Shown here: positions 1 through 64,000 of the stretch, in pieces
Numbering within the stretch: position 1 is the first letter of the stretch
How the letters are laid out: every line of letters begins with the position of its first letter
DNA from: Candidatus Thalassarchaeaceae archaeon
GTDB taxonomy: Archaea; Thermoplasmatota; Poseidoniia; Poseidoniales; Thalassarchaeaceae
Direction of reading: 5' to 3'
Assembly: GCA_023700245.1 (NCBI GenBank)
Contig: JAJPRE010000007.1
Span: forward strand, 1-64,000
DNA length: 64,000 nucleotides
Translations under genes and position numbers: made by a program
The notes under the pieces: model-generated
What the model was told of the DNA's origin: nothing
What the model saw: only the letters and a program-made list of their open reading frames with translations
Databases searched by the model: none

Positions 1-39
1 GAAATCGAAGAGGTTTCTGTAGGGGCTAAGTTAATCTAA
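1..39 (+). CDS. Archaellin, C-terminal end (partial)
   Basis: The first 13 codons read EIEEVSVGAKLI and a stop, entering the window in frame. They closely match the end of the archaellin that follows (EIETIAIGDKLI), so this is the 3' end of a tandem archaellin paralogue. The rest lies outside the window. A strong purine-rich ribosome binding site for the next gene (ggagga) lies 15-25 bases downstream, so the two were probably co-transcribed. The paralogue call rests on this short C-terminal match alone. Confidence 0.75.
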   Translation, partial: EIEEVSVGAKLI

Positions 40-68
40 GGATTAAGGAGATAATGGAGGAATAAATT

Positions 69-725
69 ATGAATTACGAATTAATTAATACAACAAAAAA
101 TAATGAAAAAGGATCGATTGGTATTGGAGCAATGATTGTTTTCATTGCACTAATTTTGGTAGCTGCTGTTGCATCTACTGTTATTATTAAGACTGCTGAA
201 GAATTACAAGATAGGGCAGAAAAAACTGGTGACGATACTCGTGATCAAATATCCGGTAAATTATTAGTTACAGATGCATATATTGCGGCTGATTGCACCT
301 ATGCAGCCAACGCCTTCGCTGCTGATTGTGCTGTATCTGCAGATAACGATATTGATATGATTACGGTAATAGCTAAGCTCGCATCAGGTTCTGATAATAC
401 ACTTCCGGGTTCTATGAGTTACACAATAGCATGTGATGATGGTACTGGTACTTTCGCAACTGATCACGCTTTACTGGATTCAACGGCTGCTGATCCCGAT
501 GCACTCCATGATGCAGATATTAGAACAATGTCCAATACCGATATTCTTGATACAACATCCCTTTCGTCCGGAGAGCAATTCAAATTTGATATCCACACAA
601 CCAACTGTGATGCGGCAGCTATAGTAGGAGGAGCATTATCTCTTACATTAAATGTCCAAGGTGGTGGAGACACACGTCTGGATTTGGAAATTGAAACCAT
701 TGCCATCGGAGACAAACTCATCTGA
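69..725 (+). CDS. arlB: Archaellin (major archaellum filament protein)
   Basis: This is the subunit of the archaellum filament. The N-terminus has a class III (type IV pilin-like) signal: a short polar leader ending EKG at residues 13-15, then SIGIGAMIVF and a long hydrophobic helix, as in archaellins. Cleavage by prepilin peptidase is expected after Gly15. The 218-aa length is normal. The mature part is acidic and carries four cysteines (DCTY, DCAV, ACDD, NCDA), unusual for an archaellin. I see no N-X-S/T sequon after the leader. The end matches the upstream partial gene, indicating tandem archaellins. The ATG start has a ggagga ribosome binding site. It heads the archaellum operon. Confidence 0.93.
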   Translation: MNYELINTTKNNEKGSIGIGAMIVFIALILVAAVASTVIIKTAEELQDRAEKTGDDTRDQISGKLLVTDAYIAADCTYAANAFAADCAVSADNDIDMITVIAKLASGSDNTLPGSMSYTIACDDGTGTFATDHALLDSTAADPDALHDADIRTMSNTDILDTTSLSSGEQFKFDIHTTNCDAAAIVGGALSLTLNVQGGGDTRLDLEIETIAIGDKLI

Positions 726-778
726 GAGTGTTTCCTAAAGTTATGTCTCAAGGAGATTATGACTATGGAGGATAAAAA

Positions 779-1591
779 ATGGGTCTTTTTGATAACCTAC
801 CGTTCAGCGGCTTAGGTACAGATGGGGATATGACCAAACGTTTAGAGCGTGTTGCAAAGCTTTCTATAGAGCAAGTAGATATTCCCTCTGAGTTTAGGCC
901 TACGGATTTAGAAGCTTGGTTATTTGCTCCTGCTGGTACTAGAGTAGGAATTCTTGGAGAGCCACAAGGAAATAACCAATCTGAATTGACGCCAGAACTT
1001 GTTGAATTAATCAAGGACAGATTCGAAAGATTAGAAACTGCATTAGATTTAATGGAAACTAATATAAAAATCACTCAACAACAAACAGCGGAAATGGCCG
1101 GAGCATCACTCGGGAGTAGCCCTATATCTGAATCATCATCAGACATGATTCATAGTGTTAACTCAGATGGAGAAGTTGTAAGTAAACCTGTACCTACAAT
1201 ATCTACAGATGATCCTATATTCGGTTCACACCAAAATTCAGCTGGACCTGGTTTACTAGATTTGTATGAAGCACAATCATTAGCAGTAAATCCATTCTTA
1301 AGGGCAAGTGATGCTGGAGAATTATTGACAGGACCACAAATTGACTCTGCAAAATTATCTGCATTACTCCTTGATAATATGTCAGGGGCGGATTCATTGA
1401 GATTCATAAAAAATGCAGGGGCATCCGGAATACTTACTAGTAATGAACAAGACTCACTTTCAGCAATAGTTTCTCTTGCAGAACCGGGAGAAAAATCAGA
1501 AGGACCACCTTCTTTGTCAAATCGTAACCTCCTTACTTTTGCCGCTATGATTGATGCTTGGAGGGTTCAACTATCTCAAAAGGAGGTATGA
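779..1591 (+). CDS. ArlC/D/E-like archaellum accessory protein
   Basis: 270 aa, between the archaellin and arlF, where euryarchaea carry arlC/D/E. The N-terminal half (about residues 15-110) has a segment resembling the helical ArlC region, ending in a coiled-coil-like stretch (LVELIKDRFERLETALDLME). A low-complexity Ser/Pro/Gly linker follows. The C-terminal part (about 160-265) resembles the ArlD/E domain, with a 'SLRFIKNAGASGILTSNEQD' stretch like the family's helix leading to 'GWIS'. ArlC/D/E proteins form the cytoplasmic ring linking the motor to the switch and chemotaxis machinery. Here one gene seems to replace two or three. It starts at ATG after ggagga. Placement is strong; domain similarity is judged by eye. 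Confidence 0.7.
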   Translation: MGLFDNLPFSGLGTDGDMTKRLERVAKLSIEQVDIPSEFRPTDLEAWLFAPAGTRVGILGEPQGNNQSELTPELVELIKDRFERLETALDLMETNIKITQQQTAEMAGASLGSSPISESSSDMIHSVNSDGEVVSKPVPTISTDDPIFGSHQNSAGPGLLDLYEAQSLAVNPFLRASDAGELLTGPQIDSAKLSALLLDNMSGADSLRFIKNAGASGILTSNEQDSLSAIVSLAEPGEKSEGPPSLSNRNLLTFAAMIDAWRVQLSQKEV

Positions 1592-1595
1592 AATA

Positions 1596-2012
1596 ATGGC
1601 CGGATCAAGCATTGCTGGAATGATAGTTGGAACTGTTTTTATTGTAATTTTTGCTTCTGCCACTGTAACAATGGTCGATAATATCAATAAAGCCCAGCAG
1701 GCAACAGAAGTTAATTTACCAGATCCTGAAATTAATTTAATTACAGCTACTTGGACTAGTCCTGATGGTGGAACGCTAATATTGGAAATTAGTAATGTCG
1801 GCTCAGAAACAATTTCTATAAACTATATATATTTCTCTCTTGATGGAGGTACGCCAATATCTATTGGAGATCCTTCACTTACTTTAGATTCAACCGGATC
1901 TCTCTTTCCGGGAGAAACCATTCTTGTTACACAAACTGGCGTCACGGACGCTCCTACGGATGCATTACTAGTAGCGTTTGAATACTCCTCCTCTGTTACA
2001 GTGACACAGTAG
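1596..2012 (+). CDS. arlF: Archaellum protein F (ArlF-like)
   Basis: 138 aa from the ATG at 1596. The ORF-track start further upstream lies inside the previous gene, while this ATG follows aaaggaggt and sits four bases after that gene's stop. An N-terminal class III-type hydrophobic helix (MIVGTVFIVIFASATVTMV) is followed by a beta-rich extracytoplasmic domain with an internal 'ISNVGSETISINYIYF' strand pattern. ArlF binds the S-layer and, with ArlG, forms the stator anchoring the archaellum motor. Assignment rests on fold pattern, size and position between the C/D/E-like gene and arlG. Confidence 0.85.
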   Translation: MAGSSIAGMIVGTVFIVIFASATVTMVDNINKAQQATEVNLPDPEINLITATWTSPDGGTLILEISNVGSETISINYIYFSLDGGTPISIGDPSLTLDSTGSLFPGETILVTQTGVTDAPTDALLVAFEYSSSVTVTQ

Positions 2013-2022
2013 GAGTGAGAGC

Positions 2023-2514
2023 ATGGGTGACGGGCCGTCGGAATTAATTATGTTAACTACAGGATTAGTAGTTGCCACCATAGTTTCTTCATTACTATTA
2101 TCAACATGGGGCAGTATATCCCAAGGTCTTGATAATCAAGGTGAGCAGGAACTTATGGATTCTAAAACTAGGATATCAATAGTAAATAATCCAGCCTCGA
2201 TAACGTGGGATGAGACAGGTACTGATACCGATGTTAAAACATCAATATTTATACAAAACTCAGGTAAAACTACCTTAAATATTGAGTCCACGTACATTGT
2301 TATTGGAGGCGTTATGATGACAGCATCACCATCAGCCGCTTCTCCAACAATGTGGTCAGTCGGCGAAGTAATAGAATTCGAAATTACAGTCCTTGTGGCT
2401 GATTTTAATCCACCTGACGTTCCAACAGAATTTTTTCTAAATATTGGAGTTACATCAGAATTGAATTCACCTACGGGAACTTATAGTACTTCAGAGGTGA
2501 TTAGACTTGTCTGA
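2023..2514 (+). CDS. arlG: Archaellum protein G (ArlG-like)
   Basis: 163 aa with one N-terminal hydrophobic helix (about residues 9-28) and a beta-sandwich-like remainder (TSIFIQNSGKTTLNIESTYIVIGG), the usual ArlG architecture. ArlG caps or polymerises with ArlF as the pseudoperiplasmic stator. It starts 10 bases after arlF with a gagtgaga ribosome binding site. Its last codons overlap the TTG start of arlH by 8 bases, indicating translational coupling. ArlF and ArlG resemble each other, so the F/G order rests on operon convention. Confidence 0.83.
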   Translation: MGDGPSELIMLTTGLVVATIVSSLLLSTWGSISQGLDNQGEQELMDSKTRISIVNNPASITWDETGTDTDVKTSIFIQNSGKTTLNIESTYIVIGGVMMTASPSAASPTMWSVGEVIEFEITVLVADFNPPDVPTEFFLNIGVTSELNSPTGTYSTSEVIRLV

Positions 2515-3199
2515 ACAGGATGGGTTTGATTTCGGAATCATTCAGGACAGCCTTGCAAATAGTATGGGCGCTTCAATACCAAATCGTTCCATAGGAATCA
2601 TAAGTGGTGGAATCGGTGCTGGTAAGAGTTTAATATGTCAAAGATTGGCGTTCGGATTTGTACAAAATGGGGCTAAAGTAGCATATGTTACAACGGAGCT
2701 AACGACCAGAGGTTGGTTAGAGCAAGTTGCTAGCATTGGTTATGATATGGATAAGCGCATAGATGAAGGTAATTTTTTATTAATATCTAGTTTCGGAGTT
2801 ATTGCTGAAGAAATTCAAGAAAAAGTATCTCTAACTGATATTTTGAATTCTCCAGGTTTACTTGAAGCGGAAATAATAATAATAGATCGTGCATCTCAAA
2901 TACTCGCCCACGAAACGAATGCACATTTATTACTTTCACAATTAAGAAAATTTAATTCTTCAGGTAGAACAGTATTACTTACAATGGATAAAGAAGAAAT
3001 TGATTTAAGATTACTAAGAGAAATAAAGAATTCTGCCGAAGTAGTTTTAGATTTAGAGACAGCAACTATTGGTGGAGATACCGTTAGAACAATAGCTGTG
3101 ACTCGCTTTCTACGAGCTGCTGGTCCGACACAAGGAAGGATAGGCTGGAAAGTAATGCCTCAGATGGGCTTTATAGTAGATATTACTGCAGTCAGTTAA
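2507..3199 (+). CDS. arlH: Archaellum ATP-binding protein ArlH
   Basis: 230-aa RecA/KaiC-like ATPase. A Walker A (GGIGAGKS) lies at about residues 34-41 and a Walker B-like strand (EIIIIDRA) near residue 124. ArlH forms a ring with the ArlI motor ATPase and the membrane protein ArlJ; nucleotide binding by ArlH controls assembly. The start is TTG, overlapping the arlG stop by 8 bases. The next gene is arlI, as in other archaea. Size and motifs fit the family, and no alternative is likely. Confidence 0.92.
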   Translation: MSEQDGFDFGIIQDSLANSMGASIPNRSIGIISGGIGAGKSLICQRLAFGFVQNGAKVAYVTTELTTRGWLEQVASIGYDMDKRIDEGNFLLISSFGVIAEEIQEKVSLTDILNSPGLLEAEIIIIDRASQILAHETNAHLLLSQLRKFNSSGRTVLLTMDKEEIDLRLLREIKNSAEVVLDLETATIGGDTVRTIAVTRFLRAAGPTQGRIGWKVMPQMGFIVDITAVS

Positions 3200-3215
3200 A
3201 TAAAGAGGGGAAATT

Positions 3216-4955
3216 TTGGTCAGTGAAAATAACATAGAACCAGAATTTGATATTCAACCTGGTGATCTTGGAGGCTTAATGGCTCGTTATGCCCACATAC
3301 GAGTTTGGGTCGAAGCTTTTGAAAAAAAACATGGTACGAGGCCTATTTATTATGGTTGGTTAGACAGTGGTGCAAGAAAGATTGAGCCATGCAACTTAAT
3401 TTATGCTACAAGACCCCCTTGTTTTGCTCACGTTTACAAGCCATTAGTTGGTGAAGACGAAGCGGGAGCAACTCTTTGGTTTGGTCTGGAACCAACTTTA
3501 GAAAACGATGGTGAAGAAGAAATCAAAGATCAAATTGTTGAGAGATTATTGAGAGATGCTCCTCAAGCTGAAAGATTTGATGATGACAAACAATTTATTG
3601 ATATGTTAGATAAGATGATAGAGAAAACTTGCAAAGTAGGTTCAAACCCTCTATTGAATAGTCCTCTCTTAGTTCAGGCTAGAGAATTAATTGGATTGGG
3701 AGAACCACCAATATATGTTACTGAAGATCAGTTAGAACGGCTAAAGTATGTTATTGCTAGGGACTTAGTAAAAAATGGACCTCTGGAAACTCTACTTTCC
3801 GATGAGCAATTAGAAGACATTCACTCCGTTGGTTTATCTAGAATAATAATGGATCATAAAGTATTCAAATCTGTTATATCAAATATTAGATTTAAAGATT
3901 CAGCAGTTTTGAATCAATATCTCCGTTCCATGTCGGAAAGAATAGGAAGACCTGTTTCAGATTCAAAACCTATCATAGATGGTTCATTATTAGATGGCTC
4001 AAGAATAAACATAATTTACAGTGACGATGTATCTATTTCAGGACCTTCTTTTACAATTAGAAAATTCGCTGAAGAAACTATTTCAATTATTCAATTGATA
4101 AAATGGGGGACTTTATCGGCTCAACAAGCTGCATATATTTGGTTAGGCTTACAATTCGGGCAGTCGATGTTAGTATCAGGAGAAACTGCTTCTGGAAAAA
4201 CAACTACATTGAATGCCATTTTACCATTCGTTGACCATCAAGTAAAGATATATTCTGCTGAAGATACTCCAGAGGTAAAAGTTTCACATAAGTTATGGCA
4301 ACGTCTAGTAACTAGAGATTCAAAGAATGAAGACTCTCGAGTTGAAATGTTCGATTTATTGAAAGCCGCACTGCGTTCAAGACCAAGATACATAATAATT
4401 GGAGAAATACGAGGTGTCGAGGGAGCAACAGCATTCCAAGCAATGCAGACTGGACATCCGGTAATTGGAACGTTTCACGCATCATCAATTGTAAAGATGA
4501 TCCAAAGATTCACCGGAGATCCAATAAATGTTCCAACTAGATTTTTTGATAATCTAAATTTTGCTATATTTCAAGAAGTTGTGGAATCAGAAGGTAAAGG
4601 AATTGTCAGGAGAGTAACGGGAGTAGATGAAATCATAGGATATAATAAGATTGCAGATGGTGTTCTAACAAGAGGTATGTTTGAATGGGACCCAGTTCAA
4701 GATGTTCATTATTTTAGAGGCATGTTTCAATCATATATTTTAGAAAATAGAATTGCACCATTTATGGGTTTTCAAAATAAAAGATTAATTTATGATGAAT
4801 TACAAAGAAGGACCGAAGTTATCGAAAGAATGGTTGAGCGAGACCTCACTCACTTTGATGACGTATTCGATTTACTTGATATATTTTATATTCAAGGTTG
4901 GGAACCATTTGTAGAAAATGTTGAAACTTGGGTGGGTAAAAATCACGAACAGTGA
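3216..4955 (+). CDS. arlI: Archaellum motor ATPase ArlI
   Basis: 579-aa secretion/motor ATPase of the type II/IV family that powers both assembly and rotation of the archaellum. Visible motifs are Walker A GETASGKTT (about residues 320-330), the Asp box YSAEDTPEVK, Walker B IIIGEIRG (about 390) and the His box GHPVIGTFHASS. The start is TTG at 3216, preceded by agagggg. It lies 16 bases after arlH and 9 bases before arlJ. Length is normal for ArlI including its N-terminal domain. Confidence 0.96.
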   Translation: MVSENNIEPEFDIQPGDLGGLMARYAHIRVWVEAFEKKHGTRPIYYGWLDSGARKIEPCNLIYATRPPCFAHVYKPLVGEDEAGATLWFGLEPTLENDGEEEIKDQIVERLLRDAPQAERFDDDKQFIDMLDKMIEKTCKVGSNPLLNSPLLVQARELIGLGEPPIYVTEDQLERLKYVIARDLVKNGPLETLLSDEQLEDIHSVGLSRIIMDHKVFKSVISNIRFKDSAVLNQYLRSMSERIGRPVSDSKPIIDGSLLDGSRINIIYSDDVSISGPSFTIRKFAEETISIIQLIKWGTLSAQQAAYIWLGLQFGQSMLVSGETASGKTTTLNAILPFVDHQVKIYSAEDTPEVKVSHKLWQRLVTRDSKNEDSRVEMFDLLKAALRSRPRYIIIGEIRGVEGATAFQAMQTGHPVIGTFHASSIVKMIQRFTGDPINVPTRFFDNLNFAIFQEVVESEGKGIVRRVTGVDEIIGYNKIADGVLTRGMFEWDPVQDVHYFRGMFQSYILENRIAPFMGFQNKRLIYDELQRRTEVIERMVERDLTHFDDVFDLLDIFYIQGWEPFVENVETWVGKNHEQ

Positions 4956-4964
4956 GGCATTCTG

Positions 4965-6761
4965 ATGGAATCAAAATTATCAAATTGGCAAATAACTCTT
5001 TTACGTTTGGGTATGCCATTTACGCAGTATCTAATTATATTTGCATTACCTGCTACTATCCTTGCATTAATAGTGGGGGGATTTGTTGCTTACTCTGCAG
5101 GCACTTCATTACAGCTTTTTCCCAAATTAATTCTTACAATATTGTTCCCATTATTGACTTTGAGTGCAGTTTTACTTTATCCTCTTTCAAATACTTCAAA
5201 ATTAGCTACTGAAATAGAACAAGATATGCATATGTTCATTACTAGAATGGGTATTTTGTCTTTAGGTGAACAAGCTGAGAGAGGTATGTTCGATATCCTA
5301 AAAGATATGAAGGATTATGGGGCATTGGCAAATGAGGTTCAGGCAATTGAAACTCTTGTAACAAAATGGCATACAAATTTACCAGAAGCTGCCAGAATTG
5401 TTGGCAGACAAAGCCCATCTCCAATATGGAGTGATTTTTTAGATCGAATGTCATTCTCAGTTGAAGTTGGTCAACCAATTGGAGAATTTATGAGAAGCGA
5501 GTCTGAAACTTTTGAATCGCAATATCAGACACTATATGATGCCAGGTTAGAACAATTAGACACTTTACGTGAAACCTTCGTCTCTCTTACAACTACAGGA
5601 ATGTTACTTTTGGTTGTTTCAGGACTCCATCTTGTACTATTCCAAGTCGGTGACGGAACTAATGATTTAATTGCAATAATAATTCGATCAAGGTATGTAA
5701 TTGGAGCATCTGCATTATTCGCTTTTCTACAATTCGGCGCATGGTTTTTGTTTACATTAGTCATACCCGATGAACCCTTATTCGCCAGGCATACATTTAA
5801 TACAAAACAAAAAATTAATCTTCGCAGAGCATGGATTGCTGCTACGTTTTTAGTTACATTTGAATCCTTAGGATTTTTATATGTTCTAGCAACAAGTGAC
5901 TTCGGTAGTTTATTATTAACCAATTGGAAATATTATGGACTTTTCATGATAGCACTGACTATGACGCCATTTTTATTACCATCAATTTTAGTTTCTCGTG
6001 AAGAAGTAAAAGTAAGGAGGAGAGATGAAGCCTTCCCTGAATTTATACGTGCTTTCGGAGGAACAGCCCAAGCACGTAGTGCAGAACCAAGTGCAATGAT
6101 CAAAGCTCTAAGCAGTATTGATTTTGGCGCTTTAAGTAGCTCTATTGATCAATTAGAAAAACGATTAGCAATGAGGATAGATAGTGACTATTCATGGGAC
6201 TGGTTTGCTGCGGATAATAATTCTATGATGGTTTCAAGATTTACTAGAGTATTCTTAGAAGGCTCCCAATCTAGTGGTGAGGCTGGAACAGTTGGAGACC
6301 TAGTTTCTCAGAGTACAGCAGGATTGCTTGCACTAAGAAATAGAAGGGAAATATCTGCTGGAACTATGAGGGGCGTATCTTATGGTATCTTAATAGCAAT
6401 GATTATTGCTCTAAATATTACAATTGAAATTGTAGCCGGTTTAGGAGAGCAAATTGCAGAAGTAGCAGCAGGATTACTATCCTCAGGTGCCAGTGGAGCA
6501 GGCGCCGGTGATTTAGCAGTGGGATTGCCGGTTCTGACAGATACGGCTGGAGTAGAACAAAACATACTTGTCTTCAATATTACTAGCTCATTTCTAATTA
6601 TTGTTGTAATAGTTGTTTTAGGATTTATTACTGCTAGAATTAAAGGTGGAGGTTTTACCTTATCACTAGGACAAATGATACAAATGATGTGGGTTGCTGC
6701 AATCTCCAGTGGAATAAGCGCATTTGTTCTTACTAATTCAGTTGGAGTATTTACAGGCTAA
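4965..6761 (+). CDS. arlJ: Archaellum platform membrane protein ArlJ
   Basis: 598-aa polytopic protein with two type II secretion system F-type cytoplasmic modules separated by membrane helices: one pair near residues 20-75, a group near 210-330 and a C-terminal group near 470-598. A basic loop (VSREEVKVRRRDEAFPEF) begins the second module, as in ArlJ/TadC proteins. ArlJ is the membrane platform on which ArlI works. ATG start, 9 bases after arlI. It is the last of the contiguous structural genes; the peptidase follows after a short gap. Confidence 0.94.
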   Translation: MESKLSNWQITLLRLGMPFTQYLIIFALPATILALIVGGFVAYSAGTSLQLFPKLILTILFPLLTLSAVLLYPLSNTSKLATEIEQDMHMFITRMGILSLGEQAERGMFDILKDMKDYGALANEVQAIETLVTKWHTNLPEAARIVGRQSPSPIWSDFLDRMSFSVEVGQPIGEFMRSESETFESQYQTLYDARLEQLDTLRETFVSLTTTGMLLLVVSGLHLVLFQVGDGTNDLIAIIIRSRYVIGASALFAFLQFGAWFLFTLVIPDEPLFARHTFNTKQKINLRRAWIAATFLVTFESLGFLYVLATSDFGSLLLTNWKYYGLFMIALTMTPFLLPSILVSREEVKVRRRDEAFPEFIRAFGGTAQARSAEPSAMIKALSSIDFGALSSSIDQLEKRLAMRIDSDYSWDWFAADNNSMMVSRFTRVFLEGSQSSGEAGTVGDLVSQSTAGLLALRNRREISAGTMRGVSYGILIAMIIALNITIEIVAGLGEQIAEVAAGLLSSGASGAGAGDLAVGLPVLTDTAGVEQNILVFNITSSFLIIVVIVVLGFITARIKGGGFTLSLGQMIQMMWVAAISSGISAFVLTNSVGVFTG

Positions 6762-6820
6762 CTCCTTTTTAGCGCTGATATATAGAAATCTTGATGATTG
6801 ATGATTAGGTGCTTCAATTG

Positions 6821-7822
6821 ATGGATAGCAACTCTGCAGTCGTTTTTCTAAGGCTATTATTGTTATATTCATGCTTACTAGTAGCTGCTAAGTCGGACAT
6901 ATCAAAGTTCTTAGTAAAAAATAAACATTGGATATACTTTTCTCCATTTGCAATTATATTACTAATTCTAGATATGATCATATCTAAATCTTCAATTTGG
7001 AATATTTTTATGATTTTTACATTAGTATCCATAGCAGCCTCATCATTAGGTATCGTTCCAAATATTAAGCAAATTACTACTTTTAATCTAATAAATTATT
7101 GTATAATAATTTGTTATATTTTAGGTTTCATGGGTATAATCAATGGAATATTCTATTATACTCAAATAGACTACTATTCCCTAATTCTTCAAACGGAAAG
7201 TCATAATGTAACATTATGGTGGACACTAGTATTTGCTTCAATATCGATGATTTTCTATAAGCTTATATGGAGATATGGATTAATTCAAGGAGGGGCAGAC
7301 GTCAAAGCTCTTATTTGGACTACACTTTTAATTCCTAGTTGGGCATTTATTCCTCAGCCCTATATTTATCAAACTACATTGATTGAAAGAGAGGATATAA
7401 TAGTGCAATTACCTCCATCTTTTGTATTATTTCTATGGGGAAGTAGTGTTTTTATTATTGCACCTATTATATATTTAATTAGAAATATTCTAGAAAAAAA
7501 TATAAAATCATTATCGGACTTAAAAGTAGCATGGCATGCAAGAAAAGTCTTATTATCAGAGATTTCAGGAAATAAATTTTGGATCTTATCTGAGATTATC
7601 ATGGATGATAATGAACAATATATTGATACTAAAAATCGAATTTTACCCGATATAAATAATGAAAATAAAAGTATTCAAGAGAGAATTGATGAATTTAAAA
7701 AATATGATATTGAGAAAATATGGGTCACAAACAAGTATCCATTTATGGGGTATCTTTTCTTTGGAATATTTCCATTAATTATTTTTGGAGATCCAATTGC
7801 AATAATTTTAACATTAATATAA
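6821..7822 (+). CDS. arlK: Prearchaellin/prepilin peptidase (A24-like aspartic protease)
   Basis: About 333 aa with several membrane helices. It has the two aspartates expected of the family: one after the first helix (AKSDISKF, about residue 24) and one in a GxGD-like motif (QGGADVKAL, about residue 160). It removes the class III leader from the archaellin. It lies 60 bases after arlJ on the same strand, completing the operon. The track start is a GTG at 6809; I prefer ATG 6821 because an aggtg ribosome binding site precedes it and the protein then begins just before the first helix. A TTG at 6818 is also possible. The gene abuts the convergent polD gene with a one-base gap. Confidence 0.85.
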   Translation: MDSNSAVVFLRLLLLYSCLLVAAKSDISKFLVKNKHWIYFSPFAIILLILDMIISKSSIWNIFMIFTLVSIAASSLGIVPNIKQITTFNLINYCIIICYILGFMGIINGIFYYTQIDYYSLILQTESHNVTLWWTLVFASISMIFYKLIWRYGLIQGGADVKALIWTTLLIPSWAFIPQPYIYQTTLIEREDIIVQLPPSFVLFLWGSSVFIIAPIIYLIRNILEKNIKSLSDLKVAWHARKVLLSEISGNKFWILSEIIMDDNEQYIDTKNRILPDINNENKSIQERIDEFKKYDIEKIWVTNKYPFMGYLFFGIFPLIIFGDPIAIILTLI

Positions 7823-7823
7823 A

Positions 7824-10800
7824 TTAAAAGAAATCATCCAATGTCATTACAGTGACAAAATCATTATTGAATAACGAATCCACGCTATCTGATGTCCAAT
7901 ATACTCTCTGTTTAGTATACATATCTACTCCAAATTCTTCAATTACATCTTTTGTAATCTGAATATATTTCTTCACAGCCCCCTTTGATACTGTCAACAC
8001 AACATTGCCATTACACATCGATCCATCATCACCTCTAGAAATAGTATCAAAACCACTCCTAATGGTTTTTCTTTGAATGCACTTTCCAGCAAGTGGTATT
8101 CTTCTGTACTTCTCACCACATTTAACACATCTAACAGACTGTCGGGTAAATGCCATCATATTTCCTCTCATGTCTGGTAAAAAATGTGATTGAATGACCT
8201 TTGATGCAACTAAAGTTGCATCAACGGCACGTAAGCGTTTTCCAAGGTTTAATTGACCATCCATTTTGTCTTTCATACTTTTTAGTGTTTTATATGAGGA
8301 GTTTTTTGGTCCAGCATCCAGGGGTCCAGAATCATGTGTCCACCCATATCCTCGTTTATCTCCAATTGAACCTTCTCTATGTGAAACTAAATCGACCATA
8401 TTCATCATTTCACTTGGATGTGGTTGAGTAAGCGTTGATTCATAAAAAGAACTAGAATAACTCCATGAACAATCGACATTAAGTGCTTCTTTATCTATTT
8501 CACTTGGATTTATTCTTGTTGAAAGTACAAGCGGAGCGTCCATTTGACCCCCTCTTCCTGATGGTAAAATAGATCTTGAAAAGTTAAGTAAACCATCTAA
8601 GAGAAGCATAATACTATCTTCATCTCCATCACAATTTCGTCTTTTAGCCGCGTGAAATAATGGGTGAGCATATCCTGCTGAGGCCTTCGTCCATCCAATT
8701 ATTCTACATAGTACACCTCCTGAAGTATGCGGGGCAAGGCCAATTCCCAATTGACCTACTAAGTCTAATTCATGTTTAACATTATAGAAAGGCTCCATTT
8801 TATAAAATCTTACTAGCAACTCATCTACAAATTTACATGTTGAAATTAAATGCTCTTTACCATTAATTGATGGTATGAAATCCTGCGGATATAACTCTAA
8901 TATTTGATCGTCAGATTTTAATTGGTTTCCAAACATATCATATTTATATCCTAAATTATATAATTTCTTCCAAGGAGTACCAATCTCTGATGGTTTAAAA
9001 TGCGTTACTGGTACATCTATCATATCATATCTGGCCGTACCATCTCTAAATACTGATAAATTATGCTTTGCCCTCAATATTCCTTTTTCAATTGGTTCAG
9101 GTGTTTGTAATTTTGAAATTAATTCCTTCATAGCTTTAATTCTTACAGGAAGACGTTCTAAATTTAAAGACCTTCTTTTCACTTCTAGTATTGATTCTAT
9201 GGGTATGTTAGTTCTTTCTCCTAGCCTTCTACGTTGTTGATTTTTATTATTTCTTACCACAGTTCTTCCTCCACATTCAATGGGATCAGATTGATCAACT
9301 CTATTATGGCAAATTATATGCCCTGAACTCTTTCCACATTTTTTGCACGTTCTTGGAGACATTTCCACAGTTATTGATACTTTATTGGATGCTTGCTGCA
9401 TTAGTCTCTGCGGCCCGCCAGCTCCTCCGATAGGGTACAATGAATGTACCATTGGTTTCATCTCTCTAATTCCAGATTTTTCAGGTCTACCCATTCTTGC
9501 TCCTATTCTGCAAGGAACTGCATCTTCCCACCTGATAGAAGATAAATTTCTTACTAACCATAATGTTTTATCTACATCATCATCATCCACCAATTTCATT
9601 GCATTCCGGTATATTTGCATATCCCTTGGTCCATTGTCAATTATTTTACTTGCTGCTACTTCTCCGGATTTTTCTGTCTCAGATGCCTCTAATCCAGATT
9701 GCATTGCCCTTGTAGTGGCCTCTCGCCTTGCTTCTTGTCTATTTTCTCTAAGAATTTTAGACCTTTCATTTTCTTCATCAATTATAATAATTGAACTCTT
9801 TAATTTTGATGACCTATCCTTAACATAAGGTCCATAATCAGAATTTTTAATTATTTTATTATTAGTAATTTTTAATCCGAGCCCATAAAGTAACCCTTCC
9901 CAATAACGAGGTATAATGATGTCTGCACCCTGATGATGATGTTCTAATCCAAGTGTCATTAACGCACATTTTATGACTCCATGTATTTTTATTTCAGATG
10001 TTTTAGGGAACTGATTAATTACTTCATCAGGAATCAATCCTTCCAATTCATTACCAATATTCCAATTTTTAACAACATTATTTATTCGTAACTTACCTTT
10101 ATTAACTTGTGATTTGAGTAGTTCTTCAACCAATATTGAAACCGCTGAAATTGGTAAATCTGACCACCAAATATTCCATGGTGGAGGTACTGCAGTGCCA
10201 AAATTTTCTGATATCTTACATACTTGATCCCAATTTAATTGATATGTTCGTAAAAAATTTATCCATTCTCTTTTACGCCAATTCCTATCAATCTGCCTCT
10301 CTCCTCCTCTGTTAATGGCCCCTGTAAAAGGAATACCTAAAGGAAACTTTTTCTTATTTATTCCTAAAATACCGGCTAAAAAGCTAATTTTATCAGGGTG
10401 ATCTAAAGCTTCTGCAAGATCCGCAGCCCACCAATCCATCGAGTATGAAGATGGTACTAGATTTTTATTATTTTCTAGGAATTCTCCGAATCCTAATAAT
10501 ATTTCGCCCGAATCCCATATAGAGTGTATCTTATTCTCAGTATCTTTCCACCCTTCAAGAGTTTTAATTAGTTTAAAATTCCCATTTATTTCTAATATTA
10601 ATGGGCCATCAATTTCTATACACGGAGTTACTGCACATGCTTTCCCAGGCCTTTCCATTTTCATCTGAGTCCCAACAGATAAAAATCCACCCATTGCTTC
10701 CATAGTAATTGGATTAATTCCTGCTGCTGCTAATCCAGTAACTCTACTTCTGCCATATCGCAACCGAAATCCCCCAGGTTCCCCAGGTTCCCCAAAAATT

Positions 10801-11792
10801 GGTCTCCCAGCAATAACATCATCCATAAATCTGGTAATTTTTGGAATTTTTCTGGACTCAAAAATTACATCCTTTTCCTTTTCTTTTCCCTTATTTGCAA
10901 AATCTGAGATGAATTCCCATCCTGTAATTTTTAATCTTTCTACATGTTTCTTTATTTTTGGAGCTTTAAGGCACAAACCTTCTCCAATGACTAACATCAC
11001 TCCACCCCTTATCCTTGTCCTAGATGTCCCATTAGAATTTATTACGTTACGAACTTCCTTGAAACCTGCGCATTCATTTTTTTCTGTTTCCTCTCCATTA
11101 ATCATAACTGGACACGCTCTAACAATTGTCTCAATCTCTTCGGGAGGTGGTTTATACTGTAATCCAACACGATAAAGTCCAAATTCTTCTTTGACTCTTT
11201 CAACTTCATCTGTGGTTGGAATATATCTGCCGACACCCAACTCCCTCCGTATCATATCGCCAATTAGCACACCGAGTGCTTGCGCAGTCCCTCCTGCAGC
11301 ACGAATAGGGCCGCAGAAGTCTATAGATAGAAATTCAGAACCATCAACATTGTTTAGAATCCTAACATCTCCAATGCCTTCTAATGGGGCTACTAAAACA
11401 GCTTCCGTGAGAACAGCTAATCCAACTCTCAAACCGCAGTCAATTGATATTTGCAAATCTTTAGTTTCCTCAAATTTACTTTTTGCAACATCAACTCCTA
11501 TCTTTATTGATGCAGTTTCCCTATCATGTTCTTTCAATAGTTTTCTTAAGTCATGCTCGATTGACAAATCTTTCAAGTAATCTTTCTGCAGAAGTTTTTC
11601 AGTCCTACTCGCAAGATCAGAAGCCCTTGGAATTTCTATATAATTTTCAAAGTCTAAGTTTTTTAATTTAGCCCTTGATGCTAAATTATATACTTCTTCA
11701 GTTTTATCATCTAACCATTGCTGATATCTCTGAATTTCTCCTTCTAGAATTTCAGAATCATATATTTCAGTTACTGTATTTTTTATCGACAT
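7824..11792 (-). CDS. polC: DNA polymerase D large subunit (DP2)
   Basis: 1322-aa catalytic subunit of archaeal replicative polymerase D. The double-psi beta-barrel active-site motif NCDGDEDS is visible near residue 1050, with cysteine clusters at about 812 (CKKCGKSSGHIIC) and 1219 (CVKCGEKY...C). The protein ends TLDDFF, a degenerate PCNA-binding (PIP-like) tail. No intein is evident; the length is near other DP2 proteins (about 1250-1300). I start at ATG 11792 rather than the track's 11843 because it is preceded by gggggggtgacgga, a Shine-Dalgarno-like run, and because the family N-terminus begins near here. A TATA-like aattatatg lies about 26 bases upstream of that ATG. The small subunit is not in the window. 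Confidence 0.96.
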   Translation of the reverse strand: MSIKNTVTEIYDSEILEGEIQRYQQWLDDKTEEVYNLASRAKLKNLDFENYIEIPRASDLASRTEKLLQKDYLKDLSIEHDLRKLLKEHDRETASIKIGVDVAKSKFEETKDLQISIDCGLRVGLAVLTEAVLVAPLEGIGDVRILNNVDGSEFLSIDFCGPIRAAGGTAQALGVLIGDMIRRELGVGRYIPTTDEVERVKEEFGLYRVGLQYKPPPEEIETIVRACPVMINGEETEKNECAGFKEVRNVINSNGTSRTRIRGGVMLVIGEGLCLKAPKIKKHVERLKITGWEFISDFANKGKEKEKDVIFESRKIPKITRFMDDVIAGRPIFGEPGEPGGFRLRYGRSRVTGLAAAGINPITMEAMGGFLSVGTQMKMERPGKACAVTPCIEIDGPLILEINGNFKLIKTLEGWKDTENKIHSIWDSGEILLGFGEFLENNKNLVPSSYSMDWWAADLAEALDHPDKISFLAGILGINKKKFPLGIPFTGAINRGGERQIDRNWRKREWINFLRTYQLNWDQVCKISENFGTAVPPPWNIWWSDLPISAVSILVEELLKSQVNKGKLRINNVVKNWNIGNELEGLIPDEVINQFPKTSEIKIHGVIKCALMTLGLEHHHQGADIIIPRYWEGLLYGLGLKITNNKIIKNSDYGPYVKDRSSKLKSSIIIIDEENERSKILRENRQEARREATTRAMQSGLEASETEKSGEVAASKIIDNGPRDMQIYRNAMKLVDDDDVDKTLWLVRNLSSIRWEDAVPCRIGARMGRPEKSGIREMKPMVHSLYPIGGAGGPQRLMQQASNKVSITVEMSPRTCKKCGKSSGHIICHNRVDQSDPIECGGRTVVRNNKNQQRRRLGERTNIPIESILEVKRRSLNLERLPVRIKAMKELISKLQTPEPIEKGILRAKHNLSVFRDGTARYDMIDVPVTHFKPSEIGTPWKKLYNLGYKYDMFGNQLKSDDQILELYPQDFIPSINGKEHLISTCKFVDELLVRFYKMEPFYNVKHELDLVGQLGIGLAPHTSGGVLCRIIGWTKASAGYAHPLFHAAKRRNCDGDEDSIMLLLDGLLNFSRSILPSGRGGQMDAPLVLSTRINPSEIDKEALNVDCSWSYSSSFYESTLTQPHPSEMMNMVDLVSHREGSIGDKRGYGWTHDSGPLDAGPKNSSYKTLKSMKDKMDGQLNLGKRLRAVDATLVASKVIQSHFLPDMRGNMMAFTRQSVRCVKCGEKYRRIPLAGKCIQRKTIRSGFDTISRGDDGSMCNGNVVLTVSKGAVKKYIQITKDVIEEFGVDMYTKQRVYWTSDSVDSLFNNDFVTVMTLDDFF

Positions 11793-11935
11793 TCCGTCAC
11801 CCCCCCGTCCTGTCATATAATTCACGACCACACTAGACCGCACAAGAACATTGACTGTAATAATACCCTTTTCGAGACTTATTTAGGATAACGTTCTTGC
11901 CACTCTTACATCTCCCCGATGAAGGTAATGTACAG

Positions 11936-12520
11936 ATGACTCCAATCAATGATGCAAAATTAAACCTTATCAATAAAATAAAAGAACTAGCATATTTATA
12001 TTCTCCAAATGAACATTTCACATTAGCAAGCGGGCGTAAAAGCCCTCATTTTTTTGATATGAAGCCAGTCATGATGAATCCGGAATGTGCCCATTTATTG
12101 GGAATATTGATCCATGATGCAATCAACGATTTTGATAGAGTAGATGCTATTGGTGGACTAGAATTGGGCGCTGTTCCATTGACAGGTATAGCCATTGCTA
12201 AAGCAGGTAAGGGCTCCAAATTAAAAGGATTTATTGTTCGTAAAGAGCCAAAAGGTAGAGGAGGAAGGAAGACTGGAAATCCTCCTGGAATTGAGGGAGC
12301 AAGTATCACTAAAGGTGAACATATTATTTTACTTGAAGATGTTACTACAACCGGTGGTTCAGCACTTAAAGCTGCAAAAATTCTTCAAGATATAGGTTGT
12401 AAAGTTGTAGGTTGTATAACTATACTAGACAGGCAAGAAGGAGGAATCAAAGCTTTTGCTGAATCCAACATTCCTCTAATCCCACTAGTACTTAGATCAG
12501 ATATTTCTGGAGAGAAATGA
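11936..12520 (+). CDS. pyrE: Orotate phosphoribosyltransferase
   Basis: About 194 aa. It transfers ribose-5-phosphate from PRPP to orotate to make OMP in pyrimidine synthesis. The substrate region FTLASGRKSPHFFDMKP (about residues 28-44) and the PRPP loop IILLEDVTTTGGSA (about 132-145) are clear. The track opens at a TTG at 11897; I prefer ATG 11936, preceded by gaaggtaa and giving a normal family N-terminus. It is divergent from polC. The next gene begins on the base after its stop, so the two are probably co-translated. Confidence 0.93.
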   Translation: MTPINDAKLNLINKIKELAYLYSPNEHFTLASGRKSPHFFDMKPVMMNPECAHLLGILIHDAINDFDRVDAIGGLELGAVPLTGIAIAKAGKGSKLKGFIVRKEPKGRGGRKTGNPPGIEGASITKGEHIILLEDVTTTGGSALKAAKILQDIGCKVVGCITILDRQEGGIKAFAESNIPLIPLVLRSDISGEK

Positions 12521-12919
12521 ATGTCCCAGCATCGTATAGATACTGAAGAACTTCCGTATCTTCCTGAAAAAATCCCCAAAAAAGAATATTTGGGGGTACA
12601 AGGATTTTTTTCTCTCGATATGAGGGTCGGAGAGATATTAGAGGTTGAACAATTTCCTGAAATGAAAAAACCTTCATATAAAATAAAAGTGAATTTTGGT
12701 CCTGTAATTGGTATACTTTGGACTTCAGCACAGGTTACTAACTATTCAAGAGGAGAATTAATTGGTCGTAAAGTAGTAGGTGCAATTAACTTAGGAGATA
12801 AAACTCTCCCAAAGGGTTTCGTATCCCAGTTTCTAATTCTAGGGGCATTAGAATCTGATGGTACAGTACAACTTTTACAAGTACCATCTAATACGCTTCT
12901 TGGCTCAATTATTTCATAG
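12521..12919 (+). CDS. tRNA-binding domain protein (CsaA / MetRS-beta-like)
   Basis: 132-aa stand-alone OB-fold tRNA-binding domain. The core (FSLDMRVGEILEVEQFPEMKKPSYKIKVNFG through NYSRGELIGRKVVGAINLG to the FVSQFLILGA segment) matches the CsaA/MetG C-terminal/Arc1p family. Such proteins bind tRNA, either alone (CsaA, chaperone-like) or as a trans-acting module for methionyl-tRNA synthetase. The ATG directly follows the pyrE TGA. A metG gene is not in the window, so the partner is unknown. Confidence 0.85.
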   Translation: MSQHRIDTEELPYLPEKIPKKEYLGVQGFFSLDMRVGEILEVEQFPEMKKPSYKIKVNFGPVIGILWTSAQVTNYSRGELIGRKVVGAINLGDKTLPKGFVSQFLILGALESDGTVQLLQVPSNTLLGSIIS

Positions 12920-12986
12920 TAAAATTCCCAATATTGTATGCTAATAACCGTTATACTCAATAACCTTATTCTATCCCTTGGATAAT

Positions 12987-13472
12987 ATGACTTATGTATC
13001 AATGACTACTACTCTAGGGGAAATACAAATTAAACTCTATACAGAGGATTGTCCAGAAACAACTACCAATTTTCTAAAGTTATTAGATGATGGTTTTTAT
13101 GATGGCTTACATTTTCATCGAATAATAAAAGATTTTATGATTCAAGGAGGTTGTCCAAAATCTAAAGATCCCGAAAGTAGAGCTGCAGGTACAGGCGGTC
13201 CAGGATGGCAAATACCTTGTGAGTCTTCAGCGCTTGCAAAAACACATGATAAACCCGGACTCTTTTCTATGGCAAACGCAGGGCCAAATACTGGCGGATC
13301 ACAATTTTTCTTAACAACCGTTTCAACTCCATGGTTAGATGGTAAACATGCAGTCTTTGGTGAAGTAGTAAAAGGAATGGATATAGTAAAAGCAATTGAA
13401 AACCAACCTACTAATTTTAGAGATAAGCCAGACACACCCCAACAAATAATATCAGTAAAAAGATTAGTTTAG
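12987..13472 (+). CDS. Peptidyl-prolyl cis-trans isomerase (cyclophilin)
   Basis: About 161-aa cyclophilin that catalyses proline isomerisation during folding. Typical segments are FHRIIKDFMIQGG, the Gly-rich GSQFFLTTV and LDGKHAVFGEV, with the active-site Arg of FHR and the Phe/Gln residues present. No signal peptide is seen, so it is cytoplasmic. The track starts at TTG 12978; ATG 12987 is more natural, and ATG 13002 is also possible. No clear ribosome binding site is present, so the message may be leaderless. Confidence 0.93.
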   Translation: MTYVSMTTTLGEIQIKLYTEDCPETTTNFLKLLDDGFYDGLHFHRIIKDFMIQGGCPKSKDPESRAAGTGGPGWQIPCESSALAKTHDKPGLFSMANAGPNTGGSQFFLTTVSTPWLDGKHAVFGEVVKGMDIVKAIENQPTNFRDKPDTPQQIISVKRLV

Positions 13473-13536
13473 TCCAATAATATTTAATTTAACATATAAT
13501 AATATAGTTTATTAATAATTATTAACTGGGTCGTGT

Positions 13537-15138
13537 ATGGGAAAGCACCACGCTGGAGATCGAAGAATAATTACTATCAGTTTACCAGAAGATATTGCTA
13601 AAAAACTAGATTTAAATGTCGGCAAGGGTAAAGATACTGGACGTTCAGCAACTATTTGTAAAATGATTTCCGAATCATTAGACTCTAAAATTCCAAAGTT
13701 AGTCAAAGTAAATGATATATCTTCTATAAGTCCTAAATTAGTCATTGGTAAAGTAAGAGAAGAAGTTGATACTATGGGAATAGTTGAAGTGCCCGCAGAT
13801 CGATATTATGGAGCACAAACTGCAAGATCTTTGATAAATTTCAAAATAGGTGATGATATAATGCCTCGATCAATAATAAGGGCATTTGGAATATTAAAAC
13901 AATCAGCAGCTGAAGTTAATATTGAGCTGGGAGAATTAAATTCAGGAATTGGTAAATTAATAGTCAGTACCTGTGATGAGGTCATATCTGGAAATTTAGA
14001 TGATCACTTCCCTCTCCGTATTTGGCAAACTGGTTCTGGTACTCAAACAAATATGAATGCCAATGAAGTAATTGCAAATAGGGCAATTGAAATGGTCAAC
14101 GGCGTTTTAGGAAGTAAAATACCTGTACATCCAAATGATCACGTCAATATGGCGCAATCAAGTAATGATACATTTCCAACTGCTATGCATTTAGCTGCAG
14201 CAGAAGAAATTTATCATAAATTATTACCTTCGGTAAGATCTATGAAATCTGAACTTGAAAAAAAAGTAATTGAATTTGATGGTATTATAAAAATTGGACG
14301 CACGCACCTTATGGATGCAGTTCCATTAACTCTTAGCCAAGAATTTAGTGGATATGTTGCTATGCTAAATGCAGATATTACTAGGATTGAATTTATATTA
14401 ACTGATCTATTTGAATTGGCCCTAGGTGGGACCGCAGTAGGAACTGGATTGAATTCCCATCCTGATTTCGCAAAGCATGTCGCTATAAAAATGGCAGAAA
14501 AAACAGGACTTCCATTTGAAACAGCCAACAATAAATTTGCTCAATTGGCAGCACATGATGCAGTAGTTTCAGCATCTGGGGCATTAAACACACTATCAGT
14601 ATCATTAATGAAGATTGCAAATGATATACGTTGGTTAGCATCTGGTCCGCGCTGTGGATTTGGTGAACTATCTCTCCCAGCTAATGAACCCGGATCTAGC
14701 ATAATGCCAGGCAAAGTAAATCCTACACAAGCCGAAGCAATGACGATGGTTTGTTGCCAAGTTATGGGTAATAATTCTGCAATATCTATTGGAGGAAGCC
14801 AGGGTAATTTCGAATTAAATGTTTTCAAGCCAATGATGATACATAATCTTCTTCACAGCATCAATCTCTTATCCGATTGCTGTACTTCATTTACAAATAA
14901 TTGTATTGTTGGTATTACTGCAAACAAAAGCCAGATAAGTAACCATCTTGAAAACTCTTTAATGTTAGTTACAGCGCTAAATTCACATATTGGATATGAT
15001 AATTCAGCCAAGATAGCCAAACATGCACATAAAAACAACTTGACATTAAGACAAAGTGCAATTAAGTTAGAGCTCTTAACTGACAAACAATTCAATGATT
15101 GGGTAGTTGCTAAAGAAATGACAGGGCCAAAAAAATAA
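13537..15138 (+). CDS. fumC: Class II fumarase with N-terminal ribbon-helix-helix-like extension
   Basis: 533 aa. From about residue 70 this is an ordinary class II fumarase (fumarate to L-malate, TCA cycle): [14 protein letters not shown], the [14 protein letters not shown] segment, [13 protein letters not shown] and the [11 protein letters not shown] signature near residue 385. Class II enzymes are about 460 aa, so the first ~70 residues are extra. They read as a ribbon-helix-helix (CopG/Arc-type) unit: a strand RRIITISLP, a helix EDIAKKLD, then [15 protein letters not shown]. The frame is uninterrupted. ATG 13537 is the start; the only internal ATG in position would give a protein starting MGIVEVP, slightly short for the family. 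The upstream region is very AT-rich with TATA-like stretches. Confidence 0.93.
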
Positions 15139-15175
15139 AATAATATTGGGCAAAGATAACCAAGTTGGGAGCAAC

Positions 15176-15209
15176 AGAGAACAACACCTATGGGGGGGCG
15201 TTGTTCTCT
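15176..15209. repeat. Perfect 10-bp inverted repeat with G7 loop
   Basis: The arms AGAGAACAAC (15176-15185) and GTTGTTCTCT (15200-15209) are perfect complements around a 14-base loop that contains seven consecutive G. Flanking GGAG and CTCC could extend it through an internal loop. It lies just after fumC. On the minus strand the following bases become T-rich inside the fumC end, so it could end a minus-strand RNA. Confidence 0.7.
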
Positions 15210-15273
15210 GATTACTCCGCAGGGTCTGGTTCCATTTTGGTCATAAGACGGTTAATTTTCCCAGGTAGCTACT

Positions 15274-15300
15274 AATAATCCGCTAAGGATTATTTTGTTT
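15274..15300 (+). terminator. Terminator-like hairpin with T-rich tail
   Basis: An 8-bp perfect stem AATAATCC/GGATTATT with a 5-base loop is followed by TTGTTT on the + strand, the layout of an intrinsic terminator. It may end transcription from fumC, 135 bases upstream, or form part of the RNA structure of this region. Archaea mostly terminate on U-tracts alone, so the role is uncertain. Confidence 0.4.
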
Positions 15301-15533
15301 GATGTTTCCATCTTTTCCGACTTTTGATAAATTACTTTTTCATTTGCCGTTTTTGTTTCTATTACCAATTCTCACAGGTTCTTTTCACAAAACTAGTACC
15401 ATTACACTCCACGATTTTATTCGCGCTCGCTTTTGCGTGTTTCTCTTTCAATTTTACTTGATTGTTCCCCACGACACAACTCAGGATTGTCTCCTCCCCC
15501 TTCTTGTGTGTACCTCTACGGTATGGTATCTGA

Positions 15534-15576
15534 TTCGGTTTTGTTTTCCCCGCCTAAACGTTCGGTTTTGTTTTCC
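15534..15576 (+). repeat. 16-bp direct repeat TTCGGTTTTGTTTTCC x2
   Basis: Two exact copies of TTCGGTTTTGTTTTCC start at 15534 and 15561, a 27-base period, inside the pyrimidine-rich gene-free region. Function is unknown. They could be repeated binding sites or a structural element of a minus-strand RNA, where they read GGAAAACAAAACCGAA. Confidence 0.8.
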
Positions 15577-15878
15577 TCAGCCCCTGTTATTTATTTTTCC
15601 ATTCTTTCGTTTGGATATTTCCACTTCAGTTCTACCGCCATCTCAATCACCCACAGGTGATCTCGACTATTGCCTCGATCTCTTTTCAGAAATCGATTTT
15701 ACTGCCCCAAATTTGAGGCTCGGTTTTTGTGGCCCGCGGATAAGCCGAAGCGCATCCACACCACTCCCTCGGAGCAGCAAGGCAAATAGGAAGATGCCCG
15801 ACTTTTAAATGTTTCGGCAATAAAGCCGCAGTACACTGGAAATGCCCCTCCAATTACGTTAATTTCCACTGAAATTTT

Positions 15879-16955
15879 TTAATCACGAAGTTTTCTTATT
15901 CTCTCTTTGAGCAGTGCCCTCTTTTCATCATTTACTACTAATTTATTTGAGGATTTCAAGCGACGATTCAATACCCTTTCTTCGATTAAGAAAATTTTAC
16001 CTTCCGAATCGCCAAGGACTAAAATTTCACCATACCTTTTCATTTTTCTTATTCTTGAATTATGTTTTATATGATATTTTAATACTCCTGAATCAACATC
16101 AATTATGCTAATTTTGGAGTTAGTTGTCCAAGTCGAAACCCATAAACAATCAGTACTCTCAATCAATGGCCCACTGATAATTTTATCTATAATCCCGTTA
16201 ACATTATACTCCCAATTATTTTCTTTTGAGTATATCATTCCAGATTCCAGTCCAATAACCATATCTTTCATAACTTCTATTACCTTTACCGAAGAATCTC
16301 CTATTTTTACTTCGTTAATTTCATCTTTGTTTAATACTGTAATCAATCCATTACTATGCCCAAGGTAAATAATTTGATCCTTTTTAAATCCCGTTGTAAT
16401 TGGATTTTTATTTTTTAATGATACATATTCGACTTTTTTGCCGGGTGTAATTTTCCCATATCCGCATTTGGGTCTACTAAGTCCTACGCATACCCCATAT
16501 TTTGTTGAACAGAAAAACCACGGCTTACCCTCTATAATCCACTTTTCTAAAATTTTTCCATTTTGATCCAAATGCCATATTATTGATTCAGAATAATTAG
16601 AAATATGCAGGTCATATATTGAGGAACTAACCCAAATATCACCATTATTCACTTGGACAAAATCACTCAAACCTTCCAACTTTAAACTCCATAAAATTTT
16701 TCCTTTTAACAAATCAATTGAGTGCACATTACCTTCCTCAGTCAAGTATATTTTTTTTCCAAAAATAATTAATTCTGAACATGGACCTTCAAACTTATTC
16801 CTCCATTTCTCAATTCCTGAATTTATAGACCAACAAATCAATAATCCTTCTTTTGAACCGACTATGAGATAATCATCATGACTACTAATTACTGTACATT
16901 CACTATTCAAATTACGTACAAATGAAGAGATATCTTCTAATCTCATATATTCCAT
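15879..16955 (-). CDS. Beta-propeller (PQQ/WD-like repeat) protein
   Basis: 358 aa built from about seven repeats of roughly 40-45 residues with the pattern '..YLIVGSKEGLLICWSINSG..' and '..ILVLGDSEGKIFLI', typical of PQQ-like or WD beta-propellers. A basic tail (residues 330-358) ends RALLKERIRKLRD. There is no signal peptide, so it is probably a cytoplasmic scaffold. The ATG start has a ggggtca site. It is 23 bases downstream of the carboxypeptidase gene on the same strand, so the two may be one transcript. I cannot name a specific function. Confidence 0.75.
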   Translation of the reverse strand: MEYMRLEDISSFVRNLNSECTVISSHDDYLIVGSKEGLLICWSINSGIEKWRNKFEGPCSELIIFGKKIYLTEEGNVHSIDLLKGKILWSLKLEGLSDFVQVNNGDIWVSSSIYDLHISNYSESIIWHLDQNGKILEKWIIEGKPWFFCSTKYGVCVGLSRPKCGYGKITPGKKVEYVSLKNKNPITTGFKKDQIIYLGHSNGLITVLNKDEINEVKIGDSSVKVIEVMKDMVIGLESGMIYSKENNWEYNVNGIIDKIISGPLIESTDCLWVSTWTTNSKISIIDVDSGVLKYHIKHNSRIRKMKRYGEILVLGDSEGKIFLIEERVLNRRLKSSNKLVVNDEKRALLKERIRKLRD

Positions 16956-16978
16956 AATACTGACCCCGTATATTAAAT

Positions 16979-18475
16979 TTATATTCCATAAAGATCCTTT
17001 ATCTTATTTTTTAAATAATCTATAAATTCATCAGACGATGGTGGTGAACCGGTGGCTTCTTCTATCAGTAAGGCGGGTTCTAGAATACTTCCTCTGGAAT
17101 GTATATTCTCTCTCATCCAATCTAACAATGATGAGAAATCTCCTTCTTTAATTTGACTTTCTAAATCTCCCAAGTCTTTCCTTGCAGTAGTTAAAAGTTG
17201 AGCAGAATATAAATTACCCAACGTATAAGTTGGGAAATAACCAAATGCACCCATTGACCAATGAACATCTTGCAATACTCCTAATGTATCATTAGGTGGA
17301 ATAACACCTAAAAATTCTTCATACATATTATTCCATACTTTTGGTAAATCATCAACTTCTATGTCTCCACTGATCAACATCTTTTCTATTTCATATCTTA
17401 TCATTATGTGGAGATTATAGGTTGCTTCGTCAGCCTCAACTCGAATTAAACTAGGCTCTATTAAATTCACTGAACGCCAAAGATCTTCTGGGGTAACACC
17501 TATCATATTATCAGGAAAACATTCTGCCCACAATGGTAGCGACCATTCGCAAAATGCCAAAGATCTACCAATCTGATTTTCCCATAATCTACTTTGACTT
17601 TCATGAATTCCAAGGCCATTTGCCTTTCCTGCTGGTTGAAAATCTAATGCTCTCGGCCTTCCTTGTTCGTATAGGCCGTGCCCTGTTTCATGCATTGAAC
17701 CATAGAGAGAACCAAACGGTTCAGTCGCTGAGTACCTTGTTGTCCATCTTACATCATCAGGATTAGGCCCTCCGCAAAATGGATGTGTAGAAGCATCTCT
17801 TCTACCAGCATCAAAATCAAAACCTATTGATTCAGAGACTTTTTGACTTAGGGATTCTTGCCCTCGTTGAATCCAAGTACTTCTTTCAACCCATTCCATA
17901 TTAGGTCTCTTGCCGTTGTCCATCACAGATTTAATCAGTGGAGCAACACTTTCTCTTAAGTTAGTAAATAATGGGTCTAATCTAGATACAGTGAGTCCGG
18001 ATTCATAATTATCAAGTAAAGCATCATATCGCAATTCTTCATATCCTAAATAATCCGCCTCTTGCCTAACTAAATCTATCATTTTCTTCAAGTCATCTCT
18101 AAATATTGAAAAATCATCTTTTGCACGTGCCTCGGTCCATGTTACCATGGACTTAGATCTATGTTTTGCGACTTCAATTACAAATTTAGTAGGTAATTTT
18201 GTTGCTTTATCATATGATTTTCTGATTAATCTTAGATTACCTGATTGAACCTCATTTAATTTCTCATCATTCTCCAATTCTATTAAGAGCTCACCAATTC
18301 GTAAATCCGTCATTTTAAGATGGCCACTAGAAGATAGCCATGCTAATTGTTCCGCCCTCAAAGTCGAAGCATTTGGAGGCATCATTACTTCCTGATCCCA
18401 GCTTAATAATCCACCAATTTGTTCTATTAAATCAATCTCTTTCATCTTATCCATCAATTCTGAGTAAGCAGACAC
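16979..18475 (-). CDS. M32-family metallocarboxypeptidase (thermostable carboxypeptidase 1-like)
   Basis: 498-aa zinc carboxypeptidase that removes C-terminal amino acids from peptides. Family motifs are all present: the active-site HETGH (in SMHETGHGLYEQG), GIHESQSRLWEN, DVRWTTRY and the N-terminal GGLLSWDQEVMMPP. There is no signal peptide, so it acts on peptides in the cytoplasm. The start is GTG at 18475 with ggaggt just upstream. It fits a peptide-consuming lifestyle. Confidence 0.95.
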   Translation of the reverse strand: MSAYSELMDKMKEIDLIEQIGGLLSWDQEVMMPPNASTLRAEQLAWLSSSGHLKMTDLRIGELLIELENDEKLNEVQSGNLRLIRKSYDKATKLPTKFVIEVAKHRSKSMVTWTEARAKDDFSIFRDDLKKMIDLVRQEADYLGYEELRYDALLDNYESGLTVSRLDPLFTNLRESVAPLIKSVMDNGKRPNMEWVERSTWIQRGQESLSQKVSESIGFDFDAGRRDASTHPFCGGPNPDDVRWTTRYSATEPFGSLYGSMHETGHGLYEQGRPRALDFQPAGKANGLGIHESQSRLWENQIGRSLAFCEWSLPLWAECFPDNMIGVTPEDLWRSVNLIEPSLIRVEADEATYNLHIMIRYEIEKMLISGDIEVDDLPKVWNNMYEEFLGVIPPNDTLGVLQDVHWSMGAFGYFPTYTLGNLYSAQLLTTARKDLGDLESQIKEGDFSSLLDWMRENIHSRGSILEPALLIEEATGSPPSSDEFIDYLKNKIKDLYGI

Positions 18476-18581
18476 GAACCTCCGAGATTGTTCTAAGACA
18501 CATAGGTTACGGATAGAGTCTTAATTTATTGACTTAATTAAACATCTTCTTTCAAAATACAATCAAATTTCCGAACTATTG

Positions 18582-20168
18582 ATGGTAGATTATGATTCGC
18601 GTAAATCAATGGTCAGCAGTGATGTCCGCGTCAACATTTCTGTGACAGATAGAATTTTACTTCATTTATGGGAACAAGATCACCAAGCTGATCATTATTT
18701 AGTAACATATGAAATGACAAGACCTGGAATAGCAGAAGTTTGTGCATTACATCCACCAAATGTATCTAGATCAATGAGGGATATTATTTCTGAAGGATGG
18801 GCAACTGAACATACGAGGTCAATCAGAGGAGTTGACCGAAGGCAAAAAACATGGCAATTATCTGATGATGGACGGCATGCAATTTCCGAGAAGATGTCTC
18901 AACTTCGATCAACAAAAGTATTACTCAGGGGACGGGATAATAATCTTCTTGAAATAAGGGCAGACGAAGCATCTTTGAATCTAAAAGCAAATCTCACACT
19001 ACTACAAATCTTAATGCATGCACAACATGAAGGCGTTCTTAATTTTGGAGACATTAGATTTGGAACAATAATTAATTCAGATGAAAATATAAGACCTGGC
19101 TCAATTAGTATGTTATCTGGAGCTCATTCAACATATCATACTCGTCCCCCAGATACTCGAACTGTCCATGGGCGAAAACTCGAAAAAGATGGAATAAGTA
19201 AATGGTATAAATCCCAAACTCCTTTATTTGTTCTATCAGGTATAGCGGGTTGCGGTAAAACTACTTTAGTATCGTTTTGGATTGATGATGTGTTAAAAAA
19301 TAATCAAGAAACAGAAATTATGTATTATCCTTGTCAACCTTGGGACACAACACTTGGAATAGCCACTAGTATATTGCATCGCTTTGGTATACGTTCACCA
19401 GGTAAATCACAGGACCCATATGGCGTCTTAGAGGCAATACCTCTTAAACCAGGAATGGATTTTAATTTAGATTTATACAGGCGTAGAGTTACAGCCCATT
19501 TATTGGATAAAAAAGGCCTTAGAAAAGATAATCTTAATCAAATTCTTATAATTTTAGATGATGTACATAATATTGATTCTTCTGGACAGAACTTTTTTGG
19601 TATGCTATTACAAATTGCTGAAGATACAAATATTCGACTCTTGATGATATCTAGAAAAAATTTAAGTTTTTATGATCGTAGAGATGTGCATACCCGTAAT
19701 CGTGTAAGTGAATTTACACTTTCAGGACTTTCTGTTGAAGAAATAACTGTTTGGCTCAATACATTACCATTATCAAAAAATGCCCCTATAGTGGAAATCT
19801 ATCAGGCTACAGGAGGACACCCTCTTGCTTTAGAATTATTAGAATTATATGGTCAGATATTACATGATGATTGGTTGAGATTTTTGGATGAAGAAATCCT
19901 GAATGTATTGCCAAATGATCATAGAGAAATATTGGCCCTTCTTGCAGTATCTGATCGACCAGTTCCTTGGAAGATTCTAGCAGATGCAGCAGACTTTAGT
20001 GGAAAGCCTCCAACTCAAATTATTGAACGAGGATTGATGCTCGAACTTACCGAAGGAATGTGGATACATGAAGCCCTAAGGTCAAGATTACTTAGGGAAG
20101 TAGGAGTCACAAACGAAATTAGATTAAAGAAATTAAAGAATGCTAGATTAAGACATATGTCGATCTAA
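18582..20168 (+). CDS. Winged-helix STAND/AAA NTPase
   Basis: 528 aa. An N-terminal winged-helix domain (about residues 18-105: DRILLHLWEQ, PPNVSRSMRDIISEGWATE, WQLSDDGRHAI) is followed by a P-loop NTPase with Walker A SGIAGCGKTT near residue 220 and Walker B LIILDDVHN near 322. A TGGHPLALELLELYG segment, typical of STAND proteins, comes next, then a C-terminal helical/winged region. Such proteins are usually signal-sensing transcription regulators or switches. The target is unknown. The track begins at a TTG; ATG 18582 is the next codon. No ribosome binding site is obvious. The 3' end overlaps the convergent thioredoxin gene by 21 bases. Confidence 0.78.
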   Translation: MVDYDSRKSMVSSDVRVNISVTDRILLHLWEQDHQADHYLVTYEMTRPGIAEVCALHPPNVSRSMRDIISEGWATEHTRSIRGVDRRQKTWQLSDDGRHAISEKMSQLRSTKVLLRGRDNNLLEIRADEASLNLKANLTLLQILMHAQHEGVLNFGDIRFGTIINSDENIRPGSISMLSGAHSTYHTRPPDTRTVHGRKLEKDGISKWYKSQTPLFVLSGIAGCGKTTLVSFWIDDVLKNNQETEIMYYPCQPWDTTLGIATSILHRFGIRSPGKSQDPYGVLEAIPLKPGMDFNLDLYRRRVTAHLLDKKGLRKDNLNQILIILDDVHNIDSSGQNFFGMLLQIAEDTNIRLLMISRKNLSFYDRRDVHTRNRVSEFTLSGLSVEEITVWLNTLPLSKNAPIVEIYQATGGHPLALELLELYGQILHDDWLRFLDEEILNVLPNDHREILALLAVSDRPVPWKILADAADFSGKPPTQIIERGLMLELTEGMWIHEALRSRLLREVGVTNEIRLKKLKNARLRHMSI

Positions 20169-20465
20169 CCAGGTATCCATAGCAGGTTTAGGCATTGCAC
20201 CAGTCATTTGCTCTACTACTTTCCCATTATGAAATAATAGCAGATTCGGAATACCCCTAACTCCATATTTTCCAGGTGTTAATGTATTTGTGTCAGTATT
20301 TACTTTTGCTATTGTAATATCACGTTGTTGTGCAATTTCTGACAATACAGGTGCAATCATCTTACAAGGTCCACACCAAGGAGCCCAAAAATCAACTAAT
20401 ACCCATTCGTTACCATTCGTAATCATATCAAAATCTGCATCGTTTACTTCAATAACTTGGCCCAT
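20148..20465 (-). CDS. trxA: Thioredoxin
   Basis: 105 aa, a complete classical thioredoxin: VLVDFWAPWCGPCKMIAPVL with the redox WCGPC motif near residues 30-34, and the cis-proline in GIPNLLLF. It reduces protein disulfides in the cytoplasm. The ATG start has taggtg upstream. It overlaps the end of the STAND gene on the opposite strand. No thioredoxin reductase is in the window. A perfect palindrome lies upstream of the start. Confidence 0.96.
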   Translation of the reverse strand: MGQVIEVNDADFDMITNGNEWVLVDFWAPWCGPCKMIAPVLSEIAQQRDITIAKVNTDTNTLTPGKYGVRGIPNLLLFHNGKVVEQMTGAMPKPAMDTWLDRHMS

Positions 20466-20492
20466 TATTACACCTACATCTCACTCGAGGCA

Positions 20493-20507
20493 TTGATAAC
20501 CTATCAA
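20493..20507. promoter_or_regulatory. Palindrome between divergent trxA and rpe
   Basis: TTGATA-ACC-TATCAA is a perfect 6-bp inverted repeat with a 3-base centre, 28 bases upstream of the trxA start and 80 bases upstream of rpe. Its size and position suit a dimeric repressor operator, but no regulator can be named. Confidence 0.3.
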
Positions 20508-20587
20508 CATGTGTCTTGAAATCAAGTATATTTAGTCAAATTCATTTACCGCCATCTATTGCCTAGCAAACAATCGAGGCTATTATT

Positions 20588-21268
20588 TTGGAAATTACTC
20601 CTAGCATTCTAACTGTAAACTTTTGTGAACTTGGTAAAACCTTAGATGAAGCTGTAGAAGCAGGAATAAAATGGATTCATATGGATGTTATGGACGGTAA
20701 CTGGGTAATTAACCGTACCATAACATTCGGCCCAGCATTAATTCGCTCTGTCAGGGATAGATTGGGTCCAAACATATTTATTGATTGCCATTTAATGATA
20801 ACTAATGCAGAAGAAACATGGAAGCAATATGCGAAAGCGGGCGTAAATATGATTATAGCACACTTTGAAGCAGTTGAAAATTTTGAAAAATTAATAACTG
20901 ATATACACGGTTATGGCATACAAGTAGGCTGCGTAATTAATCCTAGTACCGAACCTTCTGAAATAATTCATTTACTACCTAATTTAGATTTAATTCTCGT
21001 TATGTCAGTAGTTCCAGGTAAAGGCGGGCAATCATTTATGGATGAAGTTGAGGGCAAAGTACGTTATTTTAGAAATGCCATAGATAATCAAATATCTTCA
21101 GGAGGTTATGAAACAAAACTGATGATTGATGGGGGTATAAAAAATCATAATGCAGCAATAGTTTCTGATTGGGGAATAGATATAGCAGTAGTTGGATCAG
21201 GATTGATAAATGACCAGGGGACAATCAAAGCAAATCTTAATTCTATACATGCAGCTATCAATAAATAA
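20588..21268 (+). CDS. rpe: Ribulose-phosphate 3-epimerase
   Basis: 226-aa TIM-barrel enzyme interconverting ribulose-5-phosphate and xylulose-5-phosphate (pentose phosphate pathway). Visible are ITPSILTVNF, HMDVMDGNWVINRTITFGP, DCHLMI, SVVPGKGGQSF and the phosphate-binding DGGI. In the usual MDGxFVPN segment the sequence has NWVIN, a mild deviation. The start is TTG, with gagg about 10 bases upstream. The epimerase call is secure at family level; a related hexulose-phosphate epimerase is a less likely alternative. Confidence 0.9.
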   Translation: MEITPSILTVNFCELGKTLDEAVEAGIKWIHMDVMDGNWVINRTITFGPALIRSVRDRLGPNIFIDCHLMITNAEETWKQYAKAGVNMIIAHFEAVENFEKLITDIHGYGIQVGCVINPSTEPSEIIHLLPNLDLILVMSVVPGKGGQSFMDEVEGKVRYFRNAIDNQISSGGYETKLMIDGGIKNHNAAIVSDWGIDIAVVGSGLINDQGTIKANLNSIHAAINK

Positions 21269-21314
21269 ATTTCTACACCAAGAATTCAATAGTAACCTCC
21301 TGTTGTAGCAAACA

Positions 21315-21632
21315 ATGGTAACCGAACAATGGGTTGTTGATGAAGTTCTCAAGGTTGTTCCCGACGCAGATGTTTCAGTCACAGATTTACATAAAAGCGG
21401 AGATCACTTTCACGTCAGAATTATTTCTAATCAATACGAAGGTACTAGGCCGTTACAACGACAACGTCCAATTTTAAATCATTTCAAACAATTTATTACT
21501 CAGAATATAGTACACGCTTTAGATTTAAAGTGCATGACATTTGACCAAGCAAAGAAAAGTGGGGAAACCGCCTTTGACCCCCATGGCGCTGAGGTAGAAT
21601 TCTTCGGAGTTCATATAAGAAGAGAAAAATAG
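21315..21632 (+). CDS. bolA: BolA-family protein
   Basis: 105 aa with the BolA fold signature: DLHKSGDHFHVRIIS (the conserved His in the HFHV stretch), then a helix-strand region ending VHALDLKCMTFDQAK. BolA proteins form [2Fe-2S]-bridged heterodimers with CGFS monothiol glutaredoxins and act in iron-sulfur cluster delivery. Here a CGFS glutaredoxin follows 11 bases downstream, which strongly supports that role. The C-terminal ~25 residues extend beyond the minimal BolA domain. Confidence 0.9.
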   Translation: MVTEQWVVDEVLKVVPDADVSVTDLHKSGDHFHVRIISNQYEGTRPLQRQRPILNHFKQFITQNIVHALDLKCMTFDQAKKSGETAFDPHGAEVEFFGVHIRREK

Positions 21633-21643
21633 GAGTAAATAAA

Positions 21644-21970
21644 ATGAATTTTAATTGGACGCCAGAAGAATTACAAGATATAGTGGATAAAAATAGCGTT
21701 GTCCTTTTTATGAAGGGAACGCCAGAAGAACCTCGCTGCGGATTTAGCAATCGTGCTGCTTCAGTTCTAAATAAATTAGAACAACCTTACGCAAGTGTGA
21801 ATATTCTAACCGATCCTCGTGCAATACCTTCCGTATGCGCATGGTCGGATTTTCCCACAATGCCTCAAATATTCATAAATGGTGAATTGATTGGCGGTTC
21901 AGACATTGCTTTGGAATTATACGAAAGTGGCGAGTTACAAGAAATGATTTCTTTAAGTAAATCAGAATAA
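21644..21970 (+). CDS. grxD: Monothiol glutaredoxin (Grx4/CGFS type)
   Basis: 108 aa. The sequence runs VVLFMKGTPEEPRCGFSNRA, with the single-cysteine CGFS active site near residue 33, then the FPTMPQIFINGELIGGSD glutathione-binding segment with its cis-proline. CGFS glutaredoxins bind a labile [2Fe-2S] cluster with BolA. It forms an operon with bolA, with an aggagtaaataa ribosome binding site. It is probably also co-transcribed with the transporter gene 11 bases later. Confidence 0.94.
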   Translation: MNFNWTPEELQDIVDKNSVVLFMKGTPEEPRCGFSNRAASVLNKLEQPYASVNILTDPRAIPSVCAWSDFPTMPQIFINGELIGGSDIALELYESGELQEMISLSKSE

Positions 21971-21981
21971 GGTGACTTATT

Positions 21982-22911
21982 TTGTCGGACATTTCCGATC
22001 GAAAGGTCATGTCAATTGCCCTATTGGGTGCGGTTGCAATATCCTTTGCCCCAATATTCTATATGTTTTCTGAAGTGAATCCAGTCACTGGTGCATTTTT
22101 TAGAATGTTCTATGCACTTCCATTACTATTTATAATAGTAATAATTTTTAGTAAAAAAGATAACAGAACTAAAAAAACTCGGTTAATTGCTTTCTCGGCC
22201 GGTTTATTAATGGCACCTGATATGTTAGCATATTTTAGTGCTATGAAATTTATTGGCGTCGGAATTGCAACTCTTATTGGAAACTCACAAGTCATAATTG
22301 TGACCATAGTGTCTTGGAAGTTATTTGGAGAAAAACCCAATCCCGCAATTTTATTTTCTCTTCCAGTTGTATTATTTGGGCTATTTTTAATTTCAGGTAT
22401 ATCTGATGCAAATGCCTTTGGAACAAATCCAGTAAAAGGTGTTATTTTTGGAATCGCTGCAGCAATATTTTATTCTACATTCTTAGTTATATTTAGGTTT
22501 TCAAATAGGGAATTAGCCCCAGCAGCAAATGTTCAATTAGATGCTACTTTAGGTGCAGCCTTAGGATTACTTGTATTGGGATTTATGCCACTTTCTTCAA
22601 TTTCAATTGCACCAATTAATTTTGAATTTATATGGCCCGGGCACGGTTGGATCATTATACTAGCATTAACTTGCCAAGTTGCGGGCTGGATAGCCATAGC
22701 ATTTGCATTACCTAGATTACCTGCTGCTCATACTTCATTTGCCGTACTTCTTCAACCAATACTGTCACTGATCTGGGGAGTAATATTATTATCTGAGAAT
22801 CCCTCAATAAAACAAACAATTGGAATATTCTTAGTTTTACTGTCAATAATGGCTGTAACTATATTTGGAACCGTTGAAGATAGGAAAAATACATCATCTG
22901 AGATTAGTTAA
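21982..22911 (+). CDS. EamA/DMT-superfamily transporter
   Basis: 309 aa with about ten hydrophobic helices in two repeats of five, the EamA drug/metabolite transporter layout (SFAPIFYMFSEVNPVTGAFFRMFYALPL in the first repeat, LPRLPAAHTSFAVLLQPILSLIWGVILL in the second). It probably exports or takes up a small metabolite; the substrate cannot be read from sequence. The start is TTG with aaggtga upstream. It follows the BolA-Grx pair closely on the same strand. Confidence 0.88.
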   Translation: MSDISDRKVMSIALLGAVAISFAPIFYMFSEVNPVTGAFFRMFYALPLLFIIVIIFSKKDNRTKKTRLIAFSAGLLMAPDMLAYFSAMKFIGVGIATLIGNSQVIIVTIVSWKLFGEKPNPAILFSLPVVLFGLFLISGISDANAFGTNPVKGVIFGIAAAIFYSTFLVIFRFSNRELAPAANVQLDATLGAALGLLVLGFMPLSSISIAPINFEFIWPGHGWIIILALTCQVAGWIAIAFALPRLPAAHTSFAVLLQPILSLIWGVILLSENPSIKQTIGIFLVLLSIMAVTIFGTVEDRKNTSSEIS

Positions 22912-23068
22912 TTTAAATGTACAGGGCGAGAGATAAAAGCGAGGGGATGGGATGCACTCAGCGAGAACCTTACGGCCCCGTACGGTCACTGATACAAGAA
23001 GGTAATAATTAATCATTTTGTGAAAATAGTTAATTTTTTAGTTATATCTAGATAAAATATAATTTTTT
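22912..23068. other. Intergenic region with K-turn-like stem-loop
   Basis: This 157-base stretch separates the convergent EamA and methionine aminopeptidase genes. It is GC-rich from about 22920 to 23005, unlike its AT-rich flanks. Bases 22958-22992 fold as TCAG/CTGA, an asymmetric 5-by-2 internal loop (CGAGA opposite CA), ACC/GGT, one mismatch, and TACG/CGTA closed by GCCC. The asymmetric loop resembles a kink-turn on the + strand. No tRNA or complete C/D or H/ACA box set was found. Confidence 0.35.
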
Positions 23069-24082
23069 TTAAGCTATGGTCAATATTTCTGGGCCCCCAT
23101 CAGTCACTAATACTGTATGCTCATACTGACCAACAAAGCCTCCATCAACATCCTTTAATGCGGGATATACTTCTAGAAATCTAATTGAAGTTAATTTTTT
23201 AATTAAAGCATTCCATTTTTTATTCAAAGATTCTTCATCTTCCTCAGGAAACGGCTTCTCCAATAAAGGATATGCCCATCTTTCAGCAAATGGAAGTGTT
23301 TGATACCGCTCTTCAATGTATCTAGCCATAGTAGCTCCAAGTGGTTTTAACTTCCCTTTACTAAGTGCTTTACGAATTTTTACATCTCCAGTAACTCTTA
23401 GGATATTAGATGAGCCACTAGGAGCAACATTTTCAATCATTCCAGATTCTCCTGTAGTGTTAAAAGGTTCAACGGCATATAAACCACCTTTTTCCACGAC
23501 TCCATTGAAATTAGGATTATTTGGTCCACAATCATACATAGGAATTGATAATCCCGCATGCAAGTTCCATCTTTCCATTTGATGCCCACACAGATTTCTA
23601 ATCGGCTCAAATCCTGCATCCTTTGTAACCTGTCCAGCAGCTGCACCAATTTCATGCCAAGGTGTACCTGGATGCATTTTTTCAATTGCGGCATCTCTTG
23701 CTTCTTTGGCAGCCTTTATTTGATCAGTATGTTTTCCTTGAGATCCAACTTCTATTGTCATTGCATTATCTGCTATTGCTCCTTTAATATGTACTCCAAC
23801 ATCTAATTTGACCAAGTCTCCATTTTCAAAAACCATTCCCTTTTCCCATTCTTCCATGGGATCTTGAGAATGATTTGTAGTGTAATGGGCCGCTATATTG
23901 TTTACTGAAATTGTTACAGGAAAAGCCGCCTGACCTCCATGACGCCTGATAAAACGTTCAGCAGAGTCTATTACTTCAGACCAAGATTTTCCTTCAACAA
24001 TTTCGCCTTTGATACCCTCTAAAGTTCTACGAGCTACGTGTCCAGCGTCTCTCCATTGCTTGAGGTCTGATTCATCCACCAT
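23069..24082 (-). CDS. map: Methionine aminopeptidase, type 2
   Basis: 337 aa. It removes the initiator methionine from nascent proteins using two metal ions. Metal ligands are visible: KLDVGVHIKGAIADN (two Asp), NLCGHQMERW (His), YAVEPFNTTG (Glu) and GQYEHTVLV (Glu). The insertion between catalytic segments marks the archaeal/eukaryotic type 2 enzyme. The ATG start has aaaggagatt upstream. Its 5' end overlaps the Sua5-like gene by 49 bases on the same strand, suggesting translational coupling. Confidence 0.95.
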   Translation of the reverse strand: MVDESDLKQWRDAGHVARRTLEGIKGEIVEGKSWSEVIDSAERFIRRHGGQAAFPVTISVNNIAAHYTTNHSQDPMEEWEKGMVFENGDLVKLDVGVHIKGAIADNAMTIEVGSQGKHTDQIKAAKEARDAAIEKMHPGTPWHEIGAAAGQVTKDAGFEPIRNLCGHQMERWNLHAGLSIPMYDCGPNNPNFNGVVEKGGLYAVEPFNTTGESGMIENVAPSGSSNILRVTGDVKIRKALSKGKLKPLGATMARYIEERYQTLPFAERWAYPLLEKPFPEEDEESLNKKWNALIKKLTSIRFLEVYPALKDVDGGFVGQYEHTVLVTDGGPEILTIA

Positions 24083-24663
24083 TTTAGAATCTCCTTTGAA
24101 CTTACTATTCCTTCTCTCAATATGTCAATGTTCGACGACTTGAGTGGTCCACTGACAGTGTGCCATGATATCAAAGTACTGGGTATTTTATCTAAACATT
24201 CTCCTGAGTGCCCCATTACTTTATGTTCTGGAGTCGTCAATATGTGTGCTGCTTCTTTACAATTCAATAATGGCTCCACGCCACTTATATTAGCACTTGT
24301 TACAGTCAAAGGTCCAGTTTTTTCTAAAAGCCTCTTTGCATTTTTATCAGCTAAGAATCTAATTGCTACTTTACATCCTCCTAAACGTGAATCAAGTGGT
24401 TCAACGGCGTTCAGTATAATAGTTAGAGAACCATCAGGAAAATATCGTAAGATGTCTAATACGTCATTAGGGACATCAACTATCGATCTAGCTTGACCAA
24501 TATTCGCAACTCCGATACTTAGCGGTAAAGAACTATCTCTATTTTTGATTTTATATAAATTATCTAATGCCTTTGAATCAAGAATACATCCTAATGCAGG
24601 TTGTGTTGTTGTAGGATAAACTATACATTTACCTGATAAAACATGTTTTATCATTTCTTCCAT
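24034..24663 (-). CDS. Sua5/YciO/YrdC-family protein (threonylcarbamoyl-AMP synthase-like)
   Basis: 209 aa. The YrdC fold is clear: VYPTTTQPALGCILDSKALDNLYKIKNRDSSLPLSI, then GPLTVTSANISGVEPL. The typical enzyme makes threonylcarbamoyl-AMP, the first step of the universal t6A37 tRNA modification. The 'YPTTTQPALGC' stretch differs from the canonical YPTDTVYGLG, with T for D and PALGC for YGLG, so a YciO-type relative of different specificity is possible. The ATG start is preceded by aggtga, and it overlaps map downstream. Confidence 0.85.
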   Translation of the reverse strand: MEEMIKHVLSGKCIVYPTTTQPALGCILDSKALDNLYKIKNRDSSLPLSIGVANIGQARSIVDVPNDVLDILRYFPDGSLTIILNAVEPLDSRLGGCKVAIRFLADKNAKRLLEKTGPLTVTSANISGVEPLLNCKEAAHILTTPEHKVMGHSGECLDKIPSTLISWHTVSGPLKSSNIDILREGIVSSKEILKWWMNQTSSNGETLDT

Positions 24664-24671
24664 AAGTTCAC

Positions 24672-25247
24672 CTATTTGATATGTTTACGATTAAATGGCG
24701 GTAATGAGTATGTCTTTACAACGATGCTATTGACTTTTAAATCGATATTTGATTGGTGTGTATGCCGGTGTTTGATACTGGCTAAATCATATGCCCCTTT
24801 ATACAATCCAATTACTGGAATAAGATATATTAACTTATTTAGCACTCTTTTATCCCACATTTCACTTGTCATTTCAGAACCATCATCAGCGACAATTGCT
24901 AATCCAAATAACTTCTGTCCCAAAGATCTAGATAGGTAAATCCCTGAATATCTCCAATATAGCCAATGTGCACTAAAAATAACAAAAGCCATCATAATAG
25001 AATAATGAATATCAGTCGAAAGCCACATACTAATACTCCATGCATAGTAAATTTTTTGCTTTGTGATTAATAAAAGGATTGTTGTTATCACTATTACATC
25101 TAATACGAATGCTGCTAACCTATCAACTCTTGATGCTAATATAGTTCCTTCTGGAACGCTCCAATGGCCTTCTTTCTGTGAAACTATGGCTTTCGCTAAA
25201 TTTCCATTACCTGAATTGAGTGATATTGGGTTTTCATGATTACTCAT
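24672..25247 (-). CDS. RDD-family membrane protein
   Basis: 191 aa with three membrane helices and the RDD signature: RVDRLAAFVLDVIVI at the first helix and LGQKLFGLAIVADDG between later helices. The N-terminal ~35 residues are polar. Function of the family is poorly defined; proposed roles include transport or ion balance. It is 8 bases upstream of the Sua5-like gene on the same strand, with aggagat before its ATG. Confidence 0.85.
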   Translation of the reverse strand: MSNHENPISLNSGNGNLAKAIVSQKEGHWSVPEGTILASRVDRLAAFVLDVIVITTILLLITKQKIYYAWSISMWLSTDIHYSIMMAFVIFSAHWLYWRYSGIYLSRSLGQKLFGLAIVADDGSEMTSEMWDKRVLNKLIYLIPVIGLYKGAYDLASIKHRHTHQSNIDLKVNSIVVKTYSLPPFNRKHIK

Positions 25248-25397
25248 AACACATCTCCTGTTGATGCCAAGGTGTCTTCATCCTCAATGTTATGCATTAT
25301 AGATTTCAACAAATTTAAAGAAATATTAGTATCATAATCCCGTGATAATTATACGCAATGTTTCCGCGACTGTGAGTGTAAGGGGGGGCGTGGTAGT

Positions 25398-26546
25398 ATG
25401 TGGGACCGATTTAAAAATTGGAAAAAAGATAATACTAGTGAAACAGTATGTCCTTTATGTCAACATAAAAACTCTAAGAAAGCAGAAACATGCAAATCTT
25501 GCTCTTATCAATTGAATAAACCTAGTCACGAACAGATATCTAATATTGAAGAATCTGAAAAAAATTCATTATTTGATCAATTAATGGATGAATTTGATGT
25601 TGAGAAAGAAGATGAAATAATAGATTGGTCCAAAGCTACATTCAAAATGGATGATGTTACGGTAGATGTAAATCAATATACTGAAGAAGAAGAAGTATTT
25701 TTGAGTAGTAAGCCAAGTTTTGCCATGACAAAAGGTACTATTGAAATGCCTAAACAACATGAACAACAAGAAGATTATCAATTAAGCCCTGAAGATGCTC
25801 CATCAATATCTGTTAAGTTTGAAATTCCTGTAGAAAAACTTGAGATAATCGAAGAAGTTGAATATACGCCAGTTGAATTAATTAAACCAACTTCTGGAAC
25901 TCCGGATAATGTACAGATAATATCTGCCGATCAAATAACTGAAGAAATTAGTGAACTTACAATTCTTGAAGCTGCAGATTTTGATGGCGATGGCGATGTT
26001 GATGAATATGAGGAAGCGTTCTTTAATGATGAGAATAATGAGCAGGCACTAATAGTTGATAAAATAGATTCAGAGAACAATTTTTCTATCATTCCATCCG
26101 CACCATTGGACCTACCTCCATTTGTAAAATCTGAAAATATTCTTATAGAAAAAGAAGATAATAATGCCGAAGATGAAATAATTACATTACCTTCAGCACC
26201 AGTAATTTCATCAATTAATGAAAATCCAATATTTTCTAATACAATAGATAATAAAATATCATATTGGCCCTGGGAGCAGCAAGATGAGTGGATGTTTTCA
26301 GAACTTAAAGATCAGGTGTTATCGGCAATGAGGGCAGCTATTGATAAAAATATTGCACAAGCCACTGTTATAATTGATGATGTAGGGCCCCATTTAGGCA
26401 ATCAAACCAATTTAATGTATCCAATAGGCAAACTTTTAGATACCATAGGAAGAAGAAATGCTGTAGATAAAATGATAACTCTGGCCTCTAAAGATCTACC
26501 CAATGATCCAAACGTAATACAAGCAAAACAAAAGTTACGGCCATAA
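25398..26546 (+). CDS. Zinc-ribbon protein with long acidic region and EF-hand-like loop
   Basis: 382 aa, unrecognised. It starts with a zinc ribbon (C18, C21, C32, C35: VCPLCQHKNSKKAETCKSC). About 240 residues of acidic, low-complexity, probably disordered sequence follow. Within it, DFDGDGDVDEYEE near residues 194-206 matches a calcium-binding EF-hand/dockerin-type loop. A helical C-terminal domain (about 292-382, YWPWEQQDEWMFSELKDQV...) resembles TPR-type helices. No signal peptide or membrane helix is seen. The ATG follows aagggggggcg. Function unknown; an adaptor role is only a guess. Confidence 0.75.
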   Translation: MWDRFKNWKKDNTSETVCPLCQHKNSKKAETCKSCSYQLNKPSHEQISNIEESEKNSLFDQLMDEFDVEKEDEIIDWSKATFKMDDVTVDVNQYTEEEEVFLSSKPSFAMTKGTIEMPKQHEQQEDYQLSPEDAPSISVKFEIPVEKLEIIEEVEYTPVELIKPTSGTPDNVQIISADQITEEISELTILEAADFDGDGDVDEYEEAFFNDENNEQALIVDKIDSENNFSIIPSAPLDLPPFVKSENILIEKEDNNAEDEIITLPSAPVISSINENPIFSNTIDNKISYWPWEQQDEWMFSELKDQVLSAMRAAIDKNIAQATVIIDDVGPHLGNQTNLMYPIGKLLDTIGRRNAVDKMITLASKDLPNDPNVIQAKQKLRP

Positions 26547-26567
26547 TATACAAATTTCTACATAGAT

Positions 26568-27161
26568 ATGATGTACATCAACACATCCGTCTTAATTAGT
26601 ATGCCTAGAACTACATCTTCAATAAGGGTAAACGATAATTTAATTTTACGGCCTGCAACACAAGAATATCTTTCAGACTTGATAGAAGCATTCGAAGAAA
26701 CATGGCCAGAAGTCAGTTGGGCTATGCCATGGATAGTGTCTGAAAAGCCATTATATTCACAGATTTCTAATTTTATTAATGAAACAGAAGAAAAAGGTAG
26801 AAAAGGTATCTTACATCATTGGGTCATCATACGTGCGTGGGATAATTTTGTTCTTGGATTAATAGGATTTGACCGCATTACTCGTTCGGATAAGGCTGTT
26901 TGGAATCTTGGCTATTGGGTTCGTAGTTCAGAACAACAACGTGGAATTGCAAGAATGTCCGTTGATGCAGCATTAGATTGGATTAAAGAAAAAAAACCTG
27001 TTTTTATAGAATTAAAAGTTGACCCAAATAATATTCCTGGTAGAAGTACAGTTTTTCGAATAGTAAATGATTGGAATGGTAAACGATATATTGAGGGTGA
27101 CTCAGCAATAACTATTTCTGGATTACGAACCATGCATGAATGTTATTTAGTTGAGATATAA
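26568..27161 (+). CDS. GNAT-family N-acetyltransferase (RimJ/RimL-like)
   Basis: 197 aa. RimJ/L-type GNAT features are LILRPATQEYLSDL, IGFDRITRSDKAVWNLGYWVRSSEQQRGIARMSVDAALDW (the acetyl-CoA-binding QQRGIA loop) and LKVDPNNIPGRSTVFRI. Substrate is unknown; protein N-termini or small amines are typical. Two starts are possible, 26568 and the ATG at 26601, which would begin nearer the conserved domain. No ribosome binding site decides between them. It lies 21 bases after the zinc-ribbon gene. Confidence 0.85.
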   Translation: MMYINTSVLISMPRTTSSIRVNDNLILRPATQEYLSDLIEAFEETWPEVSWAMPWIVSEKPLYSQISNFINETEEKGRKGILHHWVIIRAWDNFVLGLIGFDRITRSDKAVWNLGYWVRSSEQQRGIARMSVDAALDWIKEKKPVFIELKVDPNNIPGRSTVFRIVNDWNGKRYIEGDSAITISGLRTMHECYLVEI

Positions 27162-27217
27162 TTACTATTTGTATAGGTAATTAATCTAACAGTTGAAATC
27201 TAAGATTCCATCCGGTG

Positions 27218-27225
27218 TATATAAT
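27218..27225 (+). promoter_or_regulatory. TATA box for aceE
   Basis: TATATAAT lies 20-28 bases upstream of the aceE TTG start, at the distance expected for transcription starting at or very near that codon. An aggtga Shine-Dalgarno-like element lies between the two, so whether the message is leaderless is unclear. Confidence 0.5.
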
Positions 27226-27245
27226 AAGTCCCCGAAGGTGATACA

Positions 27246-29906
27246 TTGTCAAATTTCAGATCACATCAAAATTTACCAGATGAGGACTCAGAAGAAACTG
27301 ATGAATGGTTAGAATCACTTCGCTCAGTTGTAGATAATCACGGACTCGAACGTGCAAGGATGTTATTACATGAATTAATGATAGAGGCCGAATATTTATC
27401 CATACCAATCAATCGAGTATCCAGAACTCCCTATCTAAATACAATTCAATTAAATCAACAACTACCGTATCCTGGGGATTTAAAATCTGAAAATAAGATT
27501 CAAAATCTGATATTATGGAATGCTGCATTAATAGTTTCGGATGCAAATAGGAGAATAGATGGAATAGGGGGACACATATCCTCATACTCATCGAGCGCAA
27601 CTCTTTATGAAGTAGGTTTCAATCATATTTTTAGAGGTAAAGAAAATAATGGTATTGGCGATGCGTTGTATATTCAAGGCCATTGCAGCCCAGGGATATA
27701 TGCTAGAGCATTTTTAGAAGGAAGAATTTCAAAAGAACAACTAACTAATTTCCGGCAAGAAGCTTTTAAAGATGGATTATCATCTTATCCTCATCCAAGG
27801 CTAATGAAAGATTTCTGGGAATACCCAACTGTTTCTATGGGTCTAGGGCCTTTAGCTGCTGTAATGCAAGCCAGATTTTGGAAATATCTGCATATGAGGG
27901 GCCTAGCAGACACATCTGAAAGTCGAGTATTTGCATTTTTAGGTGACGGCGAAATGGATGAGCCAGAATCTATTGCATCTATAGCAGTTGCAGGAAGAGA
28001 AAATCTAGATAATTTAATAGTAATAATAAATTGTAACTTACAGAGATTAGACGGGCCAGTTAGAGGAAATTCAAAAGTTATCCAAGAATTTGAAGGCCTT
28101 TACAGAGGGGCAGGTTGGACTGTAATCAAAGTACTATGGAGTTCAGGGTGGGACCGTCTAATGATGGCAAAATCCAAGGGAATTATATTAGCAAGAATGG
28201 AAGAAATAAATGATGGAGATTGGCAGAGAATGAGTACGTTGGAGCCTGCTTTATTCCGTTCAGAATTCTTTTCTAGTAATGCGGCTTTAGAGGAAATTGG
28301 CAATTCTCTTTCAGATAATGAAATATTAGGTTTAACAAGAGGTGGACATGATCCAATCAAGGTATATTCTGCATTCAAAGCTGCTGAATCAGCCGAAGGC
28401 CCCGCAGTTATACTCGCTCACACTGTCAAAGGCTGGGGAATTGACTCCTTCGAAGGTCGAAACTCAACTCATCAAAAGAAAAAAATGAACATTGAAGACT
28501 TAAAGGCCTACAGAGATAGGTTAGAAATTTCAGTTAAGGATTCAGATTTAGAAAAACACCCATTTAGTGATTTTGATCCAGACTCAAAAGAATTTGAATA
28601 TCTAATAAATCAGAGAGAAGAATTGGGAGGTTTCCTTCCCTCCAGAAAACCATGTAAGATTGAGATAAATTTACCAAATCCTGAAGTATATTCTGATTTT
28701 AATAAAGGTACGCCAAAAGGACAAAAAGTATCTACTACAATGGCCTTTGTTCGTTTATTAAGGAAAATAATGAAATCTAGTATTGGAGAAAAGATTGTCC
28801 CCATAATTCCAGATGAAGGAAGAACATTTGGGATGGATCCACTTTTTAGTGAATTTGGAATATTTTCTAGTCAAGGTCAAAAATATACTCCTGTAGATCA
28901 TAAAATGTTACTTAACTACAAAGAATCAGAAAGTGGGCAAATATTGGAAGAGGGAATATCCGAAGCTAATGCCATGGCATCTTGGATAGCAAGCGCGACC
29001 TCATATTCTCATGCAAATACTCCCACCATGCCATTTTATACATTTTATTCTATGTTTGGATTTCAACGCGTCGCAGACCAGATATGGAGTGCAGCAGATG
29101 CAAGGGCACGAGGATTCTTGATGGGTGCTACAGCAGGGCGTACAACACTAAATGGTGAAGGATTACAACATCAAGATGGCCATAGCTTACTCATCGCATC
29201 TACTGTGCCATCTTGTAGGGCGTGGGATCCTGCATATGCGTATGAATTAGCCACAATAATAAACCATGGTATGAATGAAATGTGGGGCCGAGAACTAGAC
29301 GTATTTCATTATATAATGATATATAATGAAAATCAACAACAACCTCCAAAACCTGATGGCATAGATGAAAAAATTATTAAAGGAGGTTATAAATTAGTAA
29401 AAGAAAAAAATAATGGTAATCCAAGAGTGAGAATACTTGGATCCGGCCCGATACTAAAATATGCTAAGCAGGCACATGAAATTCTTAACTCCAAATTTAA
29501 TATTGATTCTGAACTATGGTCTATTACATCATATGGTGAGCTACGCAGAGAGGGATTATTGGCATCACGGCACAATAGATTGAATCCCCAAGAAAAAACA
29601 ATTCCCTATGTTAAGAATTGCTTTGGAGATGAAACACCAACTATAGCGGTCTCAGATCATATATCCGCAGTGCCCGAAATGATTCAGCGATGGGTAGGTG
29701 GCCATTTTATTGTTTTAGGGACAGATGGTTATGGCCGCTCAGATACTAGAGAATCTCTACGAGAATTTTTTGAGATTGATACTAATAATATTGTTTTAGG
29801 TGCTATTTCAGCATTAGAAAATGATGAAAAATTACCATCTGGTAGTGTAGAAAATGCGATAAAAATTCTAAATATTAAAACTAATATAATAGATAAAACA
29901 AAGTGA
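27246..29906 (+). CDS. aceE: Pyruvate dehydrogenase E1 component, homodimeric (AceE type)
   Basis: 886 aa, essentially the same length as the E. coli enzyme. It decarboxylates pyruvate with thiamine diphosphate and passes the acetyl group to E2. Motifs are GGHISSYSSSATLYEVGFNHIFRG, HCSPGIYARAFLEGR, the ThDP-binding GDGEMDEPES near residue 232 with NCNLQRLDGPVRGN, and PTMPFYTFYSMFGFQRV. This single-chain E1 is characteristic of proteobacteria rather than archaea. No E2 (aceF) or E3 (lpd) gene lies next to it. The start is TTG. Confidence 0.95.
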   Translation: MSNFRSHQNLPDEDSEETDEWLESLRSVVDNHGLERARMLLHELMIEAEYLSIPINRVSRTPYLNTIQLNQQLPYPGDLKSENKIQNLILWNAALIVSDANRRIDGIGGHISSYSSSATLYEVGFNHIFRGKENNGIGDALYIQGHCSPGIYARAFLEGRISKEQLTNFRQEAFKDGLSSYPHPRLMKDFWEYPTVSMGLGPLAAVMQARFWKYLHMRGLADTSESRVFAFLGDGEMDEPESIASIAVAGRENLDNLIVIINCNLQRLDGPVRGNSKVIQEFEGLYRGAGWTVIKVLWSSGWDRLMMAKSKGIILARMEEINDGDWQRMSTLEPALFRSEFFSSNAALEEIGNSLSDNEILGLTRGGHDPIKVYSAFKAAESAEGPAVILAHTVKGWGIDSFEGRNSTHQKKKMNIEDLKAYRDRLEISVKDSDLEKHPFSDFDPDSKEFEYLINQREELGGFLPSRKPCKIEINLPNPEVYSDFNKGTPKGQKVSTTMAFVRLLRKIMKSSIGEKIVPIIPDEGRTFGMDPLFSEFGIFSSQGQKYTPVDHKMLLNYKESESGQILEEGISEANAMASWIASATSYSHANTPTMPFYTFYSMFGFQRVADQIWSAADARARGFLMGATAGRTTLNGEGLQHQDGHSLLIASTVPSCRAWDPAYAYELATIINHGMNEMWGRELDVFHYIMIYNENQQQPPKPDGIDEKIIKGGYKLVKEKNNGNPRVRILGSGPILKYAKQAHEILNSKFNIDSELWSITSYGELRREGLLASRHNRLNPQEKTIPYVKNCFGDETPTIAVSDHISAVPEMIQRWVGGHFIVLGTDGYGRSDTRESLREFFEIDTNNIVLGAISALENDEKLPSGSVENAIKILNIKTNIIDKTK

Positions 29907-29910
29907 TTTA

Positions 29911-30411
29911 ATGGGTAGATTATTTAATTTTATAAAATATTTTTTTAGATTGATACCAATGATTATCTCTGGATCATATATTACTTACAAAACATTACCT
30001 GAAAAATCTAAACAAGATCTACTGGAAGTTGCTAATAACCCACAAGGATGGGGTCTTTCAATTGAGAAAGCATGGGATATTTCTAAAATCTCAGCAGAAC
30101 ATTTTAAGGATACATCAATGACTTTAGCAAATTTACTTATTGGTCGAAAAATATCAAAAAATGATAAACTAAAAGCCAAAGAAGATCTAGCGAAATTAAG
30201 TATCATTGTTCCGCCATTACGGATTTTTATGATCCCAGGAAGCCATATTTTGTTAGGAATTCTTGCTAATGTAACTCCATGGAGGTTGATTCCTGATGAA
30301 TGGATACCAATCAATGCACTAAAGAAGATACGCGAAGGAGTCCCTGATCATAAATTAGAAGAAGAAAGTACAATAATGAAAAAATTATTACGTAGAAATA
30401 AAAAAAATTAA
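29911..30411 (+). CDS. Small hydrophobic protein, weakly LETM1-like
   Basis: 166 aa, not firmly recognised. An N-terminal hydrophobic stretch (residues 4-25) is followed by a polar helical region. A second hydrophobic segment (IIVPPLRIFMIPGSHILLGILANVTPWRLIPDEW) loosely resembles the membrane-proximal part of LETM1-like proteins. A basic tail ends in RRNKKN. It begins 4 bases after aceE, so it is co-transcribed. It overlaps the end of the convergent MBL gene by 4 bases. Confidence 0.7.
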   Translation: MGRLFNFIKYFFRLIPMIISGSYITYKTLPEKSKQDLLEVANNPQGWGLSIEKAWDISKISAEHFKDTSMTLANLLIGRKISKNDKLKAKEDLAKLSIIVPPLRIFMIPGSHILLGILANVTPWRLIPDEWIPINALKKIREGVPDHKLEEESTIMKKLLRRNKKN

Positions 30412-31133
30412 AAATTTCTCCTTCGTACATCTTTTAAAGAGTAGTTTTGTTCTAAAACATCTTTTATGGTTACCCAATCAGGCGTAGTGCCATCAATCCA
30501 TTCATATCTATGGCCAGGAACTAACCTCCAATCCGAAGGTAGACTATTTAGTAAATCATTAGCAAACTTTAGGCTATTAATTTGTGCTTTTGGATCACTA
30601 CCGGGTAGGTCAACCCTTCCAGAATGTGCAGTAAAAAGCAAATCTCCTGCATGATAAATACCATGTCCGTGAAATGTAAGATGACCAGGAGCGTGACCAG
30701 GTGAATGAGTAATTTTTAAATTTATTTTACCTACATTCCACTCAATCATACTATCTGGAGGATTATTCCATGTAGTGGTAAAATCTACTTTATTAAATAA
30801 CTGATTATTAAATAATGTACTATCTAATAAATCAGGTACTTTGGCTTCTTCATGGCCTAAAATAAGTATTTCTGGAAAATTATTTATCATCTCAGAATAA
30901 CCCCAAGTATGATCACGATGAGTGTGAGTGTAAAGTAAATGAGTAGGTTCCAAACCTATTTTTTTAAGTTCTGAAATCCAAAGATTACTATCAAAAGGAT
31001 CAATTATTACTGCTATTTTTGCCTCGCGATCTATGAATGCAGTATTCATATTCATAAAATCTCCCATTTGTGTTATCCACACTTCAACTCCATCATCTCG
31101 AATATCAATCGCAAACTCACCTTTTGTCAGCAT
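30408..31133 (-). CDS. Metallo-beta-lactamase-fold hydrolase (glyoxalase II-like)
   Basis: 241 aa. The MBL metal-binding motif is THTHRDHTWGY, followed by THSPGHAPGHLTFHGHGIYHAGDLLF and a late VPGHRYEW histidine. This matches the hydroxyacylglutathione hydrolase/MBL superfamily, which hydrolyses thioesters or related bonds. The substrate is unknown. ATG start with ggag upstream. A small AGACC/GGTCT inverted repeat lies at 31147-31166 in the divergent promoter region. Confidence 0.88.
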   Translation of the reverse strand: MLTKGEFAIDIRDDGVEVWITQMGDFMNMNTAFIDREAKIAVIIDPFDSNLWISELKKIGLEPTHLLYTHTHRDHTWGYSEMINNFPEILILGHEEAKVPDLLDSTLFNNQLFNKVDFTTTWNNPPDSMIEWNVGKINLKITHSPGHAPGHLTFHGHGIYHAGDLLFTAHSGRVDLPGSDPKAQINSLKFANDLLNSLPSDWRLVPGHRYEWIDGTTPDWVTIKDVLEQNYSLKDVRRRNF

Positions 31134-31325
31134 ATTTACTCCGAGCAGACCGTCATGGATAGGTCTAACGGTATATTTAGAAGCGTATACTTCAAATCAG
31201 ATATAATAGGTCGCCTAATATGGAACGAATACTCTATTCTTCCGTCCTTTCCTATTTAACTTCAGCTTATTTTTTAATTCAAAGAGGATTTTAATAGTCT
31301 TTTGGACATTAATGGGGGCAATTAG

Positions 31326-34181
31326 ATGGAATATAATATTCAAGAAACAGAAATTCATTGGCAAAGAGAATGGGCTAAATCTAAAGTTTTTGAAGCTAAA
31401 TTAGATTCCAAAAAACCAAAATTTTACTGTTTAGAAATGTTTCCATATCCCTCAGGTAATATGCATATGGGCCACGTTAGAAATTACTCTATTGGGGACT
31501 CAATGGCTAGATTTCAAAGGCTAATGGGGAAAAATGTACTATATCCAATGGGATATGACTCGTTTGGAATGCCTGCAGAGAATGCTGCAAAAAAAGAACA
31601 AGGTCATCCTCACAATGTAACTCATAGAAATATTGCAAGCATTAGAGCCGATCAAGAAAGAATGGGATATTCATATGATTGGAATCGTTCTTTAACAACC
31701 TCAGATGTAGAATATTATCGTTGGAATCAAGAAATTTTTTTAATGCTAAATGAAAAGGGTTTGGTCGAACGTAGATTTGCACCAGTTAATTGGTGTAATG
31801 ATTGTGATACTGTATTAGCCAATGAGCAAGTAAAGAATAATCGTTGTTGGAGATGTGGTTTAGAAGTCATTCAGAAAGATATGGCACAATGGTTCCTGAG
31901 GATGACTGATTATTCTGATCAATTGCTTGATGAACTTGACAATATTGTATTCCCTGAAAATGTAAAATCAATGCAACGTAATTGGATTGGAAGGTCCAAA
32001 GGAGTTAATATTGACTTTTCTATCGTTGGTTCCAATTCTATAATAGAAGTCTTTACAACAAGGCCAGATACTATTTTTGGTTCAACATTCGTAACTCTAT
32101 CTCCCGAACATCCGTTATGCGAAGAATTATGTAAAAATACAGATTGGCACGAAGGCTGGGAAAAACTAAGAGATGAATGTTCAAAAATGTCTGAATTTGA
32201 GCGTATTAATATGTTAAAAGATAAAAAAGGAGTTTTCTTGGGAAGATATGCAATTAATCCACTCAGTAAAGAAAAAGTACCAATTTATGCAGGAAATTTT
32301 GTTGTTGCTTCCTATGGTACTGGCGCAGTAATGGCGGTTCCGGGGCATGATCAGAGAGATTTTGATTTTGCCAAAAAATATAATCTGCCTATTAAAAATG
32401 TCCTTTTTGATGAACACGCTAAAAATCCTGATACGAATTTAGATTCTGCATTTGAAGGATATGGCCCAATGATCAATTCTTCAATTAAAAAATTTAATGG
32501 CCTAAAAGGCGAAGATGCAAAAAGCGCCATCATATCCGAATTGGAAAAGATAAATTCAGGCAAAGGAACATTCCAATATAGATTGAAAGACTGGCTTCTA
32601 TCGAGACAGAGATTTTGGGGTACTCCGATCCCTATGATACATTGCGAATTATGCGGAGTTGTCCCAGTTGCAAATTCTGATCTTCCTATAGAACTTCCCT
32701 TGGATGTAATTTTTAATGAAAGTCAAAGCGGTAATCCCTTGGATAATCATCATGATTTTATTAATGTCAAATGCCCCTCGTGCGGTAAAATGGCTAAGAG
32801 AGAAACAGATACAATGGATACATTCTATGATTCTTCATGGTATTTTATGAGATACTGTGATGCAAATAATACCGAATTACCTTTCAGGAAAGAAACTGTA
32901 GATTATTGGATGAAGGATGGCATAGACCTGTACATTGGAGGTATAGAGCATGCAGTTATGCATTTACTCTATGCAAGATTTTTTACTAAAATTACTCGCG
33001 ATTTAGATATGATTTCTATTGATGAACCATTTGGCCGACTGGTTTGCCAAGGAATGTTAAATTCTCCAACTCCGTATTGCTCTGAATGCAATGTCGACTA
33101 TCACGTAGATTTTTTTGATCAGAAATGCCCTTCTTGTGATATTTTATTGACGAGACGATCAGCAAAAATGAGCAAATCACTTGGCAATACTGTTAGCCCG
33201 GGTGAAATGGTAAACATATATGGGGCCGATACTGTTAGATTATTCATTCTATTTGGTGCCAATCCAGAAGCTGGAATGGACTGGTCCGATAGTGTATTAG
33301 AAGCAAACCATAGACAAATTAAATCAATTATGGAAGCAATAAATACATCATTGTCTATGAAAGTTTCTGCTAATAAAATGGATTCTTGGATTATAGCTAA
33401 ATTAAGTAAAAATAGAGAAAATTGGCAAAATGTTATGTCCAATGTAAGCATACGTGAAGGAGTTATGATAAGTCATTTTACAATGTTGTCAGATTGGAAT
33501 TGGTATAGGCGAAGAGGAGGAAATAATTATCAAACTGCTTTACAATTTCTGGAAGGTTGGTTGCCAATGCTAGCCCCAATAACGCCACATTTGGCTGAAG
33601 AGTTTTGGCATAGGATGGGGCATAAAGAATTACTAGCAGAATTTCAATTACCTGAAAATAAAATACAAATCAATAAAGATATGGTATTAGAATATGAAAA
33701 TTATTTGCATAAGGTAATTGATTCTTCAAGAAATGTCAAAGGACTTGCAAAACGCCATACTGATTCCAAAATAACAACCATGGTAATACAAACAGCACCA
33801 AAATGGATGTATGATTTAGCAAGAGAAGCAATTGTATTACAATCCAAATATTTCGATTTCAAATCCAAAGGAATAGATCATTTGAAATCACTGCCAATTT
33901 TTAAAAATGAACAGATTAGAGGTGAAATATTTAAAATATGGACTAATTTAACTGTAGGCAGTAAAAAGAAAAGAGGAAAAATTTTCACATGGTCCGAAGA
34001 TGATAAAAAACTCATTTTAAATATGTTCGATGAATCAGAATTTTTATTATCAAATAATTCATTTATTGCAAATGAATTGGGACTAAACTTAGTCAGAGTT
34101 TATTCTGTAGGAGAGGGCCTAGATGTTGCAGGAAAAGCCAAAGTTGCATTCCCCTTGGAGCCTGCTATCGCATTTACTTAA
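31326..34181 (+). CDS. leuS: Leucyl-tRNA synthetase, bacterial-type catalytic part
   Basis: 951 aa. It charges tRNA-Leu and edits mischarged products. The class I signature is FPYPSGNMHMGHVRNYSIGD (about residues 38-57), the zinc/CP1 region is NWCNDCDTVLANEQVKNNRCWRCG, the editing domain contains TTRPDTIFGS and GTGAVMAVPGHDQRD, and the KMSKS loop is near residue 614. These are bacterial-type sequences. The anticodon-binding and C-terminal parts (DWNWYRRRGGNN, the ending FPLEPAIAFT) look more like archaeal LeuRS, so the gene may be chimeric. ATG with aatgggggcaattag upstream. Confidence 0.95.
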   Translation: MEYNIQETEIHWQREWAKSKVFEAKLDSKKPKFYCLEMFPYPSGNMHMGHVRNYSIGDSMARFQRLMGKNVLYPMGYDSFGMPAENAAKKEQGHPHNVTHRNIASIRADQERMGYSYDWNRSLTTSDVEYYRWNQEIFLMLNEKGLVERRFAPVNWCNDCDTVLANEQVKNNRCWRCGLEVIQKDMAQWFLRMTDYSDQLLDELDNIVFPENVKSMQRNWIGRSKGVNIDFSIVGSNSIIEVFTTRPDTIFGSTFVTLSPEHPLCEELCKNTDWHEGWEKLRDECSKMSEFERINMLKDKKGVFLGRYAINPLSKEKVPIYAGNFVVASYGTGAVMAVPGHDQRDFDFAKKYNLPIKNVLFDEHAKNPDTNLDSAFEGYGPMINSSIKKFNGLKGEDAKSAIISELEKINSGKGTFQYRLKDWLLSRQRFWGTPIPMIHCELCGVVPVANSDLPIELPLDVIFNESQSGNPLDNHHDFINVKCPSCGKMAKRETDTMDTFYDSSWYFMRYCDANNTELPFRKETVDYWMKDGIDLYIGGIEHAVMHLLYARFFTKITRDLDMISIDEPFGRLVCQGMLNSPTPYCSECNVDYHVDFFDQKCPSCDILLTRRSAKMSKSLGNTVSPGEMVNIYGADTVRLFILFGANPEAGMDWSDSVLEANHRQIKSIMEAINTSLSMKVSANKMDSWIIAKLSKNRENWQNVMSNVSIREGVMISHFTMLSDWNWYRRRGGNNYQTALQFLEGWLPMLAPITPHLAEEFWHRMGHKELLAEFQLPENKIQINKDMVLEYENYLHKVIDSSRNVKGLAKRHTDSKITTMVIQTAPKWMYDLAREAIVLQSKYFDFKSKGIDHLKSLPIFKNEQIRGEIFKIWTNLTVGSKKKRGKIFTWSEDDKKLILNMFDESEFLLSNNSFIANELGLNLVRVYSVGEGLDVAGKAKVAFPLEPAIAFT

Positions 34182-34189
34182 ACAGCAAA

Positions 34190-35308
34190 ATGACAAACAC
34201 ATTTCTCTCGGTGGGTTCATGGGGTACTTTACAGTGGATGGTAACGTTGAGCGAACCCAATGGTGAAAACATAAATCGCAACCGACGCGTAAAACGTTTG
34301 CGCCGAGATGATAATCAAAACAAAACAAATGAAAAACTAAATTCACAAAATTTAGAAGCTGTAGAAAGAGCATTATCGCGATTCCAGATATCACCACCTC
34401 CTCAAGGAATACCGGATACGATAGAGCCAGAACCAACCACTATTGAATTAGAATGGCTAACACATGGAGTTCCAAAAGAAACTCAAAAGATAGTTGGTGA
34501 TATTGTATGTATGCCAGGGGAATTTGGTTGGTTAGATGAAGCAAAGGTAACAAAAATAGCTAAAAAAATTAAAACTTATCCTATTTCTTTAGAACAAGCA
34601 TTATCTTTACGTTCAGCATTAAATCAAGAAAAGAGTGTGTATTCCCATGGGCGTCTGATGAGTCGTTCAAATGAATTAACTAGACGTTATGATACAGGGC
34701 AAGGAATAATATCCCTTTCAAAAAAGTTTGATGCACCACCTGTTAATACTTTCCGTGCAGTACTTACTGGTAGAGGTTGGACAAAAACAAGAATTAAGGA
34801 AACATTAAAAAATCCTTCCAAACTTAATAAAAGAGATAAAAGTGAATTTGAATTGGCGGAAGAACACGATAAAGTAAGTTCAGTAAATCAATCAGAAACA
34901 CAATCTGCAGCAGAAATATTTGAAGATATATTATGTAATTATTTTACGTCTCTAGGTGTTAGATTCAGACGTCAAGAAGAATTACTTGCTGAGCAGAAAA
35001 AATCTGAAGGTAGGGCTATCATAACTCCGGATTTATTATTTTTAGACGATGTAAGAATAAATGGCTATCCATGCGCATGGATAGACGCAAAGCATTTTTT
35101 TGGTGCAGATTTAAAGTTTCCAAAAAAGAAAACACAAAAACAAGTTGACAGATATGTCAATGAGTATGGCTATGGTGCAATAGTTTATCGTCACGGTTTT
35201 TGTGAAAGTTTGAAATTAGATGGAGCCAATAAATTAGATGCCAGTCCACTAGATCTCACCTTATTATCAGATTTTCATGAAAAGAGTAGAAAACCTATTT
35301 CAGAATAG
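34190..35308 (+). CDS. CDIN1/C15orf41-like TPD nuclease
   Basis: 372 aa. The C-terminal half (about residues 240-370) matches the TPD family, PD-(D/E)xK-like nucleases related to human CDIN1 (C15orf41): ITPDLLFLDDVRINGYPCAWIDAKHFFGAD with the TPD and D-x-K catalytic elements near residues 277 and 297, then YVNEYGYGAIVYRHGF. The middle has a helical, DNA-binding-like part (YDTGQGIISLSKKFDAPPVNTFRAVL), as in CDIN1 homologues. The first ~45 residues are basic and disordered. The start may be ATG 34190 or 34238; no clear ribosome binding site. It follows leuS by 8 bases and overlaps the convergent pantoate kinase gene by 9. Confidence 0.82.
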   Translation: MTNTFLSVGSWGTLQWMVTLSEPNGENINRNRRVKRLRRDDNQNKTNEKLNSQNLEAVERALSRFQISPPPQGIPDTIEPEPTTIELEWLTHGVPKETQKIVGDIVCMPGEFGWLDEAKVTKIAKKIKTYPISLEQALSLRSALNQEKSVYSHGRLMSRSNELTRRYDTGQGIISLSKKFDAPPVNTFRAVLTGRGWTKTRIKETLKNPSKLNKRDKSEFELAEEHDKVSSVNQSETQSAAEIFEDILCNYFTSLGVRFRRQEELLAEQKKSEGRAIITPDLLFLDDVRINGYPCAWIDAKHFFGADLKFPKKKTQKQVDRYVNEYGYGAIVYRHGFCESLKLDGANKLDASPLDLTLLSDFHEKSRKPISE

Positions 35309-36277
35309 TTTAGAAACTTCTGTGATGGCAGTTTTGTATCCCAGTTCAGTTAATTTTTTAGAAATTATATCAATTTTAAAGTCAGGATTTATAATATCCT
35401 TGGGAAGTATCACCACACTTCTTCCAAGCATACATAATAACGAATCACAAACATTTTGTAAATTATTTTCTTTTATTATTATATTTACATCTTTCAGTAT
35501 CATAGATCTTTTAGAATCAATTATTAATTCACTATCTATTGCAAAATTTTCTGCTGAAATCAACAATTCTTTCCATCTAGAAGAATTCCATTCACCTTCG
35601 GCAATATTCTTCATAGCTTTTAACCCAGCATTTGTAATTTTATCTTTCCAAATATCATCATTAATGTATTCTGAAGTATGTTTTCCACTTTCAGGCATCC
35701 ATGCTAATAAAAGTGGAATATCTCCAGTCCAACCTTCGGACATTCCTGGTCCTTTAGTCAATGAATTGCCACTATAGGGGGAACCTTCGGATAATCGCCT
35801 TTCAACTCCTCCTGATGCCAATGCTGTAGTATCTCCCAATCCTGTTGATCTTCTACGTTCAATGATATGTGCTACTAAATATGATCTTCGCTTACTTTCT
35901 TCATGAGGAATTCCCAATGCCCGTTGAAAAGAACTTGCAGCCGCAATAGCTCCTGATGCAGACATGCCAAATCCTTGAGAAGTTGGTAATGAAAATCTAA
36001 TATTTAATTCCCATGAATAACTTTTTATCTCAGGAATATCTACTGATAAAACATCTATGACGTCTTCATATAGGTCATTTGTACCATTTCCGTTTAGAAA
36101 TTTTATATCTAATTTATAATCTCCCTCTTCTCCTCTAGAAATAACTTCAATTCCATCTTTTAAGCACAATCCTGCGCCCAGACTTCCTTGATTTATGGGC
36201 TCTATATGATCATCTACAATTGTAAAAAATAGCGTAATGTGGCCTCCACATTGTCCTCTGCCTAGTCTTACAACCAT
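35300..36277 (-). CDS. Pantoate kinase (archaeal GHMP kinase)
   Basis: 325 aa GHMP-superfamily kinase. The ATP-binding motif is LPTSQGFGMSASGAIAAA and a later GLGDTTALASGGVERRLSEGSP segment is characteristic of archaeal pantoate kinase. That enzyme phosphorylates pantoate on the archaeal route to coenzyme A, with phosphopantothenate synthetase as its partner (not seen here). ATG start. It lies downstream of rpoD on the same strand, 40 bases away, perhaps on the same transcript. Confidence 0.85.
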   Translation of the reverse strand: MVVRLGRGQCGGHITLFFTIVDDHIEPINQGSLGAGLCLKDGIEVISRGEEGDYKLDIKFLNGNGTNDLYEDVIDVLSVDIPEIKSYSWELNIRFSLPTSQGFGMSASGAIAAASSFQRALGIPHEESKRRSYLVAHIIERRRSTGLGDTTALASGGVERRLSEGSPYSGNSLTKGPGMSEGWTGDIPLLLAWMPESGKHTSEYINDDIWKDKITNAGLKAMKNIAEGEWNSSRWKELLISAENFAIDSELIIDSKRSMILKDVNIIIKENNLQNVCDSLLCMLGRSVVILPKDIINPDFKIDIISKKLTELGYKTAITEVSKLF

Positions 36278-36317
36278 GGTTCTGCTACAACCTTTCAGAA
36301 AAGAAGTCTTTCATTAA

Positions 36318-37202
36318 TTATAAAGCTTCAGACATATCTTTTGATATCAAATCAAATCGACCAGCTAGTTCTTTTGTAGCCATAGTAAATGCTACTTTCG
36401 GAGACATAGATCCATCAGTTTCAAATGATAAAATAAACTCACCTGGAACTTCTTCAATTGTAATTGCATTTTTAAAATCCTTCATTTCTTCGGTCCCTTC
36501 TCCAACATGATTCAATTCTCTTTCCAATTGAGATACCTTTTCATAATCTTCTAATTTTCCATCTTTGAAATCTTTAGATGTTATACTTAAATCTAAATCC
36601 CATAACATTTTTGCTTTGGTTTTATTGTTTATGACTCCAATTTTCCTAGACGCAAATGCAACTCCACATACTGGAGACCATTTTGCATGTTGGCGACCTC
36701 TTCCCATTATTGCGGTAGCAAAAAATTCAACCATTTGTCCCTTGAATAATTTAGTTAAAGGAATTCCCTTGAATTCTTCAATAATACTCAAGGAATCATC
36801 ACCCATAGGCTTCATATCTCCTGCAGTTATCATTTTTCCTTCTTCAGTTCCAAATGCCTTGCAAGCATATATTACAGAGCATTGAGGGCATCCTCGCTGG
36901 TCATCTACTAAATCTTTACAAGACGGGCACTCACTTTGGAAGTAAAAATCATCATGTCTCGTTACTATTGGTACCATTGCAAGTCTTTGAGCAATTGTTT
37001 CATCTGGAACTGGTCCTGTACTTTCCCAAACTTCGCCATCTTGTTCTACCAAACCTAATTCAAATCTTACTGTATCTATTGCCATTTTTGGAGTGTCAGA
37101 CATCAAAGAACGCCTAATTCCACTTAATAGAGACCTATCAGTATCTGTAAACAAAATTTGTATATTATTGGCTTCTTCACTAATAATTTTCACTTTAACC
37201 AT
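36318..37202 (-). CDS. rpo3: DNA-directed RNA polymerase subunit D (Rpo3)
   Basis: 294 aa, the archaeal counterpart of eukaryotic RPB3 and bacterial alpha. The assembly domain starts FTDTDRSLLSGIRRSLM and continues RFELGLVEQ. A cysteine loop (C92, C95, C105, C108, C114: ECPSCKDLVDDQRGCPQCSVIYAC) sits where RPB3 has its zinc loop. It is not in the position of the domain 3 iron-sulfur cluster of some archaeal D subunits. The ATG has a gaggtgat site. It follows S11 in the S13-S4-S11 operon, as usual in archaea. Confidence 0.95.
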   Translation of the reverse strand: MVKVKIISEEANNIQILFTDTDRSLLSGIRRSLMSDTPKMAIDTVRFELGLVEQDGEVWESTGPVPDETIAQRLAMVPIVTRHDDFYFQSECPSCKDLVDDQRGCPQCSVIYACKAFGTEEGKMITAGDMKPMGDDSLSIIEEFKGIPLTKLFKGQMVEFFATAIMGRGRQHAKWSPVCGVAFASRKIGVINNKTKAKMLWDLDLSITSKDFKDGKLEDYEKVSQLERELNHVGEGTEEMKDFKNAITIEEVPGEFILSFETDGSMSPKVAFTMATKELAGRFDLISKDMSEAL

Positions 37203-37211
37203 ATAATCACC

Positions 37212-37592
37212 TCATACTCTCCTACCGCGTCTTCCGCCTTTACTCTTTGTCCCATCTGTAGGAATTGGAGTAACATCTTCGATACGTGTTATTTGAACCC
37301 CTGCTCTAGTTAGTGCCCTAATTGCGGCAGTTGCTCCAGGAGCATTGTTGGATCTATTACCTCCGGCTCCTCTATATTTTACAATTACTTGATTAAATTC
37401 TTTTTCAGCCAGCATTTCTGCAATTCTTTCTGCAGCTCTTGTAGCCGCGAATTGACCGCCAGAATCACTACCTCCCTTGGTTACCATTCCACCAGATACC
37501 TTACAGATTGTTTCGCAACCGGTAAGATCAGTGGCTGTTATCAATACATTATTGAAAGTACTGTAAATATGTAGGATTGCTTTGTGTCCCAT
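37212..37592 (-). CDS. rps11: 30S ribosomal protein S11
   Basis: 126 aa. HIYSTFNNVLITATDLTG, then GGSDSGGQFAATRAAERIAE and the C-terminal RIEDVTPIPTDGTKSKGGRRGRRV are diagnostic of archaeal S11. It lies on the platform of the small subunit. The ATG overlaps the S4 stop by one base (taATG), so translation is coupled, with ggagg in the S4 end. It is 9 bases from rpo3. Confidence 0.97.
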   Translation of the reverse strand: MGHKAILHIYSTFNNVLITATDLTGCETICKVSGGMVTKGGSDSGGQFAATRAAERIAEMLAEKEFNQVIVKYRGAGGNRSNNAPGATAAIRALTRAGVQITRIEDVTPIPTDGTKSKGGRRGRRV

Positions 37593-38275
37593 TATTTTTC
37601 CTCCTTTGGAATTGTTTCTTCAACAGTTGGAGCTTGTGCAGCATCAGATTTTATTTTTTCAACAAAATCTTCTGTTGCCTGTCTTGGATTTTCATCATTC
37701 GGTTGTTCTGGATCTTCATCTACTCCAACAACTCTCAACCTTTCTAACTCCTGACGGAATGTAGAATTATCATTCATGAACGGAGAATTTGAATTATATT
37801 GCAATCCGTCTTCTTCGTCTTTCATGATATGATATCCCGGGACCGTCATTTTTTGTGGACCTATTGAAATGTGTCCATGCATGATTAATTGTCTAGCAGA
37901 TCTCATTGTCGGGGCTAATCCACGCCTGTAAACAACTGACTGCAATCTTCGAGAAAGCATTTGATCTACATCAATTTGAAGAACATCTCCAACAGATGCA
38001 CCTTCAGGTAACAATCCTCTTCTAGTTAAAGAATCAATTAACTGATCTTTTTCTCTTGCGAAGTGACCTTCTGAAGTATCTACTCTTCCTATCAGCTTCA
38101 TTGCTTGATTTCTATATCTCCTTAGTGAAGTTTTTTCTCTCCATATTTCTTTCATACCACCTGTTTTTTTAAGGCCATACTTCTCTTTTAAGGCATGTTC
38201 TTCATCAATCCTTGCTTGTTTCCAAGGATGTGTTGGCGTTTGTGTCTTAGACCTTGCAAATTTTGGATCACCCAT
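37592..38275 (-). CDS. rps4: 30S ribosomal protein S4
   Basis: 227 aa. The archaeal S4 N-terminus (MGDPKFARSKTQTPTHPWKQARIDEEHALKEKYGL) and the S4 RNA-binding domain (LSRRLQSVVYRRGLAPTMRSARQLIMHGHI) are clear. The last ~45 residues are an acidic tail beyond the core. S4 is a primary 16S rRNA-binding protein. It lies between S13 and S11. Confidence 0.97.
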   Translation of the reverse strand: MGDPKFARSKTQTPTHPWKQARIDEEHALKEKYGLKKTGGMKEIWREKTSLRRYRNQAMKLIGRVDTSEGHFAREKDQLIDSLTRRGLLPEGASVGDVLQIDVDQMLSRRLQSVVYRRGLAPTMRSARQLIMHGHISIGPQKMTVPGYHIMKDEEDGLQYNSNSPFMNDNSTFRQELERLRVVGVDEDPEQPNDENPRQATEDFVEKIKSDAAQAPTVEETIPKEEK

Positions 38276-38287
38276 TCTTAATCACCT

Positions 38288-38755
38288 CTATTTCTTCTTT
38301 ACAACACCGAGTGTTGTTCCCGATCGACCATTAGACCTTAGGCGCTGACCTCTTACTTTGTGACCGCTTCTATGGCGCATCCCTCTGTAAGTTTTCATAC
38401 CTGCTAATCTAGATATATCATCATCACGTGTCAATTTTACTTCGAGGGAAACTAGGTGAGCATCTTCGTTACTTTCTAAATCACGTTGTCGATTCATCAA
38501 CCACCACGGTGCAATTGTGGCATAATCATCTATAGCCGATCTTATCGAATCTTTTTCTTCTGTAGAAAGTAATCCTCCTAATTTTGTACCATCTATTCCA
38601 GAAAGCCTACAAATTTGCTGTGAGGTTCTAACTCCAACTCCTTTGATTGATGTTAATCCAATCGATATCGGACTTAAGCCGTCGATGTCACTTTCTGCTA
38701 TTCTAAATATGTAGGAGAAATCATCTCCTAATTCTGCTTCATTCACTTTTGCCAT
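38288..38755 (-). CDS. rps13: 30S ribosomal protein S13
   Basis: 155 aa. LTSIKGVGVRTSQQICRL is the helix-two-turn-helix and the C-terminus TYRGMRHRSGHKVRGQRLRSNGRSG is the S13 signature. I use ATG 38755, giving MAKVNEAELGDDFSYIFRIA, a natural archaeal N-terminus. The track's start at 38830 adds 25 residues encoded by a hairpin-rich leader and is rejected. It heads the S13-S4-S11-Rpo3 operon. Confidence 0.95.
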   Translation of the reverse strand: MAKVNEAELGDDFSYIFRIAESDIDGLSPISIGLTSIKGVGVRTSQQICRLSGIDGTKLGGLLSTEEKDSIRSAIDDYATIAPWWLMNRQRDLESNEDAHLVSLEVKLTRDDDISRLAGMKTYRGMRHRSGHKVRGQRLRSNGRSGTTLGVVKKK

Positions 38756-38816
38756 ACCGGTTCCCCCGTGTTCACTGTTTCCAGTGGCCCAATGGGCATC
38801 CTCGGCACTTACCCTC
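38756..38816 (-). promoter_or_regulatory. Structured 5' leader of the S13-S4-S11-rpo3 operon
   Basis: On the minus strand two hairpins stand side by side: GCCC-ATT-GGGC (38797-38787) and CACTG-GAAA-CAGTG (38786-38773), the second capped by a GNRA tetraloop. A G-rich GGGGGAACCGGT then leads into the S13 ATG. A TATA-like AAATTATAC lies at 38836-38844, placing the start site near 38814, so both hairpins would sit in the mRNA leader. This would suit autoregulation by a ribosomal protein, but no such element is known to me in this group. Confidence 0.5.
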
Positions 38817-38859
38817 CCTATTTGAAACACACGGAGTATAATTTGTTATCAAAAAATGT

Positions 38860-40164
38860 TTAATTGTCTTCTTTACATACTATATATAGAGGGTGACTAG
38901 ATTGCCCTCTATCTAAGTGAATATCAATCATGAATGCTTTAGAACCTTCTTTACCCTTCAATTCAAAATCTAATTTTCGTTGGATTTTAGGGTGCATTTC
39001 AGGATCCATATTACACCTCAGGGTCACTTTATTTATTTCATATCGTAATGCTGCAGCAGCAACTTGGTCTACGGTCCGTAGTTCCGGGGCCGTCAATCTA
39101 TGTTGTACTACTTTTCCGCTGCAAACAACAAAATCATTACTATTTTCATGTTCAAGTAATGGTTCTGTATGTATTAATAGAGGTCTTCTGCCCTTTAATC
39201 TCAACCATGAATGCCCACAACCAGGAGGTATAACATTTTTTAGCCAAGATTCTTGTAATCCACTCTCTATCAAGGATGCATCAATTATGGATATCCAAGA
39301 TCCAAATGGTGGGGGCTTACTTAATTCTACAAGTTCGGATTTTTTTGGTAATCCTTCAATTTTAGCCATTATATTCTTTCTACCTACTCGGATGCACCTA
39401 TGGCTCGATTTAGAAGAAATTGATCCAACCCATACTGACAATCTATCAACTCTCCCTCCTCCTTGGCTCAACCATTCCCAAGTCAATGGTACGCCAGGAA
39501 ATACTGTTTCTAAAATTGAATCTACCATATTTCTTTGTTGGCTATCTAATCTTGGAGATAGATCTAATAAAACAGCAGGACCCCTTGGCCCAACTTGAAG
39601 AAATTTACTCCAAGATGAAAGAAGATTTTTTAGAGATGGCTGCATTTCATCTATGTGGTGATTTTGTGCATCTCGTGGTCTAGCCGGATCTAGATGTAAC
39701 ATAGCTATGGGTGGATGAGCCCTAGTTCCAGCATTTCGTAAACTCTTCCAAAATGCATCCATTGCTTCCTCAGATTTTGTTCCATCGCCAATAAGAACTC
39801 TGTCCATAGTTCGTTGTAGATCATCCTTGTCTGCATTAATGTACATATTGGCTGCACATAATTTTGCAATCTCCTTATCAATTTCGATTCCTAATGCAGG
39901 ACGTTTTAATCCCATTGAAAATGCTATCAATTGTACTCCTGAACCAGCAGCAGCATCTAATATGACGCCAGCTGGCAAATTCTTGATATCTATTTGACCA
40001 GCCCTTATGGATGAAATTGACCACGGTGTTGATAATTTTTGCATCTCTTCAGTCATAAAAAATAGTGGGTCACCCTTTCTTTTTGCTTTCGAATTTGTAA
40101 CTTCCTCTGCAGCGTCAGCAATATTTTTTGAGGGTATTAAATCGACGTGTGTATCGGAGGACAC
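38860..40164 (-). CDS. Class I SAM-dependent methyltransferase with THUMP-like C-terminal domain
   Basis: 434 aa. A Rossmann methyltransferase core has motif I VILDAAAGSGVQLIAFS, an acidic loop LGIEIDKE and a catalytic-type LHLDPARP. The C-terminal ~110 residues (HSWLRLKGRRPLLI through RYEINKVTLRCNMD to the end) look like the THUMP-like domain that follows RsmD/Trm-type methyltransferases. It probably modifies rRNA or tRNA; the exact target is unknown. GTG start. It lies upstream of the S13 operon on the same strand but behind S13's own promoter. Confidence 0.75.
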   Translation of the reverse strand: MSSDTHVDLIPSKNIADAAEEVTNSKAKRKGDPLFFMTEEMQKLSTPWSISSIRAGQIDIKNLPAGVILDAAAGSGVQLIAFSMGLKRPALGIEIDKEIAKLCAANMYINADKDDLQRTMDRVLIGDGTKSEEAMDAFWKSLRNAGTRAHPPIAMLHLDPARPRDAQNHHIDEMQPSLKNLLSSWSKFLQVGPRGPAVLLDLSPRLDSQQRNMVDSILETVFPGVPLTWEWLSQGGGRVDRLSVWVGSISSKSSHRCIRVGRKNIMAKIEGLPKKSELVELSKPPPFGSWISIIDASLIESGLQESWLKNVIPPGCGHSWLRLKGRRPLLIHTEPLLEHENSNDFVVCSGKVVQHRLTAPELRTVDQVAAAALRYEINKVTLRCNMDPEMHPKIQRKLDFELKGKEGSKAFMIDIHLDRGQSSHPLYIVCKEDN

Positions 40165-40211
40165 AAGTCATTCGGAGGTAGCCATCAGTCAAGTCACTTT
40201 CGTGAATATCT

Positions 40212-41168
40212 TTAAGAAATCGGAGCCCTATCTAACTTTAATTCAAAACGAAGCCAAACTTCCTTTAATTCATGATCTTCACTTTGCCCGTATGCAATTG
40301 GTGGAGGCAATAATGTTGTATGAGTTGTTCCAGTATCGAGTCCAGGCATCAATGCTCCCCGATCATTATTAATATCCAAACCAATAAGTGACCAGCCGAA
40401 TCCATATATTGAGCCCAAAGAATCTCCAGAATTTTCAGCCCAGGTTCCTGAATCTAACTCTTCTCCACTATCTGCATTCCATACTGTGTATTGAACTTCA
40501 ACTTTATCTTCACTTTCAATATGTACATCTCTTTGCTCTGTTCCCGTAAATATGTGAATATCGAGCTTTACTTCAGAAGAAGGAGTTGATACATGTTTTG
40601 CAATAATACTAACCTTTTCTTCTGAAACCTCATCAAGTAATTGAATCTCTATAATTTGTGTACTCCTACCTTCTAAACCATTCAAAATTAAACTGGTTTC
40701 ACCAGTAGCAGAAAATATTACATTTTCCACATCAATAGTTAATATCAAGTCTAAACTATTATTTCCTATGTTGTACACTGCAACACTGGCCCTATCTCCT
40801 TCACCTTGGTGCTCCCAATCACATCTTAACTCACCAGGATAAAGGAAGAAATCATCTTGGTCAGCCAAATTATCCGGCCATTCCCAATTATCTTCTCTAG
40901 ACGTACAAGTATCAAATAATAAATCCAATTCCCAGAGCCATCTTCCATCAGAATTTAGTATTTGAGAATTATTCGATTCAAAAGGATCTAGATTATCTAT
41001 AAAGTATTTTGCTGAAATCCCAACCCACGCTGAAGATACAACAACCATTAATAGGGTAATTATTGATAATATTAAAGCAACTCTTGGTACTGCCATTTCA
41101 TTTAATCCAAGAGGGACTGGAGGGTGCTCTATTTCATCCGATGTATCGGATATCCAAGACCTTGTCAC
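40212..41168 (-). CDS. Membrane-anchored protein with FKBP-like C-terminal domain
   Basis: 318 aa. A single hydrophobic helix (about residues 28-52: VPRVALILSIITLLMVVVSSAWVG) anchors it, with a short cytoplasmic N-terminus. A beta-rich extracytoplasmic part (about 60-215) follows. Residues about 222-315 follow the FKBP peptidyl-prolyl isomerase pattern: VEVQYTVWNADSGEELDSGTW, a central MPGLDTGTTHTTLLPPPIAYG, then KEVWLRFELKLDR. Some active-site aromatics appear replaced, so it may be a binding rather than catalytic domain. GTG start. It follows the 1238-aa membrane protein gene by 63 bases. Confidence 0.7.
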   Translation of the reverse strand: MTRSWISDTSDEIEHPPVPLGLNEMAVPRVALILSIITLLMVVVSSAWVGISAKYFIDNLDPFESNNSQILNSDGRWLWELDLLFDTCTSREDNWEWPDNLADQDDFFLYPGELRCDWEHQGEGDRASVAVYNIGNNSLDLILTIDVENVIFSATGETSLILNGLEGRSTQIIEIQLLDEVSEEKVSIIAKHVSTPSSEVKLDIHIFTGTEQRDVHIESEDKVEVQYTVWNADSGEELDSGTWAENSGDSLGSIYGFGWSLIGLDINNDRGALMPGLDTGTTHTTLLPPPIAYGQSEDHELKEVWLRFELKLDRAPIS

Positions 41169-41231
41169 GTTCCGTTGTCGAGGCCCCCTATCATCAAGTT
41201 TAGCCTTTAATGGGTAAATTAATCTTATTTT

Positions 41232-44200
41232 TTAATCTTTTAGTAATTCTTTTTCATTAGATATTCCTAACCAAGCCACAATTCCTAATTCTACAGCAAG
41301 CAAAGTTAAAATTATGAGTAGATTAATAGGATTTAATATAGAATTAACAAAAATCATACTAAATAAAACTGCTAATATCAAATCAAATAAACCTAATATT
41401 CTCAAAATTCTTCGTAATTGTAATATACCAATTAACCAAACAGTTGTAGAAAGTAGTACCATTAATATTGAAAAATATATTTGATTATAATAACCAGTCC
41501 AGAAAAGTCCTAAAATTATTAATATATGGGCATTAAAAGTAGCCATCATCGTCCACTCTTCTCGATTAAATTTTGTTGATATTATACATATTATTAGCAT
41601 TAATACTCCTAATAATAATGCTGCATAAGGTATAAAAATCTTAATTTCAGGGACCCAAGCACTAAATGATATCATGACCAAAATAATTCCTAAAATTGCG
41701 ACTCCAGTACTGCTGGGTTGTTTACTTCTGTAACCTTGTCTAATGGTACTTAGAATCGCTAACATACCAGCAGGGCCAAATGACATCATTACAATAGCCA
41801 AATTCCTCATTCCTCTATTTGGATTAATTTTTGTACTAGCATTAACCTCTCTCTTATTAACTATCCAAAAATCACATATTAAAGTTAAAATTAGTAAAAC
41901 CTCTAATAATAGCCATGGCAAATTCCATTCTTCAAAATTAGTTTGAATGAAAGGATCTACTGTAAGCGGAAAGGGTAATGATTCATTCATCATTGCACCC
42001 AAAATCCTGCTAATAAATAGTGGAATTATAAACCAATCAATTGCCACTGGAATTCTATCAATTAAATTTTCTTGATACATCAAAGAAATAATTGTCAACT
42101 CCATTATCAAAATAATTAAAATTGCTAAATCAAAAAGTTCATTATTACTACTCAAAGGCCCTATGTGAGAAATATTATGAATCATCACTAGTCCAAATAT
42201 GGAAATCGCAATTGGAACTTCCATGCCTAATATATGAGGTAAATTAATGCCCAATGATTTTGTCCTATATCTTGCAATACCGACTAATAATGTTGTAAAT
42301 ATTCCAATAATAAGAAGAATAATTGGATTAGGGCCATTAATCAAACTCACTCCAATTGAAATAATAAAGATTATACTCAGCATTACCAAAACAATTGTAG
42401 GACGGTGGCTAACATCTGAAGTATATAATTCCTCTAAATTGGATATTTCACCTTGCTCCATATTATTTTTTCTCTTTTCCTTTAAAGATTCAACCAGTGG
42501 GTCATAACTACTAATTTCATTATTATCTACTAACTTAATATCGCCCATTCCTTTTTCTTTAGCTAATTGAATTCGTTGATCTCGGAGATTTATAGTTTTT
42601 AATTCAGATCTTAATTCTCCACGGCTAACTAGCCATATTGAGGTAAAAATAAATAATCCTGCAGATACATATTTCGCTTGGATAATATTTGATTGGAAAG
42701 AAAAAGTTGAGGTTATAATTATTAAAAATAAAGATGCTAAAGTTGGCTTCAAAATTCTTTCTAGATTATTTAACTTAGATAAATAAATAATAATTATTAT
42801 TGTTGTGCAAATCAATGCAATCCATATTGTTTCTAAATTGGGCAAACTCTCTGTTTCTTCCAATATGAATCCAATTTTCCTTCCACTTAATGATATCATT
42901 ATCGGCATAGACATTAATATCATTCCTGAACTAATATGTGCATTATTATCATTTATAGATGTAATGACGAATATCGAAAAACAGATTAAAATGATTATAA
43001 ATGAATCTAAACCATGAATCCATTGGATAATTATTAATGAAGAAATAATGATAAATAATAAGTTTGAATCACTTCCAATTCTGTAGCCAAACCGTTGAGT
43101 TATTGTGTGTATAATTATTATAAATGATAGTATAAATAATAGGCTGAAAGCATCAAAACTATTTAGTCGAGCTAATGTTATTGTAGTTATTATTGGCAAC
43201 CATAATCCAACATTCCATAATTGTAATATTTCTGAATTTTTTATCAATGCAGATATTTCTGTTACTCCTAAAAACTTGGAAGCTAAGTTGATATTTGTAT
43301 TGCCCAATTTAATATTGACAATAATCATTAATACTAATGATAATGTAAGATATGCAGCCAAAGAAAAAATTTCGAAATTAATCATACCTTCTATATTTGA
43401 TTTTTTATTTGCCATCAGAATTGTTTGTAATATTATCTTTATCACTTCATAAACTAATATCCAAAGCCATGGTAATATGACCGTAACTCCTGCCAAAGAA
43501 GGCGAAACTCGTTTTAAAGCGAGAAGTGCAGTACTTAGATGCAATATTGATAACAATATTAATAACAATACACTACTATCTTTTCCTGAATAACTATTAC
43601 TAGAAGGAACAAGTAAAATTAGAAGCAATAAAATAACAACAGAGCCAAGCCATAATACTCTGTCACTTACATTATTTTGGTCCCTAAGTAAAATATATCC
43701 AGTAACTATGGATCCAAGTATGGTAAATAAATCATATCCATCTAGTATTGAATAATTAGAAATTTGATTATTGAACATTATAAAAGTAATTAATATCGGT
43801 AAAGAAAATATCATAGGCCTAATGATTCTAGTACTTTTAACGCCTCTAACACTAAGATAAGAGCCACCAAAAGCCATACTCAGAAATGTTACCATGCCCA
43901 GTGCATAGCCTAAATCTTCACGATTAGCAGTTACTGAGAGTAGTGCGCCCATCATTCCTAATGATACTGAAACCCCCCAAAGGCCAGGTTCGCCAAGCCC
44001 ACTAACTTTGAAGGCATCAGAAAACCAATTTCTTTCTTTTGAAAATTTACTCGCCATAGCAGCATTTAGACATGTTATCATCATTAGAAGTAGGAATAAT
44101 AATGCCGAATCTAGTTTTATAATTACCATTTCACCAATCTTAAAGCCATCAGTAATTGCATGCATTCCTATCCACAGATTTGATGAAGCAATTCCCAATG

Positions 44201-44948
44201 CAGCTAAATTTCCAGAGTTCCTATGAATTGCAAGTCCATGCAGAAGAATCGTAGAAATTAAAATCATAAAAGCTACACCTACTTCTCCTAAAATAGATCC
44301 AGTACTAGATCCAATTGCAAGAAGAACTAGAGTAGATTGAGCAGCAATGGCATCATGATTATGACGATATGCAACATATAGATTAAGACATACAAAACTA
44401 AGGAGTATTATTAATAAACCTTCAACTTCTATAATTCCCCAATTTCGTAATTCTAGGGATAAGCCATACAATACCTTCATAGATATAATAACCCAAGTCA
44501 CGCCAAGTAAATTCATATTTTTATCAGGAATCCAAATTTCACCTAAGGTAAATCCAAAACCAGCTAATATTAATAAAATTAAAATTGAAACACCTGAATC
44601 AAATGTATTGCCAACAAGGATACTAATTATACTGTATATTACAATCATAGAAACCATGATTACCCAATTGACCTTTCTTTCACCTTCAATGGATATTTCA
44701 CTTACAATATCTCTATGGGGGGCAGTTGTCACGGTCCCGTCTTGGTGAATGATTCCTGGAGCATTCAAATCTTCACTTTCAAAAGGATCAAAAAATTTCC
44801 CCAATGCATCATCTTCGACTACAGTTTCTTCTTTTATTGATTTTATCTCTCTGTCTATGTTAGTTTCAATATTATCAAAATTTATATTGAAATCAATTTT
44901 AAATTTACGTTCACGAATAATTCGGTCTTCATTGTCCTCCTCATCCAT
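41232..44948 (-). CDS. Giant polytopic membrane protein of unknown function
   Basis: 1238 aa, not recognised. An acidic, charged N-terminal region of about 95 residues (FDINFDNIETNIDREIKSIKEE...) precedes a very long series of hydrophobic helices, roughly thirty or more by eye, broken by one cytoplasmic-looking loop (about 790-840: LRSELKTINLRDQRIQLAKEKGMGD). I see no catalytic motif, no transporter signature and no glycosyltransferase signature. Ile, Leu and Ser are abundant. ATG start, transcribed towards the FKBP-like gene. Clearly coding; function unknown. Confidence 0.85.
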   Translation of the reverse strand: MDEEDNEDRIIRERKFKIDFNINFDNIETNIDREIKSIKEETVVEDDALGKFFDPFESEDLNAPGIIHQDGTVTTAPHRDIVSEISIEGERKVNWVIMVSMIVIYSIISILVGNTFDSGVSILILLILAGFGFTLGEIWIPDKNMNLLGVTWVIISMKVLYGLSLELRNWGIIEVEGLLIILLSFVCLNLYVAYRHNHDAIAAQSTLVLLAIGSSTGSILGEVGVAFMILISTILLHGLAIHRNSGNLAALGIASSNLWIGMHAITDGFKIGEMVIIKLDSALLFLLLMMITCLNAAMASKFSKERNWFSDAFKVSGLGEPGLWGVSVSLGMMGALLSVTANREDLGYALGMVTFLSMAFGGSYLSVRGVKSTRIIRPMIFSLPILITFIMFNNQISNYSILDGYDLFTILGSIVTGYILLRDQNNVSDRVLWLGSVVILLLLILLVPSSNSYSGKDSSVLLLILLSILHLSTALLALKRVSPSLAGVTVILPWLWILVYEVIKIILQTILMANKKSNIEGMINFEIFSLAAYLTLSLVLMIIVNIKLGNTNINLASKFLGVTEISALIKNSEILQLWNVGLWLPIITTITLARLNSFDAFSLLFILSFIIIIHTITQRFGYRIGSDSNLLFIIISSLIIIQWIHGLDSFIIILICFSIFVITSINDNNAHISSGMILMSMPIMISLSGRKIGFILEETESLPNLETIWIALICTTIIIIIYLSKLNNLERILKPTLASLFLIIITSTFSFQSNIIQAKYVSAGLFIFTSIWLVSRGELRSELKTINLRDQRIQLAKEKGMGDIKLVDNNEISSYDPLVESLKEKRKNNMEQGEISNLEELYTSDVSHRPTIVLVMLSIIFIISIGVSLINGPNPIILLIIGIFTTLLVGIARYRTKSLGINLPHILGMEVPIAISIFGLVMIHNISHIGPLSSNNELFDLAILIILIMELTIISLMYQENLIDRIPVAIDWFIIPLFISRILGAMMNESLPFPLTVDPFIQTNFEEWNLPWLLLEVLLILTLICDFWIVNKREVNASTKINPNRGMRNLAIVMMSFGPAGMLAILSTIRQGYRSKQPSSTGVAILGIILVMISFSAWVPEIKIFIPYAALLLGVLMLIICIISTKFNREEWTMMATFNAHILIILGLFWTGYYNQIYFSILMVLLSTTVWLIGILQLRRILRILGLFDLILAVLFSMIFVNSILNPINLLIILTLLAVELGIVAWLGISNEKELLKD

Positions 44949-45088
44949 TAGTTAATGAGACATGCACATAGGGAATAAATTACATCCTTGAAGGCGTCCT
45001 TAACAATCCTTCTTTGTCTTGTTATTGATATCATCATCCGTAACACTTGAAACCTATGTGCTACTCCTAGGCTTGTAGAGGTGTGTAA

Positions 45089-46687
45089 ATGTCAGATACC
45101 TCTGATGAATTATTTACGTCTTTGGATTCTATTGGCATTTATCCTAAAGGATTAATAAACGTAAATAGTGATTGGAAAGAACTACATTCAAAAGCAGTTG
45201 AACTAAATGAGGCAACTTTTACGGCTGATGGTGTATTATTAGCTACAACTGGTGAGCGAACTGGCAGATCTCCAAATGATAGATTTATTGTAAAGGAACC
45301 AGGTTTATCCGATGATGTTTGGTGGGGAGAAGTCAATCGTTCAACCTCTGTCAATACATTCGAAAAACTATTAATAAAAATACAAAATCATCTAAATAAT
45401 GCAGATAATATTTTTGTAAAAGATGCCTTTTGTGGTGCAGATTCCAATCATAGGATGCCAGTAAGATTAGTCACTGAAAAGGCATGGCATGCGGCCTTTA
45501 TGCATAATATGTTTATTCAAGCAACCCCAGACGAAATATCTTCACATGTGCCTCAATACACAATACTTCACGCTCCAGAGTTAAAGGCAATACCCAATGA
45601 AGATGGTACTAATTCTGAAGTTTTTGTGATACTGGCCTTGGATAGAGGTTTAGTAATCATCGGAGGTACTCACTATGCAGGAGAAATAAAGAAAGCCATA
45701 TTTACGATAATGAACCATATCTTACCAATAAATAACTTGCTTCCGATGCATTGTTCGGCCAACACAAATGATGACTCAGCATTATTCTTTGGATTATCCG
45801 GGACTGGCAAGACTACTCTTTCAGCGGATCCCGATAGAGCCCTAGTTGGTGATGATGAGCATGGATGGTCCGATGAAGGAATATTCAACTTTGAAGGAGG
45901 ATGTTATGCAAAATTGATAGATCTCAAAAAAGAAGATGAACCAGCGATATATGCAACTACAAAAATGCCCGGTTCAATTTTAGAAAACGTCGTACTCAAT
46001 GCCGACAAAACTCCAGATTTTAAGAATAAGACGCTTACTCAAAATACTCGTGGATCCTATCCGATTGAATATATTGAAAATCGAACTGCCGACTCAATGG
46101 CCGATCATCCAAAGAACGTAGTATTCTTGACTTGTGATGCATTTGGAGTTCTTCCTCCACTTTCTAGATTAACGCCTGAGCAAGCTGCTTATCATTTTAT
46201 TTCTGGATATACTGCAAAAGTAGCAGGAACAGAAATAGGAGTAAAAGAACCTCAAGCAACATTTTCAACTTGTTTCGGCGCACCTTTTATGCCCAGACAT
46301 CCAAGTGTTTATGCTAATTTATTATCTCAAAAAATACAGCATCATGATGCAAAATGTTGGTTAATAAACACTGGATGGGTTGCAGGAGGTTATGGTGAAA
46401 GTAGCCGTATAAAGATTAAATGGACACGATCTTTATTGAATGCTGCACTAAATAATGAGATTCCAGAATCTGACTATGTAATTGATGAAAGGTTTGGCTT
46501 TGCAGTTCCAACAAAATGTAATGGCGTCCCTGAATCTATACTTCAACCACGAGAAACATGGGATGACAAGAAAAAATTTGATAATGTAGCAAATTTACTT
46601 TCTAAAATGTTCATTGATAATTTCAATCAATATACAGATGAATGTAGTGATGAAGTTATTGCTGCTGGCCCAATAGTTCTGTATTAG
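45089..46687 (+). CDS. pckA: Phosphoenolpyruvate carboxykinase (ATP)
   Basis: 532 aa. It converts oxaloacetate to PEP with ATP, the entry to gluconeogenesis. Visible are the N-terminal ATTGERTGRSPNDRFIV, HCSANT, P-loop FGLSGTGKTTLSADPDR near residue 235, the metal-binding DDEHGWSDEGIFNFEGGCYAK and TGWVAGGYGE. The ATP-dependent form is mainly bacterial and eukaryotic; archaea usually use GTP-PEPCK or other routes. The ATG is preceded by gaggtg. Its 3' end overlaps the convergent RND gene by 32 bases. Confidence 0.96.
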   Translation: MSDTSDELFTSLDSIGIYPKGLINVNSDWKELHSKAVELNEATFTADGVLLATTGERTGRSPNDRFIVKEPGLSDDVWWGEVNRSTSVNTFEKLLIKIQNHLNNADNIFVKDAFCGADSNHRMPVRLVTEKAWHAAFMHNMFIQATPDEISSHVPQYTILHAPELKAIPNEDGTNSEVFVILALDRGLVIIGGTHYAGEIKKAIFTIMNHILPINNLLPMHCSANTNDDSALFFGLSGTGKTTLSADPDRALVGDDEHGWSDEGIFNFEGGCYAKLIDLKKEDEPAIYATTKMPGSILENVVLNADKTPDFKNKTLTQNTRGSYPIEYIENRTADSMADHPKNVVFLTCDAFGVLPPLSRLTPEQAAYHFISGYTAKVAGTEIGVKEPQATFSTCFGAPFMPRHPSVYANLLSQKIQHHDAKCWLINTGWVAGGYGESSRIKIKWTRSLLNAALNNEIPESDYVIDERFGFAVPTKCNGVPESILQPRETWDDKKKFDNVANLLSKMFIDNFNQYTDECSDEVIAAGPIVLY

Positions 46688-49600
46688 AATTAAACCAATT
46701 TGGTATTTTGTATGATAAACTCAAGACTGCTGGAGTAATAATTATACTTGCAATCAAAGATAAACCAATCATTACTGCACAAAACAATCCAAAAGTAGAG
46801 AAAAATCCCATATCAGATTGATTTATTACTGCAAATCCTGCAATATCTGATACAGCAGAGCCAAACAACGCCAATCCTGAAGAACTCCCGACTATTCTTA
46901 ATGCATGTTCTACCTGATTGCCCTTCTCACGTTCTTCTCTAAATCTCTCAATTATATGAATTACATAATCAATTCCGACACCAAGCGATATAGCCGCGAT
47001 AGAAACTGTGACCATATTCAATCCATATCCAGCCACTTCAATCATCCCATATAGCCAAATAATTACTAAAAATATCGGCGTAGTTGTCATAATTGCTATG
47101 CCAAAAGCTTCAATGCCCCAAATTATTATTAAAATAATCGTTATTAAAGCAATTGCTATTGCGGATTCTATGCCAACTAAAACGTAAATTATTAGTCCCA
47201 TAAATAAAGATGCTAAAATTGATTTAATTAAATAACTTTTAAAATTATTTTTTATTTTTACTATATTTTCTTTTAATGTATCTTCAGTCCTAAATCCCCA
47301 CCACAGAGTCATCATGCAGAATACAAGCCCAAGTAGTAATGTTTCTTGCATTTCATCTTGCATTGAATCTGCGGCTACAAAACGAATAACAGGATCTCCT
47401 GTCTGTATTGCCCAACTTATTGGATAATCTTCATCTTGGAATGTTCTTTCTACATCTCCACGCTGATATATAGAAGACTTAGACAAATTTTGGAACGGTA
47501 ACATATCTATTTGTAACTGTTCTAATGCAGGTTCTATAAGTGCAAATTGTTCAGGATTTGACAATCCAAATCTCATGCTCATTTTAGAATATTGGGGGGT
47601 TTCGCCCGATATTGTAAGCCACGGCTTCGAGAAATTCAATTCATCATCTGTATGGATATATTCTGATACTATTGTAGTTGGCAACGCCGGATAACCTGCA
47701 GTTGCAGGAACACCTTTAGTCAAAATAAACCCATAAAGGAAGTTCAAGCATTCCCTATCTTCTAATATTGGAATACTGACGAATCCCCTTATTAAATGAG
47801 AAACTTCCATTGTTTCACATCCAATTCCACCGTCTTCTAACTCTTTATTCCATCCAGATTCCTCAAATGGTATTGAATTGACATACATTGCTGCTTGAGT
47901 AAACATTAGTATTTGATCCAATGCTATTAACTCAACTTCTCCTGTAGGCGTTCTTGAGATTTGATTTGGATCATTTTCATCATGTGAATTCATGTTTTTT
48001 CTCATTTCACTTATTGCAGAAATTACCAAAGGATTAGATATGTCTCCTTCAACTAAAATATATCCGGGCTCACCGTCTCTAAATCGTTCATTTACCAAAT
48101 TAACACCAATTACAAAATCTGATTCATCATCAAGAAAATCATCAATTTCAAAATCTCCCTCTAGGGAAAGCGCCATAGGTGCAGCAATCATGGTAATTAT
48201 TAATGAAAAACATGCTATTATTACTGCATATTTTGCAGATTTTGATGCAGTATTTCCCAACCATTCCTTTGGAATCATGTGAAGTATTTCTGTATTTTCT
48301 TCTTGCAATTTATTTCTCTTGCCAAGCCATAAATCCACATCCATTCTAACCAATGGAACCCAAAGACCAGTAAGAAGAAATGCAGCAGCAACTCCAAATC
48401 CAGCTTCAATTCCAAATGACCTTAATGCTGCTATGCCAGAGGTCAGATTGGCCATAAATGCCATTATTGTTGTCATTGAGGTCAAAAGCACTGCTCTACC
48501 TACTTTTGTTATCGATATCTCAGCCGATTCAATTGGTGTTTTACCAGCTCTTCTTTCTTCTTTATATCTGTGGAGAGCATGCAAACTATCGTCAATCCCT
48601 AATGCTAAAATCAATATAGGAAGAAGATTTGAAAATTGAGATCTAAATATTATTTCAAAACCCGTCCTTTGCCCTAATACCATACACCATCCGATTAATC
48701 CTTGCATCCATAACAGCGAAAGTATTAATCCAATTCCTACTATTGCAACATCAGATAACCTTCTTAGATTAAACCATAGTAGAATTATAACTACAAATGC
48801 CATCAATATCATTAAATAAGCACTCGATAATAATTCTCTATTTACTTCTACATTAGGGCCTTCACCCAAAAGTACAGTAACGACCATATCATCTGTTTGA
48901 CGTAAATCTTCTTCCAGAGATAGATATAACCATTCTACAGAACACAAATTAGAATTATTTATTTCTTTTTCGTTACACTCAGAATTTGTATATTTTATCG
49001 GATCAGTTTTTAAGGAAACGCCATCAATTTGGTAGCCAAATTCAAAACTGGCATTCATCCAAGAGAAAGTCCAACCTTCTTCTTCCATTAACTCTCTATT
49101 CATATTCAATATTAACCAAGCAGAGGAGGCACTCCATCTACCTGGCCCCCATTCCTCAGATAATATTGTACCATTAGATTGTAATTCACCATTAATTGGG
49201 CCAATCACTTTACTGTTTACATCCGGTAGGAATGTACGATCAATTGATAGAAATCTAAGAAAAGCACCATTGCTATTATTTGCCATTCTATGTGCTGCTA
49301 AATCAATATGTTCCTGAGTTAGATTTAAGTCATCAAAAGATAAACATTCTAATTCTCCACAGTTTTCCCAGTTTGTGGGTGCAGGTTTTATGGTAAATTC
49401 ATCGGGATCAAATTTTGGTTTTGTGAGTAGTGAGTCCCCATTCATAAAAAATCTAAATTCACTAGCTAAATCAAAAACTCCTTCAATTGGTTGTCCTGAT
49501 ATGTCCGAGGCCAAAGGTAAATAAAATTTAGATATTTCATGTTCCATCAATAAATTTTTTTTATCATCAATTTCTTTTAGTATTGTTAGATTTAAAATAC

Positions 49601-49919
49601 CTCCATTTGGATATTCTAGGCCACTATTTTCACCTTCGAAATCAGCAATATGTGATACTTCACTCGGGTTTAAACCCCAATAATTTGACTCTTTAACAAA
49701 GATGCCAAAACCCCAAATATTTCCCGCTCCAGAAAACTCTTCTCGCATTACTTCAGAAGCTTCTAATTCTGGAGATTCTAGACTGTAAGATTCAATATCT
49801 ATGGGAGTTAGAGTGGCCAAAAATCCTGGAATCATTAGAAATGAAATAAATAATATACTAATATGAACATTTTTCCTCTTTGGAAACATAAAGTCTACGA
49901 GATTACTAAAGTCTCTCAT
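46656..49919 (-). CDS. RND-superfamily (MMPL-type) transporter
   Basis: 1087 aa. The N-terminal helix is followed by a large extracytoplasmic domain (about 45-370), then a helix cluster (about 375-530) with ILALGIDDSLHALHRYKEER, a second large domain and a second cluster (about 920-1080) with SLGVGIDYVIHIIERFREE. The paired GxDxxxH/R-type motifs in helix 4 and 10 are typical of MMPL/SecDF-like RND proteins that use the proton gradient. Substrate (lipid, hopanoid or hydrophobic compound) is unknown. ATG start. Its end overlaps pckA. Confidence 0.88.
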   Translation of the reverse strand: MRDFSNLVDFMFPKRKNVHISILFISFLMIPGFLATLTPIDIESYSLESPELEASEVMREEFSGAGNIWGFGIFVKESNYWGLNPSEVSHIADFEGENSGLEYPNGGILNLTILKEIDDKKNLLMEHEISKFYLPLASDISGQPIEGVFDLASEFRFFMNGDSLLTKPKFDPDEFTIKPAPTNWENCGELECLSFDDLNLTQEHIDLAAHRMANNSNGAFLRFLSIDRTFLPDVNSKVIGPINGELQSNGTILSEEWGPGRWSASSAWLILNMNRELMEEEGWTFSWMNASFEFGYQIDGVSLKTDPIKYTNSECNEKEINNSNLCSVEWLYLSLEEDLRQTDDMVVTVLLGEGPNVEVNRELLSSAYLMILMAFVVIILLWFNLRRLSDVAIVGIGLILSLLWMQGLIGWCMVLGQRTGFEIIFRSQFSNLLPILILALGIDDSLHALHRYKEERRAGKTPIESAEISITKVGRAVLLTSMTTIMAFMANLTSGIAALRSFGIEAGFGVAAAFLLTGLWVPLVRMDVDLWLGKRNKLQEENTEILHMIPKEWLGNTASKSAKYAVIIACFSLIITMIAAPMALSLEGDFEIDDFLDDESDFVIGVNLVNERFRDGEPGYILVEGDISNPLVISAISEMRKNMNSHDENDPNQISRTPTGEVELIALDQILMFTQAAMYVNSIPFEESGWNKELEDGGIGCETMEVSHLIRGFVSIPILEDRECLNFLYGFILTKGVPATAGYPALPTTIVSEYIHTDDELNFSKPWLTISGETPQYSKMSMRFGLSNPEQFALIEPALEQLQIDMLPFQNLSKSSIYQRGDVERTFQDEDYPISWAIQTGDPVIRFVAADSMQDEMQETLLLGLVFCMMTLWWGFRTEDTLKENIVKIKNNFKSYLIKSILASLFMGLIIYVLVGIESAIAIALITIILIIIWGIEAFGIAIMTTTPIFLVIIWLYGMIEVAGYGLNMVTVSIAAISLGVGIDYVIHIIERFREEREKGNQVEHALRIVGSSSGLALFGSAVSDIAGFAVINQSDMGFFSTFGLFCAVMIGLSLIASIIITPAVLSLSYKIPNWFNSNTELLGQQQ

Positions 49920-49965
49920 TCCAACAAATCCACAGAATCTTCGTATTTGAGTAGTTGTTTTTATC

Positions 49966-50949
49966 TTAAAGACCTACTTTTCGTAAATGCTCTAAAATCT
50001 CTCTTTGTTCATCATTTATCTCAATTATTTCCGATAAAACATATTCTATATCTAATTGGCCGCCGGCATGCCCATGGCCCTTTAGTCCCCTTCTATCTCC
50101 AATCTTAGTCCCTGCAGGGACATCGATTTGTACTTTTTTGCCCAATGGTGTAATGATTTTTACTTTTCCTCCTAAGAATAGAGTTGTAATTTGGACAGGG
50201 ACTTCTTGAACTATTCTCCCATTTTCCCATCTTCTGCCTTCTTCAGCATCTAATCGAAGAGCTATTATCAAATCTCCTGGTTCCCCTTGCGGATGTTCAT
50301 GCCCCATTTTCTTCAGCCTTAGTAATTGACCATGTTTAGCATTTTTTGGAACTTTTATTGTTATTGTACTACTCTTAGTTATTACTCCTTTACCTCCACA
50401 ATCGGAACAACTTTTTGATGTTCCAAAACTAGAGCCACTACATTTTTCACAAGTTTTAAATCTTCGATGACTAAATTTAATATCTGCTCCATTGATTGCC
50501 TGCTCAAGTGATACGTCCAAACCAGATTCTATATCTGAACCCTTTATCGAATTTTCTTGATGATTAATATTAGATTTATTTTGACTTGTCTGCTGCCCTC
50601 GGCCTCTAAACTGTGAGAACATATCTCCCAAATCAAATCCACCAAATCCTCCACCAAATGAATTTCCTCTATTTCCCTGGAACATCTCGTCCATTCGTTT
50701 TTTTTGATCATATTCTTGACGAGCATTAGAATCACCAATTTTTTCATATGCTGTTTGAATCGATTTAAATCGATCTTCTGCAGCAATATCGTTAGGATTC
50801 CTATCAGGATGATATTGACGGGCCAATCTACGATAATTTCGTTTGATTTCCGAATCGGTGGCGTCTTTCGAGACTCCTAATATTCGATACGGCCCCTCTT
50901 CCACATAACCCTTAGGACATTCAACATTATTCAACCCTCGGAATATCAT
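49966..50949 (-). CDS. DnaJ-family chaperone with half zinc finger
   Basis: 327 aa. An N-terminal J domain (about residues 19-80) carries the HPD motif (residues 47-49) that stimulates Hsp70. A Gly/Phe-rich stretch (GGGFGGFDLGDMFSQF) follows. Only two CxxCxG units are present (CEKCSG and CSDCGG) where canonical DnaJ has four, so one zinc site rather than two is predicted. The C-terminal substrate-binding domain (HGQLLRLKKMGHEHPQGEPGDLIIAL) is normal. No dnaK or grpE gene is adjacent. About 18 residues precede the J domain. Confidence 0.88.
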   Translation of the reverse strand: MIFRGLNNVECPKGYVEEGPYRILGVSKDATDSEIKRNYRRLARQYHPDRNPNDIAAEDRFKSIQTAYEKIGDSNARQEYDQKKRMDEMFQGNRGNSFGGGFGGFDLGDMFSQFRGRGQQTSQNKSNINHQENSIKGSDIESGLDVSLEQAINGADIKFSHRRFKTCEKCSGSSFGTSKSCSDCGGKGVITKSSTITIKVPKNAKHGQLLRLKKMGHEHPQGEPGDLIIALRLDAEEGRRWENGRIVQEVPVQITTLFLGGKVKIITPLGKKVQIDVPAGTKIGDRRGLKGHGHAGGQLDIEYVLSEIIEINDEQREILEHLRKVGL

Positions 50950-50970
50950 TCATCGATGCACTAATGATGG

Positions 50971-51012
50971 AATGGTTAGTGGGAAGAGTGAGGAGAGCAC
51001 TTAGTAACCATT
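50971..51012. promoter_or_regulatory. Inverted repeat in the divergent dnaJ/deaminase promoter region
   Basis: The arms AATGGTTA (50971-50978) and TAACCATT (51005-51012) are perfect 8-bp complements around a 26-base middle in which GTG and CAC can also pair. It lies 21 bases upstream of the dnaJ-like start. It could act as an operator or leader structure. Confidence 0.35.
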
Positions 51013-51095
51013 TGGAAACTATTGGAGAATCTTAAATGAAATTAAATTGTACATGATCAATACTGATGATTAAATTATTTTAAAGTTGTGATTTT

Positions 51096-52346
51096 ATGGA
51101 AACAGAACCAAGAAGAATTACAAATACACATCTAATTGATCATGATGGAATTGTAAAAAAAGGAAATTTTTTATTAAATAATGAGGGCACTTATAGTGTA
51201 AGTAAGGGCCATGAAGATGTAATTGAAACAATAGATGGATCTAACCGTTTAATAACACGCAGCTTACAAAATTGGCATACTCACATGGCGATGATTCTAA
51301 ATCGATCAACTGGCGAAGGCCTACCACTTATGGAATGGTTAAATAAATCTATATTTCCAGTTGAAAAACACATTACTCCTGATTTAATAGAAATTGGAAC
51401 TAGGGCAGCGGCAGCAGAATTAATCAGTACCGGAACTACCTTTGCTTGTGATATGTATTTTTATCCAGATGTAGTTGGTAATGTTATTTCTGAAAGTGGA
51501 ATTAGAGCAATAATATGTGGGCCAATAACTGATTATCCAAACTCTTCAGATACTAGTACTGGAGCTGCACTTTCTAAAGTAAAAACTCTTATTTCTGATA
51601 ATAATGGTAAGAATAATAGGGTCGAATACGGAATAGGTACTCATTCTGTTTATACATGCTCAAAAGAAACATTAAAAAAAGCATCCGAAATTTCAAAAGA
51701 AACTAACTGCAGATTAAGTATACATACTTCAGAAACTCGTAAAGAAGTTGCAGAATGCCACAAAGAAACCGGATTGTATCCAATAGAATACTTAGATTCT
51801 ATAGATTATTTTACTGAAGGAACAGTTTGTGCTCATTGTGGATGGGTAACAAAGAAAGAAATGAGAATCTTGGCCAAACATGGTTCTCATGCGGTTCATT
51901 GTCCAATTAGTAATCAAAAATTAGCATGTGGAGGTACAATGTCATATCCTGCAATGAAAGAAGCAGGAGTTGATGTTAGACTAGGAACTGATGGGGCAGC
52001 AAGTAACAATAGTTTAGATTTACGTGCAGAAGCAAAGGCTGCTAGCATAGTTCAAAAGCATGATCATTGGGATGCCAAAATACTAAACCCCTCTGAAACT
52101 TGGAAAATCGCAACAAAGGAATCACGAGATTGGATCACTTGGGATCTAAACAATATACGAATGAGGCCATATGGTAAAAATGGTGAGAGATTACTTGCAA
52201 ATTTAATTTATTCCGGAGCAGATTGTCTTGATGTATTCGTTGATGGCAATCCATTACGTAGAGATGGAGTGACATTATCTATAGATGAATACAAAGTTTC
52301 CTTAGACTTAGAATTAGCAACAGAAGAATATTATTCACAAATATAA
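51096..52346 (+). CDS. Amidohydrolase, SAH/MTA deaminase-like
   Basis: 416 aa. The metal-dependent deaminase layout is present: NWHTHMAM near the start, then LPLMEWLNKSIFPVE, the SIHTSET histidine, VCAHCGWV and GTDGAASNNS. It matches 5'-methylthioadenosine/S-adenosylhomocysteine deaminases and related aminohydrolases, which act in purine or methionine-cycle salvage. A neighbouring gene confirming the substrate is lacking. ATG start. The stop lies just before the malic enzyme end. Confidence 0.87.
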   Translation: METEPRRITNTHLIDHDGIVKKGNFLLNNEGTYSVSKGHEDVIETIDGSNRLITRSLQNWHTHMAMILNRSTGEGLPLMEWLNKSIFPVEKHITPDLIEIGTRAAAAELISTGTTFACDMYFYPDVVGNVISESGIRAIICGPITDYPNSSDTSTGAALSKVKTLISDNNGKNNRVEYGIGTHSVYTCSKETLKKASEISKETNCRLSIHTSETRKEVAECHKETGLYPIEYLDSIDYFTEGTVCAHCGWVTKKEMRILAKHGSHAVHCPISNQKLACGGTMSYPAMKEAGVDVRLGTDGAASNNSLDLRAEAKAASIVQKHDHWDAKILNPSETWKIATKESRDWITWDLNNIRMRPYGKNGERLLANLIYSGADCLDVFVDGNPLRRDGVTLSIDEYKVSLDLELATEEYYSQI

Positions 52347-52349
52347 TTC

Positions 52350-54632
52350 TTAGAGCTTTTCCTGTTCGTGTCTAACGGCATCTACAGCGCATATTGCAGC
52401 CATGTGGACGACATCACGAACACTATCTCCTCTTTGAAGAACATGAGCAGGTTTCGCTAATCCTTCTAGAATCGGGCCCGTCATTTCCGCGCCAGCAATT
52501 CTTTGAAGTAATTTATATGCTATATTTGCAGATGTGAGGTTGGGACAAATTAGCACATTTGCAGGGCCATTAAATTTCATAAATGGGTATTCATTTTGTA
52601 TCGATGGAACTAATGCAGTATCTGCTTGCATAGGTCCGTCAATTACCAAATCTGGATCTAATTCCCTAACAATTTCTATCGCTTCTTCAATTCTATCTGT
52701 TCGCAATTCTCCTGATGTTCCAAAATTTGAAAATGATAACATGGCAACTTTAGGCTTAACCCCAAATCTTCTTGCAACTTTTGCAGTCTGAATAGCTATT
52801 TCCGCTAATGTCCTAGGATCCGGATAAATATTTATTGTCGCATCTCCTATAAACGATAATTCTCCATTTACGGTCATCATATACATCCCTACTATCCTAT
52901 GGGAATTAGGATCAGGTCCAATAATGTGTAAACATGGTTTTACGATGTCTGGATAATGATGAGAGACGCCTCCTAGATATCCGTCAGCATCTTTCATGTG
53001 AACCATCATTGGTGCAAAATGAGTAGGCATCTTTAGTAACCGTACAGCATCTTCTTTTGTAAGTCCTTTACGGCCTCTTAATTTATGATACTCATCAGCA
53101 TAAATTCCCCTTCTTCTGACATCATATCGCACATCTATGCATTCACATTCAAAATTTAACCCCAATTCTAATTTAACGGCTTTAATCCTCTTGATATCAC
53201 CTAAAAGTATTGGCTGACATATTTTTTCATTAATACATTGCGCAGCCGCCTTAATAATTGTGGGATCTTCTCCTTCTGAAAATACTATTTTCTTACTAGA
53301 ATTTTTAGCCTTATTGATAACTTGTCTCATTATAGATCTAGTTAAACCTAATCTAGATTCTAATTCTTCTCTATACAAATCAATATCAAATTCTTCCTCA
53401 GTAATTCTTGCAACACCTTCTTTTACGGCTGCTTCTGCAACCGCACTTGCTTCCCAAATCAAGACTCTTGCATCAAATGGCTTCGGAATAATGTATTCCG
53501 GCCCAAATTGGATAACTTCACCACTGTATGCAGATAAAACATCATCTGGTACTGGTTCTTTAGCCAGTTTTGCTATAGCCTTTGTTGCGGCCATTTTCAT
53601 CCCTTCTGTTATTTCCTTTGTTCGTACGTCCAAAGCTCCTCTGAATATATATGGAAATCCTAATACATTATTGATTTGATTAGGATAGTCAGATCTTCCA
53701 GTTGCTATTATGGCATCATTACGAACTTCACATATATCTTCAGGTAAGATTTCGGGATCCGGATTTGCAAGAGCAAAGATAAGTGGTTTTTTTGCCATAC
53801 TAGATATCATTTTTTTACTAACAATACCTCCTTTTGATAATCCTAAAAATACATCTGCACCTTTCATCGCCAATGCTAAGTCACCATCTGAAATATTCCT
53901 AGCAAACTCATTTTTATAGATATTCAAATCTCCCTTATCCATTCTATTTTTTGTTAAGATACCTTTCGAATCAACAAGTATGATGTTATCAATTAAAATT
54001 CCAAGTTTTAAGTAATGTTTTGCACATGATATTGCAGAGGCCCCAGCTCCGGAAACAACTACTTTCACTTTAGAAATTTCTTTCTTAACTATTTCTAAGC
54101 CATTTATTAGTGCCGCGCCAGATATTATTGCAGTACCATGTTGATCATCGTGCATGACCGGAATGTCTAATTCTTCCTTAAGCCGTCTTTCAATCTCAAA
54201 ACATTCAGGTGCTTTAATATCTTCAAGATTTATTCCTCCAAAGGTTGGCGCTATGGCCTTTACAGTCTCAACAAAGCCATCAACATCTGTCTTATCTATT
54301 TCAATATCAAAAACATCAATATCTGCAAACGCCTTGAACAATAAACCCTTTCCTTCCATTACTGGCTTACTAGCCAAACTTCCTATATCTCCTAAACCTA
54401 AAACTGCAGTTCCGTTACTTATAACTGCTACCAAATTTCCTTTTGAGGTATACTTATATGCATTATTTGGATCTTTTTCAATTTCCTTACAAGGATATGC
54501 CACTCCTGGTGAATATGCTAAAGACAAGTCTCTTTGAGTTCCATGCGGTTTTGTCGGAATAATTGCAATTTTTCCAGCAGGACTTGAAGCATGATATTCC
54601 AATGCATCTTCTTCTAGTTTACTGTCGTCCAT
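52350..54632 (-). CDS. maeB: Malic enzyme with C-terminal phosphotransacetylase domain
   Basis: 760 aa, the MaeB layout. The N-terminal malic enzyme part (about 1-430) has [47 protein letters not shown] and [16 protein letters not shown], and converts malate to pyruvate with NAD(P). From about residue 445 a phosphate acetyltransferase domain follows ([35 protein letters not shown]), usually a regulatory acetyl-CoA sensor. I start at ATG 54632, preceded by agaggggttgttg, rather than the track's 54674, which adds 14 residues. It converges on the deaminase gene. Confidence 0.95.
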
Positions 54633-54709
54633 CAACAACCCCTCTGATAGAACGGAGAAACTATATGATATCATGCTATCCTGTAGAAATTAGTCTTTAT
54701 TGATGTATA

Positions 54710-54750
54710 TTAGATATTTTTATACAAGGTTAATAGATAGTAATATCTAA
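54710..54750. repeat. 9-bp inverted repeat upstream of the surface protein
   Basis: TTAGATATT (54710-54718) and AATATCTAA (54742-54750) are perfect complements separated by 23 bases. They lie in the AT-rich region between divergent maeB and the giant gene, about 80 bases upstream of maeB. They could be a regulator site or hairpin. Confidence 0.45.
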
Positions 54751-54960
54751 TTTGAATATTGAGCAAATCGAAAACCTACTGCCAAACTCTTCATTAATTA
54801 TACATCGAGCGGGTTTATTCATGATTGTAGTTAGTAAGGTTTCCACTGACGGATTTTTAAATCACATAAAAAGCAATTTCATATGCTTTTGCGGTTTTTT
54901 GTATCAACAATATAATGATTTAATATGCTTTTGCAAATAAATAAAAATTAGGTGAAAATA

Positions 54961-57900
54961 ATGAAATTTAAGGCGTCAACTTTTATCATCACTTTTTTGA
55001 TGTTATCTTTGCCGTGGTCTTCCTTGATTTCAAACAATCTAGATGAAATATATATGACAAATAATTCTCCAACTCAAAAGAGTTGGGGAGTCGGAGGCAG
55101 CAATGATACAGGTTGGATTGACTTTATTGCAGAAGGTGCAGATCCAATTAACGGAACTTTAGCCAAAGGCGATGTATTCTTGGACTTTGCACCCGGGGCA
55201 ATTATAGATAACTTAACATTTGAAATATCTGTTAATGGCAGTGAAGGCTATTGGATAAATCAGCCTCAAATGTCGTTAATTAACACTCAAACACAAATAC
55301 TTGACTGGTCAGGTTATGGTGACCTAGGTCGTCAAGAATCTTTTATCGACAATCCTCCCAATGTTCAACAAGGCATCCTAGATGCTGCTCTATCTCCAAA
55401 TTCTTTAAGTGATGCATATTGGAATATTCCTACTGGAATAACAATAACTGATTTAGTTATAGAGGCGCTCAGACCTGTAGATCCGAGAGTTTCATTCACT
55501 CCAATTGATATTAAAATATATGATTCTGTAGTCAACCCTATAGATGGTAGTCTTATGATTTTAGTTGACGATGATTTATTAAGGCTAGATAATAATTCTC
55601 ATAAAACCATAATTGATATCGAAATTGGAATTGAAGGTAGAACTTTGACCATTGACTCAAAAAATAATCGGTTGATAATTGGAACTGCAGATGGCACAAC
55701 TCTTGCTATGGATTTATCTAATTCAGAACCAATTCAAAATTTTCCTCTAGACACCAATGCCTCAAATGTTAATTCAATTATTTCTACAGTACTGGATGAT
55801 TATAATATCCTATGGTCAGCTTCAGAATGTAATCTAAACTATCTCGAACCGGGAAAAGGCGCTACATGGACATCAATGAGCATTTGTCGTAATGATGGCG
55901 ATATTATTACTCCCAGCGATATTATAATTTATAATGACACCATATATTTAGCAACTGAAACATTAGGAATTTTACAAATGAATTATACTTTTAATAGTGC
56001 CGGATTACTCTTTAGCGATATAGAATTTAACGTTATTGACTCAAGTAATTACTTATCCGGTGACAATGTAGTAGATTTGGAATTAATCAATAATATTCTA
56101 TATGTAGCAACCCAAGCTTCTGGAATAAGTAGATTAAATGTTAATTCTGAAACATGGTTACCCCCTTGGTCTTCTAATAACTTCTTATCATCAAATAATA
56201 TTCATGGAATGGCAGCTACTTCTGGTTGGTTGCATATCTTTGCAGGATCTTCTGTACACGTTTATGATACGATTGCTATGATTGAACGTACTACATTATC
56301 AATTTCAGATATGAATTTATCAGGTACTGAATATTCAATAAATACTTGGCCTAGCCTTAATTTGCAACGTAGTCCTAATTTTGATATGGTCCTGATTGGA
56401 GATTCATCTGGTAAATTAGTAACAGTAATAGGCGAAGATTTAGAAGATACAATAATTTTAGCCACTAGTCCAAATTCTGGAGACAATGCTCAAGTTACTG
56501 TATTTATCGAAGATGGAGATCAAGGTGAAATATGGATTGCTGGTAATCAAATAATAGATCGTTTTGATAACAGAGATAAATTATGGAAAGAAGTCATCGA
56601 TATTCAATATATAATAAATGAAAATGGCAGCGCTGAACCGGCATTAAATATCAATGAAATAACAACGATATTACAGGATTCAAATGATAGAATATGGATA
56701 GGAACTAACTCGGGATTATTTGAAATAGATATCGAAGGTAATCTAATTTCTATTGGAAATACTCTTTCTTCATCAGATTATGTTACTAATGGAAATTATG
56801 TCTCCTCATTAGCCTATGATTCAAATACAAATTTGCTAATAGTAGGCCACCCAGGTGACGGGATTAGTTTAATCAATACTGCTTCAGACTCTGTTGAGGC
56901 TCTATTTACGACTTCAGATGGTCTAGATTCCGATTTTATTGTTGAAATTGCAACTAGGTTTGGAATTGCCTATTTCGCTACTCCTGATGCTGGAGTTATG
57001 CGTTTAGATCTTAACAGCCTAGATATTCTTGGCTCATGGCAATCATTAGGAGCAGATAATTTAGATTCCGCACCCGTCGTCGTAGATGGGGATATTATTT
57101 ATCTTGGATTACCTGGATTTGGACTGTTATTAATTGATAGAATAACTGGAGAAATATTGGATTTATGGACAGAGGATGACCCAAATAGTATCCCAGATAA
57201 TGATATTATATCACTATCTTTAGATTTTTATGGTGGTTTATTAGTAGGATCAGATACTGATAGAAATAATAATTGCTGGAATAGGGGAGATTGTGGAGAA
57301 TTAGCCCGTTGGGATGGTAATCAGTGGGAATTATTGCCTACTTCAATACCTGGTGGAAATAATGATCCATATGCCTTTTATGACATGACTAGCGATTCTA
57401 ATGGAATATATGCTGGCACTAATAGAGGTGCATGTATGTGGTATTGGCCCACGTCCATAGAACCAGATATAACTCTTAATGAATGCTGGAACGAACAAGG
57501 TGGAAATAATGATGAGTTAAGTGTCCCTTCGCGATATGTCCTAGCAGTTTCAACAATTGGTGTAGATACACTTTATGCTGGTACAAATGAAGGTGCAGCA
57601 GTTATCAACACTGCCAATGGGTCTGTAATGGATGTATGGACTGCTGGTGATGAAACAGAAAGAGCAAGAATCATTAAAATTGGTGATGTAATATATATTG
57701 GATATGAAAATACAGGAATTGCTAGATATAATACGTCAACATATACTTGGATGGTACCTTGGGATGGAACTCAGGGATTCATAGAAGATGATGATGTTAC
57801 TGTCATAATTCCTGGTTCTCAAGAAGGTACTATGTGGGTTGGAGGAGACTTTGGAATTACATTAATCGATACTCTAAACAATTCTGTTTTGGTAGATTGG

Positions 57901-60900
57901 GAGAGAGGTGATAATAATAACGGCCCTACATTGCCACAAAATGCACCTGCTGATATTATTATTGTTGATGAGATAATGTACTATTCATTGCAAAGAGGCC
58001 AATCTTGGAATCAAAGAGACGAGATTTATCGTGTAAATTTAGTAAATAATTCAAGCTTATCTTCTTTAAATGCCGGGGATCAGGCAGGATTCGATGGAGT
58101 AATACATGGAATTGAAAATATAGGTAATGAATTATGGATTAGTATACGTGAGAATGGATGGTGGGGTGGGCCAGGAGATGATGGAACTATAGTAAGGTGG
58201 AATATTACAAATAACAATTGGTCAACCAATCTAGAGACGCTAGGAGATGTTGAAAGAGTAAATGCACAATATCTTGGTGATTGTTTCCCTATAACGCCAT
58301 CTTGTGAATTATGGGTGGCCTATGGTGAAAATATTTTACGAAGATTTTCAGCTGGAAATATGACTTTACTAAATCAGTGGAATGATGTGGATGGAAGAAT
58401 TAGGGGAATGGCCGAATTTAATGGCGAATATGTATTCGCTAGTATGAATGGAATTTTAAGATGGGATCCGGTAAATGAAACATGGCTTTCCCCTTGGACT
58501 CCAAGCGATGGTCTACCTTCAGAATCACAAGAAGATATTTATTCGATGAAAACAATTGGTAATTCTCTATGGCTTTCTTCAGGATCATATAATGATGGAT
58601 TAGTCATGGTACTATACAACGGCAACTGGTCAACATGGGAGATAGATAGTGGAGATATTCCAGATGGTTACGGTGCCGATATAGTATTTTGTGATGATAT
58701 TGTTCATGTGGCCATAGGTTTCGAAAGTAACGCATGGTGGCGTTCAGGTGGAGGAATTGCTAGATTCGATACTGCTGATCATGATGGTGATGGCATTACT
58801 AATGAATGGATTTCTCCAATAACTGAAGATAATTCTCAAATCTTAAACCGCGATCCTCGTGCTATGGCTTGCGATGATCCAAATAGAATGTTATACATTG
58901 GATTTGATGCAGAATCAGTCGGCATAGATAGATTTTCTTATAATTCTAATAATTTCTTAAGTCCATTGGACGATACAAATGGCGTTTCCGAAGGAAATGT
59001 TTTTCCCGGAGGGATGCTTTATGATAATGGTATTTTATTTGTTGCTCACTTTGGAGATAATTCAGGAATAACTAGAATTATGACCTCAGGAAATACTGCT
59101 TCAAATGGTATAGTATTAGATAGTGGAATGGACACATGTTCAATCGCAAGAGCCCCCTCCTCGGGTTCAAGAATATATGCAATAGGTCGATCCGGTGAAA
59201 GCACTGGAATAAATAGAGTTGACAGACTAGATAATACTGGACTTATTCAAGGAGGTTTTGACCAATTAATAGGCCTGCCCGGAGGCTCAGTACAGGAAAT
59301 GATCTCCAACTCCACTCATATCTGGGTAACTAGTAGTGATTATTTTGATGCTTACTGGGGCTCTACTATCTTACAGGGTGAACTAATAGAAAACGGTTCT
59401 GTAAATTGGCAATATGGAGTTAGGGTTTTTGATGATATCATAAATGAATTGAGATTAGATGGAGAAAAAGTTTGGATTTCTACTGTTGGAGGGGGCCTAA
59501 TGTATCTAAATACAACTGGAAAAACTTTGACTCAAATGCCAACTGGACTTCACAGAAATATGGATGGATTATATCTCGAAGACGGATTGCTTTATGTCGG
59601 TTTAATGGGTTATGACGACTCATCAGCAGGATTCCAAATTTTTGATACTGTTAATCAACAATGGTCCCAAGGAAGTTTAATTGCAGGTCTCCCTAGTAAC
59701 ATAGTGAATGATTTTATTGAATATAATAATCATATAATGGTGGCAACTAATGGCGGTATAGGATTATGGAATACTACAATCACAGGCTGGGATAATCCAA
59801 TTACAACTCTGGATGGCCTACCCTCATCTAATGTCGAACATTTGATGACTTTACCTAGCCCAATTCAAGGCAATGGGCAAATACTTCTTGGAGGGCCAAT
59901 GGGACTCTCAATTCTGGATCAAAATCTTTCATATGTTTCTACTTTAGATTCAGATGACGGTTTAATTGGTGATAGTGTATCTGGGATTGTATATTCTCCA
60001 GCGGTTTCAAGAGAATACGTTAATCCTTTAGACAACAGTACTCAAACAATTAATCATGATGCAGCCATTTTCATATCTCATAATGGCCAAGGAAGTACCC
60101 GTCCAGGTGTTGCAGCATGGGATTTAGCAACAGATAGACAAAATGGAACATATAATATTGATATGATTCCAAGTAACGATGTAAGATCTATAACGTCAGA
60201 TATTTGGGGAGTCCATATTGCAACAGATAGCGAACCAATCGTACATTTTAATGGATCTTTGATGCTAATGGAATCAGGAATAGGCGTTGAAGATTTACTA
60301 TTTTGGCCGCCATCTCAAATAATCTCGGATGGGACGCACATAGTAGTAATCTCTCCAATAGGAATTGATATAATTAAATCAGCAGATAATCATGAACATG
60401 TATTCAGTAAAGTAATTCCAGGAATAATTGATGCTGACGTTAAGGATGGATTCTTATCTGTAATTTCACTTAATGGATTGAGAATCTTTTCACCAATTGA
60501 GACTTTACAAGAAATGCCCAGTCAATATCAAAAAAGAGCTAGCCCATTGAAGGTGGCATTAGGTCAAGAAACATGGGATATAACTGACTCTACACATCCA
60601 GGAATGGATATAATTCTAGCATCTGGTAATAATACAATTACTATCAATAAAACTTTGGAAGCTGAAGTTGAACCCGGTAATTTACCACTCTATAATAGCG
60701 CTCTTAATTTCTTAGCACCCCAAAGTACTGCATGGGTATGGGCATCATCAAAATCATTAAATTATACAGGTTTTTGGGATTTAGCAGAATATAACTCAGG
60801 AATTGAGACTACTTTCCAATCTGCTATCTTCAATACTTTGCCAGGATCTTCTTCTTCACAACTACATTTACGCCTCCAGTCCCCTCTAGATGGTAAGATA

Positions 60901-63603
60901 AAAATTAGAATAACCTACGACTGGGATAGATTAGAAGCACCAACTTCAATCATAAATTTGACTGATAGGCCAAATGATGGTGGAGGAGTTTTACAAGCGT
61001 CTTGGTTACCTGCTCAAGATTCTGCATGGCATGCATATAGGTTATATGTTTGGGATTCTACAAATTCTCCCGATTGGAATCCAAACATTGAAGATTTAGA
61101 TGATTTTTCAGTATATGAGAGAATTACATTTTGGTCAGAGACTTCTGCAGTAATCACGGAAGCTAATCATGACGGAATATCAAAGCCTTTATTCAATGAT
61201 AGGCAATATAAAGCAGCAATTTCAATTGAATATCAAGATGGATCACTTGGGCAACCAATGGCGTGGGAAGGTAATGCTACACCTTCTAATGAGGTTCCAG
61301 AACCTCCAAACTGGTTATCTGTTGCACCTATATCTGGAGGAATTTCTGGAGTAGTTACTGCAGAATGGGATGCTTGTTCAGAATTAGATCCATCAATGAC
61401 AAGAATATGGGCTGTTCAACAAGAAATCTCTAATGCATTAGTTTTGTCTAATTCTTCAGATTTATCATTTGCAAGTGGAAATACTACAGTATTGGAATTA
61501 GAGCCCAACAAGACTTATTGGTTTGCAATAGTCTGCGTAGATGAAGCAGGTCAATCAAAACCAGAAAATGCAACAATATTTGGCCCAATTGTTACTGCAG
61601 GAGGATTAAATGACGGCATACCTCCTTCTCAGATCACTGAAGTATTTGCATATGATGTACCCGAAGATGAAGGAGGAAGAATTGAAGTTACATGGGCATC
61701 TAATACTGAGGAAGATTGTTCTTATTATGTAATTTATATTTTACCAGCTTCTGGAATAAGGCCTCCAGATAGTGTTGAAGGCTGGCCAGTATCACAATAT
61801 GTTCCAGATTGCTCAGAAAATTCTGTAATAATAGATTCAATCGGAGATGCTGGATTGGAAAACGGAATAGTGTATTGGATTGGCGTTGTTGCGGTTGATG
61901 ATTGGGGAAATATGGCTTCAGAACCTGTAAATATAGCGTCTACAGCAACTTATTCTGAGACAGACTCTATATCATTTTCATCACCTGAAAAGGTCGAAGG
62001 ACTGATTGCGTGGGATCATCCTTCTGACGATGGATCATCAATTGATATCATGTGGAATCGCTCAACAGCAGGTGATTTTAGCCATTATACAATATGGGTT
62101 TCCGAATATCCATTAAATGATTTAACAGAAATTAATCAACATTGTCAAGAAATTGAATGTAATTTAATAATTATTAATCAAAGGCAAATTGAAAATTCAT
62201 TACAATTAGAAATAACTGTTAACAATGCATTATATGGTAATGACATACCATCTTTATATTCATCCATTATTATGCCCTCAATACCACTTTATGTTGCTGT
62301 AACAGTTCATGATATCGCAGGCAATGTCTACCTAACTAATTTGGATGAGCATATAACTTTGGTAATTCCTATTGATAATCGGGGAGATACGTCCCCCCCT
62401 AATCGTTTGGAGGCACCAATACTAAAAGATCGGAATCCAGATTCTGGAGATGGTATGTTTGTTGAATTTTCACAAAGCATAGAATCGGATATATCTGAAT
62501 ATTGGATATATGCCGTCGCTGGAAATCCATTCACAAGAGTAAGTAATGCCGAACCGGCTTTAATTGTCGACCGCAATTCTCCCACTCAAATCTTATTAGA
62601 GTCGCTTTCTGATGGCCAAAGACTTGGACCTTCTTTACCAATATGGGTTGCTGTAGTTCCAGTTGATTCTTCAGGAAACGGATTATTTACAAACTTACAA
62701 ACATCAATGATAACCTTAGTAGATGAGAGTATTTTAGATCCAGGTGCTCACCTATCTGTAGTATCAGGGATACAGACGTATTGGAATCTTGCAGGGACTC
62801 AAATAGAAATCAAATGGGATATATCTACTGATGAAAAGGTTAAGTCATATACTGTATATTACAGTTTACAACCCTTTACTGATACAAGAGATGCAATATT
62901 ATTCATGGCCAACATTACAGATTCAACTATTTATTTCAATACTTTCGATAATCTTACGATTGACCAGGCTACAACTTACTGGGTTGCAGTTGTTCCTTCA
63001 GATGGGGAAGTGGAAAGAATCGGTACAAATCCATCAGAAGTAATCCCATGGATAGATTATACTCCGGAGGGTGGCGGTTTAATCAATAATGATGCAGAAA
63101 TGTCGTGGCTTGATCAGCTCATGGGCGGAAATATGAATTCTTTAATTGCCATCATATCTTCAATTTTAATATTTATTGGTGCCGTTTTAATAATTAAACC
63201 AAAGAATAAATCAGCACCTGAAATATGGGAATTGGGCACAGATGAAGTAGATAAAGAAGATAATTTCATAAGTAAAGATGATGATTTTGATTTACAAATA
63301 ATGAGTTCAGTTCCAGATTCAAAAGTTACAAATTATGATGTATATGAAGATACTAATTTTGAAGAAGAAATTATTCAAAATGAAAATATTAATCCATCAG
63401 AAGTAGAAAATGAATTACTTGTTCCAGATGAAGATATGAATATTATGGATGAATTAAATCAAATGGCAGATGGTTTAGATCTCGATGAATTAAATCAAAT
63501 GGCAGATGGTTTAGACCCTGATGAATTAAATCAAATGGCTAAAAATTTAGAAAAAGAGAATATCGATACGTCCTTTTTAGATGAAATGTTGGATGACCAA
63601 TAG
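54961..63603 (+). CDS. Giant cell-surface beta-propeller/FN3 protein
   Basis: 2880 aa from ATG 54961, after aggtga; the track's GTG at 54952 is less likely. A signal peptide (MKFKASTFIITFLMLSLPW) is followed by a beta-sandwich-like region. Many propeller repeats span roughly residues 200-1850, with the two-component-regulator style 'LQDSNDRIWIGTNSGLFEI' and 'VAGGYLYAGTNEG' patterns. Then come about five FN3-like domains (about 2080-2690, e.g. PPSQITEVFAYDVPEDEGGRI), one membrane helix (about 2725-2746) and an acidic cytoplasmic tail with a 12-residue repeat. Sequons are abundant. It is a membrane-anchored surface protein, likely for adhesion or binding; ligand unknown. Boundaries are by eye. 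Confidence 0.88.
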   Translation: MKFKASTFIITFLMLSLPWSSLISNNLDEIYMTNNSPTQKSWGVGGSNDTGWIDFIAEGADPINGTLAKGDVFLDFAPGAIIDNLTFEISVNGSEGYWINQPQMSLINTQTQILDWSGYGDLGRQESFIDNPPNVQQGILDAALSPNSLSDAYWNIPTGITITDLVIEALRPVDPRVSFTPIDIKIYDSVVNPIDGSLMILVDDDLLRLDNNSHKTIIDIEIGIEGRTLTIDSKNNRLIIGTADGTTLAMDLSNSEPIQNFPLDTNASNVNSIISTVLDDYNILWSASECNLNYLEPGKGATWTSMSICRNDGDIITPSDIIIYNDTIYLATETLGILQMNYTFNSAGLLFSDIEFNVIDSSNYLSGDNVVDLELINNILYVATQASGISRLNVNSETWLPPWSSNNFLSSNNIHGMAATSGWLHIFAGSSVHVYDTIAMIERTTLSISDMNLSGTEYSINTWPSLNLQRSPNFDMVLIGDSSGKLVTVIGEDLEDTIILATSPNSGDNAQVTVFIEDGDQGEIWIAGNQIIDRFDNRDKLWKEVIDIQYIINENGSAEPALNINEITTILQDSNDRIWIGTNSGLFEIDIEGNLISIGNTLSSSDYVTNGNYVSSLAYDSNTNLLIVGHPGDGISLINTASDSVEALFTTSDGLDSDFIVEIATRFGIAYFATPDAGVMRLDLNSLDILGSWQSLGADNLDSAPVVVDGDIIYLGLPGFGLLLIDRITGEILDLWTEDDPNSIPDNDIISLSLDFYGGLLVGSDTDRNNNCWNRGDCGELARWDGNQWELLPTSIPGGNNDPYAFYDMTSDSNGIYAGTNRGACMWYWPTSIEPDITLNECWNEQGGNNDELSVPSRYVLAVSTIGVDTLYAGTNEGAAVINTANGSVMDVWTAGDETERARIIKIGDVIYIGYENTGIARYNTSTYTWMVPWDGTQGFIEDDDVTVIIPGSQEGTMWVGGDFGITLIDTLNNSVLVDWERGDNNNGPTLPQNAPADIIIVDEIMYYSLQRGQSWNQRDEIYRVNLVNNSSLSSLNAGDQAGFDGVIHGIENIGNELWISIRENGWWGGPGDDGTIVRWNITNNNWSTNLETLGDVERVNAQYLGDCFPITPSCELWVAYGENILRRFSAGNMTLLNQWNDVDGRIRGMAEFNGEYVFASMNGILRWDPVNETWLSPWTPSDGLPSESQEDIYSMKTIGNSLWLSSGSYNDGLVMVLYNGNWSTWEIDSGDIPDGYGADIVFCDDIVHVAIGFESNAWWRSGGGIARFDTADHDGDGITNEWISPITEDNSQILNRDPRAMACDDPNRMLYIGFDAESVGIDRFSYNSNNFLSPLDDTNGVSEGNVFPGGMLYDNGILFVAHFGDNSGITRIMTSGNTASNGIVLDSGMDTCSIARAPSSGSRIYAIGRSGESTGINRVDRLDNTGLIQGGFDQLIGLPGGSVQEMISNSTHIWVTSSDYFDAYWGSTILQGELIENGSVNWQYGVRVFDDIINELRLDGEKVWISTVGGGLMYLNTTGKTLTQMPTGLHRNMDGLYLEDGLLYVGLMGYDDSSAGFQIFDTVNQQWSQGSLIAGLPSNIVNDFIEYNNHIMVATNGGIGLWNTTITGWDNPITTLDGLPSSNVEHLMTLPSPIQGNGQILLGGPMGLSILDQNLSYVSTLDSDDGLIGDSVSGIVYSPAVSREYVNPLDNSTQTINHDAAIFISHNGQGSTRPGVAAWDLATDRQNGTYNIDMIPSNDVRSITSDIWGVHIATDSEPIVHFNGSLMLMESGIGVEDLLFWPPSQIISDGTHIVVISPIGIDIIKSADNHEHVFSKVIPGIIDADVKDGFLSVISLNGLRIFSPIETLQEMPSQYQKRASPLKVALGQETWDITDSTHPGMDIILASGNNTITINKTLEAEVEPGNLPLYNSALNFLAPQSTAWVWASSKSLNYTGFWDLAEYNSGIETTFQSAIFNTLPGSSSSQLHLRLQSPLDGKIKIRITYDWDRLEAPTSIINLTDRPNDGGGVLQASWLPAQDSAWHAYRLYVWDSTNSPDWNPNIEDLDDFSVYERITFWSETSAVITEANHDGISKPLFNDRQYKAAISIEYQDGSLGQPMAWEGNATPSNEVPEPPNWLSVAPISGGISGVVTAEWDACSELDPSMTRIWAVQQEISNALVLSNSSDLSFASGNTTVLELEPNKTYWFAIVCVDEAGQSKPENATIFGPIVTAGGLNDGIPPSQITEVFAYDVPEDEGGRIEVTWASNTEEDCSYYVIYILPASGIRPPDSVEGWPVSQYVPDCSENSVIIDSIGDAGLENGIVYWIGVVAVDDWGNMASEPVNIASTATYSETDSISFSSPEKVEGLIAWDHPSDDGSSIDIMWNRSTAGDFSHYTIWVSEYPLNDLTEINQHCQEIECNLIIINQRQIENSLQLEITVNNALYGNDIPSLYSSIIMPSIPLYVAVTVHDIAGNVYLTNLDEHITLVIPIDNRGDTSPPNRLEAPILKDRNPDSGDGMFVEFSQSIESDISEYWIYAVAGNPFTRVSNAEPALIVDRNSPTQILLESLSDGQRLGPSLPIWVAVVPVDSSGNGLFTNLQTSMITLVDESILDPGAHLSVVSGIQTYWNLAGTQIEIKWDISTDEKVKSYTVYYSLQPFTDTRDAILFMANITDSTIYFNTFDNLTIDQATTYWVAVVPSDGEVERIGTNPSEVIPWIDYTPEGGGLINNDAEMSWLDQLMGGNMNSLIAIISSILIFIGAVLIIKPKNKSAPEIWELGTDEVDKEDNFISKDDDFDLQIMSSVPDSKVTNYDVYEDTNFEEEIIQNENINPSEVENELLVPDEDMNIMDELNQMADGLDLDELNQMADGLDPDELNQMAKNLEKENIDTSFLDEMLDDQ
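63448..63555 (+). repeat. Tandem 36-bp coding repeat (12-aa units) in the cytoplasmic tail
   Basis: Three consecutive units start at 63448, 63484 and 63520. They read DELNQMADGLDL, DELNQMADGLDP and DELNQMAKNLEK. The first two are nearly identical at DNA level; the third has diverged. They lie near the C-terminus of the giant surface protein. Confidence 0.85.
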
Positions 63604-63634
63604 ACATTGAAAGGATGACCTCCTTGCGATAAGC

Positions 63635-64000
63635 ATGGTCCACGCCGCAACCCCCACTTCAGAAGTGTGGACAGCAATTGGTTGGAACGGTAGTAGTAGT
63701 TTACTCGCAGCAGATTTACACTTTAATCGTCTGATTAGACATTCAAAAATTTTAGGAATTAACCTCCCATCAGATTTTTTTAAGATAGTTTTTGAAAAAA
63801 TTATTAATATCGAAACTCCCGAAAAAATGAATTTCAATGAATTACAGACTCCATTTATTGTAAAAGTCACAATCACTCGCAATGGAGATATATCGCTTTT
63901 ACCAAGATCAAATAAAGTTTGGAGGGACTTGCCCCTTAATGCAATTTCTATGCCAATGCCAGATATTTCAACTCCAATTCTTGGTACTAAACATGCTTCC
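63635..64000 (+). CDS. Probable class IV aminotransferase, N-terminal part
   Basis: Partial; 122 codons run to the end of the window without a stop. The N-terminal part (EVWTAIGWNGSSSLLAADLHFNRLIRHSKILGINLP) and VKVTITRNGDISLLPRSNKV resemble the small domain of class IV (branched-chain aminotransferase/aminodeoxychorismate lyase) PLP enzymes. The lysine-bearing part is outside the window, so the call is tentative. ATG start 31 bases after the surface protein, with an aaggatga site. Confidence 0.5.
   Translation, partial: MVHAATPTSEVWTAIGWNGSSSLLAADLHFNRLIRHSKILGINLPSDFFKIVFEKIINIETPEKMNFNELQTPFIVKVTITRNGDISLLPRSNKVWRDLPLNAISMPMPDISTPILGTKHAS

Follow-up and report, generated by a model that had tools for sequence, protein, structure and literature searches.

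Ornate large RNAs with little or no known function, of which OLE, ROOL and GOLLD are examples, have been described from bacteria and phages. Members of these families form RNA-only assemblies (PMC12286853). A smaller RNA, Tan1 (Thalassoarchaea ncRNA 1), comes from marine archaea: it is reported as a 229-nt transcript of Ca. Thalassoarchaea, abundant in a Red Sea metatranscriptome, unknown and with a 'complex secondary structure', whose BLASTN homologues are 75-79% identical (PMC5069720). The locus described here resembles OLE, ROOL and GOLLD in its length of several hundred nucleotides, its elaborate covarying structure and the lack of a known function, but differs in being archaeal, chromosomal, syntenic and single-copy, and in having an archaeal promoter of its own. 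The RNA matches none of the Rfam models (4227 families), those of OLE, ROOL and GOLLD included; we propose that it is unrelated to them by descent and merely analogous.

The locus is a gap of 740 nt (15139-15878) in the window, that is, the whole stretch of 64,000 nt that was analyzed, and is flanked by convergent genes, fumC on the plus strand and a PQQ/WD-like gene on the minus strand. The next largest gap measures 192 nt (counting ORFs of 60 aa or more, except those wholly inside the 15139-15878 gap). The first-pass annotation had picked out this interval as the only long gene-free stretch of the window, hairpin-rich, with locally raised GC, a purine-rich minus strand and a BRE/TATA-like element (15804-15816) facing into it on that strand, and had suggested that it may encode a non-coding RNA. 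These observations hold. GC content is 42.6% against 35.5% for the window, purines make up 62.5% of the minus-strand transcript across the gap, and the minus strand folds at -180.8 kcal/mol compared with -144.0 for shuffled sequence (z = -6.5; more stable than 20 of 20 dinucleotide shuffles). The promoter element is present at 15802-15817 and the strand had been named correctly. The features of the locus are as follows.

13537-15138, plus strand: fumarase C gene (fumC), the downstream convergent neighbor of the RNA gene
15163-15785, minus strand: large structured ncRNA gene, resting on full-length homologues of 555-928 nt, a 5′ covariance model and covariation
15166-15220, minus strand: 3′ terminal module, GCGGAG, a long stem with a C-rich apical loop, then CUCCCA, from comparative alignment
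15260-15272, minus strand: start of the 3′ domain, GUAGCUACCUGGG
15532-15576, minus strand: twin motif GGAAAACAAAACCGAA / GGGGAAAACAAAACCGAA, within the variable middle
15728-15737, minus strand: GCGGGCCACA, near-invariant in core Thalassarchaeaceae genera
15736-15761, minus strand: second hairpin, GUGUGGAUGCGCUUCGGCUUAUCCGC, from the consensus structure
15760-15778, minus strand: 5′ hairpin P2, GCUGCUCC-GAG-GGAGUGGU, supported by covariation
15802-15817, minus strand: BRE/TATA promoter element, CCGAAACA plus TTTAAAAG, equally spaced upstream of 67 extracted RNAs
15834-15843, minus strand: upstream box B, ATTTCCAGTG, conserved in promoters of both families
15862-15871, minus strand: upstream box A, CAGTGGAAAT, inverted relative to box B
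15879-16955, minus strand: PQQ/WD-like beta-propeller protein gene, the upstream neighbor, ending ∼60 nt ahead of the BRE/TATA element

The RNA measures ∼619 nt between its outermost conserved elements, the first helix at 15781 and the end of the 3′ module at 15163. Its start at ∼15785 is inferred from the position of the TATA element, and its 3′ end may extend into a U-rich stretch at ∼15125-15160.

The region is non-coding. Comparison within the genus revealed 1-nt indels, a flat periodicity of substitutions and no frame that is kept open. The 169-aa TTG-started ORF at 15299-15808 (plus strand) is spurious: it lacks codon periodicity, contains single-base indels and varies in length among relatives. 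Other antisense ORFs were likewise rejected as coding, stop codons being rare in the antisense because the sense RNA contains little U (8-21%).

The annotation had also named a comparison with sister genomes, in search of compensatory changes, as a means of checking its suggestion. BLASTN with the minus strand returned matches in 22 of 59 relatives, nearly full-length at 76-96% identity within the genus and partial in other genera. The covariance model R1, derived from A2 and covering the 5′ domain, scores 143.5 bits at 15639-15781. Of 244 genomes in the order it matched 88, in nearly every case only once; these matches are strong in seven genera (g1, g4, g6, g8, g9, g10 and g11) and weak yet consistent in g3. 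Gene order is the same in every genus examined: an M32 carboxypeptidase, the PQQ/WD gene, the RNA and then, on the opposite strand, fumC. A search anchored on the neighbors found a slot of ∼0.9-1.1 kb in g2, g5, g7 and several genera of the other Poseidoniales family, which we infer to be Poseidoniaceae. A model of the 3′ domain (R2) matches these slots on the expected strand, and a model of the 3′ terminal module (R3) gives strong matches in g2, g3, g5 and g7 together with the sister-family genera g15, g17 and g22. All 11 sampled genera of Ca. Thalassarchaeaceae (MGIIb) and three sister-family genera carry a single-copy, syntenic homologue in this intergenic slot. R3 gave no match beyond the order when 293 genomes of the phylum were searched, under strict filters that may miss weak matches. 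The common ancestor of Poseidoniales probably already possessed the gene.

Several sister-family genera lack the RNA. In one such genome (G043; L119, G043:C100) the stop codons of the two neighboring genes abut; in another (G037; L115, G037:C14) an apparent protein gene occupies the slot. Either, then, the RNA is dispensable in part of the order, or it has moved or diverged past detection in the genera that lack it. The RNA was found twice in one MAG (G059; L069 and L070), where one copy sits on a 3.3-kb contig; this probably reflects a mixture of strains rather than a paralogue. Chance matches to unrelated bacteria turned up in a pattern scan of genome contigs, and archaeal records alone were used. 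Viral origin was rejected: there were four pattern matches in IMG/VR, none of which contained the RNA as judged by model.

Upstream of the RNA the minus strand carries a BRE, CCGAAACA (15817-15810), and a TATA element, TTTAAAAG (15809-15802). The TATA element stands ∼25-30 nt ahead of the first helix in every one of the 67 extracted copies, although extraction itself demanded an upstream TTTA. Further upstream the two boxes form an inverted TGGAAA pair, which in core genera reads CAGTGGAAAT and ATTTCC(A/G)(G/C)TG, and in the remaining genera is TTTCC-NNN-GGAAA-like. Across 1.28 Mb of its own genome the composite of box A and box B was found at this gene only, and not upstream of the RNase P or SRP genes. 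This suggests a regulator dedicated to the twin-box promoter.

Full-length copies number 67, with lengths of 555-928 nt; together with additional loci they supplied 45 divergent copies from the core family, for an alignment based on sequence alone. The RNAalifold consensus comprises 152 pairs, with 90% of cells paired as opposed to 36-43% when partners are slid. Changes on both sides were found in 100 of the consensus pairs (695 cells), compared with 17-28 pairs (67-100 cells) in eight column-shuffled alignments refolded in the same way, and the consensus energy is -269 compared with -106 to -127 for the shuffled alignments. The structure was picked on the same alignment on which it was scored, a circumstance that the refolding of the shuffled controls was meant to offset. 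The antisense mirrors most pairs, as expected, but with a poorer score (-223). Covariation in these same-slot homologues thus lies far above controls, and the RNA meets the description of a 'large ornate ncRNA': several hundred nucleotides, non-coding, with a structure backed by covariation.

Helices with good support include the two 5′ hairpins, one that encloses the opening section of the middle, and the stem at the 3′ end. P2 is preserved across genera by exchanges such as G-U/A-U/G-C and C-G/U-A/U-G, and all six pairs of the middle-enclosing helix (columns 142-147 with 260-265) covary. For the 3′ module, compared across genera of both families, pairing stands at 97.9%, against 31-56% with partners slid by 1-3 columns; six pairs have changed on both sides, the GGAG and CUCC ends are invariant, the stem covaries and the C-rich loop is present in both families. 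In 11 of the 12 genus groups the tetraloop cUUCGg is 3-16 fold more frequent than in shuffled sequence. Two predicted long-range helices between the 5′ and 3′ parts remain unproven, with no both-side change in the 45-copy alignment; the pairing of GCGGGCCACA with GGACCC in the 3′ domain is only a prediction, without covariation to support it. Manual attempts to pair the two ends in a simple way, or to place the C-rich loop in a pseudoknot, gave nothing that covaries across all genera.

The middle of the RNA is variable. A 16-nt GNRA hairpin, YYGGA-C-GNAA-G-GAA-RR, occurs there in 1-7 copies per RNA in five core genera and g2. Tandem duplications were also observed. In g7 (L112:396-824) a 207-nt block of the middle is duplicated at 95% identity; in g3 (L113:896-1478) it is the 3′ part with its terminal module, in copies spaced ∼325 nt of which the second has 92-93% identity, and double R3 matches of this sort appear in G077, G163, G205 and others.

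Together these data make it close to certain that the gap holds a genuine structured ncRNA gene on the minus strand, as had been suspected. Homology, synteny, strand, conserved promoter elements, the absence of coding and a secondary structure kept by compensatory change are matters of observation; transcription of the locus has not been shown. The function of the RNA is unknown. Our best guess, inferred by analogy and held only tentatively, is that it acts as a structural scaffold. A dedicated regulator bound to the twin TGGAAA boxes would drive transcription from the TATA element at 15802-15809, and the RNA would fold with its conserved 5′ and 3′ parts as a core about a purine-rich middle that can expand, acting in trans as a scaffold, alone or with proteins, and not as a messenger, guide or cis-regulator. 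Conserved ends combined with a middle that grows by modules suit, in our inference, a scaffold more than a guide or an enzyme, and modular growth through hairpin copies and through the g7 and g3 duplications would fit a multivalent one. A single figure that strikes a compromise between confidence in the gene and confidence in the scaffold is 0.75.

It is possible that the locus is the full-length gene of Tan1, published as a shorter piece, a reading compatible with a scaffold-forming ncRNA gene and one that we hold to be nearly evenly balanced. The two are alike in lineage (Ca. Thalassoarchaea and Thalassarchaeaceae being the same), in unknown status, in complex structure and in the similar identity of their homologues. 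They differ in size, Tan1 being 229 nt compared with ∼620 nt here and 555-928 nt among full-length copies. Without a sequence comparison, we can say no more than that Tan1 may be part of this RNA. A scan for conserved intergenic sequence over about half of the genome revealed no other obvious unknown structured RNA of Tan1 size, and its other yield consisted of tRNAs, small proteins and fragments with too little signal to classify; the strength of this argument is limited, however, as sequence under ORFs of at least 90 aa was masked and the comparison genome was only partly covered.

Three other intervals of the genome deserve separate mention. One (L332:17751-18397, on G000:C1) is a stretch of 647 nt that holds no ORF of 90 aa, is 74% conserved in G007 and has codon-like periodicity; it probably represents a coding gene with a frameshift or break, or else an error of assembly. 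The others (L300:6128-6328 and L297:11404-11596) are short conserved intergenic sequences with strong hairpins and no clear codon periodicity, possibly small RNAs, small ORFs or terminators.

Protein sequestration of the CsrB/RsmZ type, in which GGA-bearing hairpins would bind an RNA-binding protein and a regulator would bind the upstream boxes, is unlikely. The RNA is purine-rich, carries 16-71 GGA per copy and has a hairpin module of variable copy number, and its dedicated upstream inverted repeat is a further likeness to CsrB/RsmZ. However, no CsrA was found in the genome (a MAG, 82% complete), GGAA is merely 1.1-2.1 fold above shuffles, and conservation is strongest at both ends rather than in the repeats. 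The GGA-bearing module itself ranges from 0 to 7 copies, and the pattern YYGGA-C-GNAA-G-GAA-RR did not recover it in g1, g3, g5, g7 or the sister family. The RNA is also larger and more structured than CsrB/RsmZ.

The exposed C-rich loop of the 3′ hairpin raises the question of whether the RNA acts by base pairing in trans with G-rich targets. The loop is kept in both families while the stem beneath it covaries, but a conserved architecture of 600-900 nt far exceeds what such pairing needs and the loop may pair within the RNA; we regard the idea as improbable. There is very little to recommend a cis-acting 3′ UTR or terminator of the PQQ/WD gene, or an element antisense to fumC. The RNA does always lie between these genes, on the PQQ/WD strand; its own conserved TATA element and boxes, however, stand between the stop codon and the RNA, G043 retains both genes without it, and the conserved RNA stops short of the fumC coding region.

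The search of covariance models (Infernal/Rfam) that had been named as a further check yielded no family at cut-off anywhere in the window and nothing credible at relaxed E-values, where microRNA- and sRNA-like matches are attributable to chance; no tRNA or tmRNA was matched in the window either. The earlier failure to recognize RNase P or SRP landmarks was well founded, the true copies lying intact elsewhere in the genome: archaeal RNase P RNA (RF00373, 227 bits) at G000:C22:15113-15404 and archaeal SRP RNA (RF01857, 125 bits) at G000:C20:42616-42928. For neither family does the locus contain a match over the gathering score, and a resemblance to SRP helix 8 noted by eye at the 5′ end was dropped, given these copies. 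The RNA is like both in being a stable structured archaeal RNA, but has no similarity to either. Its size and complexity would suit a ribozyme or a much diverged RNase P, MRP or SRP RNA; such an identity is nonetheless very improbable, with RNase P and SRP encoded elsewhere and no Rfam match.

A structured RNA gene whose product may serve as a scaffold is thus the reading we retain. Should this be the first archaeal family of ornate large RNAs, lineage-specific, forming its own RNA or RNP assembly, growing by duplication of modules and transcribed from a dedicated promoter, a claim that we make with considerable reserve, its presence in two families of Marine Group II would make it a new family at the level of Rfam and a conserved target for structural work. 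Marine Group II are among the most numerous archaea of the surface ocean, and if the locus is Tan1, the RNA would also be one of the most abundant transcripts of these archaea. Its loss in some sister genera offers a natural comparison for finding its partners.
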